A DNA stretch of 64,000 nucleotides from Kribbibacterium absianum (GTDB lineage Bacteria > Actinomycetota > Coriobacteriia > Coriobacteriales > Atopobiaceae), in assembly GCF_030067705.1 (NCBI RefSeq), contig NZ_JASJEX010000004.1, positions 62,001-126,000 on the forward strand, given 5' to 3'. The position numbers and the translations under genes are program-made. Every line of letters begins with the position of its first letter. The first letter of the stretch is position 1. The notes beneath the pieces are model-generated. The model saw only the letters and a program-made list of their open reading frames with translations, had not been told where the DNA came from and did not search any database. Positions 1-64,000 of the stretch are shown piece after piece.

Positions 1-21
1 GTCCGGCGCCGACCCGCCAAC

Positions 22-49
22 AAAAAGGCGGCCGCACCATGCGACCGCC
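22..49 (-). terminator. Intrinsic terminator after asd
   Basis: On the minus strand a 9-bp stem (GGCGGTCGC with GCGGCCGCC, one G-U pair, 5-nt loop) is followed directly by TTTTT. It lies 28 bases past the asd stop codon and probably ends the hom-lysC-asd transcript. Confidence 0.8.
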
Positions 50-76
50 CATGCACTCCTGCCGCACCCTCGCCTG

Positions 77-1114
77 CTACAGCAGCAGCTCCGCGATCTG
101 GACCGCGTTCGTGGCGGCGCCCTTGCGAATCTGGTCGCCGCAGCACCAGAACGTGAGGCCATTCGTCCCCTCGGGTGCGGAGATGTCCTCACGGATGCGC
201 CCCACATACACGAGGTCCTGCTCGGAGGTGTCGAGCGGCATCGGGTACTCTCGGCAGCTCGGGTCGTCCACCACGCGAACGCCCGGAGCGGCGGCCAAGA
301 CAACACGGGCCTCGTCCGGCGTCAACGGGCTGTCGAGCTCCACCGTGATGGACTCGCTGTGGGAACGCGCCACCGGCACGCGGACGCACGTGCAGTTCAC
401 GGCAAGGCCGTCGTTGTGGAGGATCTTGCGGCCCTCGTTCTGCATCTTCATCTCTTCGGAGGTGTAGCCCGCCGCGTCGAACCCGCCGATCTGCGGGATC
501 AGGTTGTATGCGAGCTGGTACGGGAACACGCGCGGCGCGGGCACTTTGCGGCCCTCGACGATGGCAGCGTTCTCGGTCTCGAGCTGCTCGATGCCAGGCA
601 TGCCAGCGCCGCTCGCGGCCTGATAGGTGGAGCACACCACGCGATTGAGGCCGGCGGCGCGGTCGAGCGGCGCGAGGCACACGAGCGCGATGATGGTGGA
701 GCAGTTGGGGTTCGCGATGATGCCCGTGTTCCACGCTACGTCCTCAGGGTTCACCTCGGGCACCACGAGTGGCACCTCGGGGTCGAGACGGTACGCGCTC
801 GAGTTGTCGACCACCACGGCGCCGGCTTTGACGGCGTGCGGCAGCAAGCGCTCGGCGACGTCGTTCTCGGCCGCACCGAGCACCAGGTCGATGCCCTCGA
901 AGCTCTCGGGCGTCGCCTCCTGGATCGTGATCATGCGGCCGTTCCAGCACATCTGCTGTCCGGCGGAGCGCGCGGACGCCAACAGGCGCAGCTCCCCGAG
1001 CGGGAAATGCCGCTCCTGCAGGCACTGCATCATCTGGCGCCCCACCGCGCCGGTCGCGCCGAGAATCGCAACGTTCGGGCCCTGGGGCCCGCGGTCTGCC
1101 AGCCCCACGGTCAC
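77..1114 (-). CDS. asd: Aspartate-semialdehyde dehydrogenase
   Basis: This enzyme reduces aspartyl phosphate to aspartate semialdehyde with NADPH, the branch point to lysine/diaminopimelate and to threonine/methionine. The 345-residue product has the family length. It shows the Rossmann motif GATGAVG near residues 19-25, the catalytic cysteine in NPNCST (Cys138), the QAASGAGMPGIEQLE segment and the RSHSE histidine motif. The GTG start overlaps the lysC stop in a GTGA junction, which implies translational coupling. An intrinsic terminator follows the gene, so it is the last cistron of hom-lysC-asd. Confidence 0.96.
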   Translation of the reverse strand: MTVGLADRGPQGPNVAILGATGAVGRQMMQCLQERHFPLGELRLLASARSAGQQMCWNGRMITIQEATPESFEGIDLVLGAAENDVAERLLPHAVKAGAVVVDNSSAYRLDPEVPLVVPEVNPEDVAWNTGIIANPNCSTIIALVCLAPLDRAAGLNRVVCSTYQAASGAGMPGIEQLETENAAIVEGRKVPAPRVFPYQLAYNLIPQIGGFDAAGYTSEEMKMQNEGRKILHNDGLAVNCTCVRVPVARSHSESITVELDSPLTPDEARVVLAAAPGVRVVDDPSCREYPMPLDTSEQDLVYVGRIREDISAPEGTNGLTFWCCGDQIRKGAATNAVQIAELLL

Positions 1115-2433
1115 TCCCCTTCCTCGATCACGAACGCGTCGTAGATGGCCCCCACGGTGCGCTCGAAGTCGTCGTTGTCGACCCCGATGATGATGGTGAT
1201 CTCCTGGGAGCTCTGAGAGATCATGCGCACGTTAATACCGGCGTTACCCAGCGTCCCCAGCAGCTTACCTGCGGTTCCGGGACGGCGGCTCATGTTGCGG
1301 CCCACCACCGAGACGAGCGCGAGACGGTCGATCACCTTGACCTCGTCCGGGTGCACCTCGCGCTGGATGTCCGCGACGATGGAGTAGATGGAGTCCTTCA
1401 CGTCCGCGCCGTTGACCACGATCGAGAACGAGTCCACGCCTGTGGGAACGTGTTCCACCGAGACGTGGTAGCGCTCGAAGATGGACAGCACCTGGCGCAG
1501 GAAGCCCACCGCGTTGGACATGTGCGTCTTGCCCACATAGATGGACATGAAGTCCTTCTTGCCGGCGATGCCCGTGATGATCGGGTCGTTGGCGTGGGGC
1601 TCGACGCGCTCGCGGATGATGGTCCCCGTGGCGTCCGGCTGGTTGGTGTTGAGGATCGCGATCGGGATGTTGGCCTCGCGCACCGGGAAGATGGCCTCCT
1701 CGTGGAGCACGTTGGCGCCCATGTAGGAGAGCTCGCGCATCTCGTCGAAGGTGATGCGCTCGATGGTGAGCGGGTCGTCGACGATGCGCGGGTCCGCGGT
1801 GAGGAAGCCGCACACGTCCGTCCAGTTCTCGTAGAGGTCCGCCGAGAGGGCGTTCGCGAGGATGGAGCCCGTGATGTCGCCACCGCCTCGGTCCAAGAGT
1901 TTGATGTCGCCGTCCACGGTGGCCCCGTAGAAGCCGGGCATCACGAAACTGCCCACGCGCACCACGACGTCCCGGACCCGCGCGGCGGTCCTCTCCAGGT
2001 CGAGCGAGCCGTCGTGGTGGAAGATGATGGCGTCCGCCGCGTCCACAAAGGGCAGCCCGAGGTACTCGGCCATGAGGTGCGCGGTGAACCACTCGCCGCG
2101 GGAGATGACGTACTCCGGCGAGTCGGTCTTGAGGTGGCCGCGCAGCTCGTCGAACTTCTCCTCCACCGGGAACGTGAGGCCGAGCTGCCGCTGGATGTCG
2201 AGGAAGCGTCCCTCGATGTCGTCCATCAGACCCGAATAGTCCACGTGATAGTCCTTGTGGGCGTTCACGAGGTACAGCAGGTCGGTGACCTTGTTGTCGC
2301 CCGAGAAGCGCTTGCCCGCCGCCGACACGACGACGAACCGGCGGCTCGGGTCCCCCTCGATGATGGATTTGACCTTCGCGAACTGGTCGGCGGAGGCGAC
2401 GGAGCTGCCGCCGAACTTGGTGATCTTGATCAA
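1111..2433 (-). CDS. lysC: Aspartate kinase (monofunctional)
   Basis: This enzyme phosphorylates aspartate in the first step of the aspartate-family pathway. The KFGGSS nucleotide-binding motif is at residues 6-11 of a 440-residue protein. The C-terminal third carries two ACT-type segments, one around VGKTHMSNAVGFLRQVL and one around VGRNMSRRPGTAGKLL, where lysine or threonine usually binds. I chose the TTG start at 2433 because AAAGGAGC lies just upstream and the protein then begins at the family N-terminus. A longer upstream reading adds 43 Arg/Pro-rich residues with no family match. It follows hom by 58 bases and overlaps asd. Confidence 0.95.
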   Translation of the reverse strand: MIKITKFGGSSVASADQFAKVKSIIEGDPSRRFVVVSAAGKRFSGDNKVTDLLYLVNAHKDYHVDYSGLMDDIEGRFLDIQRQLGLTFPVEEKFDELRGHLKTDSPEYVISRGEWFTAHLMAEYLGLPFVDAADAIIFHHDGSLDLERTAARVRDVVVRVGSFVMPGFYGATVDGDIKLLDRGGGDITGSILANALSADLYENWTDVCGFLTADPRIVDDPLTIERITFDEMRELSYMGANVLHEEAIFPVREANIPIAILNTNQPDATGTIIRERVEPHANDPIITGIAGKKDFMSIYVGKTHMSNAVGFLRQVLSIFERYHVSVEHVPTGVDSFSIVVNGADVKDSIYSIVADIQREVHPDEVKVIDRLALVSVVGRNMSRRPGTAGKLLGTLGNAGINVRMISQSSQEITIIIGVDNDDFERTVGAIYDAFVIEEGE

Positions 2434-2491
2434 GGGAAGCTCCTTTGCGGGGCTCGGGGTGGGACGAGAGGGACGGGCACGCCTCGGCCGG

Positions 2492-3640
2492 CTACGCCGT
2501 CGTGCCAAGCGCGGCCATAAGGGCGGCGGGATCGGCCGCCAGCAGAGCGTCGGCCGCAGCACCGGCCGCCTCGCAGTCCGCGTCGTGCAAAAGCCAGTAC
2601 GTCTGACCGTCCGGGCCCTCGCCCATGGGCTGCGCGCCCGGGACCTCGACGGAGGAGCGGAACACGTAGTCGCCGGCTAGGAGCGCGGGGTCCCACTGAA
2701 GCGTGGTCTCGGTGGCGTAGGCTGGGCGCTCGCCCCCTGCGCAGTCGAGAAGGTCCTGCACGATGGCGTTGCCGGTGGGCAGCGAGCCGGCCCCTTGGCC
2801 GTAGAACTTGAGCGTGCCCACGGTGTCGCCCACCAAGGTGGCGAGGTTGTAGTTCGCAGGGACGTTGGCCTCGACGGAGCCCACCGGCAGCAGCACCGGC
2901 TCGACGCAGGCCGCATACGCGCCGTCCCGCTGAATCGCCCGGGCCATGAGCCGCGGGGCGCGCCCCAACGAGCTTCGGAAGAACGCGATGTCCGCCGCCG
3001 TGAGGTTGCGGATGCCGTGCACCGGGATGTCGCGGCGGCACAGGCTGCCAAAGGCCACCGTGGCGCTGATCACGCACTTGTTCGCGGTGTCGATGCCGTC
3101 GATGTCGGCGGAGGGGTCGCGCTCGGCATAGCCGAGGGACTGCGCCTCCGCGAGCGCCGTGTCGAACTCCGTGCCGAGCGTCTCCATCGAGTGGATCAGA
3201 TAGTTGGAGGTGCCGTTGAGGATGCCGTAGACCTCGGAGAGCGCGTCGATGCGGCGCGCCTTCACAATGGAGGCGATCCAGGGCACGCCGCCGCCAGAGG
3301 TGGCCTCGATGAAGAGCCCCGCGCCGCTGGCCTCGGCGGCCGCGGCGAACTCGGGCAGGAACGCCGCCACCACGGCCTTGTTGGAGGTGACCACGGACTT
3401 CCCGGCGTTGAGGCACTGCAGAATGAAGGTGTGGGCCGGCTCCAGGCCGCCCATGGCCTCAACCACGGCCTCGACGGTGTCGTCGTTCACGATGTCGCCG
3501 ATGTCCGAGGTCTGGCGAGGGTCGTCAATCTCGCCCGGGAGGGTCAGGATGCGCACCAGCTCCAGCGAGGGGACCTTCTCGTCCACGATCTTGGCCACGC
3601 CGCCACCGACGACGCCGCAGCCGAGCAACGCGAACCTCAT
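2492..3640 (-). CDS. hom: Homoserine dehydrogenase with degenerate ACT domain
   Basis: This enzyme reduces aspartate semialdehyde to homoserine. The NAD(P)-binding motif GCGVVGGG is at residues 7-14. The catalytic core is intact, including GGGVPWIASI, ILNGTSNYLI and ADIDGIDTANK. The protein has 382 residues, against about 430 in Gram-positive relatives with a full ACT domain. The end keeps ACT-like edges (YVFRSSVEVPG and TYWLLHDADCEAA), but the middle of that domain is missing, so threonine feedback may be lost. The start at 3640 places the Rossmann motif at the N-terminus. It is the first gene of hom-lysC-asd and is divergent from thrC across 100 bases that must hold both promoters. Confidence 0.94.
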   Translation of the reverse strand: MRFALLGCGVVGGGVAKIVDEKVPSLELVRILTLPGEIDDPRQTSDIGDIVNDDTVEAVVEAMGGLEPAHTFILQCLNAGKSVVTSNKAVVAAFLPEFAAAAEASGAGLFIEATSGGGVPWIASIVKARRIDALSEVYGILNGTSNYLIHSMETLGTEFDTALAEAQSLGYAERDPSADIDGIDTANKCVISATVAFGSLCRRDIPVHGIRNLTAADIAFFRSSLGRAPRLMARAIQRDGAYAACVEPVLLPVGSVEANVPANYNLATLVGDTVGTLKFYGQGAGSLPTGNAIVQDLLDCAGGERPAYATETTLQWDPALLAGDYVFRSSVEVPGAQPMGEGPDGQTYWLLHDADCEAAGAAADALLAADPAALMAALGTTA

Positions 3641-3740
3641 GGTTAAATCCAATCTCTCGAAAGGGAGGGAACAGCGGGGCCGATGCGCCCAGCGCGTACG
3701 ATGCAACGAGCTAACCGACCGAAATCAAAGGGGCCGGCCA

Positions 3741-5264
3741 ATGAGCCTTTTCTACCACAGCACCCGCGGCTTCTCGGAACCCGTAACAAGCAAGCAAGCA
3801 ATACTGGAGGGCATCGCGCCCGACGGCGGCCTGTTCGTCTCCGACGGCGTGCTGACGCCGTGCCTCGACCCCGCCCAGCTGCTCGCGAACGACTACGACG
3901 CCAACGCGCGCCTCGTGCTCGGCAAGCAGCTGCCGGACTTCTCGGAACAAGAGGTGGCCGGGTGCGTGCGCCGGGCGTACACCGGGACCTTCGACTCGCC
4001 CGCCGTCACACCGGTGACGGCCGTCGGCGACGACTGGCTCCTGGAGCTCTTCCACGGGCCCACGAGCGCGTTCAAGGACGTCGCGCTCCAGATGCTCCCG
4101 CAGCTCATGGGCGTCGCGCGCCAGGGCGACGGCCGCGAGGTCATGGTGGTGACGGCGACCTCGGGCGACACGGGCAAGGCGGCGCTCGCGGGCTTTACCG
4201 ACAAGCCCGGCACCGGCGTGTGCGTCTTCTATCCCGACGGCGGCGTGAGCGACGTCCAACGCCTGCAGATGGTCACCCAGGCCGGCGACAACGTGGCGGT
4301 GTGCGCGGTGTCCGGCACCTTTGACGACGCGCAGACGCAGGTCAAGCGCGCCTTCGGCGACCGCGCGCTCGCCGAGCGGCTGGCCGAGAAGGGCCAGGTG
4401 CTCTCGAGCGCCAACTCCATCAACGTGGGGCGCCTGGCCCCACAGGTGACCTACTACCTCGACGCCTATCTGCAGCTGGTGCGGACGGGCGCGCTCGAAC
4501 TGGGCGACGAGCTGGACTTCTTCGTGCCCACGGGCAACTTCGGCGACGTGCTGGCCGGCTACTACGCCAAGCGCATGGGACTGCCGGTCGGCCGCCTCGT
4601 GGTGTGCTCCAACGCCAACGACGTGCTCTACGACTTCCTCCGCACGGGCGTCTACGACAGGCGCCGCGACTTCCACAGGACCATCTCGCCCTCGATGGAC
4701 ATCCTCGTGTCGAGCAACCTGGAGCGCCTCCTGTACCTCGCGAGCGACGGCGACGTGGAGCTGGTCTCGTCCTTGATGCGGGACCTCGCCGAGAAGGGCG
4801 TGTACACCGTTCCCGAGCGCCTGATGGAGCAGGTCCGTGCGAGCTTCTCCTGCGGACGCGCCGACGACGAGAGGACCCGCGCCACGATCGGCCGCACCTG
4901 GCGGGAGGAGGGCGTGCTGCTCGACCCCCACACGGGCGTGGCCAAGGCCGTAATGGACGAGACAGAGCCAAGCGGCCATGTGCGGGTGGCGCTGGCCACG
5001 GCGAGCCCGTTCAAGTTCTCGCGCTCCGTGCTGCAGGCCATCGGCGAGGATGACTCGAGCCTGAGCGACTTCCAGTGCATGGACGTGCTGGCCGAGCGGA
5101 CGGGGCTCACGCCGCCCGCGCAGCTCTCGGACCTGCGAGAGCGCGAGGTGCGCTTCACGGACGTCATCGCGCCCGAGGAGGTGCCGGCGTACGTCGAGCA
5201 GGCCTGCGCCCGCGTCTTCGGGACCGCACGCGAGGTGGCCGCGTCCTCGGAGGTCTGTGAGTGA
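3741..5264 (+). CDS. thrC: Threonine synthase
   Basis: This PLP enzyme converts O-phosphohomoserine to threonine. The 507-residue length and the N-terminal segment FYHSTRGFSEPV place it in the longer threonine synthase class with a Thr_synth_N domain. The PLP-binding lysine is in HGPTSAFKDVALQ (about Lys112), and the phosphate-loop segment VPTGNFGDVLAGY is present. The ATG start at 3741 follows AAAGGGG. It overlaps thrB in a GTGA junction, so the two are translated together, and it is divergent from hom-lysC-asd. The two units together run from aspartate to threonine. Confidence 0.95.
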   Translation: MSLFYHSTRGFSEPVTSKQAILEGIAPDGGLFVSDGVLTPCLDPAQLLANDYDANARLVLGKQLPDFSEQEVAGCVRRAYTGTFDSPAVTPVTAVGDDWLLELFHGPTSAFKDVALQMLPQLMGVARQGDGREVMVVTATSGDTGKAALAGFTDKPGTGVCVFYPDGGVSDVQRLQMVTQAGDNVAVCAVSGTFDDAQTQVKRAFGDRALAERLAEKGQVLSSANSINVGRLAPQVTYYLDAYLQLVRTGALELGDELDFFVPTGNFGDVLAGYYAKRMGLPVGRLVVCSNANDVLYDFLRTGVYDRRRDFHRTISPSMDILVSSNLERLLYLASDGDVELVSSLMRDLAEKGVYTVPERLMEQVRASFSCGRADDERTRATIGRTWREEGVLLDPHTGVAKAVMDETEPSGHVRVALATASPFKFSRSVLQAIGEDDSSLSDFQCMDVLAERTGLTPPAQLSDLREREVRFTDVIAPEEVPAYVEQACARVFGTAREVAASSEVCE

Positions 5265-6157
5265 GCGCCGTGCTGGAAAGGCCGCTGACCGTCGCGGTGC
5301 CGGCCACGAGCGCGAACCTGGGGCCCGGGTTCGATTGCCTCGGCCTCGCGCTGACGCTCGAGAACACCTTCACCTTCGCGCCGGCGCCCGAGACGGACTT
5401 CTCGGGGTGCCCGCCGCGCTTTGCCGACACGCACAACCTGGCCTGGCGCACGTTCAACGAGACGCGCGCGTCACTCGGACTGCCCCCGCAAACGGTCGCA
5501 CTGTCGCAGACCGTGGGCGTGCCGCTGTCCGGCGGCCTGGGGTCGTCGTCCACCTGCATCGTGGCCGGAGTGGCGGCCGGTCTCGCGAGCGCGGGGCTCC
5601 CATGGGACCGGGAGGAGACGCTGCGCCGCGCGTGCGCCATCGAGGGACACCCGGACAACGTGGCGCCGGCCGTGTGCGGCGGCCTCACCGCGTCCTTCGT
5701 GACGGAGGGCGAGGTCACGTGCCTACAGAGCGACGTGGCTCCCGAATGGCGGTTCGTCGTGATCTCTCCCCCGTACGAGGTGCGCACGGAGGACGCTCGG
5801 CGCGCGTTGCCGGCGACCGTCGCGCACGCCGACGCCGCGCGCCAGCTGGGTCGGTGCTTCGGGGTGGTGCGCGCCTTGGAGCGCGGGGACGGCGCCCTGC
5901 TCGGCCGTGCCTCACACGACCGGCTCCACGAGCCCTACCGGAGGCCACTGATCCGTGACTACGATGCCTGCCGTGAGGCCTGCCTCGACGCCGGCGCCTG
6001 CGCGTTCTGGATCAGCGGCTCTGGGTCCTCGATGGTGGCGGCGTGCCTTGGCGACGCCTCTGCCGCGAACGTGCTGGCAGCCGTTCCGGACGGGCTCCCC
6101 GTCCGCGTCCTCCGCGCGCAGACCGCCGGGACGTCTATCGCACCCTGCGATGTGTAA
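5261..6157 (+). CDS. thrB: Homoserine kinase (GHMP family)
   Basis: This enzyme phosphorylates homoserine with ATP to give the ThrC substrate. The 298-residue protein has the GHMP N-terminal motif PATSANLGPGFDCLG and the ATP-binding loop PLSGGLGSSS at residues 88-97. The C-terminal glycine motif FWISGSGSSM is typical of the family. The GTG start overlaps the thrC stop by four bases. A REP-like inverted repeat starts twelve bases after the stop codon and may protect or end the thrC-thrB message. Confidence 0.95.
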   Translation: MSAVLERPLTVAVPATSANLGPGFDCLGLALTLENTFTFAPAPETDFSGCPPRFADTHNLAWRTFNETRASLGLPPQTVALSQTVGVPLSGGLGSSSTCIVAGVAAGLASAGLPWDREETLRRACAIEGHPDNVAPAVCGGLTASFVTEGEVTCLQSDVAPEWRFVVISPPYEVRTEDARRALPATVAHADAARQLGRCFGVVRALERGDGALLGRASHDRLHEPYRRPLIRDYDACREACLDAGACAFWISGSGSSMVAACLGDASAANVLAAVPDGLPVRVLRAQTAGTSIAPCDV

Positions 6158-6168
6158 AAGGTGTAAAA

Positions 6169-6244
6169 GGGGACGGAGCGGTTCTTCACGTCATTTCCTG
6201 ATTGATATCAGGCGCGAAACCACGTGACAAATTGCTACGTCCCC
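6169..6244. repeat. REP-like nested inverted repeat
   Basis: Three nested arms face each other: GGGGACG with CGTCCCC at the ends, CACGT with ACGTG inside, and CCTGAT-N4-ATCAGG at the centre. Two direct copies of TGTAAAAGG lie on the left flank (6153-6170). The element fills the thrB/vanZ gap and runs into the vanZ 3' end, so the last residues and stop codon of that protein lie inside it. The form resembles REP palindromes mobilised by RAYT transposases. That origin is inference, because no second copy occurs in this window. Confidence 0.6.
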
Positions 6245-6732
6245 AATTGCACGTGTTTGCGACGCAGCGCCGTGGCCAGCCACGCGAGCAAGAGGCCGGT
6301 GGCGCAGCCGCTCATGTCGAGCAGCATGTCCGCGACCATGCCGGCCCGGCCGGGCACGAAGAGCTGAATCGTCTCGTCGGCGACGGGAACGCAGGCGTAC
6401 ACGACGGCAGCGGCGACCGCGCGCCGAACCCGTTCACGCCCGTGCGTCCGCCACGGCCCGAACGCGAGCGACGCCAGCACCCCGAGCACGAGATACTCCA
6501 AGAAGTGCGCCGTCTTGCGCACGATGAACGTCATTGTGTCGGCATCGGTCACGCCCAGGGCCTCGAACAGCCACCGAACGCGCTCGACCACCCACAGGCT
6601 CTGGCCGGACGACTCGTCGCCGCCGTACAGCGAACGCGACCACACGAAGAGCACCCACAGCACAAGGGCCGCTGCCCACCACCGGGAGCCCGGCCTCGTG
6701 CGCGTTGTGTGTCCGTTGCTTCGAGAAACCAT
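6235..6732 (-). CDS. VanZ-like membrane protein
   Basis: The product is a small integral membrane protein of 165 residues with about four hydrophobic segments. It carries the two VanZ-family signatures: RKTAHFLEYLVLGVL near the middle, and DETIQLFVPGRAG followed by DMLLDMSG toward the end. Some VanZ proteins raise teicoplanin resistance, but most chromosomal copies have no known role, so I infer only an envelope function. It starts three bases after the stop of the preceding envelope protein, with little ribosome binding site of its own, which suggests coupling. Its last codons lie inside the REP-like element. Confidence 0.85.
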   Translation of the reverse strand: MVSRSNGHTTRTRPGSRWWAAALVLWVLFVWSRSLYGGDESSGQSLWVVERVRWLFEALGVTDADTMTFIVRKTAHFLEYLVLGVLASLAFGPWRTHGRERVRRAVAAAVVYACVPVADETIQLFVPGRAGMVADMLLDMSGCATGLLLAWLATALRRKHVQLGT

Positions 6733-6735
6733 GAC

Positions 6736-8187
6736 CTACCGAGACGCCGCCAGTACCTTCAGCGCTCGTGCCCCGACCTTGGGGCTCACAGCGGCGAACT
6801 CGCTCGAGACCAAGAAGTCCACATAGCTGCTCGTGTCGGTCACCTCGGGATGCCCGGCGGGCGCGCGGAACCCCAAGTGGCGGGTGCTGCGTTCCAGGCC
6901 GTCCGGCTCGTCGAGCGTGTCGCCCCCGCCCACAAGGTCGGCGAAGTCCACCCTGGTTCCCGTCACGAGGTTGTCGTCGAAGTGCTCGTCGAGCGCCTCG
7001 AGCGCGATGTCCCAGGCGTCGCGGTCGTACTCGCGCGGCGGCTCCTCGGGGAACGCTTCCGGCTCCATCGTCGGGATGCGCTTGGCGATGTCGGCCGCGC
7101 GACGCACGTTCGGCCGCCCCATCGGCTCCTGGCCCTTGGCGTACGAACGCGACTCACCGGTGTTGCCAGCGGTCGCAGATGCGCGCGGGGTCGAACGTTC
7201 CGGATACACGAATGGCAGGTCGAAGGCCGCGCTCGAGTCCAGGCCGGACTTCCGGTACTCACTGGCCGTCTGCTCGACGTCCGGGATGGCCTTGCCGAGG
7301 TCGCGGCTGATCTCGAGCCCGTCCTCCTCCACCGCGTTCTCCCACCAGGAGGTGCCGACGTCGCCCACCGAGCCATCGGCCCGCTGGATCATCGGCAGGT
7401 CTTCCATCATGTCGAAGGAGAGGCGCTCCTGCAGCACCTTCGCAACGCCCTTGGACAGCGTGAGCATCCGCTGACGGAACGTCTCGCGCTCCACGTACTC
7501 GCTCGCGACGTCCTCGTAGTCCAGATCCACCGCAGTATGGATCCCCGTCTGGGCGGCCGTCGCCCGTTTCTCGGAGAGCGGATCGGCCACGGGCTGCTGG
7601 GACGAAGCCATCGACTCGGCCGGCTCGTCCCAGTCGAGCGTGGGCACGCGGGACTCCCACTCCCGAACATCGGCGAACGGGGCGTCATCCCGGAGCTTCG
7701 GCTCCACGAGCGCCTCAAGCCCGGAGCGCTCGAACGTCTCCGACTCGGCGGCCGCAGCGACGTCCTCCGTCGCCGTGGCAACGCTCGGAATGAGGCCGCT
7801 GTCCTCCGGGTCGAGGGACAGCGACGACGTGTTCGTGACCTCCTCGTGGGCGCGCCAGGCGGCGACGGCCTCGAGCGTCGGCCTCGCGCCGGAACCGGAT
7901 GCCGCGTGACGGCCCACCGTCTCGGGAAGCGAGTCCGCAAGGGTCTCGGCGAGCCGCGCCTCGAGCTCGGCCATACGGGCGGCGGTCTCGCGCCGTTCCT
8001 GGCGCAGGTACAGAAGCGAGCAGCCACCGGCGACAAGAGCGCCCGCGACGGCGCCCACTGCTCCGGACACGGCCGGCGCGATTACCGACGAGCCCGCGGG
8101 CTGGGCCACGGCCACGACAGGCACCGACCACAGGGCGGCGCCCGCCAAGCCGGCGAAGATGGCTCTTGATTTGAAATCGGCGACCAT
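6736..8187 (-). CDS. Unknown membrane-anchored protein
   Basis: I do not recognise this 483-residue protein. The N-terminus has a positively charged start and a hydrophobic stretch ending near AVAQPAG, like a signal peptide. A second hydrophobic segment (about residues 35-60) follows, and then a charged heptad-like region with ARMAELEARLAETLA. The remaining 400 residues are acidic, hydrophilic and rich in Ser, Ala and Glu, with no motif I can name. The ATG at 8187 is chosen for the GAGGGAAGG upstream and because the signal-like segment then begins the protein. It forms a two-gene unit with the VanZ-like gene. Confidence 0.75.
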   Translation of the reverse strand: MVADFKSRAIFAGLAGAALWSVPVVAVAQPAGSSVIAPAVSGAVGAVAGALVAGGCSLLYLRQERRETAARMAELEARLAETLADSLPETVGRHAASGSGARPTLEAVAAWRAHEEVTNTSSLSLDPEDSGLIPSVATATEDVAAAAESETFERSGLEALVEPKLRDDAPFADVREWESRVPTLDWDEPAESMASSQQPVADPLSEKRATAAQTGIHTAVDLDYEDVASEYVERETFRQRMLTLSKGVAKVLQERLSFDMMEDLPMIQRADGSVGDVGTSWWENAVEEDGLEISRDLGKAIPDVEQTASEYRKSGLDSSAAFDLPFVYPERSTPRASATAGNTGESRSYAKGQEPMGRPNVRRAADIAKRIPTMEPEAFPEEPPREYDRDAWDIALEALDEHFDDNLVTGTRVDFADLVGGGDTLDEPDGLERSTRHLGFRAPAGHPEVTDTSSYVDFLVSSEFAAVSPKVGARALKVLAASR

Positions 8188-8567
8188 GGGCCTTCCCTCT
8201 CGAGCGCTCGCGGGGCGACGCAGGGAAAAACCGGTTCCGGTCGTTAGGCGTCCCCTCGGTGCCCGGGGACGAGAAGAAGCAACGGCTGGGTGGGTTTTAG
8301 CTGCGGTTACCGTCGCGCATGATTCTTTTGCGTTGTCCAGCACTATAGCGCAGGTTGCCCGCACGCACGGCCGGCCTGCCTTCTTCCGGGCACTCGCTCT
8401 GTACCCATTGACCGCCGGTCGTGGCGCCCGAGACAGCGCGCGGCGATCCGTTCATTCTCTGAAACCTAAGCAAACCGGGGGCGCCGAACCCGGACGCTGG
8501 GTACCTGTCGAACAGCGGCGCCTCGTCAACGGCGCCCCGAGCGCCCGTTCGCAGTCAGGAGGAAACC
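8188..8567. other. Intergenic region, divergent promoters
   Basis: These 380 bases separate two divergent genes and must hold both promoters. I see no convincing -35/-10 pair. The part from about 8460 to 8520 can form a small hairpin (CCGGG with CCCGG) upstream of the SDR gene. The stretch 8300-8350 is less GC-rich than its surroundings. Confidence 0.5.
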
Positions 8568-9359
8568 GTGCGAAACATCGCCATCGTCACCGGAGCGTCG
8601 TCCGGCCTGGGAGAGGACTTCGTCAAGTTGCTGGACGCCGGCTCGGGAGGGCCGCTCGACGAGATCTGGCTCATCGCCCGCAAGAAGGAGCAGCTCGACG
8701 CCGTCGCGGCCAAGCTGTCCACGCCATCGCGCGTGATGCCGCTCGACCTCACGGACCCAGCGAGCTTCACGGCGGTCGAGGACGCGCTCAAGGCCGAGGA
8801 CGACCCCAATGTGCAGTGGCTCTTCAACTGCGCCGGCTTCGGGAAGTTCGGCGACTTCGAGTCCATCGGCCGGGAGCAGAACGCCAACATGGTGAGGCTC
8901 AACTGTCTCGCGGTGCTGGAGATGAGCTACGTGAGCCTGCCCTTCATGCACGCCGGGTCGCGCATCGTGAACATCGCGAGCGCCGCCGCCCTCGTGCCGC
9001 AGCCGGGCCTCTCCACCTACGGCGCCACCAAGCGCTTCGTGCTCGACCTGTCCCGCGCCCTCAACTTCGAGCTGGACGGCACCGGCATCCACGTGAGCGC
9101 CGTGTGCCCCAAGTTCATGCACACGCGCTTCCTCGACGACCCGGGCAACCAGGCCGAGGTGCGCCACTTCACCTGGATCGGCTTCGAGGACGCCGACGCC
9201 TGCGCGGCCACCGCGCTCCGCAAGGCGATACGGGGCAAGGACTGCATCTTCACGAGCCCCGACGTGGCCCTGATGAACATCGCCTGCAAGCTGCTGCCGG
9301 TGGACCTGGTCATGGCCATCGAGCGCGCCATCGGCAACTGGTACGCGAAGGCGGCGTAG
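8568..9359 (+). CDS. SDR-family NAD(P)-dependent oxidoreductase
   Basis: This is a short-chain dehydrogenase/reductase of 263 residues. The cofactor motif TGASSGLG is at residues 8-15, and NCAGFG and the active-site YGATK with an upstream serine (NIASAAA) are present, so it should be catalytically active. The substrate cannot be told from sequence. The GTG start at 8568 is supported by AGGAGGAAACC immediately upstream. The gene stands alone between a divergent membrane-protein gene and the convergent rho gene. Confidence 0.88.
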   Translation: MRNIAIVTGASSGLGEDFVKLLDAGSGGPLDEIWLIARKKEQLDAVAAKLSTPSRVMPLDLTDPASFTAVEDALKAEDDPNVQWLFNCAGFGKFGDFESIGREQNANMVRLNCLAVLEMSYVSLPFMHAGSRIVNIASAAALVPQPGLSTYGATKRFVLDLSRALNFELDGTGIHVSAVCPKFMHTRFLDDPGNQAEVRHFTWIGFEDADACAATALRKAIRGKDCIFTSPDVALMNIACKLLPVDLVMAIERAIGNWYAKAA

Positions 9360-9367
9360 CCAAGAAG

Positions 9368-9402
9368 AAACGCCCTGCGATGCCGAGCACCGCAGGGCGT
9401 TT
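9368..9402. terminator. Bidirectional terminator between SDR gene and rho
   Basis: A perfect 12-bp stem (AAACGCCCTGCG with CGCAGGGCGTTT) encloses an 11-nt loop between two convergent genes. The A and T runs at the stem ends let it work on both strands. Confidence 0.82.
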
Positions 9403-9433
9403 CCCATATGACCGCGTCCGAGCGTCGGGCGCC

Positions 9434-11380
9434 CTAGTCCATGTAGTCCGTCTTGGCGGCCTTCTTCGCGCTCCGGATCAGGAACTCCTCGTTCGTCGCC
9501 GTCTGTTTGAGCCCCTTCACGAGCGACGCCTCGGCCCGCTCCGCGTTGTTCATGTTCGCGAGCACGCGGCGCAGCCCCCACACAAACGGGGCCATCTGCG
9601 GCGACATGAGCAGGTCCTCGTTGCGGGTGCCCGACGCCACCGGGTCCACGGCCGGGAAGATGCGCTTGTCGGCCAGCTCGCGGTCCAGCTTGAGCTCCAT
9701 GTTGCCGGTGCCCTTGAACTCCTCGAAGATCACCTCGTCCATCTTGGATCCGGTGTCCACGAGCGCGGAGGCGATGATCGTGAGCGAGCCGCCGTTCTCG
9801 ATGTTGCGCGCCGCGCCCAGGAAGCGTTTGGGCGGGTAGAGGGCGGCGGAGTCGACGCCGCCGGACAGGATGCGGCCGGAGGCGGGCGCGGCAAGGTTGT
9901 AGGCACGAGCCAGACGTGTGATGGAGTCGAGGACCACCACGACGTCCTCCCCTTGCTCCACCAGGCGCTTCGCGCGCTCGATCACCAGCTCGGCCACCTT
10001 GGTGTGGTTGTCCGCGGGCATGTCGAAGGTCGAGGCCACGACGTCGCCCTTGATGGAGCGCTGCATGTCCGTGACCTCTTCGGGACGCTCGTCCACCAGA
10101 AGGCAGATGAGGTGCACCTCCGGGTTGTTGTGCGCGATGGACTGGCATATGTGCTTGAGCACCGTGGTCTTGCCCGCCTTGGGCGGGCTCACGATGAGGC
10201 CGCGCTGCCCCTTGCCGATGGGCGCGACGAGGTCGATCACACGACCGGTGATCGAGGTCTGGCCGTTCTCCATCTTGAGCCGCTCGTTGGGATAGATGGG
10301 CGTGAGGTCGCGGAAGCGCGGCCGACCCTTGGCCTCTTCCGGCGCCTTGCCATTGACCGCGGTGATGTGCGCGAGCGGCGGGAACTTGTTGCCGGGCGCC
10401 GCAGGTCGCACGGTGCCCTCGACATAGTCGCCGGGGCGCAGGCCCCACTGGCGGATCATGTTCTGCTGCACGAAGGCGTCGTCCTCGCCCTGCATGTAGG
10501 CGTCCGTGCGGATGAAGCCGAAGTTGTCGTTGGCTATCTCGAGAATGCCGGCCACGGGGCGGAATCCCTCGGCCCGCGCGGCGGCGTCGTACACGGCGTC
10601 GACGAGCTCGGCCTTGCGCAGCCCCTGGGGCGCGACGCCCACCTCGGCCGCCTTGGCGCGCAGCTCGGCCACCTTCATGCCCTCGAGTTCCTCGCGCGTG
10701 AGGGACGGCGCGGCCGGCTGCTTCTTGTGCCGGCTGCCACGGTCGTTGCGGTTGTTCTTGTTGCGGTTGTTGCGACCACCCTGGCCGCTCGCGTTCTGGC
10801 CCCCGCCGTTTTGCCCACCGCCCTGCTTGCGGTCGCGGCGCTGAGGGTCGGGGCGCTCCTCGTTCTTGGGCCTCTCGTCACGGGGCTTTTCGTCACGGGG
10901 CCGCTCGTCGGCCTTGGAGCCGTCGCCCTGCGGCTTCTCGGGCTTCTGGTCTTCCCCGTTGCTCTCCGACGGCGCCGCGGACGCCTCGACACCCGTCTCG
11001 CTCTGGGGCTTCTCCTCGTCGGGGCCGCTCTTCTTGCGGGTGCGCCGAGCGCGTTTGGGCTTCTCGGGGGCCGGCTCGACCGGCGCTTCGGCCTCGGGTG
11101 TCGCGGCCTCGCCCTCCTGGGCCCCGTCCTCCGCCTTCTTCGCGCGAGGCTTTCGCGCGCGCTTCGGCTTCTCAGGGGCTGCCTCCGCCGGAGCCTCCGA
11201 ACCCGCATGCTCCACCGGCGCCTCCCCCTCGGAAGGGGTCTCGGCCTTCTTCACCCGAGGCTTTCGCGTGCGCTTGGGCTTCTCGGGCGCAGACCCCCCG
11301 ACAGGAGTCGGGGCCACGTTCTCGGGGGCCGGAGCGCCCGATGCCTCGTCCAAAGGAAGGGTGGGATTGTCGTCTGCCAT
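9434..11380 (-). CDS. rho: Transcription termination factor Rho, long N-terminal extension
   Basis: Rho is the hexameric RNA helicase that ends many transcripts. Residues from about 227 on are standard: the Rho_N helical domain, a cold-shock RNA-binding domain with NDNFGFIR, Walker A SPPKAGKTT near 398-406, and VDERPEEVTDMQRS. The first 225 residues are an extension with three copies of EKPKRxRKPRxKKAE-like repeats (near 32, 69 and 105), then acidic stretches and an Arg/Asn/Gly-rich run. Actinobacterial Rho factors often carry such insertions, which bind RNA. The ATG at 11380 follows GAGGAA. Confidence 0.96.
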   Translation of the reverse strand: MADDNPTLPLDEASGAPAPENVAPTPVGGSAPEKPKRTRKPRVKKAETPSEGEAPVEHAGSEAPAEAAPEKPKRARKPRAKKAEDGAQEGEAATPEAEAPVEPAPEKPKRARRTRKKSGPDEEKPQSETGVEASAAPSESNGEDQKPEKPQGDGSKADERPRDEKPRDERPKNEERPDPQRRDRKQGGGQNGGGQNASGQGGRNNRNKNNRNDRGSRHKKQPAAPSLTREELEGMKVAELRAKAAEVGVAPQGLRKAELVDAVYDAAARAEGFRPVAGILEIANDNFGFIRTDAYMQGEDDAFVQQNMIRQWGLRPGDYVEGTVRPAAPGNKFPPLAHITAVNGKAPEEAKGRPRFRDLTPIYPNERLKMENGQTSITGRVIDLVAPIGKGQRGLIVSPPKAGKTTVLKHICQSIAHNNPEVHLICLLVDERPEEVTDMQRSIKGDVVASTFDMPADNHTKVAELVIERAKRLVEQGEDVVVVLDSITRLARAYNLAAPASGRILSGGVDSAALYPPKRFLGAARNIENGGSLTIIASALVDTGSKMDEVIFEEFKGTGNMELKLDRELADKRIFPAVDPVASGTRNEDLLMSPQMAPFVWGLRRVLANMNNAERAEASLVKGLKQTATNEEFLIRSAKKAAKTDYMD

Positions 11381-11704
11381 CGGGGGATTCCTCTCTGCCG
11401 CGGACTGCGGCCGGGACACAAAAGCACGCAAGCAAGCAGGGGGTCGGCGTCACGCACGACGGTTCAGGCCCCCCAAAGAACAAGGAGGGCGCCGCTATGC
11501 TCAGGGAAGGAAGGGGCGAACAAGGATGCAACCTCACGTCGCCCGTCGGGGGGATGGTACCACAGCGTAGGATGCCCGTTCCCCGACTTTTCAATCCTGC
11601 AGCTCCGCGCGGTCAAAAAAGCGGCGCAACGGACGGCGGCCGCCCCTCCCAAGAGGGGCGGCCGCCGGGGACGTTCTGGCGCGCAGCGTTGCGAGGCCTC
11701 TGCG
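11381..11704. other. Intergenic region holding the rho leader
   Basis: These 324 bases hold the 5' leader and promoter of rho and the 3' end of the upstream MarR gene, both on the minus strand. The only clear element is the hairpin at 11635-11666. I could not assign a promoter with confidence. A long leader would allow the autoregulation known for rho in other bacteria. Confidence 0.5.
11635..11666 (-). terminator. Terminator-like hairpin after the MarR gene
   Basis: A perfect 14-bp GC-rich stem (GGCGGCCGCCCCTC and its complement) closes a CCAA loop. On the minus strand a run of six T residues follows about 12 bases further on, so the spacing is looser than in a canonical terminator. The same loop and closing bases recur in the terminator at 29677-29704. 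Confidence 0.6.
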
Positions 11705-12391
11705 CTAGCCCTCTTTCGAGCTGCGGCGCGTGCGGCGCACCACGATCTGGTTCACGCGGTCCGCAAGCTCGAGCGCGCGCTCCTTGCCGGCCGGCAGCAG
11801 GCTCACCTGCAGCGTGCGGGTGGCGTCGGGCGTCGCGCGGTTGCGCTCGACCAGGCCGTTGTCCACCAGGCTCGAGACCGACATCGAGACCGTGGGCTGC
11901 AAAAGGCCCAACGTGCGCACGATCTGCGACACGGACAGCGAGTCCTCGCCGCTCATCTGGAGCGCCAGCAGCACGAGGTCGCCGGACATGCAGAAGACGG
12001 TGCCCATCGCGTCGATGAACTTGCAGATGCGCTCGGGGCTCGAGCGGTGCAGCGGCGCACCGTTCTGGATGTGGTCGCAGACCTCGCGGGTCAAGCGGTC
12101 CTTGACCTCGATGCCCTTCTCGGAGATCGCGCAGCAGACGTTGCGGCGGTCCTGCGTGCCCTCGTGGCGCGTGATGAGGCCGAGACGCGCCAAGTGGTTG
12201 GTGCGGTGCGTCATCGTCGGGCGCAGCACGCCCTGGTAGTCCGCGATCTCGGACGTCTTGAGCTCCTCGCCCGCCTCGTAAAGGTGGCAGAGGATAGCCA
12301 GCTCCTCAAAGGTCAGCCGCTCCGACGCGGGCGTCTCCTGCCGGACGATGTTGCACGCGCATCGAACGCTCATGAACTCGCGCAGTTCCAT
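11705..12391 (-). CDS. MarR-type regulator with two winged-helix domains
   Basis: This 228-residue DNA-binding protein contains two MarR-like winged helices in tandem. The first covers about residues 25-100 (LTFEELAILCHLYEA, then LGLITRHEGTQDRRN). The second covers about 130-215 (LSVSQIVRTLGLLQPTVS, then NGLVERNRATPDATR). MarR proteins normally have one such domain and bind DNA as dimers, so this may be a pseudo-dimer in one chain. The start at 12391 follows GGGGAGGGG. A 23-bp inverted repeat lies 35 bases upstream and is a plausible autoregulatory operator. The ligand and targets are unknown. Confidence 0.85.
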   Translation of the reverse strand: MELREFMSVRCACNIVRQETPASERLTFEELAILCHLYEAGEELKTSEIADYQGVLRPTMTHRTNHLARLGLITRHEGTQDRRNVCCAISEKGIEVKDRLTREVCDHIQNGAPLHRSSPERICKFIDAMGTVFCMSGDLVLLALQMSGEDSLSVSQIVRTLGLLQPTVSMSVSSLVDNGLVERNRATPDATRTLQVSLLPAGKERALELADRVNQIVVRRTRRSSKEG

Positions 12392-12426
12392 GTAAGCCCC
12401 TCCCCAAGTAAGGTGCCATCTTCCCA

Positions 12427-12449
12427 GGAATCAGATAAATGACGATTCC
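12427..12449. promoter_or_regulatory. Candidate operator for the MarR-type regulator
   Basis: GGAATC and GATTCC face each other across 11 bases, giving half-sites about 17 bases apart centre to centre. The position 35-58 bases before the start codon fits autorepression. A further GGAATC half-site lies near 12647. Assignment is inference from position and symmetry. Confidence 0.45.
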
Positions 12450-12756
12450 CACTTTACCCAAACACAGCATATCAACCCGATAAAGCGGCGCCCCCGGAAA
12501 ACGCCACAGCCCCGAGAGCCCTGCAGGGCGCATAGCGTCGTGTTCGCTGGCCGCCACCTCAACAAACCTCATGGTTTTGGTTCCATGGATAATCGCGACA
12601 ACAGTTGCCCTGTTCTTACGATTAGCATACAGAACCGAACCATAAGGGAATCTTGGCTCAAATAGGCTGCATGTACATAGACATATGGCCTTAAGGTCGG
12701 CGGAAACATGGACGAACCGTGCAACCGCTGCACTTTTGAGCCCGCGCCAAGAGGAA

Positions 12757-12785
12757 GCGCCGCCCCGCTGCACGCGGGACGGCGC
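12757..12785 (-). terminator. Candidate argS terminator
   Basis: A 12-bp stem (GCGCCGTCCCGC with GCGGGGCGGCGC, one G-U pair) closes a 5-nt loop 27 bases past the argS stop. The following minus-strand bases are only moderately T-rich (CTTCCTCTTGG), so termination may need Rho. Confidence 0.5.
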
Positions 12786-12811
12786 CGTTGGGAAACGTGC
12801 CAGCCTGGGCG

Positions 12812-14686
12812 CTACTCGACGACCTCGACGGTCTCCTCGCGATACATGGCGTCGGGAGCGGAGACGCCGATTAGCGTGAGCGCCACCTCGAGGTTGATGC
12901 GCACGGCGTCGACCAGGGCGAGGCGCGCCTTGGAGAGGGCCTCGTCCATCGGCTTCCCCTCCCGCGGAAGGATCTGGCACTCGCCATAGAAGCGGTGGAA
13001 CTCGCTCGCCAGCTCCTGCACGTAGTGGGTCAGACGGAACGGTGCGCGATCGCGGGCGCAGCTGATGATGAGGTCCTGGAACTTGGACATCGTGCGCGCG
13101 ATCGCGGCCTCCGTGGGCTCCAGGAGCAACGACAGGTCCGGGTCGGGCCCGATCGCCTTGTCGGCGACGGCCTCCATGCCCATCTCCTCGGCCTCCTCCA
13201 CCGTCACGCCGGCCGCGCGGCGCAGGATCGAGCAGATACGCGCGTGCGCGTACTGCACGTAGTACACCGGGTTGGTGGAGTCCTGTTTCTTGACGGCCTC
13301 GATGTCGAAGTCGATGGTCTGGTTGGAGGAGCGGCTGATGAGGGTGTAGCGGGTCGCGTCGGGGCCGGCCTCGTCGAGCAGCTCGTCGAAGGCGATCATC
13401 GTGCCGCGGCGCTTGGACATGCGCACCGGCTCGCCGTTGCGGAGCAGGTTCACGAACTGGCCGAGCAGCACCTCGTACTTGCCGGGGTAGCCCATCGCCG
13501 CCGCTGCGGCCTGCACGCGCTTGATGTAGCCGTGATGGTCGGCGCCGAGGATGTTGATCTCGTAGTCGTATTCGGTCATCTTGTCCCAGGTGTAGGCCAC
13601 GTCGGAGGCGAAGTAGGTGTACTCGCCGTTGGACTTCTGGACCACGCGGTCCTTGTCGTCGCCGAACTCCGTGGTCTTGACCCAGAGCGCGTTGTCGTCG
13701 GTGCGGTAGAGGAGGTTCTGGTCCTCGAGCATCTTGAAGGTGCGCTCGATGGGCGACGTGCCCGTCTCGTCCTTCACGTAGAAGAGGCGCTCGGACTTCC
13801 AGTTGTCGAAGTCGCAACGGGCGTTGTGGCAGGTCTCCTTGATGCGGCCGAGCTGCATCTGGTAACCGCGCTCACGGAACTCCGGCGCGCGCACCTCCTC
13901 CTCGACGTCCGCCCACTTGTCGCCGTCGACGTCGTAGAACTCCTTGGCGAGCGTGATGATGTAGTCGCCGCCGTAGGAGTTGCCGCCGAGCTTCTCGTTG
14001 AACGCGTCCATGTAGGGGTGCAGCTCGGGGTGCGCGTCGTCCTCGTCGTCCACGTAGGCCTCGCGGTCGGCCAGGAGCAGCTCCACGGCCTCGTCGGCCG
14101 TCTTGCCCTGCTCGCGCATGACCTCCACCAGCTGCAGGTAGCGCTCGGAGATGGAGTTGCCGAAGACGTCCATCTGGGAGCCGTGGTCGTTCACGTAGTA
14201 CTCGCGCTGGACGTCGTAGCCGGCGAAGTCGAGCACGTTGCAGAGCGAGTCGCCGATGGCGGCCCAGCGGCCGTGGCCGATGTGGAGCGGGCCGGTGGGG
14301 TTGGCGGAGATGAACTCCACCTGGACCTTCTCGCCGTGGCCGTAGTCGGAGCGGCCGAAGTCCTGGCCCTTCTGGCGCGCCTCGGCGATGATCTCGTTGT
14401 GGGCAGCGGTGTTGAGATAGAAGTTGATGAATCCGGGGCCGGCAATCTCGACCTTCTCGACCTCCGTGGACTCCGGCATGTGCTCGACGATGGCCGCGGC
14501 GATCTTGGGCGGCGCCATGTGCGCGAGACGGGCGGAGCGCAGCGCGACGGTGGACGTCCACTCGCCGTGGGACGTGTCGGCCGGTCGCTCGACGCCGGCG
14601 TCCTTCACCTGGAACTCCGGCAGCGCTCCGGCAGCCTGGGCTGCGGCAATGGCCTGCAGCACAAGGCCTTCGATGGTCTCGGGCAT
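12812..14686 (-). CDS. argS: Arginyl-tRNA synthetase
   Basis: This class I synthetase charges tRNA-Arg. The 624-residue protein begins with the ArgS N-terminal additional domain. The HIGH signature lies in ANPTGPLHIGHGR (HIGH at 135-138). The KMSKS region reads RMSKRRGT near residue 400. A DALR-type helical anticodon-binding domain fills the C-terminal part, including the LTHYVQELASEFHRFY segment. The ATG at 14686 follows AAAGGA. A 9-residue longer reading to 14713 has no better ribosome site. Confidence 0.96.
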   Translation of the reverse strand: MPETIEGLVLQAIAAAQAAGALPEFQVKDAGVERPADTSHGEWTSTVALRSARLAHMAPPKIAAAIVEHMPESTEVEKVEIAGPGFINFYLNTAAHNEIIAEARQKGQDFGRSDYGHGEKVQVEFISANPTGPLHIGHGRWAAIGDSLCNVLDFAGYDVQREYYVNDHGSQMDVFGNSISERYLQLVEVMREQGKTADEAVELLLADREAYVDDEDDAHPELHPYMDAFNEKLGGNSYGGDYIITLAKEFYDVDGDKWADVEEEVRAPEFRERGYQMQLGRIKETCHNARCDFDNWKSERLFYVKDETGTSPIERTFKMLEDQNLLYRTDDNALWVKTTEFGDDKDRVVQKSNGEYTYFASDVAYTWDKMTEYDYEINILGADHHGYIKRVQAAAAAMGYPGKYEVLLGQFVNLLRNGEPVRMSKRRGTMIAFDELLDEAGPDATRYTLISRSSNQTIDFDIEAVKKQDSTNPVYYVQYAHARICSILRRAAGVTVEEAEEMGMEAVADKAIGPDPDLSLLLEPTEAAIARTMSKFQDLIISCARDRAPFRLTHYVQELASEFHRFYGECQILPREGKPMDEALSKARLALVDAVRINLEVALTLIGVSAPDAMYREETVEVVE

Positions 14687-14744
14687 GGAAACGTCCTTTC
14701 TGTTGCGCGACACAAAGATGCTTCAGGAGTGTACCACGCGAAAA

Positions 14745-14772
14745 GCGGCCCCTCCCTCGCAGGAAAGGCCGC
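14745..14772 (-). terminator. Terminator after pncB
   Basis: On the minus strand GCGGCC pairs with GGCCGC around a 16-nt insert that can add three more pairs, and TTTT follows at once. It lies about 50 bases past the pncB stop. Confidence 0.6.
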
Positions 14773-14822
14773 CCGTTGCCCGTCGAGCGCGGTGTCGCGC
14801 ACGCCCCTTGGACCCTCGCCGC

Positions 14823-16313
14823 TCACGCGGCCGGGTTGCCGCCGCGCTCGCGCTCCTCGCGGGCGAGCCGCTGGCGCAGGTCCGCCAGCCCGGGCTCGAG
14901 CCCCACGGGATAGAACTGCGGGTTCAGGAACCGCCTCGTGGCGGGGTCCAGGTACCGGAGCGCCGTGCGGCAGCGGTCGCGCGCCTCGGCGATCGTGCCG
15001 CCCTCGCCCGTGTCGCGGCCGTTGCGCACCATGGACACGAGCACGTCCTCGGGCACGGCGCGGGAGAAGTCGTACTCGGTCACCGGATCGAGCACGTCCA
15101 CGGCATGGCCGGCCTTCTCAGGCATGACGTGCGCGTCGTCGAGGATCACGTCGCCCACGGGCACGCCTTCGACGTCGCGATAGCGCACGAGGCGCTGCAC
15201 GCCGGGGATGGTGCGCTTGTAGGCCATCTCCGAGACCTTCATCGTGGGCGTCCAAGCCTCGTCGTCCTCCGCCCGGTAGGCCGAGAGCTTGTACACGCCG
15301 CCGAGCGACGGCTGCGGGTCCGCCGTTGCGAGCTTCGTGCCCACGCCGAACGAGTCGATGGGCGCCCCCTGCGCGAAGAGGCTCTGGATCGTGTACTCGT
15401 CGAGGTCGTTCGAGGCGCTGATCTTGACGTAGCCGAGCCCCTCCTCGTCGAAGCGCCTGCGCGCCATCTTGGAAAGCTTGGCCAAGTCGCCCGAGTCGAT
15501 GCGCACGGCGCTCAGGCGCTCCCCCGCCGCCTCCATCTCCTTGGCGACGACGATGGCGTCCTCGACGCCCTGCGCCACGTCATAGGTGTCGAGGAGCAGC
15601 ACGCAGTTCTTGGGGCTCGACTTCGCGAACGCGCGGAAGGCCTCCAGCTGCGTCGGGAAGGCCATGACCCAGCTGTGGGCGTGCGTCCCGAAGACCGGGA
15701 TGCCGTACACCTTGCCGGCCAGCACGTTGGACGTGGAGGCGCAGCCACCGATGTAGCTGGCGCGCGCCACGGTGAGGCCGCCGTCAGGCCCCTGCGCGCG
15801 GCGCAGGCCGAAGTCGCTCACCACGTGGCCCTCGGCCGCCTGCACCACGCGCGCGGCCTTGGTGGCGATGAGCGTCTGGAAGTTCACGAGGTTGAGCAGC
15901 GCGGTCTCGATGAGCTGGCACGCAATGATCGGGCCCTCGACGCGCACCAACGGCTCGCGCGGGAACACGAGGTCGCCCTCGCGGACGGCCCAGATGTCGA
16001 GGTCCGGCTCAAAGCCGGCCAAGTAGTCGAGGAACCCCTCTTTGAACATCGGGCCCCCGCCGGGCGCCTGGAGGGTGCGCAGGTAGGCGATGGAGTCCTC
16101 CGTGAAACGGAAGTTCTCGACCATCTCGCCGATCTGCCCCGTGCCGCAGGCCACGGCGTACCCACCGTGGAACGGGTTCTCGCGGAAGAACACCGTGAAG
16201 CAGGCGCGATTGGAGGCCATGCCCTCCTCCCAGAACCCTTGGGCCATCGTGAGCTCGTAGAGGTCGGTGTTGAGGGCGACGTCGGTGGGAACGGTGCCGT
16301 CGGTGAGTGACAT
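14823..16313 (-). CDS. pncB: Nicotinate phosphoribosyltransferase
   Basis: This enzyme joins nicotinate to PRPP to form nicotinate mononucleotide in NAD salvage. The 496-residue length fits the Gram-positive-type enzyme. Visible family segments are TDLYELTMAQGFW near the N-terminus, SDFGLRRAQG, IGGCASTSNVLAG, GTHAHSWVMAF with the active-site histidines, and RIDSGDLAKLS. The ATG at 16313 is preceded by GGGAGG at five bases. It is monocistronic, with a terminator behind it and a small-protein gene before it. Confidence 0.95.
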   Translation of the reverse strand: MSLTDGTVPTDVALNTDLYELTMAQGFWEEGMASNRACFTVFFRENPFHGGYAVACGTGQIGEMVENFRFTEDSIAYLRTLQAPGGGPMFKEGFLDYLAGFEPDLDIWAVREGDLVFPREPLVRVEGPIIACQLIETALLNLVNFQTLIATKAARVVQAAEGHVVSDFGLRRAQGPDGGLTVARASYIGGCASTSNVLAGKVYGIPVFGTHAHSWVMAFPTQLEAFRAFAKSSPKNCVLLLDTYDVAQGVEDAIVVAKEMEAAGERLSAVRIDSGDLAKLSKMARRRFDEEGLGYVKISASNDLDEYTIQSLFAQGAPIDSFGVGTKLATADPQPSLGGVYKLSAYRAEDDEAWTPTMKVSEMAYKRTIPGVQRLVRYRDVEGVPVGDVILDDAHVMPEKAGHAVDVLDPVTEYDFSRAVPEDVLVSMVRNGRDTGEGGTIAEARDRCRTALRYLDPATRRFLNPQFYPVGLEPGLADLRQRLAREERERGGNPAA

Positions 16314-16398
16314 GGTGCCTCCCGGTCGAAAGGGGCTGGTTCGCGTACGCACAACATGAGACAAAGCTGACTCTTTGTTCTGTCTCATCGGGCGTTGT

Positions 16399-16704
16399 CT
16401 ACTTGGGGGCCGTGACCACGTACCAAATGGCGGCGATGAAGAGCACGGCGCAGATGACCAACAGGATCTTCTGGGCCGCGGGCATCCTCATGTCGTCGCC
16501 CGGCTCCATCTTCTGACGGGCCGCCTCCACGCGGGCCGCATGGGCCGCGTCGTCCTCGTGCGCGGCCTTCTCGGCGCGGAGCTGCTCCAGCTCGGCGCGC
16601 TCGCGAGCCGCGGCGGCCGCAGCCTCGCGCTGCTCCTTCTCGGCGCGGAGCTGTTCCAGCTCGGCGCGCTCCTGGTCGCTCAAGCCATTGTCAGGGCTGG
16701 CCAT
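16399..16704 (-). CDS. Small coiled-coil protein with C-terminal membrane anchor
   Basis: I do not recognise this 101-residue protein. The first 70 residues form a strong coiled coil with two direct copies of RAELEQLRAEK (about residues 13-23 and 36-46). The end is one hydrophobic segment (ILLVICAVLFIAAIWYVV), a tail-anchor arrangement with the coil in the cytoplasm. AAGGAGT precedes the ATG. Terminator-like hairpins lie just upstream of it, so it is its own unit before pncB. Confidence 0.7.
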   Translation of the reverse strand: MASPDNGLSDQERAELEQLRAEKEQREAAAAAARERAELEQLRAEKAAHEDDAAHAARVEAARQKMEPGDDMRMPAAQKILLVICAVLFIAAIWYVVTAPK

Positions 16705-16723
16705 GGCACTCCTTAGGTCGAAG

Positions 16724-16743
16724 GCGCCCCTTTGGAGGGGCGC
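16724..16743. terminator. Terminator-like hairpin
   Basis: An 8-bp perfect stem (GCGCCCCT with AGGGGCGC) closes a 4-nt loop between two small-protein genes. There is no clear T-run, and it lies 20 bases before the coiled-coil gene, so it may also act in that leader. Confidence 0.45.
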
Positions 16744-16762
16744 AGTGTATGAGCCTAAACCA

Positions 16763-16798
16763 AAACGGGCGCCGCCGGCATCCCAGCGGCGCCCGTTT
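16763..16798. terminator. Terminator after the 72-residue protein gene
   Basis: A perfect 13-bp stem (AAACGGGCGCCGC with GCGGCGCCCGTTT) closes a 10-nt loop. Minus-strand transcripts run into TTT plus a further T after the stem, so it should end the gene that stops at 16836. Confidence 0.75.
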
Positions 16799-16835
16799 CA
16801 CGGGTCCTCATATGAAGAGACGCCCCGTCGCACGC

Positions 16836-17054
16836 CTACAGCGCGTCGGTGCCGGCCTCCTCGGCCAGCTCGCGCTTGGCCTCATCGGCCTCGCGAACGT
16901 CCTCGAGCCGCTGCTCCTCGACGCCCTCGAAGCGCTCACACTCGTGCTTCTCCTCCTGGTCGTGCATGGTGCGCACGGAGTGCTCCCGCTGCATCTCCTC
17001 CTTGCCGCCGATGCCGCTGCGGTTGTTGAGGGGCTCGTCGTAGATACGTGCCAT
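16836..17054 (-). CDS. Small acidic protein, unknown
   Basis: A 72-residue, highly charged, soluble protein with many Glu, Arg and His residues and no hydrophobic segment. I recognise no family. The start at 17054 is chosen for GAGGAGAG upstream. A longer reading to 17123 lacks a ribosome site. A strong terminator follows. Together with its 80-residue neighbour it makes a pair of similar small charged proteins. Confidence 0.6.
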   Translation of the reverse strand: MARIYDEPLNNRSGIGGKEEMQREHSVRTMHDQEEKHECERFEGVEEQRLEDVREADEAKRELAEEAGTDAL

Positions 17055-17138
17055 GGTGTGTCTCTCCTCGTTCAGTGTCGGTGGGCGCAGCGCCCGTTGA
17101 GCTCTCAGGGGCTGGTACCCCACCTCAGGGGTTGTTAG

Positions 17139-17381
17139 CTACCGCATCTCGGTCTCGTCGCGGTCGGCCTGATAGACCGAGTCGTACACGGTCTGGCGCA
17201 GGTAGGCCTCCTCCTCGTTGTCGACCATGTCGCGCTTGGCGGCCTTGAGGGTCTCCTTCTCCACCCCGTCGGCCTTGTGGCGGTCGTCCAACGCGGCCTG
17301 CTCGGCCTCGGTCAGCTCCTTGGGCCGGGTGAGGTGCTTGGACTCGGTCGTCTCTTCCTGACGGTCGAAATAATCGAACAT
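17139..17381 (-). CDS. Small charged protein, unknown
   Basis: An 80-residue soluble protein dominated by Asp, Glu, Lys and Arg, probably helical. I recognise no family. It begins MFDYFDRQEE and has a GGGAGG site seven bases before the ATG. Its composition resembles the next gene downstream (72 residues), 84 bases away. Expression is likely given the good ribosome site, but the function is unknown. Confidence 0.6.
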   Translation of the reverse strand: MFDYFDRQEETTESKHLTRPKELTEAEQAALDDRHKADGVEKETLKAAKRDMVDNEEEAYLRQTVYDSVYQADRDETEMR

Positions 17382-17512
17382 GACTGCCTCCCTGGGTCGT
17401 CACAAACCTTGTTGTCGCTGGAGTCCCTATACCCCTCCCTCATGACCCCATCCCGAAGGCTCCCTTGCAAAAGGGCCGCCGACAAACCCGACAAAGCCAG
17501 CAGGGTTGACGG

Positions 17513-17541
17513 TTGACAGGCGCACGCCGTTGCCCGATACT
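17513..17541 (+). promoter_or_regulatory. Promoter of tRNA-Ala
   Basis: TTGACA and GATACT are separated by 17 bases, placing the start of transcription about 14 bases before the tRNA. A second TTGAC overlaps six bases upstream. Confidence 0.75.
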
Positions 17542-17561
17542 GCATTCCTGCGTTTGCGCCT

Positions 17562-17637
17562 GGGGACGTAGCTCAGCTGGGAGAGCGCTGCCGTCGCATG
17601 GCAGAGGCCGAGGGTTCGATTCCCTTCGTCTCCACCA
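17562..17637 (+). tRNA. tRNA-Ala(CGC)
   Basis: The 76-nt cloverleaf has a 7-bp acceptor stem (GGGGACG with CGTCTCC) containing the G3-U70 pair that marks alanine tRNAs. The anticodon CGC is at 17595-17597 in the loop GTCGCAT. The T-loop TTCGATT and an encoded CCA are present. It reads GCG codons, which are common in this GC-rich sequence. A terminator follows. Confidence 0.95.
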
Positions 17638-17647
17638 GGATTGATCA

Positions 17648-17671
17648 GGGACCCCACGGGGTCCCTTTTTT
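17648..17671 (+). terminator. Terminator after tRNA-Ala
   Basis: GGGACCCC pairs with GGGGTCCC and six T residues follow. It lies ten bases past the tRNA CCA end and directly before the radical-SAM gene. Confidence 0.88.
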
Positions 17672-17695
17672 GTGCGCCGCCGAGAGGAGCCGCCC

Positions 17696-18637
17696 GTGGA
17701 CCTGTCGTTCGATGCCTACCGCTCGTGCCGCCTCTGCCCGCGCCGGTGCGGCGTCGACCGCACGACGGGCCAGGGCGGCCGCTGCCGTGAGGGCGCGACG
17801 GTCCACGCGGCTCGCTCTGCGCTCCACTACTGGGAAGAGCCCCCCATCTCGGGCGAGGCGGGCTCGGGGGCCGTCTTCTTCTCGGGATGCCCGCTCGGGT
17901 GCGTCTACTGCCAGAACCACGAGATCTCATGCGGCCTCGCGGGCCTCGAGGTGACGCCGGCGCGGCTGGCCGCCATGATGCTCGAGCTCCAGAGCCAGGG
18001 GGCGCTCAACATCAACCTCGTCACCGGGCTGCACTTCGCCCCGACCGTCGCGGCGGCCGTCGCGCGCGCCCGGGACCTCGGCCTCACGGTGCCCGTCGTC
18101 GCCAACACGAGCGGCTACGAGCTGCCCGAGCTGATCCGAGCACTCGCCGACACCGTGGACATCTGGCTCACCGACTTCAAGTACGCGAGCAACGAGCTGG
18201 CCCGGCGCCTCTCCGCCGCGCCCGACTACCCGGAGGTGGCCGACCGTGCCCTCTCCGCGATGCTCGAGAACCTCCGCGACGCCGGTGGCCGCCTTGAGAC
18301 CGAGGAGGGCGCGCTTCAGCGCGGAATCGTCGTGCGGCACCTCGTCCTGCCCGGGCACGCGGACGACTCCTGCGCGGTGCTCGACCGCGTCTGGTCCCTC
18401 TGCGGCAACGAGGCGGACCTCTCCGTCATGAACCAGTACACGCCCAACGCGGCCTGCCGTGCGCGCGGGGGCGAGCTGGCGCGCAGCGTCTCGCCCGAGG
18501 AGTACGAGGCCGTCCTCGACCACGCGGACGACCTCGGCTTCGAGCGCCTCTGGTGGCAGCAGGGCGGCACCGTGGACGAGAGCTTCGTGCCAGCGTTCGA
18601 CGCCGAGGGCGTGCGGGGGCCGGAGGTTCCCTGGTAG
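17696..18637 (+). CDS. Radical SAM protein, pyruvate formate-lyase activase-like
   Basis: This 313-residue radical SAM enzyme belongs to the PflA-related group (COG1313-like). The cluster motif is CPLGCVYCQN (Cys-x3-Cys-x2-Cys), near residue 65. A cysteine-rich N-terminal segment (CRLCPRRCGVDR, then GRC) may hold another iron-sulfur site. SAM-binding and barrel segments such as VVANTSGYE and DIWLTDFKY follow. The partner protein is not in the window, so the substrate is unknown. I chose GTG at 17696 because GAGAGGAGC precedes it. An upstream GTG at 17672 would overlap the terminator tail. Confidence 0.85.
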   Translation: MDLSFDAYRSCRLCPRRCGVDRTTGQGGRCREGATVHAARSALHYWEEPPISGEAGSGAVFFSGCPLGCVYCQNHEISCGLAGLEVTPARLAAMMLELQSQGALNINLVTGLHFAPTVAAAVARARDLGLTVPVVANTSGYELPELIRALADTVDIWLTDFKYASNELARRLSAAPDYPEVADRALSAMLENLRDAGGRLETEEGALQRGIVVRHLVLPGHADDSCAVLDRVWSLCGNEADLSVMNQYTPNAACRARGGELARSVSPEEYEAVLDHADDLGFERLWWQQGGTVDESFVPAFDAEGVRGPEVPW

Positions 18638-18689
18638 GGGGCGCTAGCCCGGTCGTGTCCGTTATTTTCAGACAACAACTTATGTTCAA

Positions 18690-18731
18690 CGGACTGTTCT
18701 TCCAGCGACTTCGCTGATATCCTGAAGTCCG
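18690..18731 (+). promoter_or_regulatory. Stem-loop before the first glycosyltransferase-like gene
   Basis: CGGACT pairs with AGTCCG (extendable by bulged pairing) around an inner perfect hairpin CAGCG-ACTT-CGCTG. It lies about 80 bases before the start codon of the gene at 18809 in an AT-richer patch. There is no T-run, so it is not a simple terminator. Confidence 0.4.
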
Positions 18732-18808
18732 TTTGAAGCCCTCTCGACCCCCTGCGGGACGCGCAGGGCCGTCGCGGCCAGCAGGTCGCACAGGACCCAA
18801 GGAGGACC

Positions 18809-20575
18809 ATGACCGAGCCCGACGTGTCCGTCATCGTCCCGGTGCCTGAGGACGCCTCAGCGCTCCCCGACACCATCGTCTCCGCGCTCAGCTCCTCTGG
18901 CGTGAGCGTGGAGGTGATCGTCGTGGCGGGGTCGCTCGCGCCGAAGACCGGGAGTGCCGCGCGCGCCCTCTGCTCGGACCCGCGCACCCTCTTGTTGACG
19001 AGCGACGTGCCCACAGGGCCGCTCGAGGCACGCCGACGGGGGCTCGAGGCCGCCCGGGGCCGATGGGTCACGTTCCTGGATCCGGGGCACGAGCTGACGC
19101 ACGACGGGCTCGCCTGCGCCGTGCGGTGCGCAGAGAGCCATGGGGCGAAGCTCGCGATGCCGTCGTCCGGGGACGACCGCCTCGTGCCCGACGGCTCAGT
19201 GGTGCACGCCGTGTTCTCGGAAGGAGCGGCGCCGCTCTCGCTCTCCGGGGCCGTCGCCCGTCGCGACCTCGCGGCCCGCGCCTTCGATGACCTGCCGTGC
19301 GCCTCGGTTCCCCGGGAGTCGGGCATCGTCGCGCTCTTCGCGCTCTGCTACGAGGCGCCCGGCCTCTCGCTCTGCTCGGACCCCGTCGTTGCCCCGGTCG
19401 CAGCGCCGTCTCGGTCGCGCTTCCCCCTTGAACAGTTCCGTTCCGGGTGCCTGGCCTCGCAGGCCGCAGGCGCGGTGGGGCGCGTCATTAGCCGAAAGAA
19501 CGACTGGGACTGCCACCGGAGCGACTACCAGGCCCTCGTGCTGCGGCTTCTGGAACCGCTGGTCGCGCCCTTCCCGGGCAACGTCCCCCCTGAGAGCCGG
19601 GGCGCGGCGTTCGAGGCGCTCGCGGAGGCGTGGCCGGCGCCGGAGCTTGCAGCCGCCGTGGCCCATTGGAAACTGGGCGCCGGGGCCGACGACGGTCTCA
19701 CGGCGCTCCTTGAGGCGGCGTCAAAGGCCCGTCTGACGAGCGGCCCCGAGAGCGGCCGGGTGTCCTCCGTCGCCCTGCTCTCCCCTTCTGGCTGCGACCC
19801 GGCGTCCTTCGAGCTGGAGCGCCAGGTGGAGAGTTGCGCGCTGCTCGGCGTCGAGGCCTCCGTCCTCGCCGACGCCGGGCTGCCCGTCCCTGACGCACCG
19901 GCGGCCGCGCTCCCGGCCTGGAAGGTCGGCGACTCGTACCTTCCACGCGCCCGGGCGCTCGTCCGTGCCGTGCGAGAGCACGGCGTCGACGCTCTCGCCG
20001 CGCCGTTGACGGGTTCTCCGACCCTGGCCCTCGACCTGTTGTGCGCCCGCCTCGCAGGAGTCCCGACGGTGCTGCTCGCGCCCCAGGGCGCCGCGTCCCT
20101 GCTCGGGACCCCCAGCTGCCCGGAGGGGCCCACGGCGCCCGAGCTGCTCCGCGTTGCCCAAGCGGCCGAAGTGATCGGGTGCCCGACCCCGAGGAACGCC
20201 CGGTTCTGGTCCTATGCCGCCCCTGAGGCGGCGGTGGTGCCGGTCGAGCCGGGAGAAGGAGCACAGGAGTACTGGAGCCGGCTCTTCGACGCGCTGGAGG
20301 AGTCGCCCGACCTCGACTTCCTGCCGCCGCGCGCGTCGGTCTTCTCCACCGAGGCAGCTGCGGTCGCGCGCGCCTTCCGCCCCTCCGAGCCGACCTCTCC
20401 GGCCGCGGCCGCCGAGCGCATCCGCGAGCTTGAGGAACAGGCCGCGCTCCTCGAGGCCCGTCTGGCCGCCGCGCACAACGAGGCCCGCAGTCTTCGCCGA
20501 CAGCTCGTGGAAGCAGGCATGCTCCCGGCCGGAGCACCGTTCGCCCCGGACCGCCCGAGCGAGGACTGGGACTGA
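18809..20575 (+). CDS. Glycosyltransferase-like protein with coiled-coil tail (degenerate)
   Basis: The first 120 residues resemble a family 2 GT-A fold (DVSVIVPVPEDAS, then RWVTFLDPGHEL). The usual DDxSxDGT nucleotide motif is replaced by AGSLAPKTG, and DxD by DPGH, so catalysis is doubtful. The middle has Ala-rich helical sequence and a Rossmann-like part (about 310-480). The final 60 residues form a coiled coil (ERIRELEEQAALLEARLAA). The 588-residue product has the same layout as the next gene (591 residues), so they look like a diverged pair. AAGGAGG precedes the ATG. A role in cell-surface polysaccharide is inference. Confidence 0.7.
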   Translation: MTEPDVSVIVPVPEDASALPDTIVSALSSSGVSVEVIVVAGSLAPKTGSAARALCSDPRTLLLTSDVPTGPLEARRRGLEAARGRWVTFLDPGHELTHDGLACAVRCAESHGAKLAMPSSGDDRLVPDGSVVHAVFSEGAAPLSLSGAVARRDLAARAFDDLPCASVPRESGIVALFALCYEAPGLSLCSDPVVAPVAAPSRSRFPLEQFRSGCLASQAAGAVGRVISRKNDWDCHRSDYQALVLRLLEPLVAPFPGNVPPESRGAAFEALAEAWPAPELAAAVAHWKLGAGADDGLTALLEAASKARLTSGPESGRVSSVALLSPSGCDPASFELERQVESCALLGVEASVLADAGLPVPDAPAAALPAWKVGDSYLPRARALVRAVREHGVDALAAPLTGSPTLALDLLCARLAGVPTVLLAPQGAASLLGTPSCPEGPTAPELLRVAQAAEVIGCPTPRNARFWSYAAPEAAVVPVEPGEGAQEYWSRLFDALEESPDLDFLPPRASVFSTEAAAVARAFRPSEPTSPAAAAERIRELEEQAALLEARLAAAHNEARSLRRQLVEAGMLPAGAPFAPDRPSEDWD

Positions 20576-20686
20576 CCGCCGCTCCCGCCGGTCCGCCCCT
20601 CCCCTCCTGCGAGGCGACGGCCTCGTGGGGTACCATGGCTCACACCCCTCAAAACGCCGCTCAAACACACTCTGCGAGGTGGAACC

Positions 20687-22462
20687 ATGGACTTTGATGT
20701 GTCCGTCGTCATCCGTGCCCAGGACTCGGAAGACCTGCTGGTGGAGGCAGCCCGGAGCGCCCTGTCCCAAGAGGGCGTCGCGGTCGAGGTCGCGCTCGTG
20801 GACGATTGCTCCCAGGACGGGACGGCCCGCGTGGCGGCCGAGCTCTCGCTCGAGGACCCCGAGCGGGTGCGCGTGGTATCACATCTCGAGCCGCAGGGTC
20901 GGCTCGAGAGCTACCGCTCGGGCCTCAGGGCCAGCCATGGCCCCCGCGTCCTGCTGATGGACGCCGAGGACCGGATCGCGCCCGGTGCGTTGGCCAGGAT
21001 GGTCGCCGCGGCCGACGAGGCGCAGGCCAACGCGCTCGTCGCCTCGGTCGCCTATGTCTCCGATTCCCCCGAGCCCTCCTCCAACGACGAGACCGGCCAC
21101 CAGGCCCGGGTGGTCTCCCCGCTGCTCCAGACCATCGAGGGCGAGGATGTGGCGCACGCCCTCTTCCGCGACCGGACCGTGCCCGCGACCCTCAAGGGAC
21201 GTCTCTTCGACACCGAGCTTGCCCGGCGCGCGCTGGCGGAGGTCGAGCGCAACCGCCTCGCCGACCACGACGACGCGGCCGGCTCCTTCATCCTTGCCAC
21301 GATGACCGAGCGCATGGCCGTGCGCCCCGACATCCGCTCGCTCGACATCGCCGAGGCGCGCCACGAGGGGCCCATGCCGCTCGAGGACTTCGAGGCCATC
21401 TGCGCGAACCGAGCCACTGCGGAGGTGGTGGTCGACCACCTCAACCGCACCGAGCAGTGGGAACGGTTCTTCGCGGACTGGGAGGGCCTCGCGCTCATGC
21501 TCTGCGAGGAGGCGGTGTCGCGCTTCCCGGACGGCCTGGCGCCCGAGGACCTGCCGCGAGCAGCCGATGCGATGGTGGAGGCCTGGGGAGCGCCGTACCT
21601 TGCGGCGGCTGCGGCCGACCTCGGCGACCGTGACCTCGCCCAGCTGGCCATCGGGCTCGGAGCCGCCCCGGGCCTGGCCCCGAAGGGCAGCCGCCCGGAG
21701 CGTCTCGGTATCCTCGTGCGCCAGGGAAACGACCTCGCCGACGTCCTGAAGGTCTACGACGCGGTGGCCGGGCGCCGCACCTCCTGCGTGTTCATCACCG
21801 AGCAGGACGTGCCGCTCCCTGAGACGCTCACCCGCATAGCGACGCTGCCGGCCCACCAGGCCGTGCTCGCGCGTGGCCGCTCGCTAGCCCACGAGCTGGA
21901 GAAGGCCGGCGTGGACGGCCTCATCCTGTGGGAGGGGCCGCGCGAGGGAGCGTACGACGAGCTCGTGGCCCGGGCCCTCCGAATGCCGGTCGCCCTCCTC
22001 GCCGCCGGCGAGCACACGTCACCGGCCGAGTACTGCGACGTGGCCGCGCAGGTGGCGCTCGCGACCAACGTCATCCCCGCCAACGGCGTCGAAGGGGAGC
22101 TCTGGAACCTCCTCGGCGCCCGCAGTGGGAGCCTGCGCGGGCTGGTGAGCCAGATGGCCCTCGGAACCACCACCCGCGCCGACACGGACTCCCGGACCCT
22201 CGCCTCCCGGCTCGTCGCGACAGTGCGCGAGCAAGACTCGCGGGCGCAGGCGCTCCAGACGTCGGCGACCGAGGCCCTCGACGCCAACGAGCGGCTAGAG
22301 GCCGAGAACCGTTCCCTTAGGGACCGGGTGGCCGACCTCGAGCGACGCCTCGACAACGCCTGCGCCGAACGCGACGAGTTCCACGCGGCGCTCGACGCCG
22401 AGCAGAACGCGGGGGTGCTCAAGCGCGTCTTCAAGCGGGGCAAGGCCGAGAAGACCGGCTGA
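20687..22462 (+). CDS. Glycosyltransferase family 2-like protein with coiled-coil tail
   Basis: The N-terminal 110 residues match a GT-A family 2 fold: VSVVIRAQDSEDLL, then VDDCSQDGT for nucleotide binding, and LMDAEDRIAPGAL in the DxD region. A helical middle and a second alpha/beta part follow (about 340-490). The tail ends in a coiled coil (ANERLEAENRSLRDRVADLE) and a basic C-terminus. It shares its architecture with the preceding gene but keeps better catalytic motifs. Spacing is 111 bases with its own GAGGTGG site. A terminator shared with luxS follows. Substrate unknown. Confidence 0.75.
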   Translation: MDFDVSVVIRAQDSEDLLVEAARSALSQEGVAVEVALVDDCSQDGTARVAAELSLEDPERVRVVSHLEPQGRLESYRSGLRASHGPRVLLMDAEDRIAPGALARMVAAADEAQANALVASVAYVSDSPEPSSNDETGHQARVVSPLLQTIEGEDVAHALFRDRTVPATLKGRLFDTELARRALAEVERNRLADHDDAAGSFILATMTERMAVRPDIRSLDIAEARHEGPMPLEDFEAICANRATAEVVVDHLNRTEQWERFFADWEGLALMLCEEAVSRFPDGLAPEDLPRAADAMVEAWGAPYLAAAAADLGDRDLAQLAIGLGAAPGLAPKGSRPERLGILVRQGNDLADVLKVYDAVAGRRTSCVFITEQDVPLPETLTRIATLPAHQAVLARGRSLAHELEKAGVDGLILWEGPREGAYDELVARALRMPVALLAAGEHTSPAEYCDVAAQVALATNVIPANGVEGELWNLLGARSGSLRGLVSQMALGTTTRADTDSRTLASRLVATVREQDSRAQALQTSATEALDANERLEAENRSLRDRVADLERRLDNACAERDEFHAALDAEQNAGVLKRVFKRGKAEKTG

Positions 22463-22483
22463 GCAGACCCCCAACGGTACAGA

Positions 22484-22521
22484 GCGTGCGCCCCGACGCG
22501 AGCGGGTGCCGGGGCGCACGC
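22484..22521. terminator. Bidirectional terminator between glycosyltransferase-like gene and luxS
   Basis: A perfect 12-bp stem (GCGTGCGCCCCG and its complement) closes a 14-nt loop, starting 22 bases after one gene and ending one base before the luxS stop codon. There is no strong T-run on either side. Confidence 0.65.
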
Positions 22522-22522
22522 C

Positions 22523-23023
22523 TCAGAGGCCGTTCAACGCCGAGGTCTTGGGGTAGGCAAGGTGCGCCTCGTCGATGCCGACGAGCGCGCGGTCCAGGTA
22601 CCGTTGGGCCTCCCAGCGCGCCATGGGCAGGTTGATGTCAAGGTAGTTGCCACAGTCGTGGGCGTTCGCCCCCGGCACGTCCCCTTCATAGCCAGCGGCC
22701 CATGAGAAGAGGTCGGTCACCACAGGCACGAGGTCAGAGGCATCCCACTCGCCGAAGACGGCCAGGTAGAAGCCGGTTCGGCACCCCATCGGCCCAAAGT
22801 ACACGACCCGCTCGCCCCACTCGGGGTGATTCCGGAGGAACGTCGCCCCCAGATGCTCGAGCGCATGGACGGCAGCCGTGTCCATGGCGGGCTCTCGGTT
22901 GGGGGCTGTCATGCGAAGGTCGAACGTCGTGACGCAGACGTCGCCGCACCGGTCACGTCGGGACACGTAGAGCCCCGGCTCCAACGCCTCGTGGTCCACC
23001 GTGAAGCTCGCGATCTTCTCCAT
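22523..23023 (-). CDS. luxS: S-ribosylhomocysteine lyase
   Basis: LuxS cleaves S-ribosylhomocysteine to homocysteine and DPD, the precursor of autoinducer-2, in the activated methyl cycle. The 166-residue length fits. The metal-binding HALEH motif (HxxEH) is near residue 55 and the third ligand is the cysteine in HDCGNYLDINL. FGPMGCRTGFYL is also conserved. The ATG at 23023 follows AGGAGGA. It is divergent from the Ser/Thr/Gly-rich protein gene. The separate nucleosidase (Pfs) is not in the window. Confidence 0.96.
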   Translation of the reverse strand: MEKIASFTVDHEALEPGLYVSRRDRCGDVCVTTFDLRMTAPNREPAMDTAAVHALEHLGATFLRNHPEWGERVVYFGPMGCRTGFYLAVFGEWDASDLVPVVTDLFSWAAGYEGDVPGANAHDCGNYLDINLPMARWEAQRYLDRALVGIDEAHLAYPKTSALNGL

Positions 23024-23137
23024 CGCAGACGTCCTCCTCCGCTCGTCGACCTGCCTCCGGAGAAGTGTAGCCGCCATGTGTCCATCGGTCCTTCAAGGGT
23101 CGTGGGTAGGCTGGTGACGAGCAGAGAGGAGCCATCC

Positions 23138-24169
23138 GTGACGAGCGAGGGACGCCAGGACCACAGGGACGTGCACACGCCCCAGCCGACCATGACCGTA
23201 CGGCGCGCGCCGACGCCGGCGCCCCCGGCATCGACCGAGCCCGAGAAGCGAGGCGGTTGGTTCAGCGACCTGTCCGTGCCGCAGATTCTGGCCGGCGCGC
23301 TCGCGGCCGTGACCTCGATGCTCCTCACGAACCAGATCGGCATCGCCGGCTCGGTGATCGGCGTCGCGGTGGGCTCGGTGGTCTCCGCCGTGTCGAGCTC
23401 GGTGTACAAGCGGGCCGTCGCCCGGTCGGCCGACCGCCTCAAGGAGATGGTCGTCGAACGCGAGCCGGGCCAGACGACCGTGCGACCAGGCGCGACCCAC
23501 GGGACGTCCGCCGCGTCCGACAACCCGTACCTCGCGCCCTCGGGATCGATGGACGCGAGCGGCGCCCGGATCGCGCCCCAAGAGCTCCGCGACCGAGCCC
23601 GGAGACGGAGCCATCGCACCGCGGCCAAGGTCACTTTGGAGGCGATCGGGGTCGCCGTCGCCTCCGCGCTCGCTGCCGTGGCCGTCTATGCGGCCGTGGT
23701 GAGCGTGGCGACCCATGGCAACGGCATCGGCACCAAGGCCCCCATCGTGTCCACGAGCCGACAGACGACCACGGACTCTGAACCCGAGGATGCGGCCGGC
23801 ACCAACGGCAGCTCCAAGGACGGGTCGGCGGCCACGTCCAGCGACACGAAGGGGACGTCAAGCTCGACCACGACCAGCCAGGACGTGTCCTCAAATGCCA
23901 GCTCCTCGACCACAGGGGGCGGCTCCGCTGGCTCGACGAGCAGCTCCGGCACCACGCCGAACGGCTCGGCGGGAACCGGCAACAGCTCGGGGAACCCCGG
24001 CAGTGGCACGACGACCGGCTCCGGGGCCGGCTCGAGCTCCTCGACCGGCTCGACATCCGGCTCGGGCGCTAATCCGAGTGGGAGCGCCGGCGCGGCCGGA
24101 TCCGGTTCCACGACAGACAGCGCCACCGGATCCGCGGGCGCGTCGGGCTCTGCGGCCACCACCGGCTAG
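23138..24169 (+). CDS. Membrane protein with Ser/Thr/Gly-rich tail
   Basis: I recognise no family for this 343-residue protein. It has a short basic cytoplasmic start, a hydrophobic pair around residues 45-85 (ILAGALAAVTSMLL, then VIGVAVGSVVSAV) and a third hydrophobic segment around 170-195 (AIGVAVASALAAVAVYAAVV). The last 140 residues are almost entirely Ser, Thr, Gly, Ala, Asn and Pro, without an LPXTG anchor. Such tails are usually extracellular. GTG at 23138 is supported by AGAGAGGAGC. It ends one base before the convergent dgt-like gene. Confidence 0.7.
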   Translation: MTSEGRQDHRDVHTPQPTMTVRRAPTPAPPASTEPEKRGGWFSDLSVPQILAGALAAVTSMLLTNQIGIAGSVIGVAVGSVVSAVSSSVYKRAVARSADRLKEMVVEREPGQTTVRPGATHGTSAASDNPYLAPSGSMDASGARIAPQELRDRARRRSHRTAAKVTLEAIGVAVASALAAVAVYAAVVSVATHGNGIGTKAPIVSTSRQTTTDSEPEDAAGTNGSSKDGSAATSSDTKGTSSSTTTSQDVSSNASSSTTGGGSAGSTSSSGTTPNGSAGTGNSSGNPGSGTTTGSGAGSSSSTGSTSGSGANPSGSAGAAGSGSTTDSATGSAGASGSAATTG

Positions 24170-24170
24170 C

Positions 24171-25460
24171 TCATCCCCAGTCGCCGTCCCGGCGCAGGCC
24201 CCCGTCGAGGTCCGCGAAGTAGTCGCGCTGCGGGAAGAGGTCGGGCCTGCCCGGGTTCAAGCGTTCTGCATAGGCCATGAAGTAGTCGTCCGTCATCGAC
24301 GCGATGAAGTCCACCACGGTCTGGTCCGGGTCCGAGCGCCAGTCATAGGTGCGGCCATAGTGCGCCGCCTCAGCCAAAAGCGGCCTCACGTGGTGCGCGA
24401 GAATCGGCGACGCGGGGTTCCCGGACGCCAGGTCCTCGAGGCATGCGCCGTACATCTGCGCGAAGAGTCCCTCCACGTGGCCCTCCATCGGGCCGTGCAC
24501 CTCGTGCTTCTCGTAGATCTTCTCACCGTTCTCGCGCTTGGCGCGCTTGAGCTCGCGAAAGCCCTCCTGGCTCATCTCGATGCGCGAGCCGCCCAGGCTG
24601 TTCTCGACCACGTCCGCGATGAACGCGTCGAGGGCCCAGCTGTTGTACGCGCCCCCGAGGCCGTCGTCGAACGCCGCAGCCGGCACGTGCCCCGCACGTA
24701 TCGCGTCCTGACGGTCCTTGCCCACATAGGCGATGATGTCGGAGATGCGGACCACACAGCCCTCGAGCGTCATCGGGCGCAGCTGGGCAACAGCCGCGGG
24801 GCCCTCCCTGCGACAGCGCTCAACCACCTCGTCGAACTCGTCAAAGGTCGCCAGGCCGCTGGTCTCGAACACCCGCTGCTCGCACTCGCCGTTGTGGCAG
24901 AGGACGCCGTCGAGGGTCTGGAGCGTGAGGTTCCGTGGGTAGAGGACGTCGAGGACCCGCACGCTGTGCACGTTGTGGAAGAACCAGCGGCCGGTGCGCT
25001 CGTGGTACACGTCGTTGAGGAAGCGCTCGCCGGCATGGCCGAACGGCGTGTGGCCGATGTCGTGGCCGATCGCGATGGCCTCGATGAGGTCCGTGTTGAG
25101 CCCGAGAGCGCGACCGATGTCCTGCGCCACCCGGTTCACGAGCTGGGCGTGCAGCCCCCGCCTGGTGAGGTCGTCGTCCGCACGGAAGCTGAATACCTGG
25201 GTCTTTCCGGTGAGGCGGTTGTACGCCGGCGTGTGGAGGATCTTCTCCGTGTCACGAAGGAACGCCGGCCGGAGCGGCGTCGGCTCGTCGCGCGCCTCGA
25301 GCGTCCGACGCAGGGCGGCCTGGTCCGGTGTCCCGAGGGCTCCTCTCGGCCCCGCACAGATCCGAGCGACACGATCCTGGGCCGCGCCGTCGAGACCGAC
25401 CGGCAGGTCCGGAGCCATCACGTTGACCGTTCCGGCCACACGCCCATAGGAACGCTCCAT
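24171..25460 (-). CDS. dgt: dGTPase-like HD-domain nucleotide triphosphohydrolase
   Basis: Members of this family hydrolyse dNTPs to nucleosides and triphosphate. The 429-residue protein shows the hallmarks: RLTGKTQVF near residue 80, HAQLVNRVAQDIGRALGL, the HD motif IAIGHDIGHTPFGHAGE (about 130-146), and a second metal motif in VVRISDIIAYVGKD. Whether it is specific for dGTP cannot be read from sequence. AAGGAGGC precedes the ATG. It follows rmuC by 11 bases, so it is probably transcribed from the SOS-box promoter at 26772-26800, which suggests a role in nucleotide pools or DNA damage. Confidence 0.9.
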   Translation of the reverse strand: MERSYGRVAGTVNVMAPDLPVGLDGAAQDRVARICAGPRGALGTPDQAALRRTLEARDEPTPLRPAFLRDTEKILHTPAYNRLTGKTQVFSFRADDDLTRRGLHAQLVNRVAQDIGRALGLNTDLIEAIAIGHDIGHTPFGHAGERFLNDVYHERTGRWFFHNVHSVRVLDVLYPRNLTLQTLDGVLCHNGECEQRVFETSGLATFDEFDEVVERCRREGPAAVAQLRPMTLEGCVVRISDIIAYVGKDRQDAIRAGHVPAAAFDDGLGGAYNSWALDAFIADVVENSLGGSRIEMSQEGFRELKRAKRENGEKIYEKHEVHGPMEGHVEGLFAQMYGACLEDLASGNPASPILAHHVRPLLAEAAHYGRTYDWRSDPDQTVVDFIASMTDDYFMAYAERLNPGRPDLFPQRDYFADLDGGLRRDGDWG

Positions 25461-25471
25461 GGCCGCCTCCT

Positions 25472-26737
25472 TCAGTCGTCAGCGCCGTCCAAGGCGTCGT
25501 CTTCGAGCACCGGGCTGTGGGGCTCCCCTGGCAGCTCGATGTCCCGGAGCTTGCGCTCCATCGCGCGGGCCCTCGTCGTGATGATCCTGTCCACCGTGTG
25601 GCCCGCGCGCTCGATCTGCGCCTTGGCCTGCTCCAGAGCCTTCTGGTACCGGGGGAACTCGGCCTTCACGCCCTGGAGCACCTGGAGCACCGTGTCCGTC
25701 TGCCTCTGGATCGCGAGCGTCTGGTAACTGAGCTGCAGGCTGTTGAGGAGGGCCGCCATCGTCGAGGGGCCGGCCACGTTCACCGAGTAGTCGCGCTGCA
25801 GCTCGACGATGAGCCCGGGAACGGAGACCACCTCCGCATACAGGCCCTCCACGGGCAGGAACATGAGCGCGAAGTTGGTGGTCTCGGGCACCGAGATGTA
25901 CTTGCTCGAGATGTCCTTCGCCTCGCGCTTCACGACGGCCACGAGCGCCTTCCTCGCAGCCTCCACGTCCGCCTTCGTCCCCGCCTCGCGGGCCTCCTCG
26001 AGCGCAGCGTAGGTGTCCCCCGGGAACTTGGCGTCGATGGGCAAGAGGACCGCCCCGCCGCCCTCCACCGGGATGCGGACGGCGAACTCCACCACGTCCC
26101 GCGAGCCGGGCTTGACGGCCACGTTGGTCTCGTACTGTTCGGGCGCGAGCACTTCCTGGAGGATCGCGCCCAGCTGGACCTCGCCCAGGATGCCCCGGGT
26201 CTTCACGTTGGTGAGCACGCGCCGCAGGTCGCCCACGTTCGACGCGAGCCCCTGCACCGCCCCGAGGCCTTGGTTCACGGCCTCCAGCTGCTCGTTGATG
26301 GATTGGAACGACACGGCCAAGCGGTCGTTCAAGGTCTTCGCGAGCCGTTCGTCCACGGTGGCGCGGACGGTCTCGAGTTGGTGGCTCGTGTCGAGGCGCA
26401 GCGCGCTCATCTGGCCGGCCATCTCCTGACGGAGCGCGTTCTGGCCCGCCGCCATCGAAGACGCCGCAACGGAGAGCTGCCCCGAGACGTCCTGCCTCAG
26501 CTGGTCCATGCGGGCGTCGACTCGCGCGACCGCCTGGGCCGTGCCGTCCACGGACGCCGACAGCCGCCCCGCGTCCTGCGCCTGCCGGGCGGCCAGCTCC
26601 CGCAGATGCGCGTCGGTGCTCGCAAGCGCCTGGTCGACAGGGGCCGGCGCGCCAGAGCGCAGCTCCCGAAGAACCAGGAGCCCCACCACCAGGGCGGCCG
26701 CGGCCGCCAAAAAGGCCAACAGGGACAACAGGTCCAT
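25472..26737 (-). CDS. rmuC: DNA recombination protein RmuC
   Basis: RmuC proteins limit recombination at inverted repeats and contain a PD-(D/E)XK nuclease-like core. The 421-residue protein starts with a membrane segment (LLSLLAFLAAAAALVVGLLV), then a long coiled coil (about 40-200) and the core with GILGEVQLGAIL, VEFAVRIPVEG and LPIDAKFPGDTY. The ATG at 26737 follows AAGGAGC. A longer reading to 26764 lacks a ribosome site. It heads a two-gene unit with dgt. The promoter carries an SOS box, so damage induction is likely. Confidence 0.93.
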   Translation of the reverse strand: MDLLSLLAFLAAAAALVVGLLVLRELRSGAPAPVDQALASTDAHLRELAARQAQDAGRLSASVDGTAQAVARVDARMDQLRQDVSGQLSVAASSMAAGQNALRQEMAGQMSALRLDTSHQLETVRATVDERLAKTLNDRLAVSFQSINEQLEAVNQGLGAVQGLASNVGDLRRVLTNVKTRGILGEVQLGAILQEVLAPEQYETNVAVKPGSRDVVEFAVRIPVEGGGAVLLPIDAKFPGDTYAALEEAREAGTKADVEAARKALVAVVKREAKDISSKYISVPETTNFALMFLPVEGLYAEVVSVPGLIVELQRDYSVNVAGPSTMAALLNSLQLSYQTLAIQRQTDTVLQVLQGVKAEFPRYQKALEQAKAQIERAGHTVDRIITTRARAMERKLRDIELPGEPHSPVLEDDALDGADD

Positions 26738-26771
26738 CGGTGCTCCTTGCGTCAAATGTTCCAATGTCCCC

Positions 26772-26800
26772 AGTATGTGTCAGAACGCGCGTTCGTGCAA
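26772..26800 (-). promoter_or_regulatory. rmuC promoter with SOS (LexA) box
   Basis: On the minus strand TTGCAC and CATACT lie 17 bases apart. The spacer contains GAACGCGCGTTC at 26783-26794, a perfect match to the Gram-positive/actinobacterial SOS consensus GAAC-N4-GTTC. LexA bound here would cover the -35 to -10 interval. The start codon is about 35 bases downstream. Confidence 0.75.
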
Positions 26801-26814
26801 GCCGCCCCGGCCAG

Positions 26815-27978
26815 CTAGCGCTCCATGTGCTGGCGGTGAGCCTCCTCGGCGAAGGAGGGGTCGTCCGGGCTGATCAGCTCGTCGTGGCCCTCCGAGTCGT
26901 AGTGGTGCAACAGCACCGGCTGGAAGAGCCGGAGCTTCACGGCGAACAACGCCGAGAAGGCCATCAGGAACAGGAAGATCGCGATCCGAGGCCAGAGGCC
27001 CACCTGGGTCATCACGATGGCGCCCGCGCACAACAGGAACGTCCACAGGTAGATCAGGAGCACCGCCTGGCGCTGGTTGAACCCCTCTTGGATCAAACGG
27101 TGATGGATGTGCCCCTTGTCAGCCTGACCCACGGACACGTGGGCGCGGCGCCGACGCACGATGGCGGAGAACGTGTCCATGATGGGGACCCAGGCCAGCA
27201 CGAGCGGCAGGAGGATCATCGTGAGGCCGGCGACGCGCGTGACCGAGAGCAAGGAGATGCACCCGAGCGAGAACCCGAGCAAAAGCGACCCGGAATCGCC
27301 GAGGAAGATACCGGCGGGGTTGAAGTTGTACCTCAGGAATCCAAGCGTGGCGCCGCAGAGGACGATCGCCAGACCGGCGGCGTCGTACCGGCCGGCGTTG
27401 AACGCGAGCACGAAGAGCGTCAGCGACGAGATGCAGGACACGCCGGAAGCAAGGCCGTCCAGCCCGTCGATCAGGTTGATGATGTTGGCGAACGCGACGA
27501 GATAGACCACCGTGAGCACGTAGCCCATCCAGCCGAGGTTCACCTCGCCCGGGGCGAACGGGTTCACCACGTTGCCTATCACGAGGCCGCTCGCAGCGGC
27601 CACGACAGCGGCGGCCACCTGCAGGCAGAGCTTGGGAAGCGGTCGGAGCCCTCGCACGTCGTCCACCGCACCGGTCAAGAAGATGACCACAAGCGAGAGC
27701 CCGAGGACCGGGTAGTTCACGAGCTGGCGCCCCTCCGAAAAGAAGACCGACGACCACACCCCGGCCTTGGCGCCCCACGCCAGGAGCCCAAACGCGCAGG
27801 CCATGCCGAGGGCCACGGCGATGCCGCCCATGCGAGGGATCGGGACCCGGTTGACCCGGCGCTTGGCCGGGCGGTCCACGGCACCGAGCGCGATCGCAAT
27901 GCGGCGGGCCACAGGCGTGCACAGAAGCGTCACAAGGAACGCGGTCAGGAAGGCACAGGCGAACGCGAACCAGTCCAT
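26815..27978 (-). CDS. wecA: Undecaprenyl-phosphate GlcNAc-1-phosphate transferase (WecA/TagO family)
   Basis: This polytopic enzyme transfers a sugar-1-phosphate from a UDP-sugar to undecaprenyl phosphate, starting teichoic acid or other surface glycan synthesis. The 387-residue protein has about ten membrane segments. It carries family motifs: PRMGG, the aspartate pair TGAVDDVRGL, NIINLIDGLDGLASG, and KGHIHHRLIQEG with the conserved histidines. It is related to MraY, present elsewhere in this window, but the HIHH motif marks the WecA/TagO branch. The ATG at 27978 follows AGGAAAGG. It is apparently monocistronic. Confidence 0.92.
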   Translation of the reverse strand: MDWFAFACAFLTAFLVTLLCTPVARRIAIALGAVDRPAKRRVNRVPIPRMGGIAVALGMACAFGLLAWGAKAGVWSSVFFSEGRQLVNYPVLGLSLVVIFLTGAVDDVRGLRPLPKLCLQVAAAVVAAASGLVIGNVVNPFAPGEVNLGWMGYVLTVVYLVAFANIINLIDGLDGLASGVSCISSLTLFVLAFNAGRYDAAGLAIVLCGATLGFLRYNFNPAGIFLGDSGSLLLGFSLGCISLLSVTRVAGLTMILLPLVLAWVPIMDTFSAIVRRRRAHVSVGQADKGHIHHRLIQEGFNQRQAVLLIYLWTFLLCAGAIVMTQVGLWPRIAIFLFLMAFSALFAVKLRLFQPVLLHHYDSEGHDELISPDDPSFAEEAHRQHMER

Positions 27979-28105
27979 GCCCCCCCCTTTCCTCGTCCTG
28001 ACCGGCACAAACGCCGCCACCTGTCACCAGTGTGCCAGTCTACTGCATGGGTGCGCGCTCCTCCGCACACACCCCACAGGCACAGACCGTCCGCGGGGTC
28101 AAGGC

Positions 28106-28134
28106 TTTAAGAGCCTGCGAAGAGGGGCAATAAT
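28106..28134 (+). promoter_or_regulatory. Promoter of the candidate small RNA
   Basis: TTTAAG and AATAAT are separated by exactly 17 bases. The predicted start of transcription, about seven bases on, is G28141. That is the first base of the closing stem of the RNA described next. Confidence 0.6.
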
Positions 28135-28140
28135 CGTTCT

Positions 28141-28308
28141 GCCGCCCCCGCGGCACTAACTGGGTGAACCGACAAGCATTCAACGGGAGGCCCCCTGCTT
28201 GTCCCAGTACAGGTATCCCCCGTTGTTGGGGAAGCTGGAACCGACGGCATGGCCACCCACCTGTGAGAGGTGGGTTCATTTCTCGTTCCGACGGGGGCGG
28301 CGCCTTTT
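28141..28308 (+). ncRNA. Structured small RNA candidate (6S-like length and form)
   Basis: No gene fits here, but the sequence is strongly structured. The 5' end GCCGCCCCCG pairs perfectly with CGGGGGCGGC at 28292-28301, and three more pairs extend the stem past one bulged A. GCC and TTTT follow, so the closing stem can also act as terminator. Inside, GACAAGCA (28171-28178) pairs with TGCTTGTC (28196-28203), while CAACGGG in that loop can pair with CCCGTTG at 28219-28225, forming a pseudoknot. An 8-bp hairpin sits at 28255-28275. The length (about 168 nt) and end-to-end pairing suggest 6S RNA, but I cannot confirm the class. A riboswitch-like leader of ugd is the alternative. Confidence 0.55.
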
Positions 28309-28429
28309 GTGCCGCTGCAACCTCATCGCCCCTGACGATCGCGCAGTTTTCCCGACGCGTGCGGCGCCCGCGCGGCAAAGGACCTACCCTTGGTGCGTCC
28401 CCTGCCATGCAGCAACGAAGGGTGCCTAT
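28309..28429 (+). other. Leader of the nucleotide-sugar dehydrogenase gene
   Basis: The 121 bases after the small RNA candidate hold the ugd leader. GAAGGGTG lies six bases before the ATG. I could not place a separate promoter, so read-through from the small RNA promoter is possible. Confidence 0.4.
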
Positions 28430-29653
28430 ATGAGAATCGCCGTCGCCGGCCTCGGCTACGTGGGCCTGTCCCTCGCCGTCCTGCTCGCCCAGCACAACGA
28501 CGTCACCGCCGTGGACGTGGTGCCGCAGAAGGTCGAGGCGCTCAACCGCCGCGAGTCCCCCATCCGCGACGCGGAGGTCGAGGCCTTCCTGGCCGCGGAC
28601 GCGTCCGGCGAGCGCCCGCTGGCCCTGACGGCCACCACCGACGGCGCCGCGGCCTACGCGGACGCCGACCTCGTCGTGGTCGCGACCCCCACCAACTACG
28701 ACCCGGCACAGAACCACTTCGACACCTCGGCCGTCGAGGCCGTTCTCGACCTGGTCGCCGAGGTCAACCCGGGCGCCCTCGTGGTCGTCAAGTCCACCGT
28801 GCCGGTGGGCTACACCGAGTCCCAGCAGCGGCTCCGGCCGGCCATGCGCCTGCTCTTCAGCCCTGAGTTCCTCCGCGAGGGCCACGCCCTCCAGGACAAC
28901 CTCGAGCCCAGCCGCATCATCGTGGGCGTGCCCCGGGGCGGCGCCGCCACCCGCGGGGACGCCGAGGGCTTCGCGCGCCTGCTGCAGGAGGGCGCGGCGG
29001 GGCCGGACGCCCCCACCCTCGTGATGGGCTCCACGGACGCCGAGGCCGTCAAGCTCTTCGCCAACACGTACCTGGCGCTGCGCGTCGCCTACTTCAACGA
29101 GCTGGACACCTACGCGAGCGAGCGCGGCCTCGACGCCGCGTCCATCATCGAGGGCGTCGGCCTCGACCCGCGCATCGGGCCCCACTACAACAACCCCAGC
29201 TTCGGCTACGGCGGCTACTGCCTGCCCAAGGACACCAAGCAGCTGCTCGCGAACTACGAGGACGTGCCCCAGAGCCTCATCGGGGCCATCGTCGAGGCCA
29301 ACCGCACCCGCAAGGACTACGTGGCCGAGCAGGTGCTCCAGCGCGTGATGGGCCTCGTGTACCAGGGGGTGCCGCACCCGGTGGTGGGCGTGTACCGGCT
29401 CACGATGAAGAGCGGCTCGGACAACTTCCGGGCCAGCTCCGTGCAGGGCATCATGAAGCGCGTCAAGGCCAGGGGCGTCCCGGTCGTGGTCTACGAGCCG
29501 ACCCTCGACGACCCGGAGTTCTTCGGCTCCGAGGTGACGCACGACCTCGACCGCCTCAAGGAGTGCGACGTGATCGTGGCGAACCGCTGGAGCGACGAGC
29601 TGGCCGACGTGGCGGACAAGGTGTACACGCGCGACCTGTTCCGGCGGGACTAG
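28430..29653 (+). CDS. ugd: UDP-glucose 6-dehydrogenase family enzyme
   Basis: This family oxidises UDP-hexoses to UDP-uronic acids in two NAD-dependent steps for capsule or other surface glycans. The 407-residue protein is the short form. The NAD motif [10 protein letters not shown] is at residues 7-16. KSTVPVGYT, the FSPEFLREG motif and the catalytic cysteine in [15 protein letters not shown] follow. UDP-glucose as substrate is likely but not proven from sequence. The ATG at 28430 is chosen because the Rossmann motif must begin the protein. Upstream codons overlap the RNA candidate. A terminator follows. Confidence 0.92.
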
Positions 29654-29676
29654 TCTCCCGGCCCCCGTTCGAACGC

Positions 29677-29704
29677 AGAAGGCCCCTCCCAAGAGGGGCC
29701 TTCT
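29677..29704. terminator. Terminator between ugd and rnpB
   Basis: A perfect 12-bp stem (AGAAGGCCCCTC with GAGGGGCCTTCT) closes a CCAA loop, 24 bases after the ugd stop and next to the 3' end of the convergent RNase P RNA. It can serve both. Confidence 0.8.
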
Positions 29705-29718
29705 CTCATCTGAAAGGG

Positions 29719-30085
29719 GCGAAGCGGGCCGGTAAGCCGGGTTCTGTCGTGGACGACCATTTATCTCGAGACGCCGTCGCCGGCGCCTTCTCTCGCGCAC
29801 AACCCGAGCGCGGGTCGGGCCAACCCATCGCGCTCCTATTCGTGCTTGCTCCGGATGGGGCTTGCCAAGCCGCCCTGTTGCCAAGGCGCTGGTGGTCTCT
29901 TACACCACCGTTTCAGCTTTTCTCTCACCCGAGCCGAGGCCCGGGCAGCGGGAGTCTTCTTTTCTGCGGCGCTTTCCGTCGGATCGCTCCGCCCAGCCGT
30001 TAGCTGGCATCCTGCCCTGTGGAGCCCGGACTTTCCTCACCGGCGCCACGAGGGCACCGGCGCGGCCGTCTGGCCCGCTTCGCGA
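29719..30085 (-). ncRNA. rnpB: RNase P RNA (bacterial class A)
   Basis: The catalytic RNA that matures tRNA 5' ends. Universal signatures are present on the minus strand: GAGGAAAGTCCGGGCTCC near the 5' end (about 30020-30040) and ACAGAACCCGGCTTAC near the 3' end (about 29731-29746). The P1 stem is a perfect 12-bp pairing of 29719-29730 with 30072-30083, which fixes both ends. The length of about 365 nt fits type A. It is divergent from the YigZ gene. Confidence 0.95.
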
Positions 30086-30091
30086 GGCAGC

Positions 30092-30097
30092 ATTGTA
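30092..30097 (-). promoter_or_regulatory. -10 element of rnpB
   Basis: TACAAT on the minus strand, about seven bases before the mapped 5' stem. A weak TTGTAG lies 19 bases further upstream. Confidence 0.55.
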
Positions 30098-30150
30098 GCA
30101 GCTAGAGTGGATGCGTCTACAAACCCCGCGCAATCCCACGAGAAGGACCT

Positions 30151-30786
30151 ATGGACAGCTACCGCACCGTCGCCCGGGGCGCCCGCCCCACCTTCGAGCT
30201 GGTCGACCGCAAGAGCCGCTTCATCGCCCAACTGGCGCACGTCGCGACCGCGGCCGATGCGGACGCGTTCGTCGCCGAGGTGCGCGCCACCCATCACGAC
30301 GCGCGCCACAACGTGCCGGTGTGGATCCTGGCCGACGGCACCGAGCGCGCAAGCGACGACGGCGAGCCCCAGGGCACGGCCGGGCACCCCGTGCTCGACG
30401 TTCTGCGGGGCGCGGGGCTCATGGACGTGTGCTGTGTGGTGACCAGGTACTTCGGTGGCACGCTCCTCGGCCCCGGCGGCCTCGTCCGCGCTTACTCGGG
30501 GGCCGCGTCCGGAGCCATCGATGTCGCTGAGCAGACAGGCGGCGTCGTGGTGATGACCTTCGTCACCCCGTGCGCGGTGTCGGTGCCTTACGCCTGGTAC
30601 GACCGCGTCTCACGCCTCGCGGCGGACGCGGGCGGCAAGGTGCGCGACCAGCTCTTTCGAGAGGACGTGACGCTCACCGTGGACTTCAAGGCCGGTGACG
30701 AGCGCCCCTTCGTGGACGCGGTGCGTGAGCTGGCCTCGGGCGAGGACCTCGTGCGTGTCCGAGAGCCGCGGTTCGCGGAGTTCTGA
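30151..30786 (+). CDS. YigZ/IMPACT family protein
   Basis: This 211-residue protein has the conserved N-terminal UPF0029 domain: KSRFIAQLAHV, HHDARHNVPVW, SDDGEPQGTAGHPVLD and VTRYFGGTLLGPGGLVRAY. The smaller C-terminal part has the EF-G domain IV-like fold of YigZ proteins. The family is linked to translation control in eukaryotes (IMPACT) but is not assigned in bacteria. AGAAGGA precedes the ATG. It is divergent from rnpB and stands upstream of the SOS-regulated repair pair. Confidence 0.9.
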   Translation: MDSYRTVARGARPTFELVDRKSRFIAQLAHVATAADADAFVAEVRATHHDARHNVPVWILADGTERASDDGEPQGTAGHPVLDVLRGAGLMDVCCVVTRYFGGTLLGPGGLVRAYSGAASGAIDVAEQTGGVVVMTFVTPCAVSVPYAWYDRVSRLAADAGGKVRDQLFREDVTLTVDFKAGDERPFVDAVRELASGEDLVRVREPRFAEF

Positions 30787-30870
30787 GCCAGGGCACACGG
30801 TCGGCCATCGCTCACCAGAACGTTCGTGCTCGAACGTCCATTCTTTTTGTGCTAGGATGGAACACAATAG

Positions 30871-30882
30871 GAACGCAAGTTC
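30871..30882 (+). promoter_or_regulatory. SOS (LexA) box upstream of the radical-SAM repair gene
   Basis: GAACGCAAGTTC matches GAAC-N4-GTTC exactly and extends to a 14-base palindrome with the flanking G and C. It lies 12 bases after a TAGGAT -10-like element (30853-30858) and 21 bases before the start codon, covering the expected transcription start. Confidence 0.72.
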
Positions 30883-30903
30883 CGTCCAAGGGAGCACAGC
30901 CGT

Positions 30904-32283
30904 ATGGACACGCTGACCAAGCTCGGAATTCTCGCCGACGCGGCCAAGTACGACGCCGCCTGCACCTCGTCGGGCGTGGACCGCGCGCCCAAGAAGGGGG
31001 CCCTCGGCAACGCCAACTCCTGCGGCTGCTGCCACTCGTTCACGGCAGACGGCCGCTGCGTGACGCTGCTCAAAGTGCTCCTCTCCAACGCCTGCTCCTA
31101 CGACTGCGCCTATTGCGTCAACCGGCGCTCGAACCCGCGCCCCCGCGCCACGTTCGAGCCCCGCGAGCTCGCGAGCCTCACGATGGACTTCTACAAGCGC
31201 AACTACATCGAGGGGCTCTTCCTGAGCTCGGGGGTGCTCGGCGACCCGAACCGCACGGCGGAGCGCATGATCGAGTGCCTCCGCATCCTGCGCGAGGAGG
31301 AGCGGTTCAACGGCTACATCCACGCCAAGGCCATCCCGGGCGCAGACCCGGTGCTCCTCGACCGGCTCGGACGCTATGCGGACCGGCTCTCGGTGAACAT
31401 CGAGCTGCCGAGCCGCGCCTCGTTGGGCGCCCTCTGTCCCGACAAGGACGCGTCGTCGATCCTCCATCCCATGGCCCAGATTTCCCGAACCATCGAGGGC
31501 GAGCGCCTGCTCGGTGCCGGCGGCCGCGGCAACAAGGGCGCCGGCTCACGGTTCTCCACCGTGAAACCGGAGCTTCCCGAGGCGCCCGTCCGGCCGTTGC
31601 TGCCCATGAGCACGGGGGCGCAGACGGCGTCACCCAAGGCCGGTGCCCTCCAGCGCTTCTGTCCCGCCGGACAGTCCACCCAGCTCATCATCGGGGCGAG
31701 CCCCGAGAGCGACAACCAGATCCTCAAGCTCTCAAGCTCCCTGTACCAGAGGTTTGGGCTCAAGCGCGTGTTCTTCTCGGCCTATATGCCGGTGGTGGAC
31801 GACTCCCGGCTCCCCCATCCCGAGACGCCGGTGCCGCTGCGTCGGGAGCACCGCCTGTACCAGGCCGACTGGCTCATGCGTTTCTACGCGTTCACCGCAG
31901 ACGAGCTCGTCTCGCCAGAGGCGCCGTTCCTGGACCTCGACGTAGACCCCAAGCTGGCCTGGGCACTGACCCACATGGAGCGGTTCCCCGTGGAGGTCAA
32001 CACCGCGCCGCAGGCGGAGCTGCTCCGCGTCCCGGGCATCGGTGTCACGGGCGCGCGAAAGATCCTCCGCGCCCGTCGGGGGCACCGGCTCACGTTCGAC
32101 GACCTGGATCGGCTCAAGCTGACCATGAGGCGCGCACGGCACTTCGTCACCTGCAACGGCCAGCGCGACCCACGCAGCCCCGCGAACCCCGAGCTCATCC
32201 GAGAGCGGGTGATCGCCGATGCCTCCCAGTCCACGTACAACAAGACCCGTCGCGTTGCCGAGGGCCAGCTCTCCCTCTTTTGA
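30904..32283 (+). CDS. Radical SAM DNA modification/repair protein (TIGR03916-like)
   Basis: This 459-residue protein matches the radical SAM family found next to uracil-DNA-glycosylase-like proteins (COG4277 type). The iron-sulfur motif is CSYDCAYCVN (about residues 64-73), preceded by a CGCCHSF cluster. The C-terminus holds a helix-hairpin-helix DNA-binding motif (AELLRVPGIGVTGARKIL, about 376-393). The start ATG follows AAGGGAGC. An SOS box in the promoter supports a DNA-damage role. It overlaps the next gene if that gene starts at 32219. The reaction is not known. Confidence 0.9.
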   Translation: MDTLTKLGILADAAKYDAACTSSGVDRAPKKGALGNANSCGCCHSFTADGRCVTLLKVLLSNACSYDCAYCVNRRSNPRPRATFEPRELASLTMDFYKRNYIEGLFLSSGVLGDPNRTAERMIECLRILREEERFNGYIHAKAIPGADPVLLDRLGRYADRLSVNIELPSRASLGALCPDKDASSILHPMAQISRTIEGERLLGAGGRGNKGAGSRFSTVKPELPEAPVRPLLPMSTGAQTASPKAGALQRFCPAGQSTQLIIGASPESDNQILKLSSSLYQRFGLKRVFFSAYMPVVDDSRLPHPETPVPLRREHRLYQADWLMRFYAFTADELVSPEAPFLDLDVDPKLAWALTHMERFPVEVNTAPQAELLRVPGIGVTGARKILRARRGHRLTFDDLDRLKLTMRRARHFVTCNGQRDPRSPANPELIRERVIADASQSTYNKTRRVAEGQLSLF

Positions 32284-33331
32284 CCCCTCCAACCCGTTCC
32301 GCGACGCCAGCGAGGCGACCGTCGTGCTCTCTCGGGAGCTGGCGCGTTGCGCCGCGGAATCGACGGTCGCCTGCGTTGCCGTCGAGCCCACGGCGGAGGG
32401 GGTGCTCACGGCCGTGGGCGCCGCGTACCTGGCCCGCGTGCCAGCGGACGCGATGCGCTTGGTGCGCGCGGACGCCCTCCAACCGCGCTTGGACGAGCAC
32501 GTGGTCGCCGTCGAGACGGACACGGCGTTCGCGGTGCGCGTTCACCGAGGCCTCGAGCGCGCGCTTCGCCAGGGGTGTGACCGGGCGCTGTCGGAGAGCC
32601 GGTGCCCCTCCTGCCGCCGGAGGTGCACGCGCTTCTTCGCGTATCTGGCCGCGAGCGACGCGAAGGACGTGCCCGAGTGCGGCCATCGGTTCCTCCGGCG
32701 CGCCTTCGCGGAGCACCACGCGGTCTTCTGCCACAACAGCGACCCTGACGTCGGCCGAGCCGAGGAGCTTGCCACGGCCGTCTCGCAGGAATGCGAGCGG
32801 GCGCGCCAGTTCGTGCGGTTCTCCCACGCGGCGGACGGGTCGTTCGTCGCGGTCCACCGCCCCAACGCCGACGTGGTCCCCTTGGTGGCCGGCCATTTCA
32901 AGCGGCGCATGGGAACCGAGCGATTCGCGCTCGTCGACCCTCAGCACGGACGCGTGGCGCTCCATGCCGAGGGGCGCCTCACGCTGGTTCGCGTGCCCCA
33001 GAAGGACGCGGAGCGGCTGGCCGACTCCGTGACCCTTGCCGTCGACGAGCCCTATGTGAGGGCGCTGTGGAAGCGGTTCTACGATGCGCTCGAGCTGCCC
33101 GGGCGCCGGGCGGACCAGCGCGGGTACGACCTCCGGGGCTCCTTCATGCCGCAGCGGCTCTGGGCCGGCCTGCCGGAGTTGGACCCCCGCACGGACACCG
33201 CGTGGTCGTTCGTGCCCGCCGCCTATCGGGGCGCCCCTGACGGCCCGCTGCTCGACATGGAAAAAAGCACCGACTCCCGGGCGGGTTCCGGCACCTGCCC
33301 TGTCCTTCCGGCCAGCGGCTCACGTGGTTAG
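32219..33331 (+). CDS. DNA metabolism protein partner (TIGR03915-like, DUF4130)
   Basis: This is the usual companion of the radical SAM protein just upstream. The segment EGVLTAVGAAYLARV near the N-terminus and the DUF4130-type region LWKRFYDALELPGR, then FMPQRLWAGLPEL, are recognisable. A uracil-glycosylase domain fused to some relatives is absent. Length is 370 residues from the ATG at 32219, which overlaps the previous gene by 65 bases. A GTG at 32324 after GAGGCGACC is an alternative that would fit the family N-terminus better. The last 25 residues look unconserved. Confidence 0.8.
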   Translation: MPPSPRTTRPVALPRASSPSFDPSNPFRDASEATVVLSRELARCAAESTVACVAVEPTAEGVLTAVGAAYLARVPADAMRLVRADALQPRLDEHVVAVETDTAFAVRVHRGLERALRQGCDRALSESRCPSCRRRCTRFFAYLAASDAKDVPECGHRFLRRAFAEHHAVFCHNSDPDVGRAEELATAVSQECERARQFVRFSHAADGSFVAVHRPNADVVPLVAGHFKRRMGTERFALVDPQHGRVALHAEGRLTLVRVPQKDAERLADSVTLAVDEPYVRALWKRFYDALELPGRRADQRGYDLRGSFMPQRLWAGLPELDPRTDTAWSFVPAAYRGAPDGPLLDMEKSTDSRAGSGTCPVLPASGSRG

Positions 33332-33585
33332 GAACGAAGCTGCAGCACCGTTCCCCACGGCATGTTCAACCCCTCGTGCCGCTTGTCCTCGCACACGATG
33401 TACTCGTAGTCCTGGGGGTTCAAGAAGGGGCGCCCAGCCGTTTCGAGCACCTGCGCGCCGACGCTCATGAACCATGCCTCGCGCACAGCGTGCTCCGCCG
33501 CCTCGTCGCGCGTCGCAAAGCTCCCTGGGAGCCGGTCCCCGCGCTTGAGCCGTTGATTCACCTCCACCACGCAGTAAGGGCCCAT
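33328..33585 (-). CDS. Small unknown protein
   Basis: An 85-residue soluble protein without a family I know. The start at 33585 follows GAGGGGG. A longer frame from 33660 with AAAGGAG nearby would add 25 residues. Its 3' end overlaps the convergent repair gene by four bases. It contains a Trp/Phe-containing core (AWFMSVGAQVLETAGRPF). Its short length and solitary position resemble the unknown 90-residue gene at 39681-39953. Confidence 0.55.
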   Translation of the reverse strand: MGPYCVVEVNQRLKRGDRLPGSFATRDEAAEHAVREAWFMSVGAQVLETAGRPFLNPQDYEYIVCEDKRHEGLNMPWGTVLQLRS

Positions 33586-33720
33586 CGTCGCCCCCTCACC
33601 TGAAGGCCTTAGGGCGGTGCCATGTGTGCGGCACTGGTTCGGTTCTCCTTTAATATGCAATACTCCACAGACGAATGGCCATAGAGGAACGGCAAGCGGT
33701 CATAGGCGCCGTCGCATTGG

Positions 33721-33996
33721 TCACAGCTGGGTCCGTTGCTCGACGAACCAGCGAGGGTCCTCGTAGAACAACTGGGTCTGGCGATCGCCCACCTGAACGA
33801 CGAACCGGGTGCCGCCCGACCCGGATCCGGGAGCACGCCATGGCCGCGCGCTCGCCACCTTGTCCACGAGAAAGCGACGACCGTCCTCCCAGTCGACCCA
33901 CAGCGGGTGCACCCGCCCGTGAACGTCGGTGCGCTCCCCCACGCCGACGTAGCACCGGTCGCCGCCGGCCACCTGCCCTCGACGCACCAAGGCCAT
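33721..33996 (-). CDS. SOS-linked small protein, possibly DUF6504-like
   Basis: A 91-residue protein. The core has two beta-rich parts: VHPLWVDWEDGRRFLVDKV, then TRFVVQVGDRQTQLFYEDPRW, separated by a Gly/Ser linker. The pattern of a dressed-up Trp/Phe box and a final DPRWFVEQ recalls the DUF6504 proteins of actinobacterial mutagenesis operons, but similarity is weak and I only infer it. GAGGAGGG precedes the ATG. A perfect SOS box lies 21 bases upstream, so expression on DNA damage is likely. Confidence 0.7.
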   Translation of the reverse strand: MALVRRGQVAGGDRCYVGVGERTDVHGRVHPLWVDWEDGRRFLVDKVASARPWRAPGSGSGGTRFVVQVGDRQTQLFYEDPRWFVEQRTQL

Positions 33997-34016
33997 GGTG
34001 CCCTCCTCGCTGTTAA

Positions 34017-34028
34017 GAACGTGTGTTC
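34017..34028 (-). promoter_or_regulatory. SOS (LexA) box upstream of the 91-residue gene
   Basis: GAACGTGTGTTC, with arms extending to AAGAAC and GTTCTT (34015-34030), matches GAAC-N4-GTTC. On the minus strand it follows TAGTATAAG, a -10-like element, so it would cover the transcription start. Confidence 0.72.
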
Positions 34029-34076
34029 TTATACTAGCGCGAAGCCGAAGGCACGACAGGCTCCGATGAGAAGCGG

Positions 34077-34143
34077 CCTAGATCCTCCACTGGGACCGGT
34101 CGTTCGGGTCAAGCTGCTGCCCCACCACGAGGTTTTGGAAGCG
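34077..34143. repeat. Downstream copy of the CmpB-like gene 3' end
   Basis: These 67 bases repeat 34207-34273 with one mismatch (34111 against 34241). They carry the last 21 codons and stop codon of the neighbouring gene, with no coding frame before them. The copy is a gene fragment, 130 bases downstream of the intact one. An 11-bp inverted repeat (CGAGGTTTTGG at 34128-34138, complement at 34187-34197) starts within it. Confidence 0.9.
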
Positions 34144-34207
34144 CGGGGGAGCCGGCGCGAGGGGCGCGCCGGGCGCGGGGCCGCCCCCAAAACCTCGCCC
34201 CGGCGCC

Positions 34208-35185
34208 CTAGATCCTCCACTGGGACCGGTCGTTCGGGTCCAGCTGCTGCCCCACCACGAGGTTTTGGAAGCGGTCCTCGATGAACTGGTCGTTGAAGTG
34301 GTAGTCCACGTAGGCGTCGATCGGGTTCTGCGCCGGGATGCCGAGCGAGCGTTGCTCCAGACGGTAGAAGGAGTACGCCGTCATCAAGAGGTCCAGCGTC
34401 ATGAACGCGACGAGCACGCCCACCAGCACCGTCTGCATGCGGCTCGACGGCTCCCCGATGCGCCACACCAGCTCGGGCATGACGAGCTTGGAGTACACGA
34501 GGCCGATGACGCCCCAGAGGCACACCGTGGTCCACGACACCCATTGCGTGATGGCGTCCGGCAACCCGATGTACGTCCAGCTCTGCGCGTGCCAGAAGTA
34601 CTCCATCGCCATGCCGGTGGTCTGCTCGAGCGCGGCGCCGAGCCCCATGGAGACCGGGAGCACCTCGTACCATCGGCACGTGCGGAAGTTCCACAGCACG
34701 ATCGTGAACATCAGGGCGCCGAACCCGTACAACGGCGAGAACGGGCCCCACACCACGCCCACGCGGCTCTCGGTGCTCCCGAGGGACACCCACATCCAGA
34801 TCTCCTCCGCGACGAGGCCGATGACGCTGAACGCGATGAAGATGATGATGTAGTGGAAGATGCCGAGGCTCGCGGTCTGCAGGTACTCGTCGCGGGTCTT
34901 CATCTCCGCCTGAAAGATGCTGCGCCGCTGCTCCCGCGACAGGTGCGGGCGCCGTTTGACCTTGAGGCCCTCGTAGGCGTCGTCGGACACGCGCACGGCC
35001 GCCCCGAGCCGCTCGCGCTCGATGGCGCTGAGCGTGCTCTGGATGTCGTCACCGAACCGCTCGTCGCCCGCCAACGCCCGATAGCTGCGCCCGCGTGCGA
35101 TCCGGTAGCTCATCGAGCGCATGGCCCAGCCGGTGATGAGCACGAGGAAGACGGCGAGCTGAACGACGAGCAGCGTGTTGGCCAC
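34208..35185 (-). CDS. CmpB-type (ABC transporter permease-like) membrane protein
   Basis: This 325-residue membrane protein carries the PF06541-like core with FSVIGLVAEEIWMWV and VVWGPFSPLYGFGALMF. It has six or seven hydrophobic segments, starting with an N-terminal one (LLVVQLAVFLVLITGWAM). The family is annotated as ABC transporter permease, but no ATPase or binding protein is adjacent, so transport is unproven. The GTG start at 35185 follows GAAAGGCACC. Its last 66 bases are duplicated just downstream, a sign of local rearrangement. Confidence 0.8.
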   Translation of the reverse strand: MANTLLVVQLAVFLVLITGWAMRSMSYRIARGRSYRALAGDERFGDDIQSTLSAIERERLGAAVRVSDDAYEGLKVKRRPHLSREQRRSIFQAEMKTRDEYLQTASLGIFHYIIIFIAFSVIGLVAEEIWMWVSLGSTESRVGVVWGPFSPLYGFGALMFTIVLWNFRTCRWYEVLPVSMGLGAALEQTTGMAMEYFWHAQSWTYIGLPDAITQWVSWTTVCLWGVIGLVYSKLVMPELVWRIGEPSSRMQTVLVGVLVAFMTLDLLMTAYSFYRLEQRSLGIPAQNPIDAYVDYHFNDQFIEDRFQNLVVGQQLDPNDRSQWRI

Positions 35186-35275
35186 AGGGTGCCTTTCTCA
35201 GAGACGACCGGGGCACTCGCACAACGGGAGCAGCCCGGAGGACGAGGCGAATCATACCGGAGGACGGCCCATACG

Positions 35276-35299
35276 AAAACAGCCGCCCGGAGGCGGCTG
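35276..35299 (-). terminator. Terminator after tRNA-Gly
   Basis: An 8-bp perfect stem (CAGCCGCC with GGCGGCTG) closes a 4-nt loop and is followed by TTTT on the minus strand, 13 bases past the tRNA end. Confidence 0.85.
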
Positions 35300-35311
35300 C
35301 ATCATGATCAC

Positions 35312-35387
<76 letters not shown>

Positions 35388-35401
35388 GTCACAAGACAAG
35401 A

Positions 35402-35430
35402 ACTATACAGAACGTTCGTCGCCGATGCAA
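35402..35430 (-). promoter_or_regulatory. Promoter of tRNA-Gly
   Basis: TTGCAT and TATAGT on the minus strand, 17 bases apart, with the -10 element 15 bases before the tRNA. Confidence 0.75.
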
Positions 35431-35450
35431 GCCTCATCGAGAAAAAGTTC

Positions 35451-36512
35451 TCAGCCCAGATAGGCGGAGCCGCGGGACCTCTCGATGGCGAGCATCGCCT
35501 CGGCGTTCTGCTTCTCCACCGAGGAGAGGAGGTCGTCGCTGAACGCGTCCGGCTCGTAGAGGGGCGTGTACCAGGGCTTGGAGGAGAAGTAGCGCTGGAG
35601 CTCGGCGTTCTTGAACCTGCGGCCGTGGCGGGCATAGATCTCGTTGCGGGCGAGGAAGAGCTGGTAGTCCGTCAGCGAGGACAGCTCGGACTCGCTGTAG
35701 GCCCGCGAGGCGCTGTCCGCGAGCACATAGTCGCCGGACGCGGCGGAGAGCTTCTCGGGAGCAGGAGCCTCCTCGTTGGCTGGCTCTGTCTCTGCTGCGG
35801 GCTCCTCGGCCGAGAACGTGACGCCGCCCGCGCCGGGACGCACGTACAACGTGCCGTCCTGCTCGGCGACGTCAGCCAGGCGAACCGTCACCGTGGGATA
35901 GGTGCCCTCGGCCTTCGTGGAGGCCGTGAGGTCATAGGCTCCGGGATCCGAGACGTCGAACTGGTCCAGCTGGATCCCGAACGAGCCGGTCACGCGATAG
36001 GACGTCGGCGAGCTGTCCCCGCTCGTGCCCACCGCGATGCTGAAGGACTCCAGCGGCTCGCCCTCCGGGTCGCAAAAGACGATGCGCGTGTCGGCCGCCA
36101 CGACCGGCACGCTCGCCGCACCATAGGTCACGACCCACTCCTCCTCGGCGGGCGTCACGTCCGCCACCCCGGCATCTGCCGGGGCCGTCCCCTTCGAGAG
36201 GAGCCCGAGGCCCCCGAACCCGAAGAGCCATACGCCCACGCCCACCAGGACGACGGCCGCAACACAGACGGCGACGACCGCGCCGCGACCCTGTTTGGGG
36301 GTCCGTGCCGACCGAGGCGCAGCCGGGTCGGGAGGTGTGACGCCAGGGACGACCGGAGGCCGTGGCGCCGTCAGGTCGGCCTCCGGCTCGCACCGCTCGA
36401 TGGGACCCGGGACCGGCACGTCGAGGCCGTCCTGCTCCTGCAGCGGGCGGCCGCACCGGTCGCAGAAGGCCGCGCCGTCGGGCAGCGGCGCGCCGCACTC
36501 TTCACAGAACAT
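35451..36512 (-). CDS. Zinc-ribbon membrane protein with YARHG domain
   Basis: The 353-residue protein starts with a zinc ribbon (CEECGAPLPDGAAFCDRCG, residues 3-21), then a Pro-rich linker, one membrane segment (AVVAVCVAAVVLVGVGVWLF, about 76-95), an extracytoplasmic beta-rich region, and a C-terminal YARHG domain (RNEIYARHGRRFKNAELQRYF). YARHG domains are extracellular and thought to bind ligand or peptidoglycan. AAGGAGCG precedes the ATG. It is the last gene of a three-gene unit with an amidase and another zinc-ribbon protein, which suggests envelope sensing. Confidence 0.85.
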   Translation of the reverse strand: MFCEECGAPLPDGAAFCDRCGRPLQEQDGLDVPVPGPIERCEPEADLTAPRPPVVPGVTPPDPAAPRSARTPKQGRGAVVAVCVAAVVLVGVGVWLFGFGGLGLLSKGTAPADAGVADVTPAEEEWVVTYGAASVPVVAADTRIVFCDPEGEPLESFSIAVGTSGDSSPTSYRVTGSFGIQLDQFDVSDPGAYDLTASTKAEGTYPTVTVRLADVAEQDGTLYVRPGAGGVTFSAEEPAAETEPANEEAPAPEKLSAASGDYVLADSASRAYSESELSSLTDYQLFLARNEIYARHGRRFKNAELQRYFSSKPWYTPLYEPDAFSDDLLSSVEKQNAEAMLAIERSRGSAYLG

Positions 36513-36537
36513 CTCACACGCTCCTTCTCGCCGGCGG

Positions 36538-37338
36538 TCAATGGTGCCGGGTCGTCTGGTAGTTGGACAAGTGGCCCGCAAACTCGGCCGAGGTGTCCGA
36601 GTTCCCGGTGCGCCAGGCCTTGTGATCGATGATCGGGGCCTCGAAGCCGTAGGCGCCGTCCAGCGCCGCGATCAGCGCGTCCAGAGCCGCAAGCTGGGGT
36701 TCAGGATAATCTCCCGAACCGCCCACGTGGACCAGCTCGATGCCGATGGACCACGAGTTCATGCCGTAGTCGCGGGCCCAATCGCCGATAGGGGCCGTGC
36801 CCACCTTGTCGTCGCGGCTCTCGTCCTCCACGCCGTAGAAGGCGTTGTGGCCGGTGTCCCCGAACCCCGCGTGGTGCGCGATCTTGTCCACCGGCACGCA
36901 CTGCACGACGGAGCCGTCCTTGTCGACCACGAAGTGCGCAGCGACGCCCGCGCCGTTGGAGTCCCACCAGTCGACGACCGAGGAGGCGGAGGAGTCGCCC
37001 TCCGTGTCATGGAGCACGATGTACTTCTGACAGGAGGAGGGCTTGTCGCCATGCGCGAACGAGTCGCGGAAGTCGTAGGAGATCCCGAGGCCGTCTCCCC
37101 CAAGCGCGCCGACGGGCTCGCGGACGACGGCGCTCTCAGAGTCCGCCTCCCCCTCCGCAGCGGGCTCCGCCTCGACCTCGGCAGGCGCCTCGCGCTCTGC
37201 CGCAGCCTCGTCCGCGATGGCGGCCGGGGCCTCGGCAGGCGCATCGGCGGGCGCCGCCGGGGCGGACAAGGCGCAGGCGCCCAAGCACACGCAGAGGCCG
37301 GCCGCAAGCACCAAGGCCTGGAGCGTCGTGCTGGTCAC
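36538..37338 (-). CDS. N-acetylmuramoyl-L-alanine amidase (Amidase_2), lipoprotein-like
   Basis: This amidase cleaves the bond between muramic acid and the stem peptide. The 266-residue protein has an N-terminal signal with a lipobox-like LGAC (about residues 19-22), then an Ala/Glu/Pro linker to about residue 75. The zinc-amidase domain follows, with KYIVLHDTEG holding the first ligand histidine, AAHFVVDKDG, HHAGFGDTG, SIGIELVH and IIDHKAWR. The GTG start at 37338 lies six bases after the preceding stop. It lies between two zinc-ribbon membrane proteins and probably acts on the cell's own wall. Confidence 0.88.
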   Translation of the reverse strand: MTSTTLQALVLAAGLCVCLGACALSAPAAPADAPAEAPAAIADEAAAEREAPAEVEAEPAAEGEADSESAVVREPVGALGGDGLGISYDFRDSFAHGDKPSSCQKYIVLHDTEGDSSASSVVDWWDSNGAGVAAHFVVDKDGSVVQCVPVDKIAHHAGFGDTGHNAFYGVEDESRDDKVGTAPIGDWARDYGMNSWSIGIELVHVGGSGDYPEPQLAALDALIAALDGAYGFEAPIIDHKAWRTGNSDTSAEFAGHLSNYQTTRHH

Positions 37339-37344
37339 AGGACC

Positions 37345-38379
37345 TTACCAGGCCTTCTCGGCGGAGTCGGCAGCATCGGCGTCGACCGCCCACTCCGGAG
37401 CGTTCTCGGCCACGAAATGACCGAACGCACGGAGGGACCAGATGGTGCCGAAAACCGAGCAGAACATCAGCACCACAACGACGATGCCCACCAGGGGCCC
37501 CAGAATGCCGAAGATCACACCGAGGGCGCCCAACGCCCCGTCAATCCCTGAGGACAGGCCATAGCCGTAGCCGTAGCTCGCGTATCCGACGCTCTTGGCC
37601 AGCGCGCTGCACGAGGCCGCACCGAACACCGCGACGACCATGAGCGAGACCAGCACGCCGACGAGGCCGGTCACGAGGCTCGGCACAAAGACGGCCACAA
37701 ACGCGCTCCCGGGGTTGCGCTTGAGGACCTCGACGATCTGCGACAGGTCGAAGGCAGCGCCGAATCGGCCGGAGAGGGCCATGCGGATGCCGGCAACTGC
37801 GGCGTAGCAATTGACACAGAGGAAACCGAGCCATGCCAGGATCGCGCCAAAGACGGGAATCACGTTGAGCACCACGAGCACAGAGGCGGCGAGGCCGCAC
37901 AGGAACGTGACGACCCAGTAGAGGAAGCCGGTGAGGAACGCCTTGCGGTCGAAGACGCCCTTGGGGAGCGCCGTGCGCGCCCCGTTGACCAGCTCGGCCG
38001 ACCAGCGGAGCAGATAGCCGTTCACATAGAAGCCGACCACCGGGAAGACGCCCATCAGGGCGAGGAGCGCCGTGCGACCGACCCAGCCCGGGGAGCTGGT
38101 GATATCGCGCCAGGCCGCGCCGAGGACGCCCTCTCGAGCCGGCTGCACCGGCGGCTGAGGCCGAAACTGCGGCTGGGGCGGCTCGGGAGACGGAGCCGTT
38201 GGGGCATCTGGGGCGCAGGGGCGCTCCGGCGCAGGCTCTTGCACCGTCTCCGTGACCTGCTCGGCCACGACGGTCTCCTGAACGTCCTCGGGAGCTGACT
38301 CCTGTGGCAGCGGGCTGCCGCAGCTGGAGCAGAACTTGGCACCGTCACGCGTCGGGGCGCCGCAAGTGGGACACGTCAT
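37345..38379 (-). CDS. Zinc-ribbon DUF4013-like membrane protein
   Basis: The 344-residue protein begins with a zinc ribbon (CPTCGAPTRDGAKFCSSCG, residues 3-21), a Glu/Pro-rich linker and about five or six membrane segments from residue 100 on. The segment GYLLRWSAELVNG matches DUF4013 membrane proteins, whose role is unknown. AAGGAGGAG precedes the ATG. It is the first gene of a tight operon with the amidase (6-base gap) and the YARHG protein (25-base gap). Confidence 0.8.
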   Translation of the reverse strand: MTCPTCGAPTRDGAKFCSSCGSPLPQESAPEDVQETVVAEQVTETVQEPAPERPCAPDAPTAPSPEPPQPQFRPQPPVQPAREGVLGAAWRDITSSPGWVGRTALLALMGVFPVVGFYVNGYLLRWSAELVNGARTALPKGVFDRKAFLTGFLYWVVTFLCGLAASVLVVLNVIPVFGAILAWLGFLCVNCYAAVAGIRMALSGRFGAAFDLSQIVEVLKRNPGSAFVAVFVPSLVTGLVGVLVSLMVVAVFGAASCSALAKSVGYASYGYGYGLSSGIDGALGALGVIFGILGPLVGIVVVVLMFCSVFGTIWSLRAFGHFVAENAPEWAVDADAADSAEKAW

Positions 38380-38481
38380 CGTCTCCTCCTTCGTTGATGG
38401 CGACGGACTGAAGCCGTCTCATAGTATGTGCAATCACTCTGAAATCAGGATCCCCTGCACCCCTGCAACGCGCCGGTAACG

Positions 38482-38517
38482 CGAGCGCCCCGACTGGAAT
38501 CCCAGCCGGGGCGCTCG
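38482..38517. terminator. Long hairpin downstream of rmlA
   Basis: An 11-bp stem (CGAGCGCCCCG and complement) continues after one mismatch into CTGG-AATC-CCAG. It lies between rmlA and the zinc-ribbon operon, both on the minus strand. There is no T-run, so Rho-independent termination is uncertain. Confidence 0.55.
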
Positions 38518-38581
38518 AAACCTCCCGTGGTGCGTGGCACCTGGGGAGGAAACCTCCTGGGGTGCGTGGCACCTGGGGAGG
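38518..38581. repeat. Two tandem 32-bp repeats
   Basis: Units 38518-38549 and 38550-38581 match at 30 of 32 bases. Each unit has CCTCC and GGAGG at its ends and the inner palindrome GGTGC-GTG-GCACC. The array ends directly at the rmlA stop codon. Confidence 0.9.
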
Positions 38582-38582
38582 G

Positions 38583-39464
38583 TCAGCGGCGCGTGGAGAG
38601 CGCGATCTTCTCCAGGTAGCGACCGTACTCGGTCTTCTTGAGGGAGTCCGCGAGCTTGAGGAGCTGCGCGCGGCGGATCCAGCCGGCGTCGTAGGCGATC
38701 TCCTCGAGGGAGGCCACCTTGACGCCCGTGTTCTTCTGCACGACGCGGATGAACTCGCTCACGTTGAAGAGGGAGTCGACGGTGCCCGTGTCGAACCAGG
38801 CGAAGTCGCGACCGAGACGCTCCACCTTGAGTGAGCCCTCGTCCAGGTACATGCGGTTGAGGTCCGTGATCTCCAGCTCGCCCCGCGTGGAGGGCTGCAG
38901 CTGCTTCGCGAACTCGCAGACGCGCTTGTCATAGAAGTAGAGGCCGGTCACGCAGTAGTTGCTGCGCGGCTCGACGGGCTTCTCCTCGAGCGAGATCGCG
39001 TTGCCCTCGTCGTCGAACTCCACGACGCCGAAGTTCTCCGGATGCTCCACGCGGTAGCCGAACAGCGTGGCCTGGCCCTTCTCGGCGTTCTCCTTGGCGT
39101 GGGCGAGCTCCTCCGTGAACCCGGACCCATAGAAGATGTTGTCGCCGAGCACGAGCGCGCAGGGCTCGCCGTCGATGAAGTCGTCGCCGATGAGGAAGGC
39201 CTCGGCGATGCCGCCGCGAACCGGCTGCGGGCGGTACTCGATGGAGATGCCGAGCTGGCTGCCGTCACCGAGGAGCGCCCGGAACCCGTCCAGGTGCTCC
39301 GGCTTCGCGATCACGAGGATATCGCGGATGCCGGCCTCGAGGAGCACGGACATCGAGTAGTAGATCAGCGGCTTGTCATAGACCGGGAGCAGCTGCTTCG
39401 ACGTGGCACGGGTGATGGGGTACATGCGCTTGCCATGTCCGCCGGCGAGGACGATGCCCTTCAC
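38583..39464 (-). CDS. rmlA: Glucose-1-phosphate thymidylyltransferase
   Basis: RmlA joins dTTP and glucose-1-phosphate to dTDP-glucose, the first step to dTDP-rhamnose. The 293-residue protein has the nucleotidyl-transferase motif VLAGGHGKRMYPIT near the start (with the catalytic Arg and Lys in this region), then QLLPVYDKPLIYY, LVLGDNIFYGSGF and EEKPVEPRSNYCVTGLYFYD. GTG at 39464 follows GGGAGG and places the motif at the N-terminus. The other rhamnose genes are not adjacent. A leader hairpin and a TATAAT element lie upstream. Confidence 0.95.
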   Translation of the reverse strand: MKGIVLAGGHGKRMYPITRATSKQLLPVYDKPLIYYSMSVLLEAGIRDILVIAKPEHLDGFRALLGDGSQLGISIEYRPQPVRGGIAEAFLIGDDFIDGEPCALVLGDNIFYGSGFTEELAHAKENAEKGQATLFGYRVEHPENFGVVEFDDEGNAISLEEKPVEPRSNYCVTGLYFYDKRVCEFAKQLQPSTRGELEITDLNRMYLDEGSLKVERLGRDFAWFDTGTVDSLFNVSEFIRVVQKNTGVKVASLEEIAYDAGWIRRAQLLKLADSLKKTEYGRYLEKIALSTRR

Positions 39465-39480
39465 GCTCTCAACCTCCCTC

Positions 39481-39500
39481 TCCTGCCCTTCGGGGCAGGA
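39481..39500 (-). promoter_or_regulatory. Leader hairpin of rmlA
   Basis: TCCTGCCC and GGGCAGGA form a perfect 8-bp stem with a 4-nt loop, ending about five bases before the ribosome site of rmlA. It may protect the message or limit initiation. Confidence 0.5.
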
Positions 39501-39523
39501 CTGAAGATGCATATGTCCTGCTG

Positions 39524-39529
39524 ATTATA
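39524..39529 (-). promoter_or_regulatory. -10 element of rmlA
   Basis: A perfect TATAAT on the minus strand, 60 bases before the start codon. No good -35 hexamer is visible at 17 bases. Confidence 0.55.
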
Positions 39530-39619
39530 CCGACCCCGCACCGCTCAGCGACGATACGCGACCGCTAACCTTTCTGAAATCCCAACCACACCGCAGCGCT
39601 GAAAACCGCCGACAAGAAA

Positions 39620-39642
39620 GGAGCGCCCGCGAGGGGCGCTCC
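39620..39642 (-). terminator. Terminator after the 90-residue gene
   Basis: A 9-bp stem (GGAGCGCCC with GGGCGCTCC) closes a 5-nt loop and TTTCTT follows on the minus strand, 39 bases past the stop. Confidence 0.8.
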
Positions 39643-39680
39643 ATCAGGGGGGCGTTCGTGGCGAGAGGCGCGGCCGAGCG

Positions 39681-39953
39681 CTAAATCCTTCCGTAGAACC
39701 GAATCATGTCGATGGCGTCCTCGTAGCCCACCCCGTAGGGCAACGTGACGCGCGTGCAGCCGCCATGGCGCAGGTCGTTGACGCGCTCGTCGAGCGTGTG
39801 GTACGCGCGCCCCTGGTTGGTGAGCTCGGTCAGGGGGTCGTCGCCCTTGATGTAGAGGTCCTCCTCCATGCCGGTGTACGGCGTCGTCCGAGTGACGATG
39901 GAGGTGGTCTCGTCATTGGCGGCGTAGTCCTTGTTGATGGCAACCCAGGCCAT
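39681..39953 (-). CDS. Small unknown protein
   Basis: A 90-residue soluble protein of mixed charge with no family I recognise. It begins MAWVAINKDY and ends in DAIDMIRFYGRI. AAAGGGG precedes the ATG and a good terminator follows, so it is probably a real single-gene unit. A 7-bp hairpin (39977-39997) lies in its leader. Confidence 0.65.
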   Translation of the reverse strand: MAWVAINKDYAANDETTSIVTRTTPYTGMEEDLYIKGDDPLTELTNQGRAYHTLDERVNDLRHGGCTRVTLPYGVGYEDAIDMIRFYGRI

Positions 39954-39976
39954 AGGAACCCCTTTGCTCGCAGGGA

Positions 39977-39997
39977 GGGCGCCCTCGAGAGGCGCCC
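39977..39997 (-). promoter_or_regulatory. Leader hairpin of the 90-residue gene
   Basis: GGGCGCC and GGCGCCC pair across 7 bases, 24 bases before the start codon. Confidence 0.4.
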
Positions 39998-40091
39998 GTC
40001 GGTGGCCTTCAGTCTGGGCGTCTGTTGGTTAAGGGTTTATGCACATCCGTTGAATTGTGCTGAAGGCCCCTGATTTGCCGGCGAGCGGCAC

Positions 40092-40120
40092 AAAAACGGC
40101 CGGGACGCGCCCGGCCGTTT
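40092..40120 (-). terminator. Terminator after divIVA, end of the division cluster
   Basis: A perfect 11-bp stem (AAACGGCCGGG with CCCGGCCGTTT) closes a 5-nt loop and is followed by further T residues on the minus strand. Confidence 0.9.
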
Positions 40121-40145
40121 GAAGGGACTGTGGTCAGCGACAGCG

Positions 40146-40817
40146 CTAGTCCAGATCGTCCACGCCGATGCCGGCCACGCCCATGTCGGTCGCGGGCACG
40201 TACACGGTGGCGTTCACGTCCACGACGTCCTGGGCCTTCGGAACCTCGTAGCGGGGCTGTGAGCCCGTCGTGCTCGTGAGCATCTGGGCCGGGAACACGG
40301 CCTCGGCGTCGTCCATGAAGTGCTGGAGGAGGTTCTTGTACTCGGTACGGAACTCCTCGCGGGAGGCCTTGAGGCGGTCGATCTCGTCCAGCTCGTTCTG
40401 CTTCTCGGCCAGCGCCTGGCGAATGACCTCGCGGGCCTTCTGATCCGCCTCGGTGCGGATCTTGTCGGCGTTGTCGCGGGCCTCGGCCACGATGCGGTCG
40501 GCGCTCTGCTGCGCGACGATCAGGGCCTGGCTGATCTGGCGCTCGGTGGCCACCACGGCGCTCGAGTTGCTCGGCACGATCTCCGCCTGCGAGCCGGCGT
40601 TCTGCAGCTGCGCCTGGAGCTGGGCGATCTGGGCGCGAGCGGCGTCCAGGGCCTGGTCGGAGGCGGTCAGGCGGCTCTTGAGGTCGGCGATCTTCTGCAG
40701 CATCGCGTCCACCTCGCCGGCCAGCTCCTCGAGGAAGTTGTCGACTTCCTCGGTGTCGTAGCCGTGCTTGGAGGGGGTGAAGGTGAGCTGCTCGATGTCT
40801 GCCGGGGTGATAGCCAT
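40146..40817 (-). CDS. divIVA: DivIVA (Wag31-like) polar and septal organiser
   Basis: DivIVA binds curved membrane at poles and septa and recruits growth or division proteins. The 223-residue protein has the lipid-binding N-terminus (MAITPADIEQLTFTPSKHGY, then DTEEVDNFLEELAGEVD). Coiled coils follow around residues 30-75 and 90-165 (VAEARDNADKIRTEADQKA), and then an unstructured tail. AGGAAGGG lies upstream of the ATG. A tandem 11-bp element is in its leader. It is the last gene of the division cluster. Confidence 0.94.
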   Translation of the reverse strand: MAITPADIEQLTFTPSKHGYDTEEVDNFLEELAGEVDAMLQKIADLKSRLTASDQALDAARAQIAQLQAQLQNAGSQAEIVPSNSSAVVATERQISQALIVAQQSADRIVAEARDNADKIRTEADQKAREVIRQALAEKQNELDEIDRLKASREEFRTEYKNLLQHFMDDAEAVFPAQMLTSTTGSQPRYEVPKAQDVVDVNATVYVPATDMGVAGIGVDDLD

Positions 40818-40838
40818 AGGTGCGTCCCTTCCTCGGAA

Positions 40839-40860
40839 TGGGGTGCGGTTGGGGTGCGTT
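40839..40860. repeat. Tandem 11-bp element in the divIVA leader
   Basis: TGGGGTGCGGT and TGGGGTGCGTT stand side by side on the plus strand, 22 bases before the divIVA start codon. The same tandem form occurs before murB. Confidence 0.7.
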
Positions 40861-40979
40861 GCTCAGACGCTCGTAGGCAGAAGTCTACCGCAGATGCGCC
40901 GGCGCGAGACAAAAGGCGGGAAATGTGCGGGCACGAAGGACGCGTGGCCACCGGCAACGGCGGCCGGGTCGCTCCCCCG

Positions 40980-41249
40980 TCACAGCCGGAAGAGCAGCTG
41001 GACCACGACGTTCTGCAGCACGCCGAGCACGAGGATCGCGACAATCGGCGAGAAGTCGATGCCGCCCAACGGCGGGATGAAGCGCCGGAACAGGTTCATG
41101 TACGGGGCGACGAGGTCGTTGACCACGGTGGCGAGGTCGTCCACGAAGCCGCCCGGCCTGCGGGGAATCCAGGACAGGATGCACCACGCGATGATCAGGA
41201 ACTCGTAGATCTCGAACAGCGTGGACACGGCGCGGGCCACTGCGAACAT
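40980..41249 (-). CDS. YggT family membrane protein
   Basis: An 89-residue protein with two membrane segments (IYEFLIIAWCILSWIP and VAILVLGVLQNVVVQLLF) and the family motif NLFRRFIPPLGGIDFSP. YggT proteins are usually encoded beside proC, sepF and divIVA, as here, and are thought to support division or osmotic fitness. GGAAAGG precedes the ATG. It follows proC by 106 bases. Confidence 0.9.
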   Translation of the reverse strand: MFAVARAVSTLFEIYEFLIIAWCILSWIPRRPGGFVDDLATVVNDLVAPYMNLFRRFIPPLGGIDFSPIVAILVLGVLQNVVVQLLFRL

Positions 41250-41355
41250 AGAAGGGCCTTTCCAAGAGAAGCGGCGCCGAGGCGCCGCCGGACAATCACG
41301 GATTCAGTCTGATGGCAAACCAGTGTAGCAACGGTGCCCCGACCTCGGCTTGGGC

Positions 41356-42183
41356 TCAGCGGCACCCCTCAGCAAGCTCATAGGTCTTGGCCATCGCCGC
41401 GTCCACCGCCTCGTAGCAGGCCTCCTGCAGCAACGGCTCCATGGCGCGGAGCGCGGCCGCCGTGGTGCCGCCGGGGCTCGTGACGCGCTCCATGAAGGCG
41501 CGCGGGTGCGTGCCGTCCGCGAGCATCTCCGCGACCCCTCCCATGGTCTCCCGCACGAGGTCGCGGCAGGTGGCGGCGGGCAGCCCGGCCTCGACGCCCG
41601 CGCGCGTGAGCGCGTCCACCATGAGGGCGAAGAACGCCGGGCCGCATCCGACGACGGCGCCCTCCACGTCCAGCTGGTCCTCGCGCATGACCGCGGCGGA
41701 CCCCAGGCTCGAGAGGAGGGTCCGAACGAGCGACGCGTCCTGCGTGGTGGCGTTCTCGCCGGGCGCGATGGCGCAGGCGCCCTTGCGCACCGCCACCGGC
41801 AGGTTGGGCATCACCCGGATCACCCGCGCCTTTGCGCCCACAACCTCCTGGAGGTGCGCCAGCGGGACGCCAGCGGCGATGGAGACCACGAGACGATCGG
41901 CCACCTGGTCGGCCACGGGCGTCACAACGGAGTCCAGCACCTGCGGTTTGACCGCGAACAGGACCACCTGGGGGTCGAGCGCCAGCGCTTCCGAGGCGTC
42001 GGGGAACGTGGTGACGCCGGCGTCGGCCACGAGGTCCTCGCGAACGGACGGGGACGGGTCGGCCACCAACACCTGGCTGGGGGCCAGGGCACCGGACGAG
42101 ACGAGCCCGCGGGCGATGGAGCCGCCCATGGCCCCGCCGCCCACGATGAGAACCGTGCCGTCGAACACGCGCGCGTCAGCCAC
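41356..42183 (-). CDS. proC: Pyrroline-5-carboxylate reductase
   Basis: ProC reduces pyrroline-5-carboxylate to proline. The 275-residue protein has the Rossmann motif VLIVGGGAMGGSIA near residues 11-24, FAVKPQVLD, RVMPNLPV and the C-terminal TSPGGTTAAAL substrate-binding motif. The GTG start at 42183 overlaps the sepF end by eight bases, with GGAAGGTG upstream, so translation is coupled. It sits in the conserved sepF-proC-yggT-divIVA order. Confidence 0.94.
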   Translation of the reverse strand: MADARVFDGTVLIVGGGAMGGSIARGLVSSGALAPSQVLVADPSPSVREDLVADAGVTTFPDASEALALDPQVVLFAVKPQVLDSVVTPVADQVADRLVVSIAAGVPLAHLQEVVGAKARVIRVMPNLPVAVRKGACAIAPGENATTQDASLVRTLLSSLGSAAVMREDQLDVEGAVVGCGPAFFALMVDALTRAGVEAGLPAATCRDLVRETMGGVAEMLADGTHPRAFMERVTSPGGTTAAALRAMEPLLQEACYEAVDAAMAKTYELAEGCR

Positions 42184-42844
42184 CGATTACACCTTCCCGC
42201 TTGAGCTTCTCGATGTCCGCCTCGGAGAGCTCGATGCCCTTGGGGAGCACCACGAAGACCCGGTCGGCGACCTCCTCCACGGCACCGTCGATGCCGCAGG
42301 TGAGCCCGAAGCAGAAGTCGAGGATGCGCTTGGCGGTCTCGATCTGGGTGTTCTTGAAGCTGATCACCACCGGCTGCTGCGTGCGCACGCGGCGGATCAC
42401 CATCTGGACATCGTCGTAGCTCGTGGGCTTGAGCACGTAGGGCGGCAGCTTGCCGGAGCTCATGCGCGGCATCGGGGTCAGCCCGATGTCGCCCGGGGTC
42501 GGGGTCCTGGAGTTGCCGAGCACGGACGTGGCGCTCGGCGCCCCCTCGCCGGCGCGACGGTGCGTCTCCTGGGTCCCCCAGCTCTCGTCGCCGAAGCGCT
42601 GCGAGGTGGAGAAGCCGCCGGCCGACGGCGAACGCACGCCCTCCTCCACCGGCCGCCCCGAGCGCGTGTACACGGACACGGACTCGGCCTCCGGACGGCT
42701 CGTGTTGCCGAGCACGCCGCTCGTGGCCCGAGGCTCGTCGTAGGCCCCGTAGCCGTCGTCGAAGCGCTCGTCGTAATCGTCGTAGTAGTCGTCGACCGGC
42801 TCGTCGCCGCGCAGGCGGTCGCGCAGGTTGTCCAAAAAGCCCAT
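42176..42844 (-). CDS. sepF: Cell division protein SepF
   Basis: SepF links FtsZ to the membrane in Gram-positive bacteria and actinobacteria. The 222-residue protein begins with an amphipathic membrane-binding helix (MGFLDNLRDRLRG). A long acidic, disordered linker follows to about residue 125. The SepF core comes next, with YDDVQMVIRRVRTQQPVVI and LDFCFGLTCGIDGAVEEV. Since no ftsA is seen, SepF is probably the main FtsZ anchor. GAGGGGTG precedes the ATG. Confidence 0.94.
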   Translation of the reverse strand: MGFLDNLRDRLRGDEPVDDYYDDYDERFDDGYGAYDEPRATSGVLGNTSRPEAESVSVYTRSGRPVEEGVRSPSAGGFSTSQRFGDESWGTQETHRRAGEGAPSATSVLGNSRTPTPGDIGLTPMPRMSSGKLPPYVLKPTSYDDVQMVIRRVRTQQPVVISFKNTQIETAKRILDFCFGLTCGIDGAVEEVADRVFVVLPKGIELSEADIEKLKREGVIGG

Positions 42845-42895
42845 CTGGCACCCCTCGCCGGGACGCTGCGCGCCCCTTCTCCGATAACCTGGGAC

Positions 42896-43648
42896 TCAGT
42901 CCCCCGCAAGCTCGTAGCCCTGGTCAAAGACCACGCGCCCGAGCCGCACGATGGTGGAGCCCTCCTCGATGGCGATCGTGAAGTCGTCGCTCATCCCGCA
43001 GGACAGCTCGGGGACTTGAAGACCGCACTGGTCTATCAGGGTAGCACGAAGCTCCCGAAGTCCCTTAAAGGTTTGACGGGCCAGGTCGGGCGCATGGGCC
43101 GGGGCCATCGTCATGAGCCCGCGCGGCTCGATGCCCGGCAGCTCGACCAGCCGCTCGGCGGCCTGCTCCAGCTCCAGCGGGGCGAAGCCGCCCTTGGTGG
43201 CCTCCCCGGAGACGTTGACCTCGAAGAGCACGGGCTGCACGATCCCCCGCGCTTCGGCGCGGCTCGAGACCGCCTCGGCAAGCGCCAGAGACGAGACGGA
43301 CTGAATCAGCTGCGCCTTCCCGAGCACGAGGTTCACCTTGTTGCGCTGGAGGTTGCCGATCAGGTCGAACGGCGGCACCTCGCCGCCGTCGGCGGCGAGG
43401 GCCTCGAGCTTGCGAGCCAGCTCCTGGGGGCGGTTCTCGCCGAAGCGCCGGTAACCCGCGTCCATAGCGGCGCGCACGGCGGCCACGTCCACCGTCTTCG
43501 AGACCGCCACGATGCTCACGTCGCTCTCGTCACGGCCGACGCGCTCACAAGCCGCGCGCACGCGCGCGAGAATCGCCTTCCGGCGGGTGGTCAGAAAGCT
43601 CGCATAGGCGTCATCGCGACACGGTTGATCCTGTGGGGCCTGCGCCAC
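42896..43648 (-). CDS. YggS-type PLP homeostasis protein
   Basis: This 250-residue protein is a PLP-binding single-domain barrel related to alanine racemase. Motifs are IVAVSKTV with the PLP lysine (about residue 51), RRFGENRPQEL, LIGNLQRNKV and LSCGMSDDF. The GTG start at 43648 comes six bases after phoU, with GGGGAG upstream. In many genomes it lies directly after pgeF and before sepF. Here the pst-phoU operon separates it from pgeF. Confidence 0.92.
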   Translation of the reverse strand: MAQAPQDQPCRDDAYASFLTTRRKAILARVRAACERVGRDESDVSIVAVSKTVDVAAVRAAMDAGYRRFGENRPQELARKLEALAADGGEVPPFDLIGNLQRNKVNLVLGKAQLIQSVSSLALAEAVSSRAEARGIVQPVLFEVNVSGEATKGGFAPLELEQAAERLVELPGIEPRGLMTMAPAHAPDLARQTFKGLRELRATLIDQCGLQVPELSCGMSDDFTIAIEEGSTIVRLGRVVFDQGYELAGD

Positions 43649-43654
43649 AGCGGG

Positions 43655-44587
43655 TCACTCCCCTTCTGTCTCCGCGTCCGGCTCTTCCACCACGTCGTCG
43701 CCCGACTTCGCGGAGCCCTTCTTCGCGGCCTTCTCGGCCTTGTACTGCGCGCGCACCTTCGCGGCCAAGGCGAGCGCCTGCCGCAGGTGCTCGCCCACCT
43801 GCTCGTCCAGCTCCCCGTCGCCCAGCTCGAGCTCGGGGATGCGGTTCGCCACGCGGGCCACCGCGTCGGCGTCGATGGTGAACGAGGGCGCCTGGCTCGC
43901 GTAGAGGTCCTCGAGCTCCTCCTCGTCCATGTCGGCGAGCACCGAGAGCGCCTCGCGGCTTCCGGTGAGCAGGAACGCGACCCGCTCGCCCACCTCGACG
44001 GCGTTGTCGGAGATGCGCTCGAGCATACGGGCGGCCATGATCACGCGGCTCGCGGCGTCGATGTCGTCGTCGGCGTCGAGGCGGCTGAACGTGCGGTAGA
44101 AGCTCTTGTAAAGCTCGTCCACCGGCCTGTCCAGCTCCGGCAGCTCCGCCGCCTCGGCGAGGTCGTTGTCGACGATGCACTGGACGGAGGCGCCGAGCAC
44201 GCGGTACACGAGGTGCGCCTGCGCGTCGAGCAGGTCGAGCAGCCGGCCGGGGACGTTGCGGTCGGCGCAGCGCTTGGTGGTCTTGGCGATGTTGCGCACG
44301 TGGTTGGACATGCGCGCCAGGTTGAAGTTGGCGTAGATGAAGAACTGCAGGAGGCGCAGGTCGCTCGCCACGGGGTTCTGGAGCACGATCAGGTTGTACG
44401 CGCCATCCTCGAGCTCGGCGCAGCGCCGGTCGATCTCGCGGGTGGCCTTCTTGACCCTGCGCGCCTTGGCCTTGTCGCCCTCCACGAGCGAGTCCACGGC
44501 GTCGTGCAGCTCCAGGTCGATGCTCGCGTAGATGGAGACCAGCTCCTGGCGGAGCGTGGCCAGCTGTCGGTCGAACTGCTCCCTCAT
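43655..44587 (-). CDS. phoU: Phosphate transport regulator PhoU
   Basis: PhoU represses phosphate-starvation signalling through the Pst transporter. The 310-residue protein contains two three-helix PhoU repeats, with metal-binding motifs in ELEDGAYNLI...RLLQ and the later RMLERISDNAVEVGE. About 90 extra C-terminal residues, basic then acidic (AEKAAKKGSAKSG, then DAETEGE), exceed the usual length of 220-240. The ATG at 44587 follows AAAGGAC. It is the last gene of pstS-pstCA-pstB-phoU. No PhoR/PhoB pair is nearby. Confidence 0.94.
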   Translation of the reverse strand: MREQFDRQLATLRQELVSIYASIDLELHDAVDSLVEGDKAKARRVKKATREIDRRCAELEDGAYNLIVLQNPVASDLRLLQFFIYANFNLARMSNHVRNIAKTTKRCADRNVPGRLLDLLDAQAHLVYRVLGASVQCIVDNDLAEAAELPELDRPVDELYKSFYRTFSRLDADDDIDAASRVIMAARMLERISDNAVEVGERVAFLLTGSREALSVLADMDEEELEDLYASQAPSFTIDADAVARVANRIPELELGDGELDEQVGEHLRQALALAAKVRAQYKAEKAAKKGSAKSGDDVVEEPDAETEGE

Positions 44588-44665
44588 CGAACACGTCCTT
44601 TCAGATACCGAGAAGGGGGCGGGCCCAGTGAGGGCGCCGCGCGTCAAAGCCCACAGAAGAAGATA

Positions 44666-45469
44666 TCAGCCGAAGCGGCCCGTGATGTAGTCCTCGGTGC
44701 GTTGGTCGCTCGGAGAGTTGAAGATCTCGCTCGTGACCCCGTACTCGATGAGGGTCGCGGGCTCGCCGGCGTGCTCCTGGAGGAAGAACGCCACGTAGTC
44801 CGAGATGCGCGCCGCCTGCTGCATGTTGTGCGTGACGATGATGATCGTCATCTCGGGCGCGAGCTCGTACATGAGGTCCTCGACCTTCTGCACGGAGGTG
44901 GGGTCGATGGCCGAGCAGGGCTCGTCCATCAGCAGGACGTCCGGCTGCACGGCGAGCACGCGCGCGATGCAGAGGCGCTGCTGCTGGCCGCCGGAGAGCG
45001 CGAGGCCGTTCTTGTTGAGCTGGTTGGAGACCTCTTTCCAGAGGTTCGCGCGCTTGAGGGACTCCTCGACGATGCCGTCGAGGTCGTCCTTGCTGGTGAC
45101 GCCCTGCAGGCGCGGCCCGAAGGCCACGTTCTCGTAAATGGACTTGGGGAACGGGTTGGGCTGCTGGAAGATCATGCCCACGCGCCGGCGCAGGTCCACC
45201 GGGTCGACGCCCTCGCCGTAGATGTCGTTGCCGTCCAGCTCCATGGTGCCGGCCGTGCGCGTGCCCTCGATGAGGTCGTTCATGCGGTTCACGCACCGAA
45301 GGAAGGTGGACTTGCCGCAGCCGGACGGGCCGATGAAGGCCGTGATCTTGTTCTGCGCGATGTCCATGGACACGCCGGTGAGCGCGTGGAAGTCGCCGTA
45401 CCAGAAGTCGAAGTTGTCCACATGGATGCCAGTGCCCTGGTTCTTGGGCGCGTCGCGGTAGACGGTCAT
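44666..45469 (-). CDS. pstB: Phosphate ABC transporter ATPase PstB
   Basis: PstB powers high-affinity phosphate import. The 267-residue protein has Walker [10 protein letters not shown] (about 47-55), Q-loop [11 protein letters not shown], signature LSGGQQQRL, Walker [13 protein letters not shown] and the switch histidine VTHNM, with the PstB-typical [10 protein letters not shown]. It starts three bases after pstCA with GGAGGT inside that gene's end. phoU follows after 78 bases. Confidence 0.97.
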
Positions 45470-45472
45470 GGC

Positions 45473-47443
45473 TTACTTACCTCCGGACTTCTCCGCGCTC
45501 TTGCGCGACAGGTAGCGGGCGAACAGGTTGAACGCGAGGATCATGAGCATCAGGAGCAGCGCGGTGCCGTAGGCCGCCTGCATGTTGATGCCGTCGTTGG
45601 CGAGCAGGTACAGGTGGATGGTCATCGGGCGGCCAGAGTCGAGCGGGGTGATGGGCAGGTTGATGGCCTGGCCCATCGTGTAGAGCACGACGGCCGTCTC
45701 GCCCACGGCGCGGCCGATGGCGAGCACGATGCCCGTGGCGATGCGCGGGAACGCGGACGGGAGCACGACGCGGCTCACGACCTGCCACTTGGTGGCACCG
45801 AGGCCGTAGGCGCCCCAGCGGATGTAACGGGGCACCGCGCGGATGGCCTCCTCGGTGGTGCGCATGACGATCGGCAGCATCATCAGCGCGAGGGCCAGAG
45901 CGGCGGAGAGCATCGACAGGCCGAAGCCGCAGGCCTCGACGAAGAGCGCGAAGCCAAAGAGGCCCATGACGATGGACGGCACCGAGGCCAGGGTGTCCGT
46001 GGCGTAGCGGATGAAGTTCACGAGGCGCCCCTGCTTGGCGTACTCGGCCAGGTACACGGCAGCGAGCACGGCGACGGGCGTGCAGATGAGCATCGCGAGC
46101 GCCGTCACGTAGAGCGTGGAGACGATGGTCGGGAAAATGCCGCCCTCGGCGTTGACGCCCTCCGGCCAGCCGAAGATGAAGTCGAGGCTCATGACCGGCA
46201 GGCCGTTGACGGCCACGAACAGGATGATGAGCACGAGCACGACGGCGGTGACCCAGCCGGCGGCGGTGAACACGCCCACCATGCCCTTGTTGGTGGCGTT
46301 CTTGGAGACCTTCGCCTGGTTGCCCGACGCGAGCAGGCGCTTGATGCGCTTGCGCGAGGTCTCCTGCTCGGCCACGGCGCTCTCGAGCTGCGCGGTGGTG
46401 AGGTCGGGCCCCTCCGTGGCCAGCTCCACCGGCGTCGCCTTGGTCTCGGCCTCCTTGCGGGCGCGGTCCTCCGCGATGGCCTTGGTGTCCACCTTGGCCT
46501 CGCGCGGACGGCTGATGAGTCGCACGACGCCCACGAGGCCGGCGGAGATGATGAAGAGCACGACGCCCATGCCAAAGAGCGCGGCGCGGTGCAGGCCGCT
46601 CGAGTAGCCCATGTCGAGGGCGATCTGGCTCGTGAGCGTCGAGATGGGGCTCGAGACGGAGTCCGGGATCACCGGCGCGTTGCCGACGACCATGAGGACG
46701 GCCATCGTCTCGCCGATGGCGCGACCCATGCCGAGCACCACGGCGTTGACGATGCCGAGCTTGGCGGCCGGCAGCACCACCTTGTAGATGGTCTGCCACT
46801 TGGTGGCGCCCATAGAGTAGGAGGCCTCGCGGATGCCCATGGGGATGGACTTGAGGGCGTCCATCGTGAGCGTCGTGATGGTGGGCACGATCATGATGGC
46901 GAGCACGAGCCACGCGGTGAGCGCGCCGAAACCGAGCCCGCCGGTGAGGTCGGCGATGAGGGGCCGGAGGATCACGAGGCCGAAGAAGCCGTAGATCACG
47001 GACGGCACGCCGGCGAGCAGGTCCACCGCGGAGGACACGATGCCCGAGACGCGCTTGTTGGCGATCTCGGTGAGGTACACGGCGCAGCCGATGGCGAGGG
47101 GCACGCCCAGCACGAGCGCGCCGGCGGTCACGATGATCGAGCCGACGAGGAGCGCGGTGATGCCGTACTCGCCGTCGGAGGGCGCCCATTCAAGGCCGAA
47201 GAAGTCACCGAGACCGATGTTGGTGAGCACGGGGCCGGCCTTGTACACGGTGAACGCGAAGATCAACAGGACGGCGAGCACGGCCACGCACGCGCAGACG
47301 AGGAACAGGACCTCGAGGGCCTTCTCTTTGACGTAGGTGGAGCGGCTCACGAGCTTCAGGCCCTGGTTGTGCGCCTTGGGGCCGTTGGGGTCGATGTCTT
47401 CCAAATGCGGCGGCTTTTGCAGCGCCTCTTCCTGCTTGCTCAC
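45473..47443 (-). CDS. pstC-pstA: Fused phosphate permease PstC-PstA
   Basis: A single 656-residue chain carries both permease subunits. Residues 1-320 match PstC, with the EAA loop GIREASYSMGATKWQTIYKV. A charged linker of about 60 residues (near KAIAEDRARKEAETKATP) follows, and residues 390-656 match PstA, with GLGATKWQVVSRVVLPSA. Each half has about six membrane segments. PstC and PstA are usually separate, so this is a fusion. The start ATG overlaps the pstS stop by four bases. Confidence 0.95.
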   Translation of the reverse strand: MSKQEEALQKPPHLEDIDPNGPKAHNQGLKLVSRSTYVKEKALEVLFLVCACVAVLAVLLIFAFTVYKAGPVLTNIGLGDFFGLEWAPSDGEYGITALLVGSIIVTAGALVLGVPLAIGCAVYLTEIANKRVSGIVSSAVDLLAGVPSVIYGFFGLVILRPLIADLTGGLGFGALTAWLVLAIMIVPTITTLTMDALKSIPMGIREASYSMGATKWQTIYKVVLPAAKLGIVNAVVLGMGRAIGETMAVLMVVGNAPVIPDSVSSPISTLTSQIALDMGYSSGLHRAALFGMGVVLFIISAGLVGVVRLISRPREAKVDTKAIAEDRARKEAETKATPVELATEGPDLTTAQLESAVAEQETSRKRIKRLLASGNQAKVSKNATNKGMVGVFTAAGWVTAVVLVLIILFVAVNGLPVMSLDFIFGWPEGVNAEGGIFPTIVSTLYVTALAMLICTPVAVLAAVYLAEYAKQGRLVNFIRYATDTLASVPSIVMGLFGFALFVEACGFGLSMLSAALALALMMLPIVMRTTEEAIRAVPRYIRWGAYGLGATKWQVVSRVVLPSAFPRIATGIVLAIGRAVGETAVVLYTMGQAINLPITPLDSGRPMTIHLYLLANDGINMQAAYGTALLLMLMILAFNLFARYLSRKSAEKSGGK

Positions 47444-48351
47444 GACGCATCGCCCCCTTCCTCGGCGCCCGCGGCCTTCGCGCGGGCCTGGTAGCTCGCG
47501 TCGCTCAGGGGCAGGTACCCGGCGTCGCGGATGGTCTGGGACATCTCGTCGGACAGCACGAGCTCGATGTAGTCCTCCACCTTCCCGGAGGGGTCCCCCT
47601 TGGTGAAGAAGTACAGGTCGCGCGAGACCGGATAGGTGCCGTTCTCGACGTTCTCCTCCGTGGCCGCGACGCCGTCGATGGCGAGGGACTTGACGGTGGA
47701 GCTGGTGAAGTCGGACGCGACGAAGCCGATGGAGATGTAACCGATGGCTCCGGCGGTGCGGCTCACGACGTCGCGCACCTGGCCCGTGCCGGGCAGCACG
47801 GCGGCCGAGCGGTCGAAGGGGGTGCCGTCCATCACGATCTTCTTGAAGGCCTCGCGCGTGCCCGAGGCCTCGTCGCGGTTCACGACGAGGATTTGGAGGT
47901 CGTCGCCCCCCACTTCCGACCAGTTGGTGGTCTCGCCCGCATAGATGGAGCGGAGCTGGTCCATGGTGAGGCCGGAGACCGGGTTGTCGTCGTTGACGAT
48001 CACGGCGATCCCGTCGAGCGCGACGACGGTGGTCACGAGGTCCGTCGCGGCCTCGGCCTCAGTGAGCCCGCGGCTCGAGGTGGCGATGTCCGCCGTGCCG
48101 TTCTGCACCGCCTCGATGCCGGCGGAGGAGCCCAGACCGGAGACGAGCACCTTGGTGCCGGTCTCTTCCTCGAACTGCTCGGCGGCCATCTCGGCGATCG
48201 GCATCACGGTGGTGGAGCCGGCGACGGTCAGGACGCCGCCGTCCTCGCTGGACGAGCAGCCGGACAGGCCAAGAGCCGCCATCAGGCCGACGCCCGCCAA
48301 CGCGAAGGCCCCGCGTCGGGTGACCGAGGCCCCCGGCGCCCCTCTCTTCAC
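47440..48351 (-). CDS. pstS: Phosphate-binding lipoprotein PstS
   Basis: PstS is the extracellular phosphate receptor of the Pst importer. The 303-residue reading starts at GTG 48351, which overlaps the pgeF stop in a GTGA junction. It gives a basic start, a hydrophobic run and the lipobox LSGC (about residues 29-32). The mature part shows LTVAGSTTVMP, IATSSRGLTEAE and VVNRDEASGTREAFKKI, which form the phosphate site. A longer frame upstream overlaps pgeF and has no signal. The coupling to pgeF ties pst expression to the division cluster. Confidence 0.93.
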   Translation of the reverse strand: MKRGAPGASVTRRGAFALAGVGLMAALGLSGCSSSEDGGVLTVAGSTTVMPIAEMAAEQFEEETGTKVLVSGLGSSAGIEAVQNGTADIATSSRGLTEAEAATDLVTTVVALDGIAVIVNDDNPVSGLTMDQLRSIYAGETTNWSEVGGDDLQILVVNRDEASGTREAFKKIVMDGTPFDRSAAVLPGTGQVRDVVSRTAGAIGYISIGFVASDFTSSTVKSLAIDGVAATEENVENGTYPVSRDLYFFTKGDPSGKVEDYIELVLSDEMSQTIRDAGYLPLSDASYQARAKAAGAEEGGDAS

Positions 48352-49187
48352 GGGCGCGCCGGCGCCATAAACCCGATGGCGCCGTGACGCCCGCAAACCG
48401 GCCCCTCCTTTCGATAGGAAAAGAAGCGGCCAGTGTCGGTGGCCGTCGACAGGTCGGCGTTGAGGATTCTCCACGGTCTCACTCCCGAGGAAACGAGGGT
48501 CGCTTCAATGGCGCTGGCCAGCGAGAGCCTCCCCTCCCCGGCCTGGACGCACGACCCGAACTCCATCGTGAACCGCTCGATCAGCTCGTCCGAGACTTCG
48601 TAGTCCCGTCCTGCGATGTGCGGGCCCAGGTAGCAGTCGACGTCCGATACGTCATTACCCGTTATCGCACAGAGCTGGTTCAGCGCTTTCGCGGCGATTC
48701 TCGCATAGGTGCCCTTCCATCCGGAGTGCACCACGGCAAAGCCGCCGTCGGTCACAAGAACTACGGGGACGCAGTCTGCGTACACGAGCAGGACCGGGAC
48801 GCCCGGCGCCGAGCAGACCACGGCGTCAGCGCCCTCGGCGGCCTGCGCCTGCGCCCGTGCAACGGCCTCGGGCGCGCTGCTCGCGACCGCCACCACGCGG
48901 TCCCCGTGCACCTGGTTGGGGCACACCAGATTGGCCGAGAAGGCCTCGGCGCCGATCGCCCTCAGCACACGCCGGCGGTTCTCGGCGACGGCCGAGGCGT
49001 CGTCACCCACGCGGTCGCCCAAGTTGAGCGACCCATAGGGAGGACGGGACACTCCCCCGCTTCTCTCGGTGAACGCGAACGTGACCCCGCCCGGGACCTG
49101 AGGGTCGCCGAGCAGGGCCACGTCGTCGCTCACCTCGCGTGACAGGGCGGGAGCCGGAAGGCCCCCGCCCGCGCGGGTCTCGGTCAT
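48348..49187 (-). CDS. pgeF: Purine nucleoside phosphorylase/laccase-domain protein PgeF (YfiH)
   Basis: This DUF152 protein removes wrongly made muropeptide intermediates in E. coli (PgeF). Other members act as purine nucleoside phosphorylases. The 279-residue protein has the zinc-site motifs NQVHGDRVV, YADCVPVVL and VVHSGWKG. The ATG at 49187 shares its A with the ftsZ stop (TAATG), and its stop overlaps pstS. It is the usual neighbour of ftsZ in Gram-positive clusters. Confidence 0.92.
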   Translation of the reverse strand: MTETRAGGGLPAPALSREVSDDVALLGDPQVPGGVTFAFTERSGGVSRPPYGSLNLGDRVGDDASAVAENRRRVLRAIGAEAFSANLVCPNQVHGDRVVAVASSAPEAVARAQAQAAEGADAVVCSAPGVPVLLVYADCVPVVLVTDGGFAVVHSGWKGTYARIAAKALNQLCAITGNDVSDVDCYLGPHIAGRDYEVSDELIERFTMEFGSCVQAGEGRLSLASAIEATLVSSGVRPWRILNADLSTATDTGRFFSYRKEGPVCGRHGAIGFMAPARP

Positions 49188-50290
49188 TAGTGCGAGCGCT
49201 TCAGGAAGTCCGGGATGTCGAACTCGCGGTCGCCGAAGTTGTTGGTGGTCAACTTGGGCTGCGCGGCCGGCTGTGTGCGCTTGGGCGCCGCGGCGGTGCC
49301 AAAGCCGTTCATCGAGAGCTGGGGCTGGACCTGGCCGTCGTTGAAGCCGGTGGCGATCACGGTCACGCGCACCTGGTCGCCCAGCGACTCGTCCACAACG
49401 GTGCCGAAGATGATGTTGGCCTCGGGGTCGACGTTCTGCGCGACGACCTCGGCCGCGTCGTTGATCTCCTGGATGCCGAGGTCCTTGTTGCCGGCGATGG
49501 AGAGCAGCACGCGGGTGGCGCCGTCGGCCTCCGACTCGAGCAGGCGGCTCGAGATGGCCTCCTGGGCCGCGTCGGCCGCGCGGTTGTCGCCGGAGGCGAT
49601 GCCGATGCCCATCATGGCCGTGCCCGCGCCGCGCATGATGGTGCAGACGTCGGCGAAGTCGAGGTTGATGAGGCCGGGAACCGTGATGAGGTCCGTGATG
49701 CCCTGGGTGCCCTGGCACAGCACGTCGTCGGCCATGCGGAAGGCCTCGAGCATCGTGGTCTTCTTCTCGGCCAGGTCGAGCAGGCGGTCGTTCGGGATCA
49801 CGATCAGGGTGTCGACGTTCTCGGCCAGGTTGTCCACGCCGCTCACGGCCTGCTGCCCGCGCTTGCGGCCCTCGAAGGTGAAGGGGCGCGTCACGACGGC
49901 CACGGTGAGGGCCTTGATGTCGTTCTTGGCGATGTCGGCCACGACCGGCGCCGCGCCGGTGCCGGTGCCACCGCCCTCGCCCGCCGTGATGAAGACCATG
50001 TCCGCGCCGGCGAGCGCGGCCTTGATCTCGTCACGGGAGTCCTCGGCGGCCTGCATGCCCACCTCGGGGTTGGCGCCGGCGCCGAGACCCTTGGTGAGGT
50101 CGGTGCCGATGTGCACCTTGATGTCGGCGTCCGAGAGGGCGAGCGCCTGCGCGTCCGTGTTCACGGCGACGAACTCGACGCCGCGGATGCCCTCCTCGAT
50201 CATGCGGTTGACGGCGTTCGTGCCGCCGCCGCCCACGCCCACGACCTTGATCACCGCAAGGTAGTTGTTCGGGGTCTCGGTGTCCTTCAT
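49187..50290 (-). CDS. ftsZ: Cell division GTPase FtsZ
   Basis: FtsZ forms the division ring. The 367-residue protein has the tubulin signature [12 protein letters not shown] (about 104-115), the N-terminal [13 protein letters not shown] and the synergy loop [12 protein letters not shown] short linker leads to the conserved tail [10 protein letters not shown], the docking peptide for SepF. AGGAGGAACC precedes the ATG. A 337-base leader with several hairpins separates it from ftsQ, so it probably has its own promoter as well as read-through from above. Confidence 0.97.
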
Positions 50291-50627
50291 TGGTTCCTCC
50301 TCTAAGGGGCGCCTGGCACCTCGTCGTGCCGTGGGTGCGATCCTCCGGTTGCCGTGTTTGAGCTACGTTCCGCCTCGGAACCTGTGCTCGAGGGTGAGCG
50401 GGAAAACCCTCAAGCTCAAGTTAACATCAACGTTTCCTCCAAAGCGGCTTATGGTCGCACATTTCACCGGAGCGTCTCATGCCTTCTTCCGGCTCTGTGA
50501 AGGGACCATGGAACCCGCAGGTACGTGGTGCTCTTAGGCAACGCATTCAAGTCTCAACCCACACTTGATGGTTTCTCTTGGACGCCCTTGAGGGTGCCCG
50601 ATGCCTCCATCGACCCCCACGTGAGCC
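50291..50627 (-). other. ftsZ leader and promoter region
   Basis: This 337-base gap holds no gene. It can form at least three hairpins: GGCAC-N6-GTGCC (50315-50330), GTTCCG-N3-CGGAAC (50367-50381) and GAGGG-N12-CCCTC (50390-50411). An AT-richer patch lies around 50420-50440 and contains GTTAAC. A clear -35/-10 pair was not found, but the length and the AT patch suggest independent ftsZ transcription and perhaps leader control. Confidence 0.5.
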
Positions 50628-51848
50628 TCACTCGGTGGTCGAGCCTCCCGCGCCCGTGCCGCCGTCGCCCGTGTCGGATGCGGCGCCATCGTCCGTGCCA
50701 GAGCCCGCACCGTCGCCCGTGCCGGTATCGGCGTCCGTGCCCGATTCGGAGGCGGCGCCGTCGTCTGGGTTCGGGGCCACGACGCCGGTCCCCTCACCCA
50801 CCGCGTCGCTGTTCACCTTGCGGTAGGAGGGCTTGGACGGGTTGCGCACGTTGATGTAGGTGAGCTGGTTCGGGTGCTCGGCCATGAGCTTCGTGACCAC
50901 GGCCTCCTTCGAGGCAATCTGGCTCGGCGAGCCGAGCGATACCTCGATGCCGTTCTTGAGGGAGCAGGAGATGGACGCGGTGCTCTGGGCCGTGTAGGAC
51001 ACGACCTGGGACGCGAACCCCTCGCTGAAGCCCTCTTGGTAGGAAAGGACGGCGAGGACGGCCTCGTCCGTCGTCTTGGTGCCGGCCTTGGGCTGCACCG
51101 ACGACGGCACCTCTTGGATGAGGAGACAGCCCTCCTTTGCCGCCAGTGCCAACGCGGCATCCGCCGTGGTCTGATCCCCGGTCGTGGAGACGCTCGCCGG
51201 CTCAATCCACACCCCCTGGGCCGAGAGGTACCACACCGAAGTGCCCGTCTTCATCGTGACGAGGGCGAAGACCGTGCGCTCCTCCACGGACAACTTGATG
51301 GTGTCGGGGAGCACGCGCGTCACGGTGACGTTCTTGACCCACGGGTTCTTGCTCAGGTTCTCCTGGATCTGGCCCACGTCCACGTTGAGGAGCGTTGCGT
51401 CGTCCGGCACGGCGGCGAGCCTCACGATCTCGTCCGAGGTGAGGTGCTCCGTGCCGTCCGCCTGGACCGTCCCGACGGTCAGCACCGGCATCTTCGAGAC
51501 GCCGACGAGCACGGCCACACCGAGGGCGAGCACAGCGGCGATCGCGATGGCCACCTTGGCGAGCCACGGCAGCCCCTGCTTTTTCTTGTGGTCGTGGAGG
51601 CCGAGGCCGGAGACCGAGAGGCGCCCGACCTTCTGAGCCTCCGGCGCCCCTCCGAACGTGCGCCGGTTTGAGTCCGTCCGCGGCGGCCGGGGCGCACGGG
51701 TCGAGGAGAGGGGCCGCGCGTGGCTCGCGCCGCGACCGCCTGCGGGGCGCGACGACGGGCCCGACCGTGCCGTGGCACGAGGGCGAGAGCCTGCGCGGCC
51801 GCTACTCCGAGAAGCCGAGGAACTTGATCTGCGGTTTGAGCTGGACAC
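50628..51848 (-). CDS. ftsQ: Cell division protein FtsQ/DivIB
   Basis: FtsQ scaffolds the divisome. The 406-residue protein has a long basic, Ser/Arg-rich cytoplasmic tail (1-95), one membrane segment (about 97-117), a POTRA domain (VGTVQADGTEHLTSDEIVRL to KLSVEERT) and a C-terminal FtsQ domain. The last 50 residues are Asp/Gly/Thr/Ser-rich. The GTG at 51848 lies inside the murB end, with AAGGAGG upstream. Confidence 0.92.
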   Translation of the reverse strand: MSSSNRRSSSSASRSSGRAGSRPRATARSGPSSRPAGGRGASHARPLSSTRAPRPPRTDSNRRTFGGAPEAQKVGRLSVSGLGLHDHKKKQGLPWLAKVAIAIAAVLALGVAVLVGVSKMPVLTVGTVQADGTEHLTSDEIVRLAAVPDDATLLNVDVGQIQENLSKNPWVKNVTVTRVLPDTIKLSVEERTVFALVTMKTGTSVWYLSAQGVWIEPASVSTTGDQTTADAALALAAKEGCLLIQEVPSSVQPKAGTKTTDEAVLAVLSYQEGFSEGFASQVVSYTAQSTASISCSLKNGIEVSLGSPSQIASKEAVVTKLMAEHPNQLTYINVRNPSKPSYRKVNSDAVGEGTGVVAPNPDDGAASESGTDADTGTGDGAGSGTDDGAASDTGDGGTGAGGSTTE

Positions 51849-52719
51849 CGTGCGCCTCCTTCACCTTGTCCCGCATGCCATGGATCACTTCGAGGACCTC
51901 CCGAGCCGTCGCCCGGCCGTCGTTCGCCACGAAGTTCGGAGCTCCCGGGGCAACGACGGCGCCTCCCACGCCCCAGCCGGCCACGCCGCTCGTGGCCAAC
52001 AGCCGTGCGGCCTCCTGGTCGCCGGCGTCGAGGAACACCTCGCACGTGCACGCGCGGGTACCGGGCTGCGACCGCCGACGTTTGGTGAGCTCGCGCTCGG
52101 AGCGGTCGCCCACCTCCGGCTTCCCCACCGGGTCCAGCGAGAACGTGGCCTCGAGCACGAGCTCGTCGGACGGCAGCGAGGTGCGCCGGTACCCCCACTC
52201 GATGTCCGATCCCTGGCGGCGCACCATCCCCTCTCCGGGGCGGAAGCACACAAGGCTCTGGACGCGCTCGCCGAGCCACTGGCGCCGGCTACCCGCGTTC
52301 ATCGAGACCGCGCCGCCGAGCGTTCCCGGGATTCCGGTCAGCGGCTCGAGACCGGAGAGCCCGTTCTGGTACGCGGCGTTCGCCACCTTTGAGAGCAACG
52401 CGCCCGCGCCGGCGCTGAGCAGACCGTCCCCCTCGCCCACCGAGATCCGGGCGAACTCGCGGCCGAGCCGCACGACGCACCCGGGAAAGCCATCGTCGGA
52501 AGCAAGCACGGCCGTCCCTCGGCCAAGGACGACCCAGGGCACGCCCTCCTGTTTGAGGATCTCGAAGACCCGCGCGAGCGCGTGGTACGAGTGCGCGGTC
52601 GCCACAAGGGAGGCCGGACCGCCCACCCGCAGACCTGTCAGGCGCGCGCAGGGCACGTCGCGCTCGATGTCCGCGTCGTAGGCTCCCGACAGCGCCAAGT
52701 AGGCATTGAAGAGGCTCAT
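51802..52719 (-). CDS. murB: UDP-N-acetylenolpyruvoylglucosamine reductase with altered active site
   Basis: MurB reduces UDP-GlcNAc-enolpyruvate to UDP-MurNAc with FAD and NADPH. The 305-residue protein keeps RVGGPASLV, VLGRGTAVLASD, GIPGTLGGAVSMNAG and ARISVGEGDGLLSAG. The region that normally reads GSxFKNP is RACTCEVFLDAG (cysteines 224 and 226). The C-terminal catalytic Glu of LxPEVxxIG is Gln297 (LKPQIKFLG). GGAGGGTC precedes the ATG. A tandem 11-bp element lies in its 49-base leader. It may be a divergent but active MurB. Confidence 0.9.
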   Translation of the reverse strand: MSLFNAYLALSGAYDADIERDVPCARLTGLRVGGPASLVATAHSYHALARVFEILKQEGVPWVVLGRGTAVLASDDGFPGCVVRLGREFARISVGEGDGLLSAGAGALLSKVANAAYQNGLSGLEPLTGIPGTLGGAVSMNAGSRRQWLGERVQSLVCFRPGEGMVRRQGSDIEWGYRRTSLPSDELVLEATFSLDPVGKPEVGDRSERELTKRRRSQPGTRACTCEVFLDAGDQEAARLLATSGVAGWGVGGAVVAPGAPNFVANDGRATAREVLEVIHGMRDKVKEAHGVQLKPQIKFLGFSE

Positions 52720-52726
52720 GACCCTC

Positions 52727-52748
52727 CGGGGTGTGATTGGGGTGCGGT
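52727..52748. repeat. Tandem 11-bp element in the murB leader
   Basis: CGGGGTGTGAT and TGGGGTGCGGT are adjacent on the plus strand, between murC and the murB ribosome site. The second unit is identical to the first unit of the divIVA leader pair. Confidence 0.65.
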
Positions 52749-52768
52749 TACGGAAGGGAAGGCCGGCC

Positions 52769-54172
52769 TTAGGACTCGTCGGCCTCGCGCTTGGCCTCGA
52801 TGAACTCCGGGCCGACCATGGTCACGTCGCCGGCGCCCATCGTGATGAGGAGGTCGCCGGGGCGCACCTCGTCCATCAGAGCGGCGACGATGTCGCCGCG
52901 ACCAGGGACCGAGCGCACTGTGGGCACGTGCCCGCGCTCGGCCACCGCTGACGCGACGGTCTTGCCGGAGACACCGGGGATCGGCATCTCGCCGGCTGGG
53001 AAGACGTCCATCACGAGCAGCGCGTCGGCGCTGTCAAAGGCGGAGCCGAACTGCTCGGCCAACGCCTGCGTGCGAGTGTAGCGGTGCGGCTGGAAGGCGA
53101 CGACCACGCGGTCGAAGCCCAGACCCTTGGCTGCGGCCAACGTGGCCGCCACTTCCGTGGGGTGGTGCCCGTAGTCGTCCACAACGGTCACGCCGTCGAT
53201 GTCTCCGACATGGGTGAAGCGGCGCCCGACGCCCTTGAACTGGGACAGCGCCTCTGCGGCCTTCTCGAGGTCGAGCCCGAGGACGGAGGCGCAGGCGATG
53301 GCCGCCGTGGCGTTGAGCTGGTTGTGCACGCCCGGGTTGCTCTGGATCGTCACGGTGACGTCCTGGCCAGAGGGCGCGTGCACCACGCAGCGGGAAGCGA
53401 GCCCCTCGGTGCCGAGGGGCTCACAGACGAAGTCGTTCTGGCCGCCGAAGCCGTAGGTCACGACGCGTCGGCCGCTCTCCCGGGCCAGCTCCACGGTGTG
53501 GGCGTTCTCACCGCACACGACGACGGCGCCCTCCTCGCCCACGGAGGCCATGAACTTGAGGAAGGCCTCCTCGATGGCCTCGAGCGTGCCGTAGTGGTCC
53601 AGGTGGTCCGCCTCGATGTTGGTCACCACGGCCACCGTGGGGTCGAGCAGCAGGAACGAGCCGTCCGACTCGTCGGCCTCGGCCACATAGAGGTCGCCCG
53701 AACCGTTGCGGCCGTTGGTGCCGTAGCCCTCCACGACCCCTCCGATGAGGAACGACGGGTCGAGGCCCATCTTGTCGAGCATCGTCGCGATCATCGAGGA
53801 CGTGGTGGTCTTGCCGTGCGTGCCGGCGACGGCCACGGTGGTGCGGCCGATGGAAAGGGCGGAGAGCATCTTCGCGCGGGGCCACACGGGGATGCCGAGC
53901 TCGTGGGCCCGGACCACCTCGGGGTTGGACTCGGGCACCGCCGTCGAGGTCACCACGACGTCGGGGGTCTTGGCGTCCACGGTGGCCGCCTCGTGCCCGA
54001 TGGTCACGTCGACGCCAGCCCGGCGCAGGCTGCGGACGTAGCGGGACTCCTTGAGATCGGAGCCGGTGACCGTGCACCCGCGCTCGTGCAGGACGAGCGC
54101 GATGCCGCTCATCCCGGCGCCGCCGATGCCGATGAAGTGTGCGTGCTCAAAGGGAAGCGAGCTTTCAGACAT
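52769..54172 (-). CDS. murC: UDP-N-acetylmuramate-L-alanine ligase
   Basis: MurC adds L-alanine to UDP-MurNAc. The 467-residue protein begins with the FIGIGGAGMSGIA nucleotide-sugar motif. It has the ATP loop GTHGKTTTSSM (about 115-125), EADESDGSF, NIEADHLDHYG and the C-terminal DDYGHHPTEVAATL. GAGAGGGGC precedes the ATG. It follows murG after 146 bases that contain an 8-bp hairpin. Confidence 0.96.
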   Translation of the reverse strand: MSESSLPFEHAHFIGIGGAGMSGIALVLHERGCTVTGSDLKESRYVRSLRRAGVDVTIGHEAATVDAKTPDVVVTSTAVPESNPEVVRAHELGIPVWPRAKMLSALSIGRTTVAVAGTHGKTTTSSMIATMLDKMGLDPSFLIGGVVEGYGTNGRNGSGDLYVAEADESDGSFLLLDPTVAVVTNIEADHLDHYGTLEAIEEAFLKFMASVGEEGAVVVCGENAHTVELARESGRRVVTYGFGGQNDFVCEPLGTEGLASRCVVHAPSGQDVTVTIQSNPGVHNQLNATAAIACASVLGLDLEKAAEALSQFKGVGRRFTHVGDIDGVTVVDDYGHHPTEVAATLAAAKGLGFDRVVVAFQPHRYTRTQALAEQFGSAFDSADALLVMDVFPAGEMPIPGVSGKTVASAVAERGHVPTVRSVPGRGDIVAALMDEVRPGDLLITMGAGDVTMVGPEFIEAKREADES

Positions 54173-54223
54173 GATGCCCCTCTCGCGCGCAGCGGTTCCG
54201 CGCGCAGTACGGTCGTGGATCCC

Positions 54224-54246
54224 GGCGGGGCGCGCTCGGCCCCGCC
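54224..54246 (-). promoter_or_regulatory. Hairpin in the murG-murC gap
   Basis: A perfect 8-bp GC stem (GGCGGGGC with GCCCCGCC) closes a 7-nt loop 52 bases before murC. There is no T-run after it, so it is more likely a processing or stability element than a terminator. Confidence 0.4.
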
Positions 54247-54318
54247 GCAGGTAAAACTCTAGGGCTTGAGCGCGCCGCGCGCCCCATTTCCCCGGTATCT
54301 CCGTGGCGGAGGCCGGCC

Positions 54319-55434
54319 TCAGCAGGACGGCCCGAGACGCTCCACCTGGTCCGCGAGATGGCCGGCCGCCTGCTGCTGCGCCAGTCCCTCGGCCGCGTGA
54401 CGCATCGCGGCGCGCGCCCCTTCGTCATCGAGAAGGCCGAGCAGGAGCCGCCGGAACTCCGGCCGGGAGAGCTCGTCGTCGGCCACGGACTCCGCCGCGT
54501 GCGCGCCGACGAGGAACTGGGCGTTGACGGTCTGATGGTCCGCCGTCGCGTAGGGGTACGGCACGAGGATCGAAGGAACCGCGAGGGCCGCGATCTCGGC
54601 AATGGAGCTGGCCCCCGCGCGCGAGACCACGAGGTCCGCAGCGGCGAGCACATCCCCCATGTTCTCGATATAGGGCACCACGTGCCAGCGGCGCGCCTCG
54701 TCTGCGGACAGCCTGAGGGCGCCCACGACCTCCTCGTAGGAGGCCTTCCCCGTGGCGTGCACCACATGAAGGTTCGGACGACCGAGCAGGTCCTGTTTGA
54801 GCCCCGCCATCGCCTCGTTGATGGCCTTGGCGCCGAGCGAGCCGCCGAAGGTCACGAGGAGCGTGGCGTCATCGGGCACCCCATACGTCTCGCGGCCGCG
54901 CCGGGCGTCGCCCTCGATCACGGAGCGCCTCACGGGGTTGCCCGTGACGACGATGTTGGTACCAGGGCCAGCGTGGGGCTCGAGCGAGCGCACCGCTTGG
55001 GGCAGCGCGACCGCGACCACCTGCGCCTTGCGGGCGAGGGTCTTGTTCGCGAGGCCGGGCACCGAGTTCTGCTCGTGGAGCATCACCGGCACATCGTGGG
55101 CGGCGCACCACTCCAGAAGCGGCATCTCCACGTACGCGCCGAAGCCCACAGCGACGTCGGGCGCTCCGTGCGTCCCAAAGTGCGTCCCGACCGTGCGCCT
55201 GGCGGACCGGAGGCGCGCAAGCGCCGTCACGGCCGTCCAGGGCCGCGAGCGGTCGATGCCCGACACGCGGATGGGCACGAAGTCGAAGCCGGCCGCAGGG
55301 ACGAGCGTGCCCTCGAGCTTGGCCGACTGTCCAAAGAAGGTGACGTGGTGCCCCCGGTCCCTCAGCTCCTCGGCCAGGGCGAGGGCTGGGTTGATATGGC
55401 CGGCCGTTCCCCCTGCAGCGATGGCGACTTCCAT
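54319..55434 (-). CDS. murG: MurG lipid II synthase
   Basis: MurG transfers GlcNAc from UDP-GlcNAc to lipid I at the inner membrane face. The 371-residue protein has the G-loops AAGGTAGHINPALAL near the N-terminus and FGGSLGAKAIN, the conserved HEQNSVPGLANK, and VSRAGASSIAEIAAL with the UDP-binding residues. The ATG at 55434 comes three bases after ftsW, with GAGGAGG inside its end. Confidence 0.96.
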   Translation of the reverse strand: MEVAIAAGGTAGHINPALALAEELRDRGHHVTFFGQSAKLEGTLVPAAGFDFVPIRVSGIDRSRPWTAVTALARLRSARRTVGTHFGTHGAPDVAVGFGAYVEMPLLEWCAAHDVPVMLHEQNSVPGLANKTLARKAQVVAVALPQAVRSLEPHAGPGTNIVVTGNPVRRSVIEGDARRGRETYGVPDDATLLVTFGGSLGAKAINEAMAGLKQDLLGRPNLHVVHATGKASYEEVVGALRLSADEARRWHVVPYIENMGDVLAAADLVVSRAGASSIAEIAALAVPSILVPYPYATADHQTVNAQFLVGAHAAESVADDELSRPEFRRLLLGLLDDEGARAAMRHAAEGLAQQQAAGHLADQVERLGPSC

Positions 55435-55437
55435 GGC

Positions 55438-57042
55438 CTACCTCCTCTTGTGACGGTCGGACGCGCCGCGCCGGTCCCGGACCTCCGGCCCGCGCGACGG
55501 CCGCAGCCGGTCCGAGGAGCTGCGACCCAGCTCGATCCTCTCGCGACCAGACCCGTCGCGGACCACTCGCGCCTCCGGGTGCGCCTCGAGGCCCCGCTGC
55601 CCGAACCCGCGACGCTCGGAACGGCCGGCCCCTGTCGTCGCCGAGCCCTCTGTGCGACCCGGCGCCCCCGACGCGGACCCACCGTCGAGCACTCGGAACG
55701 AGCGGGCGCGAGGCTCACCGGCGGTCGAGCCCTCCACGCCCGGCTGACGAGCGGGAGCGGCGACGACAGCGAGCGCCCGGCCCCCTTGCGGCGCCGCACC
55801 CTCTTGCACCATGGACAACGAGCGACGGCGACGCTCCCCGTCCGTCTCCGGCAGCCGGGTCGCACGTGCGACGGAGAGGATCATGCCTACGCCGAGCATC
55901 GACCCCATCATCGCAGACCCGCCGTAGCTCACGAACGGGATGGCCTTGCCGGACATCGGGAAGAGCCCGAGCACCCCGAGGGCGTTGAGCAGGAATGCGC
56001 CCACGAACAGCATCGCGCACCCGAGCACGATCAGCTGTCCCAGCTCGTCCGGCGCTTGCTCGGCGATCTTGAGGGACGACCAGAGGAGCAGCCCGAACAG
56101 GGCCATAAGGGCGACGACGCCCACCGCCCCCAGCTCCTCGCCGATGACGGCCAGGATGAAGTCGTTGTGCATCTCGGGCAGGTAGGCGTACTTCTGGCTG
56201 CCCATCCCGAGCCCGACCCCGAGCAGGCCGCCGGAGCCGAACGCGTAGAAACCCTGGGTGACCTGGTACCCGTCGCCGTACGGGTCCGCCTCCGGGTTGA
56301 GCATCGTCAGGAAGCGCTGGCGCGAGTACTCGTCCCTCAGGGAGATGACAAAGAACAGGACGACCGCAACGACACCGGCACGCGCGAGCGTGCGCCGGTC
56401 CCAGGCGCCAGAGTCCCACACCATGCAGAAGAGTGCGGCACAGATGATGAACGTCGTCCCCTTGTCGGGCTGCATGAGGACCATGAGCACGAGCACGAGG
56501 ATCGGCGCCGCCTGGCGCAACGCCTCGGTCCAGTGAGGCGCCCGGCCGCCCCAGCGGCAGAGCAGCTGCGCCGCAGCTGCGACCACGACGAACTTCACGA
56601 ACTCCGCAGGCTGGAGGGTCAGCCCCGCGATCGAGATCCAGCGCGAGGCGCCATGGGACGCCACGCCGATCACGAGAACGCAGAGCAGCACGACGAACGA
56701 GGCACCCATGATGAGCTTGAGACCGATGCCCGACGCCCACGCGTGGTAGTCGACCTTCCAGGCCACGAGCATGAGGAACAGGCCGATGCCGAGGGAGACG
56801 AGCTGTTTGACCAGGTAGTAGGACGGGTCGTCGGCCGCCGTGAGCCCCTTGATGGACGACGCCGAGTACACCATGGCCAGGCCGAAGGCCACGAGCCCGA
56901 ACACCGAGGCCGCGAACAAGAGGCGCGGCACCATGATCGGCGCCGGAACGCGCCGAATCCTGTCCTCCCACCGGCCGAGCCAGCCGGCCTTCGCAGCCCG
57001 GGGGCGCCGGGTGGCGGCCGCAGCCTCGTTCGAGCGCGCCAT
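55438..57042 (-). CDS. ftsW: FtsW, septal glycan polymerase, with long basic tail
   Basis: FtsW is the SEDS polymerase of the septum and partners with FtsI. The 534-residue protein has about ten membrane segments (about 40-410), with MVYSASSI, QPDKGTTFI, GEELGAVGVVALM and FVSYGGSAMMGSMLG. The C-terminal 125 residues are Arg/Gly/Ser-rich and cytoplasmic, far longer than usual. The ATG directly follows the murD stop (TAGATG). Confidence 0.95.
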   Translation of the reverse strand: MARSNEAAAATRRPRAAKAGWLGRWEDRIRRVPAPIMVPRLLFAASVFGLVAFGLAMVYSASSIKGLTAADDPSYYLVKQLVSLGIGLFLMLVAWKVDYHAWASGIGLKLIMGASFVVLLCVLVIGVASHGASRWISIAGLTLQPAEFVKFVVVAAAAQLLCRWGGRAPHWTEALRQAAPILVLVLMVLMQPDKGTTFIICAALFCMVWDSGAWDRRTLARAGVVAVVLFFVISLRDEYSRQRFLTMLNPEADPYGDGYQVTQGFYAFGSGGLLGVGLGMGSQKYAYLPEMHNDFILAVIGEELGAVGVVALMALFGLLLWSSLKIAEQAPDELGQLIVLGCAMLFVGAFLLNALGVLGLFPMSGKAIPFVSYGGSAMMGSMLGVGMILSVARATRLPETDGERRRRSLSMVQEGAAPQGGRALAVVAAPARQPGVEGSTAGEPRARSFRVLDGGSASGAPGRTEGSATTGAGRSERRGFGQRGLEAHPEARVVRDGSGRERIELGRSSSDRLRPSRGPEVRDRRGASDRHKRR

Positions 57043-58467
57043 CTACCGCTCCTCCGCCAGGTCGCGTTCAAGCGAGCGCCGCTCGTCGTCGGCGAGCTCG
57101 CGCACGAGGTCCTTGAACCGGTGCCCGCGCTCCTCGAAGCCGCTGAACTCGTCGTAGCTGGAGCACGCCGGGCTCAGGAGCACCACGTCCCCCGGCTCGG
57201 CGACGGCGCGGGCGGCCTCGACGGCATCGGCCATGTGCGGGGCGTACAGCACGCGGCAGCCGGCGAGCTCGAGCGCGGCGCCGAGGCGACCCTGGGCCTC
57301 GCCGTAGGCGACGACGCACTTCACCTGCGCGGCGAGCACGTCGCAGAAGCTCGTCAGGTCGCCCCCTTTGTCGTGACCGCCCACGAGCACGACGACGCGG
57401 CCGGCCGGGAAGGACCCGACGGCCTTCTCGACGGCGTCGGTGTTGGTGGCCTTGGAGTCGTTCACGTAGCGCACGCCCGCAACGGTCGCGACCGGCTCGA
57501 TGCGGTGCTCGAGCGGCGCGAACCCTACGAGCGCCCGGCTCACGACCGCAGGGTCTGCGCCCACAAAGAGCGCGGCCGCTGCGGCCACCAGGGCGTTGGC
57601 GTAGTTGTGCGGCCCTTCCAGCCCAAGCTCGTCCGTGCGCGGCAGCTCGTCACGCTCGCCGTCGAGCTCCACGATGAGACGGCCGTCCTGCAGGTAAGCG
57701 CGGTTGGGGCTGTCCGGGACGCGCGTCACGGACACGCGGCACGGGGCGAGCCCCCTCTCGTCCAGCTCGTCCGCGATACGCGCGCACTCGGGGTCGTCGA
57801 CCACGAGCACCGGCAGGTCGCCCACGCCCAGGTTCGCGAAGATGCGCTCCTTGGCGGCGATGTAGTTGGCGTGCGTCCGGTGCCACTCCGCATGGTCCGG
57901 CGTGATGTTGAGCAGGCACGCCACGCGGGGCTCGAGCCTCTCGGTGGTGGCCAACTGGAAGCTCGAGAGCTCCGCGACGATCCACTCGTCCGGGCGGCGG
58001 CGCGCCACCTCGCCGATCACGTTGGGGCCGATGTTGCCTACCGCTGCGGCCGGCATGCCGCAGGCGTTGAGGAGGTGGGCCGTGAGGGACGTGGTGGTGG
58101 TCTTGCCGTTGGTGCCGGTGATGCCGATCCAGCGCTCGGGGCTCTCCTCCCAAGCGAGCTCCGGCTCGCCGATGACCCGGCGGCTCGCGGCGCGCGCGTT
58201 GCCGAAGAGGTCGGAGAACTCGGAGATGCCCGGGCTCGCGACCGCGAGGTCGAAGGCGCCGCTCACGTCGTCGGTGCCAAGCACGACGGTGGCCCCCAGC
58301 TCGGAGAGCCGTGCCGCGCGGTCGCCGGGAGCGCTCTTGGCGCCCCCAACGACGGTCACGCTCGACACCCGATCCGCCCCAAGGCCAAGCAGGTACCGCG
58401 CCACGGCCTCGGCCGTCTGGCCCATGCCAAGCACCACAACGTCGCCCAGGAAGCCCTGGTCACCCAT
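57043..58467 (-). CDS. murD: UDP-MurNAc-L-Ala-D-Glu ligase
   Basis: MurD adds D-glutamate to UDP-MurNAc-L-alanine. The 474-residue protein has VVVLGMGQTAEAVARYL near the start, the ATP loop GITGTNGKTTTTSL (about 114-127), ELSSFQLATT, NITPDHAEWH and NDSKATNTDAVEKA, which are standard Mur ligase motifs of the MurD type. GGGAGGGAC precedes the ATG. It is followed without gap by ftsW. Confidence 0.96.
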   Translation of the reverse strand: MGDQGFLGDVVVLGMGQTAEAVARYLLGLGADRVSSVTVVGGAKSAPGDRAARLSELGATVVLGTDDVSGAFDLAVASPGISEFSDLFGNARAASRRVIGEPELAWEESPERWIGITGTNGKTTTTSLTAHLLNACGMPAAAVGNIGPNVIGEVARRRPDEWIVAELSSFQLATTERLEPRVACLLNITPDHAEWHRTHANYIAAKERIFANLGVGDLPVLVVDDPECARIADELDERGLAPCRVSVTRVPDSPNRAYLQDGRLIVELDGERDELPRTDELGLEGPHNYANALVAAAAALFVGADPAVVSRALVGFAPLEHRIEPVATVAGVRYVNDSKATNTDAVEKAVGSFPAGRVVVLVGGHDKGGDLTSFCDVLAAQVKCVVAYGEAQGRLGAALELAGCRVLYAPHMADAVEAARAVAEPGDVVLLSPACSSYDEFSGFEERGHRFKDLVRELADDERRSLERDLAEER

Positions 58468-58509
58468 AGCAATGTCCCTCCCCCGCCCGCGGGGGCGGAA
58501 GTCCTCAAA

Positions 58510-59541
58510 CTAACCCAGCTGGAAGTACAGCGCGAACCCGAGGGCCGCGAACGCGGCCGAGACGATCCAGAAGCGGATCACCACCTTGGTCTCGCTCCAG
58601 CCCTTCTTCTCATAGTGATGGTGCAGCGGCGCCATCAGGAACACGCGCTTGCCGGTCTTCTTGAAGCTCACCACCTGGATCATCACCGAGAGGGCCTCGA
58701 CAATGAAGAGGCCGCCCATGATGAGCGACGTGACCTCGGTCTTCGTCAGGACCGCAAGGGTCGCGAAGCCGGCGCCGAGCGCCAGGGACCCCGTGTCGCC
58801 CATGAAGACCTGGGCCGGGTAGCAGTTGAACCAGAGGAAGCCCACGCACGCGCCGGCGATGGCCGCCGCGTACACGGCGAGGGACAGCTCGTTGTAGCGG
58901 TAGCACACCATGGCCATGAAGACCATCACGGTGAGCACGCAGCCAGAGGCGAGCCCGTCGAGACCGTCCGTGAGGTTGACCGCGTTGGACAGGCCGGCGA
59001 GCAGCAAAAAGACGAAGACCACGTAGAGCCACGGGATCTGGAAGTCGGACCCGTTGACCGGGATCGTCGTGGTGAGGACGCCGAGGTCGATGGTGAACCC
59101 GCCCGGGAAGCGCACGGTGGGCTCGATGCCCACCCAGTTCACGGCGGCCAGACAGAACGCCACCGAAATCGTGGTGAGGCCGATCATCTTCTGCGTCGGC
59201 GTGAGGCCCAGCGAGCGCCCGTGGGACACGGACTCGATGTCGTCGGCCAGCCCGAGGAACGCGGTGGCGTAGGTCGCGAGCACCGCAAGGACGAGCGCCG
59301 GCGTCCAGTGCGCGAAGAGCGCGACGGTCACAAGAATGGAGAGGAGGATCACCACGCCGCCCATCGTGGGGGTGCCCTGCTTCACCAAGTGGGTCTGCGG
59401 GCCGTCTGCCCGCACCTGTTGGCCGATGCCGTCGCGCTTGAGGAACCGGATGAACGGCGGCATGAGCAGGATCGCACAGACCACGGCGCAGCCGAACGTC
59501 AAAAAGACGGTGTAGGTGGGGTACGCGGGAGTGCCGAGCAT
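58510..59541 (-). CDS. mraY: Phospho-MurNAc-pentapeptide transferase
   Basis: MraY makes lipid I from UDP-MurNAc-pentapeptide and undecaprenyl phosphate. The 343-residue protein has ten membrane segments and the motifs TMGGVVILL, GLADDIESVS, NAVNLTDGLDGLASG, FMGDTGSLALG and APLHHHYEKKGW. Its ATG shares one base with the murF stop (TGATG). It differs from the WecA-type paralog at 26815-27978 by its HHHYE motif. Confidence 0.97.
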   Translation of the reverse strand: MLGTPAYPTYTVFLTFGCAVVCAILLMPPFIRFLKRDGIGQQVRADGPQTHLVKQGTPTMGGVVILLSILVTVALFAHWTPALVLAVLATYATAFLGLADDIESVSHGRSLGLTPTQKMIGLTTISVAFCLAAVNWVGIEPTVRFPGGFTIDLGVLTTTIPVNGSDFQIPWLYVVFVFLLLAGLSNAVNLTDGLDGLASGCVLTVMVFMAMVCYRYNELSLAVYAAAIAGACVGFLWFNCYPAQVFMGDTGSLALGAGFATLAVLTKTEVTSLIMGGLFIVEALSVMIQVVSFKKTGKRVFLMAPLHHHYEKKGWSETKVVIRFWIVSAAFAALGFALYFQLG

Positions 59542-60983
59542 CAGGCGTGCACCTCCTTCACAAAGCGGTCAAGGCCCACCGAGCGGGAGCCTTTGACGAG
59601 CACCACGTCCCCGGGCTCGAGGATCGGGGCGACCACGCGGACCGCCTCGTCGACATCGGCCACGAGGACGCAGCGGTCCTCCGAGAAGCCCATCGTGCGG
59701 GCCGCCTCCTCCATCGTGGCCGCGTCCTCGCCGCCCACGAAAACCGCGAGGTCGACGGGCTTTGCCGCCAGGTACGCCCCCATCAGGCCGTGCAGCACGC
59801 GCGCCTCGTCGCCGAGCTCGCCCACCTGGCCGAGCACCGCCACGCGGCGACCCTCGCAGGCCATCTGGGCGAGGAGGTCGAGGGCGGCGGCCACCGAGGC
59901 CGGGCTCGCGTTGTAGCAGTCGTCGATGATGCGGAACCCGCGGGCCCCTTCGAGCACACGGGAGCGCATCGGCGACGGCTCGAGAGCCTCCGCGGCGCGG
60001 GCGGCCTGGTCGAGCGAGACGCCCACCCGCTCGGCGCACCCGGCGCAGAGCAGGAAGTCCGGCACGTTCTGGCGCCCCGTGAGCCGAAGCGTCACGCGAG
60101 CGGACTCGCCCTCGGACGCGACCGAGAAGCTCGGGTGCCCATGGTCGTCGACCTCGACGTCGGACGCGCGCACCGCGTCCCCCTCATGCTCGCCCACGCG
60201 CACCACCGGCACGCCCTGGGGCGCCGCGAACGTCTCCGCGATGAACGGCGTGAAGTCGTCGCCCGAGCAGAGCACGAGCGCCGGGTCCACAGGCTCAAAA
60301 GCCGGGAGAGGGTCGGCGAGCCACCGGACGCACTCGGACTTGGCCCGGGCGATGTTCTCACGGGAGCCCAAAAAGCCGATGTGGGCGGTGCCGATGTTCG
60401 TGACGCAGGCCACCTGCGGGCGCGTCACACGACAGATGCGGTCGATCTCGTGCCAGTGGTTCATGCCCATCTCGCACACGAGGGCCTCGATGTCGTCCGG
60501 CGCCTCGAGCACGGTGAGCGGCGCCCCGATCACCGAGTTGAAGTTGCCTTTGGTGCTGTGGACCCGGTAGCGGGTCGCAAGAGCCGCGGCGAGCATGTCC
60601 TTGGTGGTCGTCTTCCCCACCGAGCCCGTCACGCCCACGACCACCCAGTCCTGCCGCTCGCGGTACCAAGCGCCGAGCCGCTCGAGGAACCCCTCGGCGT
60701 TGTCGTCGGCTGCGCGGAGGAGGCAGCGGCCGGGCTGTTCGGCAAGGGTCACGACCGACGCCTCTGGCTCCCGGGTCATCACGACCACCGCGGCGCCGGC
60801 CTCGAAGGCCGCCATCGCGAAATCGTTGCCGTCGACGTTCTCGCCCGGGAAGCAGACGAACGTGTCGCCGTCGCTCACCGTGCGGGAGTCGATGCAGAAG
60901 GCCGAGACGGCGACCGAGCCGTCCCCGGCCACCAAGGAGGCGCCCGCTATCCGGGCCGTCTCCTGTGCGCTCTCGTGGTACAT
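59541..60983 (-). CDS. murF: UDP-MurNAc-tripeptide D-Ala-D-Ala ligase
   Basis: MurF adds the D-Ala-D-Ala dipeptide to complete the pentapeptide precursor. The 480-residue protein has the ATP loop GVTGSVGKTTTKDM (about 117-130), MGMNHWHEID, NIGTAHIGFLGS and DDCYNASPASVAAAL. I chose ATG 60983 because GAGGAG lies four bases upstream. A GTG at 60995 would add four residues without a good site. It lies 62 bases after ftsI, where murE would normally be. Confidence 0.95.
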   Translation of the reverse strand: MYHESAQETARIAGASLVAGDGSVAVSAFCIDSRTVSDGDTFVCFPGENVDGNDFAMAAFEAGAAVVVMTREPEASVVTLAEQPGRCLLRAADDNAEGFLERLGAWYRERQDWVVVGVTGSVGKTTTKDMLAAALATRYRVHSTKGNFNSVIGAPLTVLEAPDDIEALVCEMGMNHWHEIDRICRVTRPQVACVTNIGTAHIGFLGSRENIARAKSECVRWLADPLPAFEPVDPALVLCSGDDFTPFIAETFAAPQGVPVVRVGEHEGDAVRASDVEVDDHGHPSFSVASEGESARVTLRLTGRQNVPDFLLCAGCAERVGVSLDQAARAAEALEPSPMRSRVLEGARGFRIIDDCYNASPASVAAALDLLAQMACEGRRVAVLGQVGELGDEARVLHGLMGAYLAAKPVDLAVFVGGEDAATMEEAARTMGFSEDRCVLVADVDEAVRVVAPILEPGDVVLVKGSRSVGLDRFVKEVHA

Positions 60984-61045
60984 GTCGCTCCTCACCCCGG
61001 CTGGCCCCGAAATAGGCCACCGGGATCGCTTATGGCCTTCTCAGC

Positions 61046-62815
61046 TCACGACTCCGGGCTGACGCCCATGTCCAACAAGGCCTCGCCCATGATAGCCGAG
61101 AAGACCGGGGCCGCAGAAACGGAGGCGTGGTAGGGGACGCCGTTGAACGCAACGTACACGAGCACCTGCGGGTCCTTGGCCGGCGCGAAGCCCACGAGCG
61201 ACGAGAGGAAGCTGTCGCTCTTGTAGCCCCCCGACTCGTCCGCCTGCTCGCCGGTGCCCGTCTTGGCCGCCACGTCGTAGCCATCGACGGCGGCGTTCTT
61301 GGCGGTGCCCTCCGTGACGACGGTCTCCATCACGTCGGTGACGGTCGCGGCCGTCTCAGGCGAGCAGGCCCGGGTGCCCTCGGGCCACTGCACCTTCTCG
61401 GTGCCCTTGTATATGAGGAAATGGGGCGTGGTGAGGACCCCTTTGTTCGCGATGGCCGCGACGGCGCGGGCGGTCTGGATCGTCGGGATCGCGAGGCCTT
61501 GGCCAAAGGCCATGACCCCGAGGTTCGTGACCGTGAAGCTGGGGCCGGCGGTCACCAGGCCCGAGACCTCGCCCGGATAGTCGATGCCCGTGGCCTGGCC
61601 AATGCCGAACGAGGCGAGGCCCTTCTGGTACGCGTCCGTGCCAATGGCCCGGCCCATGAGCACCGCACCGACGTTCGAGGACCGGCGCATGATCTCGCGG
61701 GGCGTCATCGACATCGCGTAGTCGCGGCCGTCGTCGTCCGTCACCGTGTCGTCGCCCACCTGGGTGGAGGCAGGCACGTCGAAGCTCGTCTCGGCCGTGA
61801 ACGACCCGCTGTCGATGCCCACGGCCGTTGTGACCACCTTGAGGACGGAGCCCGGCTCGTAGGAGTCCGTCACGCTTCGGAGGGTGAGGGCCTCCGTGGC
61901 GGCCTCGGACGTGTCGGTGAGGTCGAGCAGCGGCGTGGTGCACGCGGCGAGGATCTCGCCGGTGCTCGGGTCGAGCGCGATCACGTGGCCGCTCTCCGCC
62001 TTGTAGGTCTCTTGGCCTTCGACGATCTGCCTCTCGGCCATCTCCTGCACGTCGATGTCGAGGGAGATCACGATGTCCGTGCCGTCCTGGGAGGCCGTCT
62101 CGCGGTACGCGCCACCGGCGATCGGGGTGCCGTCGCGTCCCATCTCCATCGTGCGCTCGCCGTCCACGCCCGAGAGGATGTCGTTGTACTGCAGCTCGAG
62201 GCCCGTCAGGCCGTCCCCGTCGGCGCCCACGACGCCGAGAATCTGGCCCGCGACGGCGCCATAGGGGTACACGCGCTTCATGTCGGGAAGCTCGTAGACG
62301 CCGGTGACCCCCGCCTTGGAGAGGGCGGCCACCACCTCGTCGGCCACCGAGGTGTCGACCTTCTTCTTGAGGTACACGAACGTGGTGTCCTGGGTGAGCG
62401 CGGAAAGGTAGTCCTGCGCGGTGCCCCCGAGCTGTTCCGCGAGCACCTGCGCGGCCGCATGGGCGTCCGAGACCTGCTTCGGGTCGCAATAGAGGGTCCG
62501 GCACTCCGCGCTCATGGCGAGCACGTTGCCGTTGCGGTCGTAGATGGTGCCGCGCTTGGCTTGGAGCGTCACCGTGTTGGTGCGGTTTGCCTCGGCCTTC
62601 GCCGCCAGACGCGGGCCGTCGATGACGGTCAGCCACAAGAGCTTGCCCACCGCGAGCACCGCGAGGGCCGCCACGAAGAGGAGCGGCACACGCATGCGCT
62701 CGAGGAAGGAGGCCCGGCGGCGGGACGGCTCCTCGTACGAGGAGCCCCGGAGGCGGCGGTCGCCGCGCGGGGCCCTTCGGCTGGTTCTGTTCTGTGGGTC
62801 GTGGTTCCTGCTCAC
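61046..62815 (-). CDS. ftsI: Septal penicillin-binding protein FtsI/PBP2B-like
   Basis: This class B transpeptidase cross-links septal peptidoglycan with FtsW. The 589-residue protein has a basic cytoplasmic start, one membrane segment (about 43-62), a dimerisation domain (KRGTIYDRNGNVLA) and the transpeptidase domain. Its active-site motifs are SVLK (in YEPGSVLKVVT), SSN (RRSSNVGAV) and KTG (AAKTGTGEQ). The GTG start at 62815 follows AGGGGCC. Beta-lactam binding is expected. Confidence 0.95.
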   Translation of the reverse strand: MSRNHDPQNRTSRRAPRGDRRLRGSSYEEPSRRRASFLERMRVPLLFVAALAVLAVGKLLWLTVIDGPRLAAKAEANRTNTVTLQAKRGTIYDRNGNVLAMSAECRTLYCDPKQVSDAHAAAQVLAEQLGGTAQDYLSALTQDTTFVYLKKKVDTSVADEVVAALSKAGVTGVYELPDMKRVYPYGAVAGQILGVVGADGDGLTGLELQYNDILSGVDGERTMEMGRDGTPIAGGAYRETASQDGTDIVISLDIDVQEMAERQIVEGQETYKAESGHVIALDPSTGEILAACTTPLLDLTDTSEAATEALTLRSVTDSYEPGSVLKVVTTAVGIDSGSFTAETSFDVPASTQVGDDTVTDDDGRDYAMSMTPREIMRRSSNVGAVLMGRAIGTDAYQKGLASFGIGQATGIDYPGEVSGLVTAGPSFTVTNLGVMAFGQGLAIPTIQTARAVAAIANKGVLTTPHFLIYKGTEKVQWPEGTRACSPETAATVTDVMETVVTEGTAKNAAVDGYDVAAKTGTGEQADESGGYKSDSFLSSLVGFAPAKDPQVLVYVAFNGVPYHASVSAAPVFSAIMGEALLDMGVSPES

Positions 62816-62901
62816 AAGGCCCCTGTCGTCATCGGCGGGACCGTGCGGCCCGTCGTTCCTGTCCGGCTAAAAGGTCCGCCGGCGGGCCGCAACCAGGGCT
62901 C

Positions 62902-63327
62902 CTATCCGGCGTCTGGGACGTTGACCGTCAGCGTCTCCCCGGCGCCGACGTACACCATCCCGTAGTTCTGCGTCGCGATGGTCGTGATGCGCGACGCGTT
63001 CGAAAGCACCGAGGCCTCCATGCGGAGCTGCTTGCCCGTGTCCTCGGCCTCGCTCACCTGGGAGCGCAGCGTCGTGTTGTCCTGGAGCGTCGTCACCGTG
63101 CAGGCCGTGACGGCCACGCGGGCGAGCGCCAACACGAACACGAAGGCCACTGCGGCCAGGACGAAGACAAAGCCCTGAAGGAAGCGGGGCGTCACGCCCT
63201 CGCGCGCGCGGGCGTCGAGCCCCTTGCCCTCGACGACCTCGAAACGTGGAGCGACGGAGCGCCCGTGCGAGCGCTCCCGGCCGGTTCCTGCGTACAGGTC
63301 GACGGCCTCTGAGCCAAGGTAGTGCAT
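62902..63327 (-). CDS. ftsL: FtsL-like division protein
   Basis: A 141-residue bitopic protein in the position of ftsL between rsmH and ftsI. It has a cytoplasmic N-terminus of about 50 residues, one membrane segment (FVFVLAAVAFVFVLAL, about 54-72) and a periplasmic coiled coil (TLQDNTTLRSQVSEAEDTG). The sequence is weakly conserved, as usual for FtsL, so the call rests on position and topology. ATG at 63327 is chosen; a TTG four codons earlier is possible. Confidence 0.82.
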   Translation of the reverse strand: MHYLGSEAVDLYAGTGRERSHGRSVAPRFEVVEGKGLDARAREGVTPRFLQGFVFVLAAVAFVFVLALARVAVTACTVTTLQDNTTLRSQVSEAEDTGKQLRMEASVLSNASRITTIATQNYGMVYVGAGETLTVNVPDAG

Positions 63328-63339
63328 GGGTGCCCCCAA

Positions 63340-63375
63340 TGGTGCGGTGCGTTGCTGGTGCGGTGTGGTGCGTTT
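63340..63375. repeat. TGGTGCG repeats in the ftsL leader
   Basis: TGGTGCG occurs three times, at 63340, 63356 and 63366, on the plus strand. The motif resembles the TGGGGTGCG elements before murB and divIVA. Confidence 0.5.
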
Positions 63376-63422
63376 AGGCTGCGGTGGTAGTGCGGGTCGA
63401 GTGCGTTTGTGGTGCCCGCGCC

Positions 63423-63460
63423 TTTATCTCTTCGAACGGCCTCAGCCGCCCGTAGATAAA
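63423..63460. repeat. Inverted repeat between rsmH and ftsL
   Basis: TTTATCT (63423-63429) and AGATAAA (63454-63460) are perfect inverted copies with 24 bases between them, AT-rich in a GC-rich gap of 181 bases. It may be a binding site or an mRNA stem. Confidence 0.5.
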
Positions 63461-63508
63461 GCTGGAGTACATGGTGCGTTGGCCTCGCAGGGAGGCCGGT
63501 CGAAGCGG

Positions 63509-64000
63509 TCAGTGGGTGCCGAGTCTCACGGCGGCGCGGAGCTTCGCGCTCCTCGCCCGAGGATTGGCCTCGACCTCGTCGGCGGTCGCGACGACCGGCC
63601 GTTTGGTCAAGACCTCGATCGCCGGCACGTTCCCACAGACGCAGACGGGCAGGTCCGGAGGGCAGGTGCACCCTTGGGAGAGCTCGCCGAAGAGCCGCTT
63701 GACGATGCGGTCCTCGAGGGAGTGGTAGGAGATGACGCAGATCCTGCCGCCCGGGTTGAGCCACCGCACCGCTGCCTCCAGGCCGCGCTGGAGCACGTCC
63801 AGCTCGCCGTTCACCTCGATGCGCAGCGCCTGGAAGGCCTTGCGCGCCGGGTGTTTCGCGCGGCGGTCGCGGGCCGGGTACGCGCCCGCGACGATGTCGG
63901 CCAACTGGAGCGTGGTCTCGATCGGGGCCTGCGCGCGCCGGCGGCACACCGCTCTCGCGATGGCCGCGGCGTGGCGCTCGTCCCCAAAGGTCCGGAGGAT
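63509..64000 (-). CDS. rsmH: 16S rRNA m4C1402 methyltransferase RsmH (5' end outside window)
   Basis: RsmH (MraW) methylates N4 of C1402 in 16S rRNA. The 163 C-terminal residues are present. The frame stays open to the window edge, where the visible N-terminal part reads ILRTFGDERHAAAIARAV. Signature segments are HPARKAFQALRIEVN, LNPGGRICVISYHSLEDRIVK and the C-terminal CTCPPDLPVCVCG cysteine cluster. It leads the dcw cluster. The SAM-binding motif and start lie beyond base 64000. Confidence 0.93.
   Translation of the reverse strand: MLRTFGDERHAAAIARAVCRRRAQAPIETTLQLADIVAGAYPARDRRAKHPARKAFQALRIEVNGELDVLQRGLEAAVRWLNPGGRICVISYHSLEDRIVKRLFGELSQGCTCPPDLPVCVCGNVPAIEVLTKRPVVATADEVEANPRARSAKLRAAVRLGTH

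Follow-up and report, generated by a model that had tools for sequence, protein, structure and literature searches.

A probable SOS-controlled DNA-repair gene pair of a radical SAM protein and a DUF4130 partner in Kribbibacterium absianum

The closest described relatives of the locus studied here are the radical SAM family TIGR03916 (rSAM_link_UDG) and the partner family TIGR03915 (SAM_7_link_chp/DUF4130) of NCBIfam. COG4277 is presumably the same radical SAM family as TIGR03916. We found no experimental work on any family member in the open-access literature. An operon of COG1573 and COG4277 genes is predicted to be under SOS control in Bacteroidetes, and the same control in Verrucomicrobia and Alphaproteobacteria is cited in that paper (PMC8565304).

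The gene pair described here comes from Kribbibacterium absianum, a gut-type actinobacterium of the family Atopobiaceae, and lies in a stretch of 64,000 nucleotides, referred to in its entirety as the window (Table 1). The first-pass annotation had read the pair as a radical SAM protein with a helix-hairpin-helix (HHH) and a DUF4130-type partner, and both assignments hold: ORF1 scores 583.8 bits against TIGR03916 (NCBIfam cut-off 343.5), ORF2 scores 136.7 bits against TIGR03915 (NCBIfam cut-off 112.25) and 104 against Pfam DUF4130 (cut-off 27), and the HHH is found. The genes overlap by 65 bases if ORF2 starts at 32219, which is uncertain; the family profile begins at residue 56. Because a terminator-like hairpin follows the upstream yigZ-type gene, the pair forms a separate transcription unit. 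The sequence GAACGTTC around 30818-30837 was considered as a further SOS box and rejected, as it is the terminator stem. The two families also travel together as claimed: of 217 testable loci, 199 have a DUF4130 gene downstream of the radical SAM gene and co-directional with it, and 18 loci with room for one have no DUF4130 nearby. Two distant relatives, L026 and L027 (contexts L043 and L044), have a perfect or near-perfect SOS box, no clamp motif and no DUF4130 within 5 kb downstream, and perhaps represent a separate sub-family.

Table 1. Features of the gene pair and its surroundings (positions in the window)
Feature	Position	Strand	Basis or remark
yigZ-type gene upstream of the pair	30151-30786		IMPACT/YigZ family match, below family cut-off
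Terminator-like hairpin of the yigZ-type gene, then T run	30820-30837	+	Sets the pair apart as a transcription unit
Distal LexA operator CGAACGTCCATTCT, degenerate in the window	30831-30844	+	Alignment with relatives
TAGGAT, possible -10 element lying between the operators	30853-30858	+	Alignment; relatives TATAGT, TACAGT
Proximal SOS (LexA) box GGAACGCAAGTTCC, core GAACGCAAGTTC at 30871-30882	30870-30883	+	Pattern, matrix, alignment with relatives
Radical SAM protein (ORF1), TIGR03916, 459 aa	30904-32283	+	Family profile; AlphaFold pLDDT 86
Codons of C20, C43-H44 and C52, candidate auxiliary Fe-S cluster ligands	30961-31059	+	Homolog conservation
Radical SAM motif C64-x3-C68-x2-C71 (CX3CX2C)	31093-31116	+	Invariant in 71 homologs
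HHH DNA-binding domain, residues 363-405	31990-32118	+	HHH_3; ComEA HHH
QLSLF, consensus beta sliding-clamp-binding motif, last five residues of ORF1	32266-32280	+	Sequence, homolog conservation
DUF4130 partner (ORF2), TIGR03915, 370 aa, start codon uncertain	32219-33331	+	Profiles; AlphaFold model
Four-cysteine insert C120/C129/C132/C136 in the DUF4130 protein	32576-32626	+	Alignment; part of family only
DUF4130 domain within ORF2	32681-33178	+	Profile match
Gene for a 91-aa protein	33721-33996	-	ORF; own SOS box AGAACACACGTTCT (read on its strand) at 34017-34028

Regulation of the pair was assessed with a matrix built from 50 lexA-promoter boxes of the window's family, which was applied to the 200 bp upstream of every radical SAM ortholog, with 555 windows taken at the same loci as controls. 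As a positive control, all lexA promoters in this family (30 of 30) carry a box of this type. The best score exceeded the 99th control percentile for 34 of 35 orthologs in the window's own family, 39 of 40 in the Eggerthellaceae-type family f2 and 22 of 22 in family f73, all three belonging to the Coriobacteriales; these counts are not independent events, because loci within one family are related. The background in f1, f2 and f73 was 0.012-0.020 boxes per 200 bp. With the same lexA-derived matrix, no ortholog of families f18 (n = 10) and f34 (n = 2) exceeded the 99th control percentile. The f18 branch (L002-L005, L007, L020-L024) has radical SAM orthologs without any Gram-positive SOS box. 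In a named genome set searched with the consensus pattern (background 0.0124 per 200 bp), a box precedes the gene in 37 of 56 mostly clostridial loci and in 17 of 24 Coriobacteriia loci.

For plasmid-borne orthologs, almost all of which come from other phyla, the LexA motif of the respective lineage was sought. The motif GAACN7GAAC lies at most 117 bp upstream of all alphaproteobacterial orthologs (n = 11; background 0.0065 per 200 bp), CTGTATA..ATACAG lies 27-29 bp upstream of all betaproteobacterial ones (n = 3), and a Lachnospira ortholog has two Gram-positive boxes. No LexA motif was found upstream of the Acinetobacter ortholog in this set; to our knowledge, Acinetobacter has no canonical LexA. 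Three LexA dialects converging on one gene are the strongest evidence for SOS control. The first-pass annotation had proposed a survey of promoters of homologous pairs and had taken the SOS box as regulatory support for a repair role; with boxes before most orthologs in three Coriobacteriales families and at most clostridial loci, and other dialects in Alpha- and Betaproteobacteria, the operators across lineages support this reading. A general lack of SOS boxes in relatives, which the annotation had named as refuting, was thus not observed, the f18 branch being an exception.

The model of the radical SAM protein has the usual radical SAM barrel, and its nearest folds among the matches listed are lipoyl synthase (Z 18.4 over 231 residues) and HydE (Z 17.1). 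The invariance of its three radical SAM cysteines shows that selection acts on catalysis. The HHH_3 profile matches ORF1 with 24.5 bits, below its cut-off of 27, and the family profile matches the ComEA HHH (E 3.8e-6). Additional residues close to the N-terminus are also highly conserved (C20 in 69, C43 and H44 each in 62, and C52 in 66 of 71 homologs), including in Proteobacteria, Bacteroidetes and Fusobacterium, and may hold a second Fe-S cluster.

UdgX is a uracil-DNA glycosylase that, besides removing uracil, crosslinks itself to the abasic site. The proteobacterial DUF4130 partner is fused to a TIGR03914/UdgX domain (Caballeronia, Azospirillum, Paracoccus). This fusion is present in nine annotated proteobacterial operons read whole, eight of which have a KRRIH/KRRLH-type loop, which we take to be the mark of a cross-linking UdgX, and it suggests uracil-derived or abasic damage as the target. 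C-terminal UDG fusions were not found in Coriobacteriales and Clostridia, where the DUF4130 tails are shorter than 90 residues. As the first-pass annotation had stated, ORF2 itself lacks a UDG-like domain (no match in NCBIfam, including TIGR03914/UdgX, or Pfam). A UDG fused to or adjacent to the pair in the window was likewise rejected after searches of NCBIfam and Pfam. Elsewhere, the K. absianum genome has two UDG-fold genes, both without an SOS box; one encodes a family-4-like UDG without the KRRIH/KRRLH loop. As the first-pass annotation suggested, the pair may function by itself or together with a glycosylase encoded at a distance.

The AlphaFold model of the DUF4130 protein (pLDDT 86) resembles DHH/DHHA1 proteins in all 50 matches listed, the best of which reaches Z 8.9 over 206 residues at 4.9 A. 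A Pfam scan of 78 members and a PDB profile search gave no sequence link to DHH proteins, nor did hhalign against 15 DHH-containing fragments, mostly RecJ (0.1%), and there is no DHH motif among the conserved DUF4130 residues. The likeness is thus a fold lead only, and DUF4130 is perhaps a non-catalytic RecJ/Cdc45-like DNA binder. Residues C120, C129 and C132 of the cysteine insert occur in 7 of 21 Atopobiaceae-side rows of the alignment and in no other row, and C136 in 14 of 21. A different cysteine-rich insert is present further along in Eggerthellaceae-type members; these inserts are possibly metal sites gained twice.

The conservation of C20, C43-H44 and C52 across phyla and the presence of lipoyl synthase among the nearest folds might also indicate that base modification or the placing of a protective mark, and not the repair of lesions, is the function of the pair, with the additional cluster supplying sulfur or an electron in a lipoyl synthase-like manner. 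Such a role would correspond to the words "DNA modification" in the family's name. We consider this unlikely, because both the UdgX fusion and the recurrence of SOS control among lineages suggest a link to damage, a constitutive modifier would need no LexA, and the likeness to lipoyl synthase lies within the common radical SAM barrel.

ORF1 ends in GQLSLF, a terminal and accessible position for a motif of the QL(S/D)LF type, which is the bacterial beta-clamp-binding consensus (PMC9690074). QLSLF is also the C-terminal clamp-binding motif of Bacillus subtilis PolC, as measured by fluorescence polarisation (PMC12309361). A motif in a single protein may arise by chance, and therefore only its conservation argues for a clamp motif: Q[LMIVF]x[LMI]F is found in the last 90 residues of 51 of 71 non-redundant homologs, 27 of them with the exact QLSLF, vs. 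0.6% in shuffled tails. Nearly all plasmid-borne orthologs (19 of 20) have this motif, or one very like it, at their C-terminus (QLSLF, QLALF, QLSLI, QLALL, QLEMF, QLKLF, QLILPF, QLSLGF), the exception being the Gemmatirosa ortholog, and only one of 78 DUF4130 proteins has a clamp motif anywhere. The tail is therefore predicted to tether the radical SAM enzyme to the replication clamp. The motif had not been remarked upon in the first-pass annotation, and no report linking clamp motifs or UdgX with radical SAM proteins was found in the open-access literature.

Clamp motif and SOS control are features common to Y-family and ImuB-type polymerases, and DUF4130 has been called a mutagenesis-related enzyme and placed near the genes of such polymerases (PMC3765255). 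Together with a small SOS-box gene 390 bp downstream of the pair, this could mean that the pair supports translesion mutagenesis at the clamp as a polymerase-switch or fork-remodelling factor, with radical chemistry being secondary; the invariance of the three radical SAM cysteines, which places catalysis under selection, and the lack of a polymerase gene in the window's operon make this improbable.

The small gene, which with its SOS box (33721-34028) had also gone unremarked, encodes a 91-aa protein with homologs in 71 of 120 genomes of the order, and 9 of 29 have a box within 250 bp. The protein has no Pfam or NCBIfam match, and its membership in a family of either database was accordingly rejected; visual comparison suggests a likeness to the solo ImuB-C domain described in PMC3765255. 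A second copy of this family in the K. absianum genome (L315, about 3201-3425, minus strand; 49% identity) is preceded by a pair of SOS-type boxes (3466 and 3500). In the window, the 91-aa gene adjoins a gene for a CmpB-like membrane protein (34208-35185, minus strand), and a similar-looking membrane protein gene (L038, 2875-4101) lies beside another copy.

The promoter region of the pair itself has a Gram-positive-type operator, GAACN4GTTC, in common with lexA, whose promoter in the K. absianum genome carries GGAACAATCGTTTG. Its core, GAACGCAAGTTC, ends at 30882, and 21 bases separate it from the ORF1 ATG at 30904. The window has three GAACN4GTTC sites vs. 0.70 expected, and no dinucleotide shuffle gave three; the third (GAACGCGCGTTC, 26783-26794) lies immediately beyond the 3' end of a minus-strand glycosyltransferase gene (26815-28020) and has no obvious target. 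The first-pass annotation called the proximal box perfect, which is true of its half-sites and not of its atypical GCAA centre, owing to which the matrix score of 6.9 bits exceeds the 95th control percentile (4.3) and remains below the 99th (9.1). Alignment with five relatives places two operators in register around a presumed -10, and the relatives' SOS box lies at an equal distance from the radical SAM start, so that its position is conserved. In the close relative L016, the distal operator is perfect (CGAACACCCGTTCC) and in register with CGAACGTCCATTCT of the window. TAGGAT is a possible -10 element by this alignment; a consensus promoter scan of the region found no promoter. The SOS box at 30871-30882 is thus real, and it is very unlikely that it is a chance match leaving the pair without SOS regulation in K. 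absianum, as its sub-threshold score might suggest, given that the position and two-operator layout are kept in relatives and that 34 of 35 orthologs in the family have a high-scoring box.

The families, their pairing, the SOS operators across lineages, the motif conservation and the UdgX fusion are established here, and the pair is probably a LexA-repressed DNA-repair module whose radical SAM enzyme is induced by SOS, tethered to the clamp and active on damage at forks. DNA damage would remove LexA from the two operators flanking the promoter, allowing joint production of the radical SAM protein and DUF4130. We infer the steps after expression, from clamp docking and radical chemistry on the lesion to the role of DUF4130; this also applies to DNA as the substrate, because proteins and small molecules are also possible substrates of radical SAM enzymes. 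The C-terminal QLSLF would dock on the beta sliding clamp and bring the radical SAM protein to forks or repair patches, where its HHH domain would hold the DNA backbone. The [4Fe-4S] cluster and SAM would then generate a 5'-deoxyadenosyl radical acting directly on the damaged nucleotide, with DUF4130 as a DNA-binding or lesion-presenting subunit. In Proteobacteria, the UdgX carried by DUF4130 would excise uracil and crosslink to the abasic site. Because of this fusion, the enzyme is likely to act on pyrimidine lesions (deaminated, oxidised or abasic) or on the adduct formed by UdgX. Counting against the repair reading are the f18 orthologs, none of which has a box although the radical SAM protein is present, the window's box, which is weaker than most, and the 18 unpaired loci. 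More tentatively, and as a possibility rather than an expectation, the enzyme may be loaded onto the clamp during the SOS response and use radical chemistry at the fork to repair or process either a lesion (abasic or derived from a pyrimidine) or a crosslink between UdgX and DNA. A second Fe-S cluster might take part in this, as might a DNA-binding partner of a degenerate RecJ/Cdc45-like kind. If true, a replisome-tethered radical SAM repair system would be spread over several phyla, linking radical SAM chemistry to the replisome and adding an SOS repair step in many anaerobes and some aerobes. The TIGR03916/TIGR03915 family is widespread. Taken together, the operators, clamp tail, C20/C43/C52 and UdgX fusion turn suspected repair into testable predictions.

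Compared with known systems, the DUF4130 model resembles the DHH/DHHA1 proteins RecJ, Cdc45 and NrnA in fold, with no sequence link and no conserved DHH motif. Another radical SAM enzyme with a connection to DNA repair, and in some species to SOS, is spore photoproduct lyase (SplB, COG1533), but it has a different partner, and the window's protein has a C-terminal HHH. ORF1 matched no NCBIfam model of spore photoproduct lyase up to E 1; the enzyme is not among the structure matches listed for the radical SAM model, which excludes nothing. The pair passes the curated cut-offs of TIGR03916 and TIGR03915 and shares their adjacent, co-directional gene order; it differs from this uncharacterised family in lacking a UDG-type (UdgX, TIGR03914) domain, which is fused to the proteobacterial partner and absent from the window's. 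The COG1573-COG4277 operon is likewise a two-gene operon under LexA, very probably with the same radical SAM family, but its LexA motifs are different and its partner is described via the UDG domain in the sections of PMC8565304 consulted. Because SOS regulation was reported there for Bacteroidetes, Verrucomicrobia and Alphaproteobacteria, our results are an extension and not a discovery in this respect. The same sections do not mention Gram-positive and betaproteobacterial members or the clamp motif, and it is the SOS survey of these two groups, together with the conserved clamp tag, that is new here.
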